A DNA stretch of 22,231 nt. Origin: a virus. The notes below the pieces were generated by a model, which was not told the origin of the DNA, did no database searches, and saw only the letters and a list, made by a program, of their open reading frames with translations. The translations under genes and the position numbers were made by a program. Where the stretch lies: positions 1 through 22,231 of the IMG/VR virus record IMGVR_UViG_3300034980_000061, one strand, 5' to 3'. Shown here one piece after another: positions 1 to 22,231 of this stretch (positions are counted from its first letter, which is position 1; each line of letters opens with the position of its first letter).

Positions 1-2
1 TG

Positions 3-905
3 GAATCAGCATCACATAACACAACCATTGGTAAATCCAATCCTTCTGGTGGGGATTACTTTGACGGACTCATCAACGAAGTCGCAATCTGGGATGAAGC
101 ATTAGATGCTGATGCAGTAACTGCTCTATATAATTCAGGCACACCATTAGATGCTACTACTGATAGCGGTAACTACGACAATTCTGGTGACCTACAAGGA
201 TATTGGCGTAATGATGGAATTACTACTTGGACAGATAGAAGCACCAATTCTAATCACGGCACAGTATCTTCAACATCACCAGCATCAATCGTACTCACGG
301 AATGTCTTACAAGTGGTAGAGATTCGCAAGGATTCTATCTTACAGATACTACCGAGAATTGTCTTACGCTGAATGGTGCAGAATATGTGGAAGTGCCAGA
401 TTCGGAAGTGTTGAGTTTTGGAGATGGTGTAGATGATAGACCATTTAGTGTTGAAGCGTGGGCTAAAATGGATGATGCAAGCAATTTTACTATTGTAACG
501 AAGGGGAGTTATGGTGTGAATTGGGAGTATCTATTTCGGATTAATTCTTCTGATACATTGCAACTTTTTTTAGTCGATACTTCGACAGACTACTGGCAAA
601 TAGTTGGGGCTTCTACATTAACGTCTTATGAAGGTCAATGGGTTCATTTTGCTATGACTTATGATGGAGTAAATCCAAATGGTGGAGTCAAGTTTTATGT
701 AAATGGGAGTAGTCACTCTGTGGGTTCATCTACACAGGCTGGAACTTATGTTGCTATGCCAAATTTAGGGGAGAATGTTCATATTGGAAAATATGGAACG
801 TCATATTCAGACGGAAAAATTGATGATGTCCGTATCTACTCAAAAGCACTCTCATCAGATGAAGTCACTAAAAATTACAACGCTGGAAAAAGCAAACACA
901 GTTAG
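3..905 (+). CDS. LamG/concanavalin-like repeat protein, 5'-truncated
   Basis: The frame is open from base 3 to the TAG at 903-905, so this is the last 300 residues of a longer protein that begins before the window. A GTG at 387 is internal and is not the start. Two LamG-like (concanavalin A-like jelly-roll) endings are visible: FDGLINEVAIWDEALDADAV near residues 20-39 and GKIDDVRIYSKALSSDEV near residues 279-296. Between them lies a complete domain with the usual SVEAWAKMDD, QWVHFAMTYDG and VKFYVNG strands. In phages such domains occur in tail fibres, appendages and capsid decoration proteins that bind carbohydrate. It is followed 9 bases later by the SAP-motif gene and then by the lysis block. 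The fold is fairly sure. The virion location and ligand are unknown. Confidence 0.85.
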   Translation, partial: ESASHNTTIGKSNPSGGDYFDGLINEVAIWDEALDADAVTALYNSGTPLDATTDSGNYDNSGDLQGYWRNDGITTWTDRSTNSNHGTVSSTSPASIVLTECLTSGRDSQGFYLTDTTENCLTLNGAEYVEVPDSEVLSFGDGVDDRPFSVEAWAKMDDASNFTIVTKGSYGVNWEYLFRINSSDTLQLFLVDTSTDYWQIVGASTLTSYEGQWVHFAMTYDGVNPNGGVKFYVNGSSHSVGSSTQAGTYVAMPNLGENVHIGKYGTSYSDGKIDDVRIYSKALSSDEVTKNYNAGKSKHS

Positions 906-914
906 GATAATATT

Positions 915-1427
915 ATGAAAGGTCAATACACACACTATTTAATCATACCAAAAGATGCTACGACTCGCATTAGTTCGAGATACGATTGGACTTCGATAGA
1001 TTCATACAAGGATGTGGAGAAAACAGGCACAAGAGATGTGAATGTGACTCTACCTACCGAAGATGATTTAAAGTCGGAAATTCAAGCATTTATGGACACT
1101 TACAGCATATCTGGAAGTGGTACAAAGGCAGAACTGCTCACGGCTATTGATGAGCATATAATGGAGAATGGTCATCCAACTGAAAGTGAGTCATATACTT
1201 ATACGGCACAGGAAGTTGATGTGACTACAGACCACGAAGCAAAGGTTGATGATATGGTGGAACGTCATCCATTATACTTCGCTAAACGTGAAGCACCAGA
1301 TGGTTCAGAATACTGTATCAAGTCGGATTTGACATTCGAAGAATTAAAGGCTCTACCAAGTTCTATTAAGATATTCACCAATGAAGAAGTGAAATCTTAT
1401 ATCTCGGAGAATTGGATTGAAGAATAA
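915..1427 (+). CDS. SAP-like motif protein, probably virion-associated
   Basis: 170 residues starting at an ATG preceded by TAGGAT. Residues about 52-76 resemble a SAP/Rho-N-like helix-extension-helix: a hydrophobic helix (LKSEIQAFMDTY), then SGSGTKAELLTAIDEH, which matches the usual GxKxELLxxI pattern of putative nucleic-acid-binding SAP motifs. The C-terminal half is acidic and shows no motif I recognise. There is no signal peptide or membrane segment. It lies between a LamG structural protein and the lysis genes. Small SAP-motif proteins are often found among phage head and connector genes, but a DNA-binding role here is inference. The 81 bases after it (1428-1508) hold no convincing gene. 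Confidence 0.6.
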   Translation: MKGQYTHYLIIPKDATTRISSRYDWTSIDSYKDVEKTGTRDVNVTLPTEDDLKSEIQAFMDTYSISGSGTKAELLTAIDEHIMENGHPTESESYTYTAQEVDVTTDHEAKVDDMVERHPLYFAKREAPDGSEYCIKSDLTFEELKALPSSIKIFTNEEVKSYISENWIEE

Positions 1428-1508
1428 TATTACTCGATTACAATCCCCAAAAAGTATGTTGAAATGTGTAAGTACGAGTTACAATTATCAAGTTAGTTAC
1501 ACCTATGT

Positions 1509-1790
1509 ATGCCCAAAGCATTAAAAGATCCGTCAGCGTTGGAGATTACTCTCTCCGTCAAACTCCTGGTGCAGTTAGTGTTCTTTGTGTTCACGATAAC
1601 TGGGGCTTGGTATGCTCTTAATGGTAAGATTGATTCCAACTCAAATGATATTCGGCAGATTGAGAAATCTCTCGTGGAGTACGATAAAATGATGGAGGAT
1701 CGAGTGTCCAGATTAGAAGGCTACAAAGAGCAAGAATTGGAAGCAGTAAATAAGTCGCTTCTATCAAAAGTCTTGGGTGGCGGTGAATAA
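1509..1790 (+). CDS. Single-span membrane/coiled-coil protein, holin-like
   Basis: 93 residues. A hydrophobic stretch at about residues 16-38 (VKLLVQLVFFVFTITGAWYA) is followed by a charged, heptad-like helical tail (NDIRQIEKSLVEYDKMMEDR). This is the N-in, one-membrane-span plus coiled-coil layout found in several small phage lysis or accessory proteins. It begins the cluster that ends in the endolysin at 2924, so a holin or holin-regulator role is reasonable but unproven. No clear Shine-Dalgarno sequence precedes the ATG. An overlapping ATG at 1505 is in another frame and gives no sensible product. The two later one-span proteins (2133, 2471) are rival holin candidates. Confidence 0.6.
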   Translation: MPKALKDPSALEITLSVKLLVQLVFFVFTITGAWYALNGKIDSNSNDIRQIEKSLVEYDKMMEDRVSRLEGYKEQELEAVNKSLLSKVLGGGE

Positions 1791-1932
1791 AATAAGTAAA
1801 TGGGTAGTCTGGCTAACCACTTAAAATGTGCGAAATATACTACATTGCATAACACAAACTTGCGTAATAGTATGAAAAACACGGATTGAATATGAAAATT
1901 AGTAATAAATCATCGGAACGAAGATTGTCGGA
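1791..1932 (+). other. Gap of 142 bases in the lysis block
   Basis: Only short ATG frames of 29 codons (1800-1889) and 14 codons (1892-1936) occur here. Neither has a ribosome-binding site or protein-like composition. The second would overlap the next gene by ATGA, so it could be a coupling leader peptide, but this is weak. A poor promoter-like pair, TTGCAT (1845-1850) and TAGTAT (1868-1873) with 17 bases between them, is noted. No strong hairpin was found. Confidence 0.25.
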
Positions 1933-2103
1933 ATGAGAAAAACACTATCAATACTGTTCTATCACATAGGTCACTTTGCAGATAGACTACTATGGTTTAA
2001 TAGTCCGACTTATGAATGGGTAGAAGATATGCTCGGAAACTTATATCAATGGGCTATGTGGCAGTCGGTACAGTTTGATGATTACTACGAAATATGGAAT
2101 TAG
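1933..2103 (+). CDS. Small aromatic-rich phage protein (56 aa)
   Basis: An ATG frame of 56 residues: it begins MRKTLSILFYHIGHFADRLL and ends in QFDDYYEIWN before TAG. It is rich in Trp, Tyr and Phe. The layout of an FYxIGxxADR-like start, a central LYxWxMxxS segment and a D...IW ending is one I associate with small conserved phage proteins near lysis genes, though I cannot confirm this by search. It has no obvious long membrane span; residues 5-25 are amphipathic. It sits 29 bases before the next holin-like gene. The start has only a weak upstream purine stretch and overlaps the stop of a 14-codon frame. Function unknown. Confidence 0.6.
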   Translation: MRKTLSILFYHIGHFADRLLWFNSPTYEWVEDMLGNLYQWAMWQSVQFDDYYEIWN

Positions 2104-2132
2104 GATAACCAAACTACAAGGTAAGATGAAGA

Positions 2133-2474
2133 ATGGATTTCAATTTATTGATGGAATCATGGGGAACACTCGGAGCAACTGGTGTAATAAGCCTATTATT
2201 CGGATTTATGATAACGAATTTGATAAAGAGCCAAAATGCACAATCTGAATCACTTGATAAAATTCAGGTGGATATTGCTAAAACCGAATCAAAAACCAAT
2301 AATGTTGAAGGAATCCTAATCAAGTTGTTAGATAGAATCCAACGAGAAAGTGAACAGCAGAATGATGAAAGAAACAGAAGGCACGAAGCGATGCTTGAAG
2401 CACTTGGTGATGTGGAAAAACAATTATCTCGCATGGATGGAATAATGTCTCGAATGAATGGTAATGGCAAATGA
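2133..2474 (+). CDS. Holin-like protein, N-terminal span plus coiled coil
   Basis: 113 residues. A single hydrophobic segment at about residues 9-32 (WGTLGATGVISLLFGFMITN) is followed by a long charged helix with heptad character (LDKIQVDIAKTESKTNNVEG, then RIQRESEQQNDERNRRHEAM). The arrangement recalls BhlA/UviB-type small holins, which also have one N-terminal span and a charged coil, although this one is longer. Its TGA overlaps the ATG of the next gene (ATGA at 2471-2474), so the two are translationally coupled. With the adjacent C-terminal-span protein and the downstream endolysin it probably forms the membrane-permeabilising part of the lysis system. Family assignment is by layout only. 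Confidence 0.65.
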   Translation: MDFNLLMESWGTLGATGVISLLFGFMITNLIKSQNAQSESLDKIQVDIAKTESKTNNVEGILIKLLDRIQRESEQQNDERNRRHEAMLEALGDVEKQLSRMDGIMSRMNGNGK

Positions 2475-2695
2475 AAACCGAACAACATAGAGAAGAAGTA
2501 ATCAGACTCCTTACCAGACTCAATGAAAGGCAAGTGTCTATTTTTAAGAATATAGAAAGAATTGATAAGCACCTTGAGAAAGTAAACGGCAAGGTTGCTG
2601 AACATGAAGTAAAACTTGTAGAAATTAAAACTTGGGGTGGCGTAGCGATGTTCGCAGTCCCAATAATCGTAAATGTGTTAATGAGGATGATGTAA
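2471..2695 (+). CDS. XhlA-like protein: coiled coil with C-terminal span
   Basis: 74 residues. A predicted coiled coil (EEVIRLLTRLNERQVSIFKN, then NIERIDKHLEKVNGKVAEHE) leads to a C-terminal hydrophobic segment at about residues 55-74 (WGGVAMFAVPIIVNVLMRMM). This is the order found in XhlA/haemolysin-type holin partners, the reverse of its upstream neighbour. The pair therefore looks like a two-component holin or a holin with an antiholin-like partner. It overlaps its neighbours by ATGA upstream and TAATG downstream. Which member makes the lesion cannot be told from sequence. Confidence 0.65.
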   Translation: MKTEQHREEVIRLLTRLNERQVSIFKNIERIDKHLEKVNGKVAEHEVKLVEIKTWGGVAMFAVPIIVNVLMRMM

Positions 2696-2922
2696 TGGAT
2701 ATTAAATCAATGCTAGTACAGTTGGCTGAGAGTCAAGCAGAGAAAATGAAAGAAGAAGCTATGGGGCATATAGCATCTGATGAATTTTCTGATATGTTAG
2801 CTACAAAAATGAATGAGAAAATTAATATTCCATTTGTTAAGGAAGAAAAAGAACAAATCTTTTTTGAAGAAATGATGGATGTTGTTACTGATCTATTAGA
2901 AGGCGTATTTAAAGGTAAATAG
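2695..2922 (+). CDS. Acidic helical small protein in lysis block
   Basis: 75 residues starting at the ATG at 2695, which overlaps the previous stop (TAATG). A longer frame to 2632 exists but would use a non-ATG start buried in the preceding gene, so I reject it. The protein is acidic and helical with no membrane span: MDIKSMLVQLAESQAEKMKE at the N-terminus, a central INIPFVKEEKEQIFFEEMMD segment and a C-terminal VVTDLLEGVFKGK. It lies one base before the endolysin start. I do not recognise a family. Position suggests a lysis accessory or a small virion protein. Confidence 0.6.
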   Translation: MDIKSMLVQLAESQAEKMKEEAMGHIASDEFSDMLATKMNEKINIPFVKEEKEQIFFEEMMDVVTDLLEGVFKGK

Positions 2923-2923
2923 T

Positions 2924-3307
2924 ATGCCAAAATTCGGTAAAAGAAGTAAGGGCAATATGAAGGGAGTAGACATAAAGCTTCAAAATGTCTTTAATGAAGT
3001 AGTTAAGGAATTTGATTGCACCGTTACGGAAGGATTACGAAGCCAGGAACGCCAGAATGAATTAGTTGAACAAGGTAAAAGTAAGACCAAATTTGGTAAG
3101 CACGTTTTAGGCAAGGCTCTGGACGTATATCCGTTTCCTGTGGATTTTAAAGACAGGGATAGATTTCATTACTTTGGTGGTTATGTTAAAGGTGTTGCCA
3201 AAAGTCAAGGTGTCAAAATAAGATGGGGCGGAGATTGGGATGGAGATTTTGAAACTAAAGATAACGTGTTTGATGATTTGTGTCATTTTGAAATATTAGA
3301 TGAATAA
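2924..3307 (+). CDS. Endolysin, M15 family L-Ala-D-Glu/D-Ala peptidase type
   Basis: 127 residues, the usual size for a single-domain M15 peptidase endolysin such as that of phage T5. The family's zinc site is intact: H60 and D67 in KHVLGKALDVYP, and H121 in DDLCHFEI. D118, three residues before H121, matches the catalytic acid. The spacing (H-7-D and D-3-H) is that of VanX/VanY and T5-type enzymes. The upstream TEGLRSQERQNELVEQGKSK is the typical substrate-side segment. There is no signal peptide, so export across the inner membrane should need the holin-like proteins encoded just upstream. It should cut a peptide bond in the peptidoglycan stem; which bond is not fixed by sequence. It overlaps the next gene by 8 bases. 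Confidence 0.92.
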   Translation: MPKFGKRSKGNMKGVDIKLQNVFNEVVKEFDCTVTEGLRSQERQNELVEQGKSKTKFGKHVLGKALDVYPFPVDFKDRDRFHYFGGYVKGVAKSQGVKIRWGGDWDGDFETKDNVFDDLCHFEILDE

Positions 3308-3515
3308 AACGAAATTCATGGAAGCAGTAGAAGGCCGTATTGATTATGGTAATGATCTTGTCAATATCAATAAAGCGATCCGTAAAGCGAAAAGAATTCC
3401 GATTGTTGATTTGATTGATATGGATGGTGTAGTGATGGGTGAAGTCGCCGAAGTTTTGGCCCTATTAAAAAATTGCAGTTATTTAGAATTATTAAATGAA
3501 GGATATGAAGCATGA
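3300..3515 (+). CDS. Small protein of unknown function
   Basis: 71 residues, ATG overlapping the end of the endolysin gene by 8 bases; its TGA overlaps the next ATG (ATGA). It has a basic first half (NKAIRKAKRIPIVDLIDMDG) and a short hydrophobic helix later (GEVAEVLALLKNCSYLELLN). No domain recognised and no clear membrane span. Tight coupling on both sides supports that it is expressed. It may be an assembly factor for the connector genes that follow, but this is only position-based. Confidence 0.6.
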   Translation: MNKTKFMEAVEGRIDYGNDLVNINKAIRKAKRIPIVDLIDMDGVVMGEVAEVLALLKNCSYLELLNEGYEA

Positions 3516-4501
3516 GTACCTATGAATCAAGCTATTGCTCACAAAGCGATGTGGCTTTTGTTTTGCCTGAGATGGCAAAATATTCACAACGCTCTGTGCT
3601 TTCACCAAATTGGGTAGCGAGTGGGACTACTCATTTGTTCTATAATTATTCTGCTGGTTCTGGATTTAGTGTATTATTCAAGGATGGTAAAGATTTAGGT
3701 GCAGAACAAGGATCGGAGCCAGGATCAAATGATCAATGGCGGTATGTTGAAGCAGATGGACGGCTTGAATATTATATAGGTGGTGGATCGGCTAATACTT
3801 TAAATGGTTCATTCTTTGAGTTCGGTGAAGATATGGATACACATCTCACTAAGGTAATTGCCAGAGCAAGTGATTTCGTAAGAAGTATGTCAGGCGGAAT
3901 TTCAATCTATCCGAGGAAGGGAGTGGGTGTTGCTTCAGCTACTGGTAATGATTGGCCAGAAATTATAGTGATGAGTACCGCTAACATGGCGGCATCATTT
4001 ATCACAGCACCTTACGATCAGGAATTATCCGAAAGCCTATCAGGAAAAGCAAGTAATGCTGAAGGTACAGGATGGCTCGATCTATTAAGAAAGGGCGAAG
4101 TAACCATCAATCAACAAGAATCATTACAGAAGAATCATGGCATTGTAAGGAGAGTGAGTTTGAATGGCTCTACAACTTCAGATATTGTGGACGTTAAAGG
4201 GAAGCCATCTGTGAGTTGGGATTTAATAAGCATTTCTATTGTTTCTGGTGGAACGCTTGTACGGGGATCAAATTCATCAATCACTTATTCGACAAAAGGA
4301 TCAAATGCTGATGGATTACAAGTTGAAGCATTATATACTACCGAAACCGTGACTGGTGGATGGAATCCAGTTGGGAAAAATATGTATGTGAGATGGTCAC
4401 CTGGAGTTTTAACTGCTTCTGATACCTGGGAAATGGAGATTTCTGGTGAAATTGATTCAATAACAACACCTATTAAGATGGCTCAAGTGAATCGTATATG
4501 A
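3512..4501 (+). CDS. Head-tail connector-like protein (Mu gp36/DUF1320-like core)
   Basis: 329 residues. The start (SYCSQSDVAFVLPEMAKYSQ) and the helical segments HLTKVIARASDFVRSMSGG and PEIIVMSTANMAASFITAPY, then ELSESLSGKA and GWLDLLRKGEV, follow the pattern of small head-tail adaptor proteins of the gp36/DUF1320 and gp6-like type. In those, a YCtxxDv start leads into a helical bundle. Here the core is interrupted by a Gly/Ser-rich insertion at about residues 30-105 and carries a beta-rich C-terminal extension from about 205. It precedes the tail terminator-like and tail tube genes, as connector genes do. Adaptor role is inference from pattern and order; the extension could decorate the neck. 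Confidence 0.55.
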   Translation: MSTYESSYCSQSDVAFVLPEMAKYSQRSVLSPNWVASGTTHLFYNYSAGSGFSVLFKDGKDLGAEQGSEPGSNDQWRYVEADGRLEYYIGGGSANTLNGSFFEFGEDMDTHLTKVIARASDFVRSMSGGISIYPRKGVGVASATGNDWPEIIVMSTANMAASFITAPYDQELSESLSGKASNAEGTGWLDLLRKGEVTINQQESLQKNHGIVRRVSLNGSTTSDIVDVKGKPSVSWDLISISIVSGGTLVRGSNSSITYSTKGSNADGLQVEALYTTETVTGGWNPVGKNMYVRWSPGVLTASDTWEMEISGEIDSITTPIKMAQVNRI

Positions 4502-4914
4502 CCGAGTACACAAACATATCAAATAATATTGTTGGCAAGATTGCGAATATAATTGCAAATGAAATAGCCGTTCCGATCACGTTCGATTCTCACAAAGGCA
4601 ACCATTCGATCCTTATTGTGCCATTGGAAGATAGTTTGATTGATCTACTTGCCAGAGGCCAATCTCGTGAGTATTCGATTTTGATCAGTTACGAATTGAC
4701 AACTGGTGGCAATATGAGTGAGAATATATTTAAGCAAATCTCAAATACTGCGGAACATATTAAAAGATTATTCGCACCTGATAACAATGCTGATGTTTCA
4801 GACTTTTGGATCGCTGGACAAATTTCATCAATAGTATATGAACGGGACGAAGAAGATGAAACAAAGATTAGAGCATTGATTAATTTTAATTGTATATATG
4901 TGGAGTCTGTATGA
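4498..4914 (+). CDS. Tail terminator/completion-like protein
   Basis: 138 residues, coupled to its neighbours through ATGA at both ends. It has an N-terminal helix (NNIVGKIANIIANEIAVPI), then strands including HSILIVPLEDSLIDLLARG and REYSILISYELTTGG, a second helix and a final strand pair. This alpha/beta layout, size and position directly upstream of the tail tube gene fit the lambda gpU-like or DUF3168-like tail terminator group, which caps the tail tube and joins it to the neck. No single diagnostic motif is present, so the call rests on synteny and overall shape. Confidence 0.5.
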   Translation: MTEYTNISNNIVGKIANIIANEIAVPITFDSHKGNHSILIVPLEDSLIDLLARGQSREYSILISYELTTGGNMSENIFKQISNTAEHIKRLFAPDNNADVSDFWIAGQISSIVYERDEEDETKIRALINFNCIYVESV

Positions 4915-5096
4915 AAATAGAACTGAAAGATAAAAAGAATCCAATCACTCAGATGTGGTGCTTTAAATATTCTGGATATGATTCGGAGATAATTAACAAA
5001 CTTAATTCTGGGGAAACAGTTGAGGTTGAAAAGATACCAAAACCAGCTCTGGAATTTGTAACAGAAATAAAACTAAAAACAAAGGGGAATGAATAA
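4911..5096 (+). CDS. Small protein of unknown function
   Basis: 61 residues from the ATG at 4911, which overlaps the preceding TGA (ATGA). A longer frame from 4890 would need a non-ATG start inside the previous gene and is rejected. The sequence (MKIELKDKKNPITQMWCFKY at the start, VEVEKIPKPALEFVTEIKLK near the end) is probably a small beta-rich domain. Its last base overlaps the tail tube start (TAATG). No family recognised. Position between terminator-like and tail tube genes suggests a tail assembly part. Confidence 0.6.
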   Translation: MKIELKDKKNPITQMWCFKYSGYDSEIINKLNSGETVEVEKIPKPALEFVTEIKLKTKGNE

Positions 5097-6112
5097 TGGC
5101 AATTTCAACAGCATCATATTCGTCATCAGCTTTTAAAATTGCGATAGCGGAACAGGATGCCTTCGGAACAATAACAGCGGCTGGTGGTAACGCATATCAT
5201 GCTTTAGATGTGGATTCGATTAGTTCACCATCATTGAATCTAAATCAAACAATGGATGTACGATCAGGCAGTCGAGTTTTACAAACTACTGATTTCTTTC
5301 ATACTAAAGTCGGTGCAATAGCAGAAATCAGCGTATCGGGAACAGCGACAACAGCGGCCCTTGATATGCTACTTGAAAACATGATGAGTGAAGCCGAAGG
5401 ATCAGCGAGTGGTGTTTATTCGTTTCTATCAGATGCTTCTGCTCAAAGCGTTGGATCGGGTGATTCATCTCAAGCTGGAACACTCTTATCAATAGCTATG
5501 ATTTCACCAATCACCGATATGGATTTGGGCTTTAAAGATTGTGTAGTAACAGCCTTATCGCTTTCGGGTGATGCTGGAACTGAAGGCGGTCGTATTAAAT
5601 TCTCAGCTACCTTCAAAACGGGATCGGCAGTAGATGCAACACAAGCCACAACGGTTGGTGCAGTAGATACTGCTTTCACAGCGGCAACTGAGAACTATAC
5701 AATGAATTCATGGACTGCTGGATATAGGCAATTAGTAGGTGTGCCTGATTTAGTGATGAGTTCATTTGCATTAAATCTTAGTAATGATGCCAACTTCCTG
5801 GGTCTTGTATCTACAGGATTTGAAACAATCTCAAGGGCTGGTGAATTCTCTGCTACTTTGGATGCCACGATTAAATACGATGATAAGTGTCAGGCATTCT
5901 TTGAGAACTTCCAGGATCAAGCAACTGGTGCATCAGAAGGTGCTACATTGTTGAATCATCAAGCGGCACTTGCGGATGACAATTTCGGAATAAGTATTCC
6001 AGCTTCAGTCATCACTAACGTGGCTTTTAATGAACAGGCGATGATGATGATGGATGTATCAATTAAAGCTACTGGCGGTGGCAGTACGGCTCTCGTAGAA
6101 GTAGCCTGTTAA
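5096..6112 (+). CDS. Major tail tube protein
   Basis: 338 residues, Ala/Ser/Thr/Gly-rich and acidic, with alternating short strands and few charged helices, as in siphovirus tail tube proteins. Diagnostic features are the N-terminal FKIAIAEQDAFGTITAAGGN, the central strand pairs around VVTALSLSGDAGTEGGRIKF and the second-half repeat SSFALNLSNDANFLGLV. The last part (EFSATLDATIKYDDKCQAFF) resembles the tail tube fold's second sheet. It lies just upstream of the chaperone pair and tape measure, the standard place for the tube gene. With no sheath gene found, the tail is probably non-contractile. No motif is absolute proof, but order and composition agree well. Confidence 0.8.
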   Translation: MAISTASYSSSAFKIAIAEQDAFGTITAAGGNAYHALDVDSISSPSLNLNQTMDVRSGSRVLQTTDFFHTKVGAIAEISVSGTATTAALDMLLENMMSEAEGSASGVYSFLSDASAQSVGSGDSSQAGTLLSIAMISPITDMDLGFKDCVVTALSLSGDAGTEGGRIKFSATFKTGSAVDATQATTVGAVDTAFTAATENYTMNSWTAGYRQLVGVPDLVMSSFALNLSNDANFLGLVSTGFETISRAGEFSATLDATIKYDDKCQAFFENFQDQATGASEGATLLNHQAALADDNFGISIPASVITNVAFNEQAMMMMDVSIKATGGGSTALVEVAC

Positions 6113-6129
6113 TTAATTAGGGAGGCGAT

Positions 6130-6414
6130 ATGAAGATAGAAGTAGAAGGTCAGGAATTCCTGATAAAAGAAATTAGTTATTCAGATAAACTTGGATTGCA
6201 TGGTGAATTTGCGGATGTCTATAGAAATGGTACTGATAACGTGAGCCAAAAAGACTTCAATGTCTTATTGGGACATACGGCAGAGATCGCATTTAACAAG
6301 CCTGATGATTCTTTGAAAGAACATGAATATGAATTTCAATTAAAAATTCTGATAGCTTGCATGATGGAATATTTGGGATTGTCGGCTTCAGCAAAAAAAG
6401 AAGATGGGGGTTAG
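6130..6414 (+). CDS. Tail assembly chaperone, short form (gpG-like)
   Basis: 94 residues read without frameshift, from the ATG at 6130 with a strong AGGGAGG site at 6119-6125, to TAG at 6412-6414. It is acidic and helical (EISYSDKLGLHGEFADVYRN, then HEYEFQLKILIACMMEYLGL) and ends in Ser-Ala-Ser-Ala-Lys-Lys-Glu-Asp-Gly-Gly. It lies between the tail tube and tape measure genes, exactly where lambda gpG and its analogues sit. Those proteins bind the tape measure during tail assembly and are absent from the virion. The A7 run five codons before the stop is a -1 slip site that produces the longer form. Confidence 0.8.
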   Translation: MKIEVEGQEFLIKEISYSDKLGLHGEFADVYRNGTDNVSQKDFNVLLGHTAEIAFNKPDDSLKEHEYEFQLKILIACMMEYLGLSASAKKEDGG

Positions 6415-6815
6415 CCTTTTGTGTGTGGTATTGGGTATTCCAACCGAAGCCACACGATCAATATTTGTTTCCCTACATTGGCGAAACTCCCGTATCAAGA
6501 AAGGTAAAGGAATTTAATCATGTTGATGACATCTTTGAAGAGGTTTTGGAAATATCGAATGCGAGTGATGGCAAACGAACACTCGGACAAGAATTATGGT
6601 ATCTGATCCCACTATTCGCAAATCCACAATACCTATTAGATGATGAATCCTTCAATCTAATAAATGAATATCACTACATCATTGACTACCATATCCCTTT
6701 GGGTAGAACCTTAGATGAAACCGATGCTCATAAATTGGAGTACTTTACAATCATTAAAAATGAAATGGGTGTCGCATTAAGACATCGACAGGAAAAAGAT
6801 GCTAAAAAAAGATAA
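6130..6815 (+). CDS. Tail assembly chaperone, -1 frameshift fusion (gpGT-like)
   Basis: The downstream frame up to the TAA at 6813-6815 has no usable start of its own: its only early start is a TTG at 6357 inside the short form, and the first in-frame Met is near the C-terminus. Slipping back one base at A AAA AAA (6393-6399) joins residues 1-90 to RRWGLAFCVWYWVFQPKPHD and the rest, giving about 228 residues. This matches the G/GT pair of lambda-like phages, where a few percent of ribosomes make the fusion. The T-like part is aromatic and acidic (VDDIFEEVLEISNASDGK). The fusion is inferred from sequence, not measured. Confidence 0.8.
6393..6399 (+). promoter_or_regulatory. -1 ribosomal frameshift site, A AAA AAA
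   Basis: In the zero frame the codons are GCA AAA AAA GAA, which fits the X XXY YYZ slippery pattern with A throughout. Both tRNAs can re-pair after a -1 slip. About 21 bases downstream GTGTGG (6423-6428) can pair with CCACAC (6450-6455), with TTGG/CCAA (6431-6434/6440-6443) inside. This is further away than usual for a stimulator, so the hairpin's role is doubtful. Confidence 0.8.
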
Positions 6816-6820
6816 AGATT

Positions 6821-6886
6821 TGGGGATCGATGATTGTCAATATACCGATGATCTTATGCACAGCCTCCCTTGTAAACCGATCCCCA
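6821..6886 (+). repeat. Inverted repeat upstream of tape measure gene
   Basis: TGGGGATCG (6821-6829) and CGATCCCCA (6878-6886) are a perfect 9-base inverted repeat with 48 bases between them. They fill most of the 81-base gap between the chaperone pair and the tape measure start at 6897. No U-tract follows, so it is not a standard terminator. It may set mRNA stability or tape measure expression, or be a protein-binding site. Confidence 0.65.
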
Positions 6887-6896
6887 GAGTTTAATT

Positions 6897-8471
6897 ATGG
6901 CCGATAAAAAACTAAATATAAAAGTCTCAACAACTGGTGCAAGTAAATCACAGAAAAACTTAAAAGGTTTATCGGGATCAATAAAAACTTTAGGAAAGGC
7001 GGCATTAGCTACTGGTGCGGCTTATTTCGCTACGAGGGGATTAATAAACGGATTCAGTTCAGCATTAAGATTGGCTGGTGAACAGGAACAAGCTGAAAAG
7101 AAACTTGAAGTAGCATTAGGTAAGACATCAACCGCCTTACTTAAGCACGCTTCTGCCTTACAGAAAATGACTACTTTCGGTGATGAAGCAATTATAGGGG
7201 TTCAATCAAGTCTGGCCGCATTCATTAAAGACGAAGAACAAATCAAAAAAGCAACAGAAGCCACATTAGATATGGCGGTTGCTATGGGGATGGATTTAAA
7301 AGCGGCTGGTGATTTAGTTGCAAAGACTCTGGGATCATCCACCAATGCCATGAGTCGTTATGGTATCCAGGTCGAAGGTGCAGTAGGTTCAACAGAAAGA
7401 CTTGAATCATTAACAAAGAATGTATCTACTCTTTTTGGCGGTCAGGCATCGGCACAAGCTGATACTTATGCTGGTTCTGTTGAACAGATGAAAAATTCTT
7501 TAGGTGATATGGCAGAACAGATAGGGGCAATTATGATACCCGTATTTGAAAAATTAGAACCTCATTTAAGTTTAGCAATAGATTTCTGGAGTAAATATTT
7601 CGGATCATTAAAAGATGGAGATACTACAAGTAGTGATTTCTCTATACAGGTTCAGGAATTAAATAAACAAATAAAAGAACAGGCTTCTTTAGTTGATTAT
7701 ATTGGTGGTGAATCTTATAGAACATTCGTGATGATTAGAAAAAGAGCCAATGCTGAAGGTAGAGAATTTGCAGAACAATTATCTATAGATAATGAATTAT
7801 ACAAAGAAGCTACAGATAAATTAGATGCTTTAAATAAAGAGAAGCAAAAGCAATTAGATATTGAAAAAGCCCTAAATACACAAGCAGTAGTTGGTCTTGA
7901 ATTAAGACGGGCTGAGATTGATATGGATATTGAATATGTAGAAGTTATTGATCCAGCGACAAAGGGTAATAGTCTATTTGCCGCATCTTTTCATGACATA
8001 GCTGGTGCATCATCAACTGCATTAAGCCAAACAAGTGATCTATTAGCGGCTACATCTGGTGCATCTAAAAGACAACAAGTTCAAGCGATGAGATTAGCAC
8101 AATTTGCGGCAATAGCGGATACTGCATCAGGTGTTATGAAGGCATTTAAGCAAGGTGGTACACTCGGATTTATAACTGGTGCTGGAATTGCCGCTACGGG
8201 TGCGGCTCAAGTTGCTACTATTCAACAAGCGATTTCAAATGCACAAGGGGCTGAAACTGGATTTGATGGTATAGTAAATAGACCAACTATGTTTATGACA
8301 GGGGAAGGCAACAAAGCAGAACGTGTATCTGTAACACCTCTACAAGGCCCCAATATCAACGGGCCGCAAGGTGGAATTACATTAAATATATCAGCACCAT
8401 TAGTAGATGAAACGGTGATTGATTCAATCATCCCAGCTATACAAAAAGCACAGCGGATGAACCTTGCATGA
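6897..8471 (+). CDS. Tape measure protein
   Basis: 524 residues, long and largely helical. It has an N-terminal coiled region (ASKSQKNLKGLSGSIKTLGK), a hydrophobic helix near residues 33-60 (KAALATGAAYFATRGLINGF) and a conserved tape-measure-like block (DMAVAMGMDLKAAGDLVAKT, then LGSSTNAMSRYGIQVEG). A second Ala/Gly-rich hydrophobic segment near residues 420-450 (LGFITGAGIAATGAAQVATI) follows. Its place after the chaperone pair is diagnostic. By the usual rule of about 0.15 nm per residue the tail would be near 80 nm. The ribosome-binding site is weak and the gap upstream holds a large inverted repeat. Its stop overlaps the next gene (ATGA). Confidence 0.92.
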   Translation: MADKKLNIKVSTTGASKSQKNLKGLSGSIKTLGKAALATGAAYFATRGLINGFSSALRLAGEQEQAEKKLEVALGKTSTALLKHASALQKMTTFGDEAIIGVQSSLAAFIKDEEQIKKATEATLDMAVAMGMDLKAAGDLVAKTLGSSTNAMSRYGIQVEGAVGSTERLESLTKNVSTLFGGQASAQADTYAGSVEQMKNSLGDMAEQIGAIMIPVFEKLEPHLSLAIDFWSKYFGSLKDGDTTSSDFSIQVQELNKQIKEQASLVDYIGGESYRTFVMIRKRANAEGREFAEQLSIDNELYKEATDKLDALNKEKQKQLDIEKALNTQAVVGLELRRAEIDMDIEYVEVIDPATKGNSLFAASFHDIAGASSTALSQTSDLLAATSGASKRQQVQAMRLAQFAAIADTASGVMKAFKQGGTLGFITGAGIAATGAAQVATIQQAISNAQGAETGFDGIVNRPTMFMTGEGNKAERVSVTPLQGPNINGPQGGITLNISAPLVDETVIDSIIPAIQKAQRMNLA

Positions 8472-11035
8472 GCCTAACCTTACCGACAGCTTATTCCACA
8501 TCTTCTAAATTAGGCAATATCCAGGAGAACTGGATTGTTCAATTAGGCTTCTATAATGGTGATGCACATGGAAGCGGAGAAGGTGGGTGGGATGCTACGC
8601 TACAATCTGGTGGTACTGCTAATCTATTAAATGAAGCATTAGATGATTCTGAAACGGCTGTTGATGTGGATGATGGCACGGTTTTTCAAGCTGGTGATTA
8701 TATCAAAGTTGAAAGCGAGATTATGAAGGTAAAAAGCATTTCAACTAATACGCTAACTGTTGATCGTGGTGCGATGAGTACAACTGCGGCAACTCACAAT
8801 AACAATACTGCAATCTACTGGAATAATTTCACACCAATATCACTTGCGGATACAACTATTGATTCTGTTTTTTATCATGGAACGATTACGAATAAGCCAT
8901 CTATACGATCATCTATTGATTTAGCTAATTCCACCGCAAAGACAGGCAATATATCTTTGAATGTAATCAACTTCCAGTTCAAAGGTGATGATTTTTCGGC
9001 TGAATTATTTTTAGGAACAAGGAAATATATTAATCGAGATGTAAAAATCTATTCACAGCTTAATGGTGATACTGCACTTGCGAATTGTTTGCAGATTTAT
9101 CAAGGAAGGCTAATAGATATTTCTCATGATGATTCTTCTATTTCATTACAACTCACAGAACAACGGCCCTGGGATTTTATTACCATTCCAAATGCAAGGA
9201 CTGTGAAAGCGAATAACGATAGAGGGACTAATTTATATTTTCCTGTAGCCTATGGTAATTTCTCAGCAAATGTATCCACAGGATCAGCACCAGCTTTATG
9301 TTATCCTGAAGTATCTGGTCAATCGGCTAATCTGTTTCCGATACCAGTTCATAAATATGACACAACTAATTTTTATTGTTTAATGCCAGGTGCAGATACA
9401 GGCAATTCACCAAATAATGCCAATTCTTGCACACCACACTTTTATGAAAAAAATATTGATTCATTCATACCAACCTTAAATAGTAGCGGTAATACATATG
9501 ATAATAATACTGATTCATATCAAGGAGGGAATGCGGTTAAAGCACCATTGGATTTATTCAGGTCATTTAGGTTCAAGCCTGAAGTTTTAGGAAGTGGTAA
9601 TGAATTTACTACAAATCCGTACAATGCTTTTGATACCGCATCTGGAGCTGGTTCTACAGCTATCAATACAGATACTACAGCTACATTTACTACATTGACA
9701 CATACACCTCCTGCTGGAGTTGCATCAACATCTACGTCTGATCTGGATGCAATTTATAATGTGCCACAGATAGGTGGTAAAGTAACATTAGTTAAACTTG
9801 CTTTTGGTGGATATTCATTAGTCAATGGTTCTGCATCGGCTGGTACTTTATCTGTAGCGATGAAATATAATAAACTTGATGACTCTGCATACACTACTAT
9901 GGCAACCAATTCTACAAGCGGAACATCATCACAGAGCTTGGGCCTTGATGGTTCAACTGCTGGGGTAGCAACACATACAACGGCTGATATTGTATCTCAA
10001 TTAACTGCTGGGAAAATGCCATCAACTGTAGAAGTAAGATATACTTGCACATTTAATTATGGTGATTTAAATGATGGCAAGACTCCAAATGTCATATCTG
10101 GTTTTTTATCCGATGTTCAATTTATAGTTCAAACTAAACTCGCATTTGATACTGAAAACATCTCAGGCAGTATTGCAAAGCTGGATGCTGTGAAAATCCT
10201 ATATACAGGAGGTGATGGATTGGCATCATCTTATTCTGGTGGTTCAGGAGTAGCTGGTACTGGATTAGATGCTCATCGTGATATGCTTTATCGTTTTACG
10301 GGTTGGGATGATTCAGATGCGAATATATATAATTGGTCATCTGGTTTAGATGTTCACGATAAAAGGATTAATACAGCAACATGGAACATAGCATGGTGGG
10401 CATTAGAGCCTGTGGAATTAAAAAAAGTATTAGAGCAGATACAATATGAATTTGGATTCATTTTCAAACTTCGCCATGATGGGAGTGGATCGTATTGGTT
10501 GGTCAAGGATTCTTATTCTTCTGGTGATGTGGTTCAAACATTAAAAAAAGAAGATATACAAAATCTAAAAATATCTAATACGCCCTTTTCTGAATTATTG
10601 ACTAAAATGGATATTCAATATAAAAGACATCCAGCTGAAACAAGCAAATATTTATTGAACGTGACATCAGAGGATACAACTAACAATCCGAGAACCGATT
10701 GGAATATTCAAAGCAAAGAAAATATCAAAGAAGTCAAATTGGATATGAATATTGACAAGCCAGGGAATGCTAATCCTGGTGGAGGTGATCCTAATGATGG
10801 ATTCGCTGATTATTATATGAACATATTTGGAACGGTCAGAAAGATTATATCATGCGACATTGTTAATCCAGCGGTGAGTTACAATCTTGAAACAGGAGAC
10901 ATCATCCAATTCTCAAATACGGCTGGTGATATGCCTGTTGAACCATTTGGGGATAATTGGGCAGACTATTATATGATTATAGATTTAAAGCGTTCACCAG
11001 GCAAGGTGAGCATAACCGTAAGAGAAGTGGGTTAA
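8468..11035 (+). CDS. Large tail-tip / baseplate hub-like protein
   Basis: 855 residues, the longest gene here. Residues about 60-110 carry an SH3-like strand set (GDYIKVESEIMKVKSISTNT, then LTVDRGAMSTTAATH) common in phage tail proteins. Residues about 200-265 (RLIDISHDDSSISLQLTEQR, then TNLYFPVAYGNF) resemble a distal-tail or assembly domain. After a Ser/Thr/Asn-rich middle, residues about 660-770 (EPVELKKVLEQIQYEFGFIF, then SYWLVKDSYSSGDVVQTLKK) look like the hub domain of gp27/gpL-type tail proteins. The C-terminus (GDIIQFSNTAGDMP) is another small barrel. It follows the tape measure by ATGA overlap. A multi-domain tail-tip role is likely; exact homology to a named protein is not established. 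Confidence 0.7.
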   Translation: MSLTLPTAYSTSSKLGNIQENWIVQLGFYNGDAHGSGEGGWDATLQSGGTANLLNEALDDSETAVDVDDGTVFQAGDYIKVESEIMKVKSISTNTLTVDRGAMSTTAATHNNNTAIYWNNFTPISLADTTIDSVFYHGTITNKPSIRSSIDLANSTAKTGNISLNVINFQFKGDDFSAELFLGTRKYINRDVKIYSQLNGDTALANCLQIYQGRLIDISHDDSSISLQLTEQRPWDFITIPNARTVKANNDRGTNLYFPVAYGNFSANVSTGSAPALCYPEVSGQSANLFPIPVHKYDTTNFYCLMPGADTGNSPNNANSCTPHFYEKNIDSFIPTLNSSGNTYDNNTDSYQGGNAVKAPLDLFRSFRFKPEVLGSGNEFTTNPYNAFDTASGAGSTAINTDTTATFTTLTHTPPAGVASTSTSDLDAIYNVPQIGGKVTLVKLAFGGYSLVNGSASAGTLSVAMKYNKLDDSAYTTMATNSTSGTSSQSLGLDGSTAGVATHTTADIVSQLTAGKMPSTVEVRYTCTFNYGDLNDGKTPNVISGFLSDVQFIVQTKLAFDTENISGSIAKLDAVKILYTGGDGLASSYSGGSGVAGTGLDAHRDMLYRFTGWDDSDANIYNWSSGLDVHDKRINTATWNIAWWALEPVELKKVLEQIQYEFGFIFKLRHDGSGSYWLVKDSYSSGDVVQTLKKEDIQNLKISNTPFSELLTKMDIQYKRHPAETSKYLLNVTSEDTTNNPRTDWNIQSKENIKEVKLDMNIDKPGNANPGGGDPNDGFADYYMNIFGTVRKIISCDIVNPAVSYNLETGDIIQFSNTAGDMPVEPFGDNWADYYMIIDLKRSPGKVSITVREVG

Positions 11036-11038
11036 GAT

Positions 11039-12088
11039 ATGGGTTACAATAGAATAGGAACACCAAGAGCATTTGTAGATTTGATTTCTTATAATTTAGC
11101 ACATGGGTGGAGTGCATTAGCAAATATTACAGCCCTTCAGGATGACAATACTACGGATGTTACTTTCGATACTGGTTCAATTATTGATATGTTTGATATG
11201 AAACCATCAAATCATGTTGTGATTGATAAAGAGAATCAACAATTTTACATTCAATACGATACAGAATTCAGTAATGATTCATTGGCTGAATCATCTTTTC
11301 TTGCTATTCTGAATCATAACTTACATACTGCAAATGCGGTTGTTACGGTTGAAACAGATGACGATTCAGGATTTGGTACATCAACGATTGTTTCAACAAC
11401 TGGAAACCATACAAAAGTCATAAATGCGGCCGCTGATGCGGTATCTACTGATCTTGATCCAGCCACTAACGGATGGACATTAATCACCTGGCCTACACAA
11501 GAATCAAATAATAGGTATCTAAGAATCACCTTTACATCAGATACTAATGCTACAACTAACTTTGCCGCTGATATTTTGATCGGATCAATACTCTTCGGGG
11601 AAATAGTAGATTGGAATCATCCACCACAGCAAGGCATAACCACTACTGTAGATTATGATGGCACAAGTTTACAGCAATCAGTAGGTGGTTCGACTTATGC
11701 CAATTCTACACATTTTGGACAACCTACATGGGCGGCTACAACACCCTGGAATATTGAAGATAGTGCTACACAATATACATATTCATTTCAAAGAAGATAC
11801 GGAAGGCTAAATCATTCGATGCAATTTAGCCACTTAACCGATACCGATGTATTCGCACCGAATCAACATGGGACTACAGCAAGTGATTGGTTTGATTCTG
11901 ATAATTTACACGCTTCTTTTTATCAAAGGATATTAGGGCAACATTTACCTTTTCTATTTACTATAGATGGTTCATCAACAACAGAAGGTGATTATGGATT
12001 GTTCAGATTGGCAAATAGCGGATTCAGTTCTACTCAAGTTGCTCATCGAGTCTGGGATGTTGCTTTAGATATTACTGAAACATGGTAA
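11039..12088 (+). CDS. Tail protein, probably tail tip or fibre
   Basis: 349 residues starting three bases after the previous stop. It is beta-rich, with Asp/Thr/Asn/Ser-rich strands. The first part (PRAFVDLISYNLAHGWSALA, then NRYLRITFTSDTN near residue 160) resembles a galactose-binding-like jelly roll. The second part (QYTYSFQRRYGRLNHSMQFS, then FYQRILGQHLPFLFTIDGSS) resembles the distal-tail type of domain seen in siphovirus tips. It ends the structural block and is followed by a terminator. It could contact the receptor, but nothing in the sequence identifies a ligand. A C-terminal His/Trp-rich strand ends in DVALDITETW. Confidence 0.65.
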   Translation: MGYNRIGTPRAFVDLISYNLAHGWSALANITALQDDNTTDVTFDTGSIIDMFDMKPSNHVVIDKENQQFYIQYDTEFSNDSLAESSFLAILNHNLHTANAVVTVETDDDSGFGTSTIVSTTGNHTKVINAAADAVSTDLDPATNGWTLITWPTQESNNRYLRITFTSDTNATTNFAADILIGSILFGEIVDWNHPPQQGITTTVDYDGTSLQQSVGGSTYANSTHFGQPTWAATTPWNIEDSATQYTYSFQRRYGRLNHSMQFSHLTDTDVFAPNQHGTTASDWFDSDNLHASFYQRILGQHLPFLFTIDGSSTTEGDYGLFRLANSGFSSTQVAHRVWDVALDITETW

Positions 12089-12125
12089 AAAAGATTTAAC
12101 CTATCCCATCGTTCCTGTCAAAATA

Positions 12126-12155
12126 AAGGCGGCCAGAAATGGTCGCTTTTTTTTT
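12126..12155 (+). terminator. Rho-independent terminator after tail genes
   Basis: GCGGCCA (12129-12135), loop GAAA, and TGGTCGC (12140-12146) form a seven-pair stem with one G-U pair, followed by nine T residues (12147-12155). The AAAG before the stem can extend pairing into the T run. It lies 38 bases after the last tail gene and just before a promoter, marking the end of the structural transcript. Confidence 0.93.
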
Positions 12156-12156
12156 C

Positions 12157-12185
12157 TTGTATATTAACTGTTTGCATATTATACT
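12157..12185 (+). promoter_or_regulatory. Sigma-70-like promoter for the early gene block
   Basis: TTGTAT (12157-12162) and TATACT (12180-12185) are separated by exactly 17 bases. The -10 box matches five of six consensus positions. It sits directly behind the terminator and ahead of the 12298 gene cluster. Transcription would start near 12192, at the first copy of GATGAGACA, leaving a leader of about 106 bases. Confidence 0.7.
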
Positions 12186-12191
12186 CTGAAT

Positions 12192-12297
12192 GATGAGACA
12201 ATCAATAAACAAACATTATGACACAAATGGGGGGCTTCTCGGTCAACCGACCAATGTCTCATCGCATCCCAAGCCCCCCGTGTCAAAGGATGAGACA
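12192..12297 (+). promoter_or_regulatory. Structured mRNA leader with interleaved repeats (possible pseudoknot switch)
   Basis: GATGAGACA occurs at 12192-12200 and 12289-12297; its exact complement TGTCTCATC lies at 12255-12263. GGGGGGCTT (12229-12237) and AAGCCCCCC (12271-12279) form a perfect 9-pair stem whose 33-base loop contains that complement and a small GGTC/GACC hairpin (12241-12244/12249-12252). The loop can therefore pair with the 5' end of the transcript or with the stretch between the Shine-Dalgarno AAAGGA (12285-12290) and the ATG at 12298. The frame from 12190 is open across this region, so a 36-residue extension is an alternative, but the AAAGGA site favours 12298. Confidence 0.65.
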
Positions 12298-12564
12298 ATG
12301 AAACAAACACAAAAAGACCTATTAATTGAATTGGTCAAAAAAGAAAGGGTGAGATTGACGGTTGCTTTGACTGATTGGAATATTACTGATGATGAAATGC
12401 AAGAGCTTAATCAAGAAAGGGATTTAGCTACTTCAACACTCAAAGCATTACAGGAAGTTGGGATTTCGTGGGAACATGAAGTTGAAGGCGAAGATGAAGC
12501 ACCTGAAAGTTGGAAATGTACTCAACCTCTTGAAGGGGGTGGTGAGTTTGAAGGGGGTGAGTGA
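12298..12564 (+). CDS. Early gene, unknown function (88 aa)
   Basis: 88 residues from the ATG at 12298, chosen because AAAGGA lies seven bases upstream; the frame extends to 12190 but that part lies in the structured leader. The product is a charged helical protein: KDLLIELVKKERVRLTVALT, a second helix (DEMQELNQERDLATSTLKAL), and an acidic Gly-rich tail ending LEGGGEFEGGE. The tail coincides with GGGGGTG-rich DNA that serves as the ribosome-binding site for the next gene. No family recognised. It is the first gene behind the early promoter, so it is probably an early host-takeover or regulatory protein, by position only. Confidence 0.65.
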   Translation: MKQTQKDLLIELVKKERVRLTVALTDWNITDDEMQELNQERDLATSTLKALQEVGISWEHEVEGEDEAPESWKCTQPLEGGGEFEGGE

Positions 12565-12565
12565 T
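12553..12565 (+). repeat. Repeated ribosome-binding segment GGGGGTGAGTGAT
   Basis: GGGGGTGAGTGAT at 12553-12565 recurs at 12749-12761; each copy spans a gene junction. In addition ATGAAACAAACA begins both the 12298 and 12566 genes. The repeats suggest that translation-initiation segments were duplicated among the small early genes. Confidence 0.75.
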
Positions 12566-12760
12566 ATGAAACAAACAATAGGTGAAACAATCAGACCAAA
12601 TGGTATTAAGGTTCAACTTGGTCAGCATGGTTCTACTTTTATAGTCAAGGACTTTTATAAAGACGGAAGTCAAAGAGATGTCAAATTCTTCGGAAGCTAC
12701 AATAGTGCGGTAACCTGCTTTAATAATATAGTTGAAAAAGAAAATGCAGGGGGTGAGTGA
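12566..12760 (+). CDS. Small early protein, unknown (64 aa)
   Basis: 64 residues from the ATG at 12566, behind GGGGGTGAG; a longer non-ATG frame into the previous gene is rejected. It begins MKQTIGETIRPNGIKVQLGQ and continues with strands and one helix (GSYNSAVTCFNNIVEKENAG), suggesting a small alpha/beta fold of the beta-beta-beta-alpha kind. The first four residues and 12 bases repeat those of the upstream gene. Stop and next start overlap (TGATG). Function unknown. Confidence 0.7.
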   Translation: MKQTIGETIRPNGIKVQLGQHGSTFIVKDFYKDGSQRDVKFFGSYNSAVTCFNNIVEKENAGGE

Positions 12761-13101
12761 TGAAACTAATATATCTTGGTAAAAAACTATCTTGGGAATC
12801 ATCAGAATTGGTGATCTTGAGATTATTAAAAAATCAATTATTATCAATCTATTCGGATACTGAATTGGAATTAGACGGTTTGAATCATAGTCACTTAGTT
12901 GATCTTTTGAACAACGTCAGTATAAAAGTTGAAACCATAAATAAGATCATGGATCAGGAATTGGAAAGATTAATTAAACGTGATTCGGATGTATTCAAAG
13001 ATCACAGATGCTCACATTGTCAAAGTGATAAAATCTATGTTTGTGATCCTTGTATGGATAAGTGGTCTGATGAAGTTGAAAGGGTGGCCCTGAATGGCTG
13101 A
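12760..13101 (+). CDS. Early protein with C-terminal zinc-ribbon motif
   Basis: 113 residues from the ATG at 12760, one base overlapping the previous stop, with GGGGGTGAG as ribosome-binding site. An N-terminal helical part (SWESSELVILRLLKNQLLSI, then HLVDLLNNVSIKVETINKIM) leads to a C-terminal CSHCQSDKIYVCDPCMDKW with two CxxC pairs, a probable zinc ribbon or knuckle at about residues 86-104. Such domains bind nucleic acid or protein partners. No enzyme motif is seen. It overlaps the small gene at 13094 by eight bases. Confidence 0.7.
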   Translation: MKLIYLGKKLSWESSELVILRLLKNQLLSIYSDTELELDGLNHSHLVDLLNNVSIKVETINKIMDQELERLIKRDSDVFKDHRCSHCQSDKIYVCDPCMDKWSDEVERVALNG

Positions 13102-13228
13102 GAACGTGAAATTTACCATCGTAAAGCCCAAAACTATGAAAAGTCATATATATGTTAGGCTAATGAGGAAACTCGTCAAAATCCTTGAGAAATTGGATGT
13201 TGGCGTTAAAATAAAAAAGGTGACATAA
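13094..13228 (+). CDS. Small basic protein (44 aa)
   Basis: 44 residues: MAENVKFTIVKPKTMKSHIY, then VRLMRKLVKILEKLDVGVKI and KKVT before TAA. It overlaps the previous gene by eight bases and the next by one (TAATG), which argues that it is translated. It is strongly basic, with a likely strand-helix layout. The only DNA-level start is the ATG at 13094 preceded by GGTGGCCCTGA. No family recognised; a nucleic-acid or RNA-polymerase-binding role would fit the charge but is speculation. Confidence 0.6.
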   Translation: MAENVKFTIVKPKTMKSHIYVRLMRKLVKILEKLDVGVKIKKVT

Positions 13229-13467
13229 TGTACGTACCATTTGATTTTAAATATCATGCTGAAATCCAATATGAAACTGAATTCGGTTTAGGCTTTTGTA
13301 ATGCAAACGGGAATACAATCGATGAATTACTATGGGATATTGATCATAGATTCGATCAATACAAATATAGAGAACCGCAATTATCTTTGGTTCTGAAAAA
13401 TCCGAACGGCCAGAAGATTGATATTACCAAAGATGTATTAAAAAGATTAGAAAAGGAGGCATCATGA
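13228..13467 (+). CDS. Small early protein, unknown (79 aa)
   Basis: 79 residues, ATG overlapping the previous stop by one base, with AAAAGGTGA upstream. It opens with strands (YVPFDFKYHAEIQYETEFGL, then GFCNANGNTIDELLWDIDHR) and ends with a basic helix (DVLKRLEKEAS). The Asn-Gly-rich middle and the Ile-Asp-Glu-Leu-Leu helix suggest a small compact alpha/beta domain. Its stop overlaps the next start (ATGA). No function assigned. Confidence 0.65.
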   Translation: MYVPFDFKYHAEIQYETEFGLGFCNANGNTIDELLWDIDHRFDQYKYREPQLSLVLKNPNGQKIDITKDVLKRLEKEAS

Positions 13468-13580
13468 TTGATAAATTGGATTTATGGATAGGAACATTTA
13501 TTTTCTATCTGCAAAAGATTGCCCCGTATTTAATTGTGGGGATGATAATTCACTTAATAATAAACCTATGGAGGCTATAA
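13464..13580 (+). CDS. Small membrane protein (38 aa)
   Basis: 38 residues with a very strong AAAAGGAGG site at 13451-13459, five bases before the ATG. The sequence is nearly all hydrophobic: LDLWIGTFIFYLQKIAPYLI followed by VGMIIHLIINLWRL. It should form one or two tight membrane helices. Early phage genes of this type can act in superinfection exclusion or inhibit host functions, but nothing here shows which. It is coupled to the upstream gene by ATGA, and the SSB-like gene follows after one base. Confidence 0.7.
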   Translation: MIDKLDLWIGTFIFYLQKIAPYLIVGMIIHLIINLWRL

Positions 13581-13581
13581 T

Positions 13582-14061
13582 ATGCCAGATAAACCAAGAA
13601 TAACATTCAATCCAGGTGAGCCTGTGATTGTCACTTTAAAGTTCGATAATGGCTTTGAAAAAGAAGGTGCAAATGGGCCGTACTTTTCGCATACCGTATT
13701 GAATGATAATGTAGACACGATAATGTTCGCATCACCTAAACTGAATGATATGATCACTTCTGATTATGGTCGTGGTGATACTCTCAGAATCATTAAACAT
13801 GATACCAAGCCTGTAACTTGGGGAGTACATAAAGAAGGCGAAGCTGATGTAAAAACTGTTGCTAATGTGAAACCAGTAGAAGTAACGAATGATGCGAGAA
13901 CGCATGATATTCATCGCCAGGTAGCAGTTAAAATTGTTTGCCAGAATACTGATTTTTCAGAGAAAGAAATATCAGAAGAACAATATAATTTATTGTCTAA
14001 GAATGTTCAGATCGTTTTGAATCTGATTGAAAATAAAAAAGATGGTTCGTTGCCCTTCTAA
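13582..14061 (+). CDS. Single-stranded DNA-binding-like protein
   Basis: 159 residues behind a GGAGG site. The first 70 residues are beta-rich and OB-fold-like (PRITFNPGEPVIVTLKFDNG, then GPYFSHTVLNDNVDTIMFAS and GDTLRIIKHD). The C-terminus ends DGSLPF, resembling the acidic tip (DDDIPF) by which bacterial and phage SSBs recruit replication proteins. It heads the replication and nuclease genes, as phage SSBs often do. The assignment rests on fold impression and the terminal motif, without a recognised family match. A helical stretch (SEEQYNLLSKNVQIVLNLIE) precedes the tip. The last base overlaps the next ATG. Confidence 0.55.
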   Translation: MPDKPRITFNPGEPVIVTLKFDNGFEKEGANGPYFSHTVLNDNVDTIMFASPKLNDMITSDYGRGDTLRIIKHDTKPVTWGVHKEGEADVKTVANVKPVEVTNDARTHDIHRQVAVKIVCQNTDFSEKEISEEQYNLLSKNVQIVLNLIENKKDGSLPF

Positions 14062-14435
14062 TGATTAAACGATGGCCCCAAGATGTTTTATTCTCGGAGA
14101 TCATCCGTTCCAGAGATGGTTGGACTTGTCAAAGATGCTCAAAAGGTTTCGATCCTACAAGTTCAACATCTCGGATGGGATTGCATTGTAGCCACTATCA
14201 TGGCAGAGGTAAGTGGGCTACCCGTTATGATCTGGATAATTGTACCGCATTATGTTATGGATGCCATAGGTTTTTAGGCGGCAGACCATTAGAGCATACA
14301 GAATTTATGATAAAAAGATTAGGCAAGAAAAAATTTAAAGAATTGAATACACGATCCAATATAATTAAAAAGAAACGAGATTTTATAAATAAAGAATTCA
14401 GAAAAGAATTAAAATTGATGCTGGAAAATGAATAG
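14061..14435 (+). CDS. HNH endonuclease, NinG-like
   Basis: 124 residues. A treble-clef zinc site is formed by C23 and C26 (WTCQRCSKGF) with C65 and C68 (TALCYGCHRF). The HNH residues are H45 in HCSHYHGRGKWATRYDLDN, N60 and H69. This arrangement, with a helical start (DVLFSEIIRSRDG) and a basic tail rich in Lys, resembles phage NinG/HNH proteins used in recombination, DNA processing or packaging. It is small, without extra DNA-binding domains, so a free-standing homing endonuclease is less likely though not excluded. It sits between the SSB-like and methyltransferase genes. Confidence 0.85.
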   Translation: MIKRWPQDVLFSEIIRSRDGWTCQRCSKGFDPTSSTSRMGLHCSHYHGRGKWATRYDLDNCTALCYGCHRFLGGRPLEHTEFMIKRLGKKKFKELNTRSNIIKKKRDFINKEFRKELKLMLENE

Positions 14436-15917
14436 ATGCGAATGCTTGACCTATTTAGTGGAATCGGTGGGTTCCACAAAGGCTTTGAACAGGCTGGATA
14501 TGAATTTGATTGGGTTGGATTCAGCGAAATTGATAAATATGCAAGTGCCGTTTACAGGCACAGATTCCCAGAGGCGGTGGAATTAGGTGACATTACAGCT
14601 ATTCAACCAGGAAGAGATCTCCCAGATCACATTGACATCATTTGTGGAGGATTTCCGTGCCAATCATTCAGCATGGCTGGAAAGCGAAAAGGATTTGATG
14701 ACACCAGAGGTACTCTATTTTTTGAAATTGCACGGCTTTTGCGACATTACAGAGACGCTAAATCTCCCATCGATTACTTTGTACTCGAAAATGTTAAAGG
14801 CTTACTTAGTCACGACAATGGACGAACATTTGCTACAATCTACGGAGTTCTTAGTGACCTTGGGTATACCGTTGAGTTCCAACTACTTAATACTCGCTGG
14901 TGGCTACCCCAAAATAGAGAGCGGATATACCTTGTCGGATATATTGGAGACAGAAGTGGATCAAAAGTATTTCCTATCGGAGAAGATGGTGGAACATATA
15001 ACGTCAATCAAACCAGGACAAAATCAAAAACCGAACTATGTACGGCAATCACCACCAGAGAAGGTGGAAGAAAAGAAAACAACTTCGTGATAGTGGATAA
15101 GCAGATGCAAAAGAAGAATAACCAACACTATGCAGCCAATCTTAGCGGTGGTGGACATTCAGGTGGTAATCATAGCGATATGGATTTGATAAAGATAGCA
15201 GACTATAGAAATGATGAAGGATTAAGGATAAGAAAAGATGGTAACTCTCCAACACTAATGACAGTAAAACATTCAGAAACAGAACCAAGTATGATGCCAC
15301 CATTGTTAGTCCCAGAAGCAACCAAGAAAGGATATGCAGAAGCAGAAGAAGGTGACTCGATTAATCTATCCGTGCCTAATAGCAAGACCAGGCGTGGTAG
15401 AGTAGGCAAAGGTGAAGCACAGACACTTGATACTGGGATGCAACAATATACAATACAACCAGTTCTCACACCGAATCGGGCTGAGAAACGTCAGAATGGG
15501 CGAAGATTTAAGGAAGATGGCGAACCGATGTTTACCTTAACTGGACAAGATCAACATGGTGTGATGGTGAAGCAATATGGGTATAAACAATTAGATGAAA
15601 CTTTACAACAAAATGATTTAAAAAAAGATGATGTGAAAGCGTTGGATTTATATAATAGAAAAGCACAAGATAATTGCCCACCACTTGCAAATGCACATCA
15701 CATGCCAAAATTATATGAAAGAAACAAGATCAGGCGATTAACACCAGTAGAATGTTGCAGATTACAAGGTTTTCCAGATGATTGGAATGAGTATGGTGAG
15801 TTTGATGGCGAAGTCAAACCAATGTCCGATACACAAAGATATAAACAATGCGGTAATGCAGTCACGGTGAATGTGGTGCAAGCTGTAGCGGAAAGATTAA
15901 AAATTAATAAAGGATGA
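14436..15917 (+). CDS. DNA cytosine-C5 methyltransferase with long target-recognition region
   Basis: 493 residues with all main C5-methyltransferase motifs in order. Motif I is DLFSGIGGF (5-13), motif IV GGFPCQSFS with catalytic C75, motif VI ENVKG (118-122) and motif VIII QNRERIYLVGY (159-169). Motif IX is RRLTPVECCRLQGFPDDW (433-450) and motif X QCGNAVTVNVV (471-481). It transfers a methyl group from S-adenosylmethionine to C5 of cytosine. The recognition region (about 180-430) is long and holds several degenerate units of the kind TL-T...-V. No partner restriction gene is adjacent, so protection of phage DNA from host restriction is the likely role. Target sequence unknown. Its end carries the ribosome-binding site of the next gene. 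Confidence 0.97.
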   Translation: MRMLDLFSGIGGFHKGFEQAGYEFDWVGFSEIDKYASAVYRHRFPEAVELGDITAIQPGRDLPDHIDIICGGFPCQSFSMAGKRKGFDDTRGTLFFEIARLLRHYRDAKSPIDYFVLENVKGLLSHDNGRTFATIYGVLSDLGYTVEFQLLNTRWWLPQNRERIYLVGYIGDRSGSKVFPIGEDGGTYNVNQTRTKSKTELCTAITTREGGRKENNFVIVDKQMQKKNNQHYAANLSGGGHSGGNHSDMDLIKIADYRNDEGLRIRKDGNSPTLMTVKHSETEPSMMPPLLVPEATKKGYAEAEEGDSINLSVPNSKTRRGRVGKGEAQTLDTGMQQYTIQPVLTPNRAEKRQNGRRFKEDGEPMFTLTGQDQHGVMVKQYGYKQLDETLQQNDLKKDDVKALDLYNRKAQDNCPPLANAHHMPKLYERNKIRRLTPVECCRLQGFPDDWNEYGEFDGEVKPMSDTQRYKQCGNAVTVNVVQAVAERLKINKG

Positions 15918-15922
15918 GACAA
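15909..15922 (+). promoter_or_regulatory. Ribosome-binding segment AAAGGATGAGACAA, second copy
   Basis: The 14 bases are identical to 12285-12298 before the first early gene. Here they contain the methyltransferase stop (TGA, 15915-15917) and AAAGGA placed nine bases before the ATG at 15924. The stretch GATGAGACA (15913-15921) is fully complementary to TGTCTCATC in the leader loop at 12255-12263. Confidence 0.8.
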
Positions 15923-15923
15923 A

Positions 15924-16598
15924 ATGGCTAAAAGATTTACAGATACGGATAAATGGAAAAAAAAGTGGTTCCGTCAATTAAAAAATGACCATAAAGTATT
16001 CTGGATGTATTTATTAGATCAATGTGATCATGCTGGAATCTGGGAAGTGGATTTTGATTTGGCTTCATATTTCTGCAACGGAATAAAAGAAAAGGAAATA
16101 AGAGATACATTCGTAAAACAATATCATGAATTCGATGATGGAAAAAGATGGTTCCTAAATGATTTTATAGAATTCCAATATAATATATTAAATAAACGGG
16201 TTAATGCTCATAAATCAGTATTAAATAGATTAAAAAAATATAATTTGATGAATCTTATTGATGGAAATGAAGAGTTAATGAACAGTTCATCAACTGTGAA
16301 AGATAAAGATAAAGATAAGGTTCAAGTTCAAGTTCAAGTTAAAAACAAAGACAAAAGCAAAAATTCAAAAAAATCACAGATTGATAAAATACAATCAGAG
16401 TTAGATTTACTACAGGCTGAATTTGATAAGGTTGATGTTTCGATTGAATTCGATAAATTTCAGGACTATTTAAAAGCAAACGGAAAAAAATACGCTAATT
16501 ATAAATCTGCATTTCGGAATTGGTTGAGATCGGATTTTATTAAACCTAAGGAGCATTATGAAAAAAATGTCTATACAGGAGGCAAGTTTCAAAGTTAA
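15924..16598 (+). CDS. Replication initiator / DnaD-like or O-like protein
   Basis: 224 residues. The N-terminal part (DTDKWKKKWFRQLKNDHKVF, then YLLDQCDHAGIWEVDFDLAS) is a winged-helix type found at the start of many phage replisome-organiser proteins. A Lys/Asp/Val/Gln-rich linker follows, encoded by tandem AAAGAT and TTCAAG repeats. The C-terminal FDKFQDYLKANGKKYANYKS and FRNWLRSDF resemble the DnaT/DnaD-like tail motif. Such proteins bind the origin and load helicase. It starts behind AAAGGA and overlaps the next gene by 41 bases. The two-domain plan with low-complexity linker is typical, but the exact family is not certain. Confidence 0.75.
   Translation: MAKRFTDTDKWKKKWFRQLKNDHKVFWMYLLDQCDHAGIWEVDFDLASYFCNGIKEKEIRDTFVKQYHEFDDGKRWFLNDFIEFQYNILNKRVNAHKSVLNRLKKYNLMNLIDGNEELMNSSSTVKDKDKDKVQVQVQVKNKDKSKNSKKSQIDKIQSELDLLQAEFDKVDVSIEFDKFQDYLKANGKKYANYKSAFRNWLRSDFIKPKEHYEKNVYTGGKFQS
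16299..16338 (+). repeat. Tandem hexamer repeats in replication gene linker
   Basis: AAAGAT is repeated three times at 16299-16316, then after AAGG, TTCAAG three times at 16321-16338. They keep the reading frame and encode alternating Lys-Asp and Val-Gln. Such runs can change length by slippage without a frameshift. Confidence 0.9.
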
Positions 16599-17001
16599 TG
16601 ATCTATTTGAATTCCTGGATATAAAAGGATCACGACCATTATATAACGAATTGATTGATCTGATGAAAACATATTCATCGGATATTGTAAAAGCTGGATG
16701 GACTGATATTATGCACGAATGCTCACCTCCGAATGGTCAGCTATCTGGACAGATTCCCAAATTGGGAAGAATCCGAGCAATATTCGATAAAAAGCAAACA
16801 GTAATAAATCAAGTATATGATCCTGTTGAACCATTACCGACAAATGAAAAAGACCAACTGCATATATTCCTGAAAATGTGCCAAGATGATATTCAAGCGA
16901 TTAGGGAAAAGAAATTAACAAAGGAAAAGATGCTTGAGAATCATGCGGAATATCTTAAAAGCGTGGGTGCTAATTACGATTTAACCAGGATGGCAAAATG
17001 A
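16558..17001 (+). CDS. Replication-block protein, unknown (147 aa)
   Basis: 147 residues from the ATG at 16558 with AAGGAG four bases before it; a second ATG at 16567 is also possible. It overlaps the end of the initiator gene by 41 bases. The protein is helical: VNDLFEFLDIKGSRPLYNEL, then LIDLMKTYSSDIVKAGWTDI, a Pro/Gly-rich loop with PNGQLSGQIPKLGRIRAIFD, and a C-terminal helix (DQLHIFLKMCQDDIQAIREK). No P-loop is present, so it is not a DnaC-type loader. It may be a partner of the initiator protein, judged from the tight coupling. Family not recognised. Confidence 0.6.
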   Translation: MKKMSIQEASFKVNDLFEFLDIKGSRPLYNELIDLMKTYSSDIVKAGWTDIMHECSPPNGQLSGQIPKLGRIRAIFDKKQTVINQVYDPVEPLPTNEKDQLHIFLKMCQDDIQAIREKKLTKEKMLENHAEYLKSVGANYDLTRMAK

Positions 17002-17225
17002 TCTATCATACATTCTACAAGCCAAAGACGGTTGCACAGAAAAGCAATCGTGATGCCGTTCAAGCTGATCTACGAATAAAATATTGCCCTAAGTGTAGAA
17101 AGTGCTACGAATTAGATCAGGCGGTGACCAGGAATACCAGTAGAAGAACTTGTGTCTATTATGAAGATTTCGTTTCATATGGAAAAGATAAAGTAATTTG
17201 TGAAAGGTGCGAGGATCAAATATGA
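16998..17225 (+). CDS. Small zinc-finger-like protein (75 aa)
   Basis: 75 residues, coupled by ATGA on both sides. Cysteines at CPKCRKC (residues 30-36), one at TCVYYED (about 52) and two at ICERCEDQI (about 68-71) suggest a zinc-binding fold. The N-terminal part is basic (YKPKTVAQKSNRDAVQADLR). It precedes the exonuclease, which itself has zinc ribbons at both ends. It could be a nucleic-acid-binding adapter for the replication or processing machinery, but the fold is not one I can name. Confidence 0.6.
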   Translation: MIYHTFYKPKTVAQKSNRDAVQADLRIKYCPKCRKCYELDQAVTRNTSRRTCVYYEDFVSYGKDKVICERCEDQI

Positions 17226-18154
17226 TTTGTAAAAGATGCGGAAGTGGTCATATAGTAAAAAAGGGTTTTTCATATTCCAGGATGAGTGGTAAAAAATGTT
17301 CACAAAGATATGTCTGCTATTCGTGTAATAAGCAGTTCAATATTTCGTTAGATGAAGAAATTAAAAGCACAAAAGATTTACCCAGGATTTTATTATTAGA
17401 TATTGAAACTGCACCGATGGAAGTCTATGTCTGGGGATTATATAAGCAATACATACCTCATGATAATATTATTAAGGATTGGTGTATGTTGAGCTGGGTA
17501 GCTAAGTGGCTATATGATGAAGATACTAAGTCTGATCTGGTCACAGCAGATGAAGCGATGGATAGAAACGATAAAAGAATCGTGAAATCGATACACAAAT
17601 TATTAGATGAAGCAGATATTATTGTGGGCCATAATTTAGATAGGTTTGATGATCGGAAGATAAAAGCGAGATTTATAACAAACGGGATAGAGCCACCATC
17701 ACCATACAAGACTGTAGATACTTTAAAAATAACAAGACGTGAGTTTGCTCTGCCATCTTACAAACAGGCATATCTTACTAAATATTTCGGATTAACCAAT
17801 AAAATTAATGTGAGTGAGTTTGGTGGATTTGAATTATGGAAGAATTGTGTTACTGGTAGTTCTAAGGCTCTTGATGATATGCTTTATTATAACAAATACG
17901 ATGTGATTGGTCTTGAAGAATTGTATCTAAAAATCAGGCCCTATATCAAGAACCATCCGAATCTCGGTGTATTGATGGATGAAGATACTTGCCCTAATTG
18001 TGCATCGGAACATCTGGAAGAAACTAATTCAAATTACTTTACTGCCGCAAATAAATTTCCTGTATTCCGATGTTTGAATTGCAGAACTCCGTACATACGA
18101 CATAAAAAGAATTCAAATACGGTACAAACCAACATGAGAAGTGTACCAAAATGA
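17222..18154 (+). CDS. DnaQ/YprB-like 3'-5' exonuclease flanked by zinc ribbons
   Basis: 310 residues from the ATG at 17222 (ATGA overlap); a longer frame from 17207 is rejected. The RNase H-like exonuclease core shows ILLLDIETAP (ExoI, D60 and E62), IVGHNLDRFDDRKIKARF (ExoII, N138, F142, D143) and YYNKYDVIGLEELY (ExoIII, Y223, D227), the pattern of the YprB/RNase_H_2 group. The N-terminus is a zinc ribbon (CKRCGS at 3-8, CYSCNKQF at 32-39) similar to those of some transposases. The C-terminus is a second one (CPNC at 257-260, CLNC at 284-287). It likely degrades single-stranded DNA or RNA ends during replication or repair. No polymerase is adjacent. Confidence 0.85.
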   Translation: MICKRCGSGHIVKKGFSYSRMSGKKCSQRYVCYSCNKQFNISLDEEIKSTKDLPRILLLDIETAPMEVYVWGLYKQYIPHDNIIKDWCMLSWVAKWLYDEDTKSDLVTADEAMDRNDKRIVKSIHKLLDEADIIVGHNLDRFDDRKIKARFITNGIEPPSPYKTVDTLKITRREFALPSYKQAYLTKYFGLTNKINVSEFGGFELWKNCVTGSSKALDDMLYYNKYDVIGLEELYLKIRPYIKNHPNLGVLMDEDTCPNCASEHLEETNSNYFTAANKFPVFRCLNCRTPYIRHKKNSNTVQTNMRSVPK

Positions 18155-18262
18155 TTCCCCATCTAAAGTGCAACTTGCATCTAATAAAAAGGTGTGTGAT
18201 AAATGGTTGAGCAACCTTGGTGGATGCTACCATGATGGGGATATAATTAAAGGGAGAATAGA
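18155..18262 (+). promoter_or_regulatory. Structured gap with possible promoter and operator
   Basis: TCCCCATC (18156-18163) and GATGGGGA (18234-18241) form a perfect 8-base inverted repeat around smaller hairpins (GGTT-GAGC-AACC at 18205-18216; TGGT/ACCA beyond it). TGCAA-C-TTGCA (18169-18179) is an operator-like dyad that overlaps a possible -35 box TTGCAT (18175-18180). A TGT-GATAAA extended -10 (18195-18203) lies 17 bases further on. There is no real gene here; a 19-codon frame at 18151 is not convincing. Confidence 0.4.
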
Positions 18263-18403
18263 GTGGATATAGAGCATATAAAAGCACATCATTTAATACT
18301 TGATACCATTATAGAGATTCAAGAAACTCAGATTTTCATTTTGAAAAAAATAAATAAATTAGAAAAAAAACTCACATCACATCCCATAAGAAATAAAAAA
18401 TAA
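18263..18403 (+). CDS. Small helical protein (46 aa), GTG start
   Basis: 46 residues starting at a GTG, with AAAGGGAG upstream at 18249-18256. The sequence (DIEHIKAHHLILDTIIEIQE, then QIFILKKINKLEKKLTSHPI) is a single amphipathic helix with heptad Ile/Leu positions, so probably a short coiled coil. It ends one base before the TTG start of the nuclease gene. It is the first gene after a gap with promoter-like signals. Function unknown; the good ribosome-binding site is the main support that it is real. Confidence 0.5.
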   Translation: MDIEHIKAHHLILDTIIEIQETQIFILKKINKLEKKLTSHPIRNKK

Positions 18404-18404
18404 A

Positions 18405-18917
18405 TTGATATATATAACCATACCACCATCAACTATAGATTACGCTAAAAGTAAATTGAAATCTACATCAATCAATAAAGATATGGGTGTGAAGTATTTA
18501 AGTAAATTTGGCTCTGAAAAAAAGAGGATTTTGACTGGATATGTTGGTGAAAAGATTATCATGGATTATTTAGGAATTAAAAAAGATTCCGATGATTATG
18601 ATTTTGATCTTATATCCAAAAAGGGAAAAAGATTAGAAATAAAGACCATATCATGCAAATTCAAACCTAAAAAGGATTATTTTTGTACTGTTAATTCACA
18701 TGATTTAAATGGAGTTCATAAACAGGACGCTGATTATTATATATTTTTGCGAATATTAAATAATTATAGTTCAGGGTGGATTTTGGGATGGATTACTTGT
18801 GATGAGTTTTTTAAAAAAGGAAAGTTCGTGAATAAAGGAACAGATTTTGGGTCATTCAGCTTTATGAAGGCAAATGCCACAGTACTTCCGATAAGTTCAT
18901 TGAACCAATTCACATAA
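18405..18917 (+). CDS. PD-(D/E)XK-like nuclease
   Basis: 170 residues. A stop at 18387-18389 leaves only the TTG at 18405 as a start that keeps the IYITIPPSTIDYAKSKL N-terminus; the first ATG is at 18483. The core reads LTGYVGEKIIMDYLG, DYDFDLISKKGKRLEIKTIS, then DYFCTVNSHDLNGVHKQDAD and YYIFLRI. The helix-D...ExK order (Asp in YDFDLI, then E and K in LEIKT) fits the restriction-endonuclease-like PD-(D/E)XK fold. The ending (GWILGWITCDEFF and ATVLPISSLNQF) is also typical. It may process phage DNA, degrade host DNA or aid recombination. Which one cannot be told from sequence. Confidence 0.75.
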   Translation: MIYITIPPSTIDYAKSKLKSTSINKDMGVKYLSKFGSEKKRILTGYVGEKIIMDYLGIKKDSDDYDFDLISKKGKRLEIKTISCKFKPKKDYFCTVNSHDLNGVHKQDADYYIFLRILNNYSSGWILGWITCDEFFKKGKFVNKGTDFGSFSFMKANATVLPISSLNQFT

Positions 18918-18931
18918 CAAAGGGAGGATAT

Positions 18932-19063
18932 ATGATAATACTTGAAATAACTGAATGGATCATACAAGCGTTTATGCTGGGTGTGTTTATGTTGGGTGCT
19001 TCCATATTTGTATTCTTTTTCACATTAGCTTTTTATGCTATTAAAGATTATAAGAACAAATGA
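18932..19063 (+). CDS. Small single-span membrane protein (43 aa)
   Basis: 43 residues with a strong AGGGAGG site at 18921-18927, four bases before the ATG. The sequence has a short N-terminal amphipathic start, then a long hydrophobic stretch (FMLGVFMLGASIFVFFFTLA) and ends with YAIKDYKNK, a positive cytosolic tail. It should be a membrane protein with one span. Its stop overlaps the next start (ATGA). Role unknown; proteins of this kind may alter the host membrane or block superinfection. Confidence 0.7.
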   Translation: MIILEITEWIIQAFMLGVFMLGASIFVFFFTLAFYAIKDYKNK

Positions 19064-19281
19064 AGATACCATTCATAACTGAAATAAAAGAACTGAAAAA
19101 TAAAGTTGGTGAACAGAATATTGCGATCTTAGAAGCGGAAGGTGAGATAATATTCTTAAAAGAAGAAACAAACAAAATGCGAATCCAGATCGCCATGACT
19201 GAAAGAATCCTGAAAGAAGGTCAATCAGGTAAAATCGCAAAACATCGAATGATCGAAACAATCTATAACATACTACGATGA
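19060..19281 (+). CDS. Small coiled-coil protein (73 aa)
   Basis: 73 residues, coupled to the membrane protein by ATGA. Heptad-like Ile/Leu/Val spacing runs through ITEIKELKNKVGEQNIAILE and GEIIFLKEETNKMRIQIAMT, so a coiled coil is likely. The C-terminal third is basic (GQSGKIAKHRMIETIYNILR). It may partner the preceding 43-residue membrane protein, as judged by coupling alone. No family recognised. Confidence 0.6.
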   Translation: MKIPFITEIKELKNKVGEQNIAILEAEGEIIFLKEETNKMRIQIAMTERILKEGQSGKIAKHRMIETIYNILR

Positions 19282-19287
19282 ACACAT

Positions 19288-19623
19288 ATGGATAAATCAA
19301 AAAATTATTTAATCAAGGATTTTGATATAAGAGGAACGGAATATAGTTATTATGATCAAATTCCCAATATTAGGAGACCGAATTCAAGGAAAAGGTTAGA
19401 AATGTATAATAGCGATGAGCCAAAAGATGTTTATGAAAAATTTGCCGAAAACGAAAAAATTGTTCATGGGGTTAGGATTCGTTATGTTCCTAATGGTTAT
19501 TTTTCGAGTGATGAATACAGCAGATATTATAATTTCAAATATGATCGAGACCTCAAAGAGTACGCAAAGCCATTTCGATTAGATACCTTTGATCATTATG
19601 TTAAAAAGGTAAAATATTTATAA
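19288..19623 (+). CDS. Unknown protein (111 aa)
   Basis: 111 residues, rich in Tyr, Asp, Lys and Arg: YLIKDFDIRGTEYSYYDQIP, then RPNSRKRLEMYNSDEPKDVY and RYYNFKYDRDLKEYAKPFRL. No cysteine pairs, membrane span or enzyme motif are visible. It starts six bases after the previous stop without a clear Shine-Dalgarno sequence. A GAACACAT stretch precedes the ATG. The 24 bases after it contain CGAGG, the probable ribosome-binding site of the sigma-like gene. Confidence 0.65.
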   Translation: MDKSKNYLIKDFDIRGTEYSYYDQIPNIRRPNSRKRLEMYNSDEPKDVYEKFAENEKIVHGVRIRYVPNGYFSSDEYSRYYNFKYDRDLKEYAKPFRLDTFDHYVKKVKYL

Positions 19624-19647
19624 ATAATTCCACATACCGAGGTACTA

Positions 19648-19968
19648 ATGGAAATACCAGACAATAACGGCTATGAATTTGAAGAAGCGGCAGATTTAGC
19701 TAAGAAAGCAGTAAACAGATTAAACGTAACAAAGATCACAGTAGAATATCTATTCACCAGGGACGATTTTGAATTAGATGAAATCAGATATTGCTATTCG
19801 ATTGAACGATCTTGGCATCTTTTCACAACCGAACAGAAACAAATATTATTTTTTTATTTAGTACAGGGATATTCATTCACAACTATAGGAAAATTAAACG
19901 GTTACACGCAACAAAACGCATCCAAAATCTTCCATAAAGCGTGTGAAATCATCCAAAATAACATATAA
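19648..19968 (+). CDS. Sigma region 4-like helix-turn-helix regulator
   Basis: 106 residues with GAGG eight bases before the ATG. The C-terminal half (HLFTTEQKQILFFYLVQGYS, then FTTIGKLNGYTQQNASKIFH) has the layout of sigma-70 region 4: a helix with EQK-IL, a QGYSFTTIGKL turn, and a recognition helix. The N-terminal half is acidic (YEFEEAADLAKKAVNRLNVT). Small phage proteins of this kind act as late or packaging gene activators. It sits just ahead of a structured element and the terminase genes, so it could control them. Its stop overlaps that element's 5' strand. Confidence 0.65.
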   Translation: MEIPDNNGYEFEEAADLAKKAVNRLNVTKITVEYLFTRDDFELDEIRYCYSIERSWHLFTTEQKQILFFYLVQGYSFTTIGKLNGYTQQNASKIFHKACEIIQNNI

Positions 19969-20088
19969 ATAGGTTGTGATTGCCCCTATATAAGTAGAGG
20001 GGTGATCCGTTCCCCTACTCGCCAATGAATAATCGAATGGTGGGCGAAAGACAGGAATGACGGGTATGGTTCTCGAGAGCCTATTAAA
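19968..20088 (+). other. Structured non-coding element upstream of terminase genes
   Basis: AATAGGTT (19968-19975) can pair with AGCCTATT (20078-20085), enclosing the gap with one G-U pair. Inside, GGGG (19999-20002) can pair with CCCC at 19983-19986 (arm CCCCTAT/AGAGGGG, loop of 6) or with CCCC at 20012-20015 (arm AGGGG/CCCCT), so the two hairpins exclude each other. TCGCC (20019-20023) pairs with GGCGA (20043-20047). GGTTC-TCGA-GAGCC (20068-20081) competes with the outer stem. There is no gene in these bases. Its location next to the terminase genes would suit a cos/pac site, a structured RNA or a regulator target. Confidence 0.5.
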
Positions 20089-20274
20089 ATGCCAGACATC
20101 GAAAAACAAGATAGGGGAATTACTCTCAATGTAGAATTGGTTGGGATTAAGAACCTCAAGACAACTCACAACTGGCGGCTTGAGTTCGATGTATATGAAA
20201 TTGATTCACCAAAAGTTAAAAATCTTATGGATAAAATTAACAAACCTCTTGTGATGGCTTTAGTCGATGAGTGA
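20089..20274 (+). CDS. Small conserved-looking protein upstream of terminase (61 aa)
   Basis: 61 residues: MPDIEKQDRGITLNVELVGI, then KNLKTTHNWRLEFDVYEIDS and VKNLMDKINKPLVMALVDE. It looks like a compact beta-beta-alpha domain ending in a helix and strand. I associate this sequence style with small phage proteins of unknown function, but I cannot name a family. There is no clear ribosome-binding site, and the start lies at the 3' edge of the structured element, which could therefore control it. It overlaps the next gene by eight bases. Confidence 0.65.
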   Translation: MPDIEKQDRGITLNVELVGIKNLKTTHNWRLEFDVYEIDSPKVKNLMDKINKPLVMALVDE

Positions 20275-20590
20275 AACGACGGAAAATCGACGGGCTAATG
20301 GGCAATTTGCCAAAGGAAATTCTGCTGGTGTGCAATTCAAGCCTGGAAACAATGCTAATCCTAATGGAAGGAGAGGTGCATTGGCTGATATAATCAATGA
20401 AGTATTTGAAGAAGAAGATGTTGATGGCAAGACAAACAAAGAACGGATGATCCGCAAAGTATATAGGATGGCGATGAATGGAAGCCTCGGTGCTGTATCC
20501 TATCTATCTGATAGATCAGAAGGTAAGGCTAAAGAATTCAAAGAAGTAACTACCAAGACCGAACCAATCAAGATAATGAGCTTTGACTAA
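20267..20590 (+). CDS. DUF5681-like protein, candidate small terminase
   Basis: 107 residues. The N-terminal GQFAKGNSAGVQFKPGNNAN and NPNGRRGALADIINEVF match the DUF5681-type pattern (xGxFxKGxSGNPxGR) found in small phage proteins encoded directly before the large terminase. The middle holds a helix (NKERMIRKVYRMAMNGSLGA) and AVSYLSDRSEGK, which are also typical. It probably recognises phage DNA at packaging start, as a small terminase does; this is inference from family neighbours and position. It overlaps the large terminase by eight bases. Confidence 0.7.
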   Translation: MSETTENRRANGQFAKGNSAGVQFKPGNNANPNGRRGALADIINEVFEEEDVDGKTNKERMIRKVYRMAMNGSLGAVSYLSDRSEGKAKEFKEVTTKTEPIKIMSFD

Positions 20591-21791
20591 TAATTGGAAA
20601 GCCAACGACTTACGCAAGAGTATCATTCTCGATCCACACCGATTCAAAGTGGTGGTAGCTGGTCGCAGATGGGGAAAATCTTATTTAAGTCTGATGTGGC
20701 TATTAACAAAAGAAATCCAACCAGGTGAACGTAGATGGATAGTAGGGCCAACATACCGATCATTAAAAAGCACGACATGGCCGATACTCAGGGCATTAAT
20801 GAGACAGCATGAAGGTGCGGTTATAAATGAATCAGACTTATCAATTAAGCTACCGAATGATTCAGAGATTGCTCTTAAAGGCTCTGAACAAGAGAACAAT
20901 CTTCGTGGTGCTGGATTGGATATGGTTGTGATGGAAGAATTCTCATACATCAAGCCTCATGTATATGAAGAGATTATCTATCCGATGCTGACAACAACAC
21001 AAGGTGAAGCCTTATTCATTGGTACGCCTAATTCATTTGATCATCTATATGATTATTACTTACGGGGCCAAAGTGATCCTGATTGGAAGTCGTGGCAGTT
21101 TACTACAGAACAGGGTGGATTTGTACCAAAGGATGAGATAGAAAGAGCCAAAGCAACAATGGATGAACAGACTTACAAGACTGAATTCCTTGCTGATTTC
21201 GTGAGTACAGGAAGCCGTGCCGCATACAACTTTGATCGTAAGATTCATGTTAAACAGGCTGAAGAATTAACCGCTAATCTATTCTGGGGAATTGATTTCA
21301 ATGTGGATTACATGACGGCTGTACTTGGATGTGAATACTCTGATGGCACGATACACTATTTCGATGAGATAAGACAATCCAATTCTAATACTGAACAACT
21401 CGCACAAGCGATGAAGAAGGTCGCACCAAACATCAATGTATATCCAGATAGTTCTGGAAGGAATAGATCAACTACTTCAAATAAAAGTGATCATGTAATT
21501 CTTATGGAAAATGGTTTTAATGTGATCTCAAAGAAGGCTAATCCACCAATCATAGATAGAATCAACGCATTGAATCGGATGCTTCAAGATGCCAATGGTA
21601 AGATACGGATGACAGTTGATCCTAAGTGTACATACCTGATAAAAGATTTAGAACAAGTGCAAAGATCAAGGGATGGGAAAATTGATAAGACAAAAGATAT
21701 ATCTCTCACTCATGCTTTAGATGCTTGTTCATATTACATAGCTCTAAAATATCCTGTGGTGCAGAGATTGGTAACAAGTTCACAATGGTAA
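20583..21791 (+). CDS. terL: Terminase large subunit
   Basis: 402 residues. ATPase motifs: AGRRWGKS (Walker A, 26-33), DMVVMEEF (Walker B with E118/E119, 113-120) and FIGTPN (motif III, 145-150). The nuclease domain has acidic residues D238 in WGIDFN, D289 in YPDSSG and D380 in THALDACSYY, as in the RNase H-like terminase nucleases. It pumps DNA into the prohead and cuts it. An in-frame TGA at 20577-20579 and no ATG before the Walker A motif make the TTG at 20583 the only sensible start. It overlaps the upstream gene by eight bases and probably depends on its translation. Confidence 0.97.
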   Translation: MTNNWKANDLRKSIILDPHRFKVVVAGRRWGKSYLSLMWLLTKEIQPGERRWIVGPTYRSLKSTTWPILRALMRQHEGAVINESDLSIKLPNDSEIALKGSEQENNLRGAGLDMVVMEEFSYIKPHVYEEIIYPMLTTTQGEALFIGTPNSFDHLYDYYLRGQSDPDWKSWQFTTEQGGFVPKDEIERAKATMDEQTYKTEFLADFVSTGSRAAYNFDRKIHVKQAEELTANLFWGIDFNVDYMTAVLGCEYSDGTIHYFDEIRQSNSNTEQLAQAMKKVAPNINVYPDSSGRNRSTTSNKSDHVILMENGFNVISKKANPPIIDRINALNRMLQDANGKIRMTVDPKCTYLIKDLEQVQRSRDGKIDKTKDISLTHALDACSYYIALKYPVVQRLVTSSQW

Positions 21792-21794
21792 TCT

Positions 21795-22231
21795 ATGGAA
21801 TATAATTTTCACGATAAAGTGATGCTTCCTTCTCTCGGTAGGGATGTAGTCATGCAGTCTGTACAACGTGCCGAGAACGATTTGAAAAAGGATGAGATTG
21901 CCGAGAAAGATACTGCTCTTGATTTCTATTACAATAAGAAGTTAGATACACATCTGGCTCAATGGTTTCCAGGATCATCATTAGAACAAGTGCCGCCATT
22001 CGGTATGCGGATTGTACCGAGATTTGCGAAGGCAAGGATGATGTTATTTAAATCACCACCTGAAAGATTTATCAATGGTGAACCAGCAGATGAATATATG
22101 GATATGGCTTACCATCTGGATAGTAAAGCACGAGAGTTCGCAGAAATAGCATGGCTCATAGGTAAGTGCCACTTCCGCAGTAAGTATTCGGATAGGCATG
22201 AACGGATTGAATACGATATAGTCACCAATGC
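21795..22231 (+). CDS. Portal-like protein, 3'-truncated
   Basis: The frame is open from the ATG at 21795 to the end of the window, giving 145 residues and continuing beyond. It begins MEYNFHDKVMLPSLGRDVVM and includes DFYYNKKLDTHLAQWFPGSS, then FGMRIVPRFAKARMMLFKSP and PPERFINGEPADEYMDMAYH. The order (after the large terminase by three bases), the N-terminal helices and the RIVPRFAKARMMLFKSPPE stretch fit phage portal proteins, the ring through which DNA enters the head. Only the N-terminal third or less is visible, so the call rests mainly on position. Confidence 0.75.
   Translation, partial: MEYNFHDKVMLPSLGRDVVMQSVQRAENDLKKDEIAEKDTALDFYYNKKLDTHLAQWFPGSSLEQVPPFGMRIVPRFAKARMMLFKSPPERFINGEPADEYMDMAYHLDSKAREFAEIAWLIGKCHFRSKYSDRHERIEYDIVTN

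Follow-up and report, generated by a model that had tools for sequence, protein, structure and literature searches.

Does the short gene that precedes the tape measure gene in this marine phage simply end at its own stop codon, or is it also extended, by a shift of the ribosome, into the frame that overlaps its 3' end? The question arises at positions 6130-6815 of the window (here, the whole 22,231-base virus record, in which the main genes all lie on the + strand), where the sequence-only reading saw the G/GT plan of long-tailed phages, produced through a -1 frameshift. Frameshifting of the G/GT type is known in most long-tailed phages. That reading agrees with the phase of the putative slip site, the two frames, the gene position, the product size and the conservation of the arrangement across over 30 distinct sequences, and it is highly probable that 6130-6815 encodes a -1 frameshift G/GT tail assembly chaperone pair, with a downstream RNA stem that probably raises the slip rate.

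The overlapping frames and their neighbours

The features of the locus are as follows.

5096-6112, + strand: probable tail tube protein (Phage_tube_2, E 6.5e-5; 23.1 bits against a Pfam cut-off of 27)
6120-6125, + strand: ribosome-binding site of G, GGGAGG, read from the sequence
6130-6414, + strand: G, the zero-frame, N-terminal part of the putative tail chaperone, 94 aa, with 25 homologues
6393-6399, + strand: slippery heptamer A_AAA_AAA
6399-6815, + strand: T, the -1 frame extension predicted after the slip
6130-6399 plus 6399-6815, + strand: predicted GT fusion, 228 aa
6404-6416, + strand: 5' arm of the downstream stem, AUGGGGGUU followed by GCC
6412-6414, + strand: TAG, the zero-frame stop codon of G
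6422-6456, + strand: inner hairpin, UGUGUGGU...GCCACACG, enclosed by the long stem; support is weaker, and the register differs among relatives
6480-6493, + strand: 3' arm of the downstream stem, GGC and AACUCCCGU
6897-8471, + strand: tail tape measure protein (phrog_27166, E 3.6e-11)

The 94-residue gpG-like frame and its good ribosome-binding site are confirmed, the coordinates in the sequence-only reading are exact, and the PHROG match of the 6897-8471 product bears out the claim that the pair lies just before the tape measure gene. The resulting gene order is tube-like, G/T, tape measure, the tube side being the weaker because the Phage_tube_2 match falls below the cut-off. Elsewhere in this small phage genome, 14061-15917 holds an HNH nuclease gene followed by a gene for a 493-aa C-5 cytosine DNA methylase. 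The protein encoded at 3-905 has LamG-like (concanavalin A-like) domains and that of 2924-3307 resembles Peptidase_M15 below the cut-off; these two products probably serve in host binding and lysis.

The 3' codons of G in the zero frame are GCA AAA AAA GAA GAT GGG GGT TAG. Since the codons at the run of A's read GCA AAA AAA GAA, the heptamer is correctly phased (X_XXY_YYZ) for slipping into the -1 frame, in agreement with the sequence-only reading. No stop interrupts the -1 frame between 6333 and 6815 and, as that reading also held, the frame has no plausible start of its own: upstream, the only start-like codon is TTG at 6357, inside G, and the first ATG lies at 6765. Counting 90 G codons (to 6399) and 138 codons from 6399 reproduces the expected product of 228 residues with the junction AKK-RRWGL.

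We infer that the majority of ribosomes would end at TAG 6412-6414 and release G, and that a minority would slip back by one base on A_AAA_AAA, with both lysyl-tRNAs re-pairing on AAA, to yield the 228-aa GT; the long stem that begins 4 nt past the heptamer probably slows the ribosome and lifts the slip rate. Lambda G attaches to the tape measure, and the tube protein is brought in by the T part of GT (PMC5009743). By analogy, many copies of G would coat the tape measure here, and the T part of the few copies of GT would bring the tail tube subunits.

Conservation of the heptamer and of the two proteins

The heptamer by itself is weak evidence, because in the A-rich window an in-phase A_AAA_AAA is not rare (7 among 6762 codons, with 16 for A_AAA_AAN). 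In E. coli, A_AAA_AAA is a modest slip site (PMC5009743). A search with T retrieved, besides 50 viral loci, a single contig from a Marinimicrobia metagenome-assembled genome (MAG), and a search with G retrieved 26 viral loci; scoring was confined to the 46 loci that include the T start (45 viral contigs and the bacterial MAG contig). Several of these are near-identical, and together with the window they represent 34 distinct 121-nt contexts. A_AAA_AAA, or A_AAA_AAG in one clade, is present at the junction in 45 of the 46, down to about 33% identity in T; the sequence of the remaining locus, L062, begins downstream of the heptamer. Two of the 45, L002 and L042, are truncated by the start of their contigs and still show the heptamer. 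Such retention of A_AAA_AAA or A_AAA_AAG at exactly the same place, in 45 of 46 homologous loci, allows chance occurrence to be set aside. The frames are likewise constrained: in all scorable loci except L057 (12 nt) and L097 (6 nt), the distance from the heptamer to the end of the zero-frame stop is exactly 15 nt, as in the window, and in most loci a stop codon of the T frame lies 0-6 nt upstream of the heptamer.

L097, a 5.3-kb contig, is the sole relative in the bacterial genome collection and gives a weak hint of Marinimicrobia as host. Three contigs of 26-30 kb (L042/L093, L058/L075 and L045/L081) open with T and close with G, a layout suggestive of genomes of that size that are circular or circularly permuted. 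Two contigs of 41-44 kb with a related tape measure have an ORF before the tape measure gene (L013:4338-4963 and L014:4216-4841) that contains GAA AAA AAA AAG in phase, with a -1 frame of 84 codons devoid of ATG and no comparable stem; this ORF probably encodes another frameshifted chaperone.

T evolves as a protein under purifying selection. Against the nearest full relative, dN/dS is 0.031/0.364 (about 0.09) for T and 0.042/0.458 for G, and where the window differs from its relatives, the changed base is mostly the third of a -1-frame codon. AlphaFold confidently models G as a beta hairpin plus helices (pLDDT 91.5) and T with its first 16 residues as a helix (pLDDT 90.5).

Comparison of the window protein with Pfam and PHROG gave no match to a tail assembly chaperone (TAC) family. 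Among the relatives, sub-threshold matches appeared to Phage_TAC_7 (3 of 25 G members, best E 0.0083) and to phrog_9001 (4 of 26 T members, best E 0.0019). The modelled fold of G matches many predicted viral proteins in BFVD, several of which are named tail assembly chaperone (best named E-values 0.16-0.3), and has moderate matches in the PDB to 5ir0, PICI-like ORF19 (Z 7.0, rmsd 3.8, 84 residues aligned), and to 3klu, YqbN (Z 4.5, rmsd 4.3, 74 residues aligned). The fold suggests that G may belong with the tail assembly chaperones, a link at the level of structure and not, by sequence, to a named TAC family. In fold comparison, the top hit of T is a viral protein that carries no name (E 1.2e-8, identity 36%); T's PDB fold matches, all under Z 5 and to unrelated proteins, were rejected as relatives. 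A PDB sequence search with G and T found no close match, and the annotated phage collection held no relative of T (best E 5).

The RNA stem downstream of the heptamer

The sequence-only reading comprised the heptamer and the frames; the downstream stem is new. The window's stem is built from AUGGGGGUU (6404-6412) with AACUCCCGU (6485-6493) and from GCC (6414-6416) with GGC (6480-6482); it encloses about 65 nt, including the smaller hairpin, and contains the G stop codon. Across the family, a stem of 9-15 bp, beginning 1-6 nt past the heptamer according to lineage, closes off about 60-70 nt and has the stop codon of G buried in it. Conserved hairpins 17-140 nt in length and 4-10 nt after the motif are established stimulators in bacteria, and Sharma et al. 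reported conserved hairpins of this kind in three of five phage clusters (PMC4066793). Compared with the usual spacer of 5-9 nt between heptamer and structure (PMC7618472), the spacer here is only 1-6 nt, so the lower part of the stem would be partly open with the ribosome on the heptamer.

Since the region codes for T, folding was judged against shuffles that keep the T protein and its codon usage. The 99 nt after the heptamer give a mean z of -2.74 over 28 sequences; ten further offsets in T yield values from -0.45 to +0.33. In the L046-L068 clade, the 3' arm is reached only with 106 nt; the 99-nt window hid its signal and longer ones restored it. When 19 closer relatives are aligned, 83.5% of cells are paired in the stem and the covariation is 0.246, versus at most 61.1% and 0.117 for slid controls. 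When the longest ungapped helix between the arms was compared with 2000 codon shuffles, it beat all or nearly all of them in L025, L026, L027, L029, L031, L032, L037, L041, L057 and L097. The last two are divergent and keep the stem though the bases differ in both arms: L057 has a perfect 14-bp stem (CCAAGCCCTGAGCC with GGTTCGGGGCTTGG) and L097 a perfect 11-bp stem (GCGGGGTGGCG with CGCCACCTCGC), each matched by 0 of 2000 shuffles. A conserved RNA structure a few nucleotides after the heptamer is accordingly present in the family, with a modest signal in the window alone, where 11 of 300 codon shuffles fold as well and 292 of 2000 match the longest ungapped helix. In L034 and L040, the helices are short.

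A structured covariance model scored the held-out L097 at 34.6 bits, versus 21.0 bits for the sequence-only model, and the held-out L057 at 24.7 bits, versus no detection; the gain is clear only for these two most divergent loci and absent for most others. Two rounds of RNAalifold on alignments of 73-76 nt produced no consensus structure, because the 3' arm of the long stem lies outside such windows and the inner hairpin shifts its register. No covariation is claimed for the inner hairpin, as conserved V-W and P-H codons largely dictate the sequence of its outer arm. An Rfam search of the window returned no match. A Shine-Dalgarno-like stimulator upstream of the heptamer was also sought by eye; AGGA occurs in L002 and L023 and is absent from the window and most relatives, and this candidate was dropped as not conserved.

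Another hairpin, GGGGATCG...CGATCCCC, lies in the 81 nt that separate T from the tape measure gene (6816-6896), and this gene lacks a clear ribosome-binding site. L002, L004 and L008 share the hairpin, and in most other lineages examined the T and tape measure genes overlap or abut; it may couple the translation of the two. At the end of T, a second run of seven A's (6804-6810) is out of the heptamer phase and absent from L008, and this run together with the gap hairpin (6809-6895) has a weak score with the stem model (E 0.48). It is conceivable, and on balance unlikely, that one circuit sets three tail proteins, the stem-stimulated slip fixing the share of GT and the gap hairpin coupling the tape measure to ribosomes that finish T; were this so, tape measure output would follow the frameshift rate.

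Alternative explanations and known systems

Two frames joined at a homopolymer invite the suspicion, already voiced in the sequence-only reading, that a sequencing or assembly error in the A run has split a single gene, homopolymer runs being error-prone. The same two-frame structure recurs in dozens of contigs from many metagenomes, including the variants with six A's and a G, and this conservation refutes an error, which is the least probable of the explanations considered. Scarcely more credible is that T is a separate gene with its own start, translated by re-initiation after the G stop. The G stop and the T frame do overlap, and a GTG at 6423 lies 9 nt past the stop; however, no start is conserved, the codon at 6423 being GTG, GTT or TTG among the relatives. 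Furthermore, the T-frame stop just before the heptamer means that in most loci T cannot start upstream of it, and the T frame is conserved from the heptamer onward (RWGL), and the model has a helix over its first 16 residues.

Slippage by the RNA polymerase would take a different route to the same fusion: a base added on the A run would leave a minority of mRNAs in which G and T are read in one frame. The window and most relatives have seven A's, and AAAAAAA is slippage-prone and underrepresented in E. coli genes (PMC4066793). Nevertheless, one clade keeps the phase with six A's followed by G, the phase of the heptamer is strictly maintained throughout, and slippage in transcription would not need a conserved RNA stem at a ribosomal distance. 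This explanation is very improbable, if somewhat less so than the other two. Ribosomal -1 frameshifting is the reading preferred here.

The system is well supported but ordinary, a textbook arrangement in tailed phages, and the understanding of the frameshift mechanism is unchanged. What is new is a protein family unrecognised by Pfam and PHROGs, together with the conserved stem. The analysis puts a tail-chaperone pair that recurs in small-genome metagenomic phages on firm ground and offers a conserved, testable candidate for a stimulatory stem in a frameshift of the G/GT type. It should also aid annotation, as automatic gene callers would report T as a wrong or missing gene.

Among known proteins, Phage_TAC_7 and related TAC families, as well as YqbN (PDB 3klu), resemble G in position, size and the order of a small beta hairpin followed by helices, whereas the sequence scores are under the curated cut-offs and the fold match is moderate. 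The -1 signals of dnaX and of the IS3 family share with this locus the A_AAA_AAG or A_AAA_AAA heptamer and a stem a few nucleotides downstream, but belong to other genes with other functions; here, the distance between heptamer and stem varies by lineage from 1 to 6 nt and, unlike in dnaX, no upstream Shine-Dalgarno-like stimulator is conserved by eye. In layout, the locus parallels gpG/gpGT of lambda, whose frameshift, with its counterparts in long-tailed phages, is the subject of Xu, Hendrix and Duda (2004; as cited in PMC5009743). Sequence relation to the lambda proteins is not detectable, the heptamer is A_AAA_AAA rather than G_GGA_AAG, and the conserved long downstream stem was not found described for lambda in the sources covered, which lie outside the primary literature on lambda G/GT. 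Both systems nevertheless have a short zero-frame ORF with a -1 extension just before the tape measure gene, an X_XXY_YYZ heptamer near the end of G and a T without a start.
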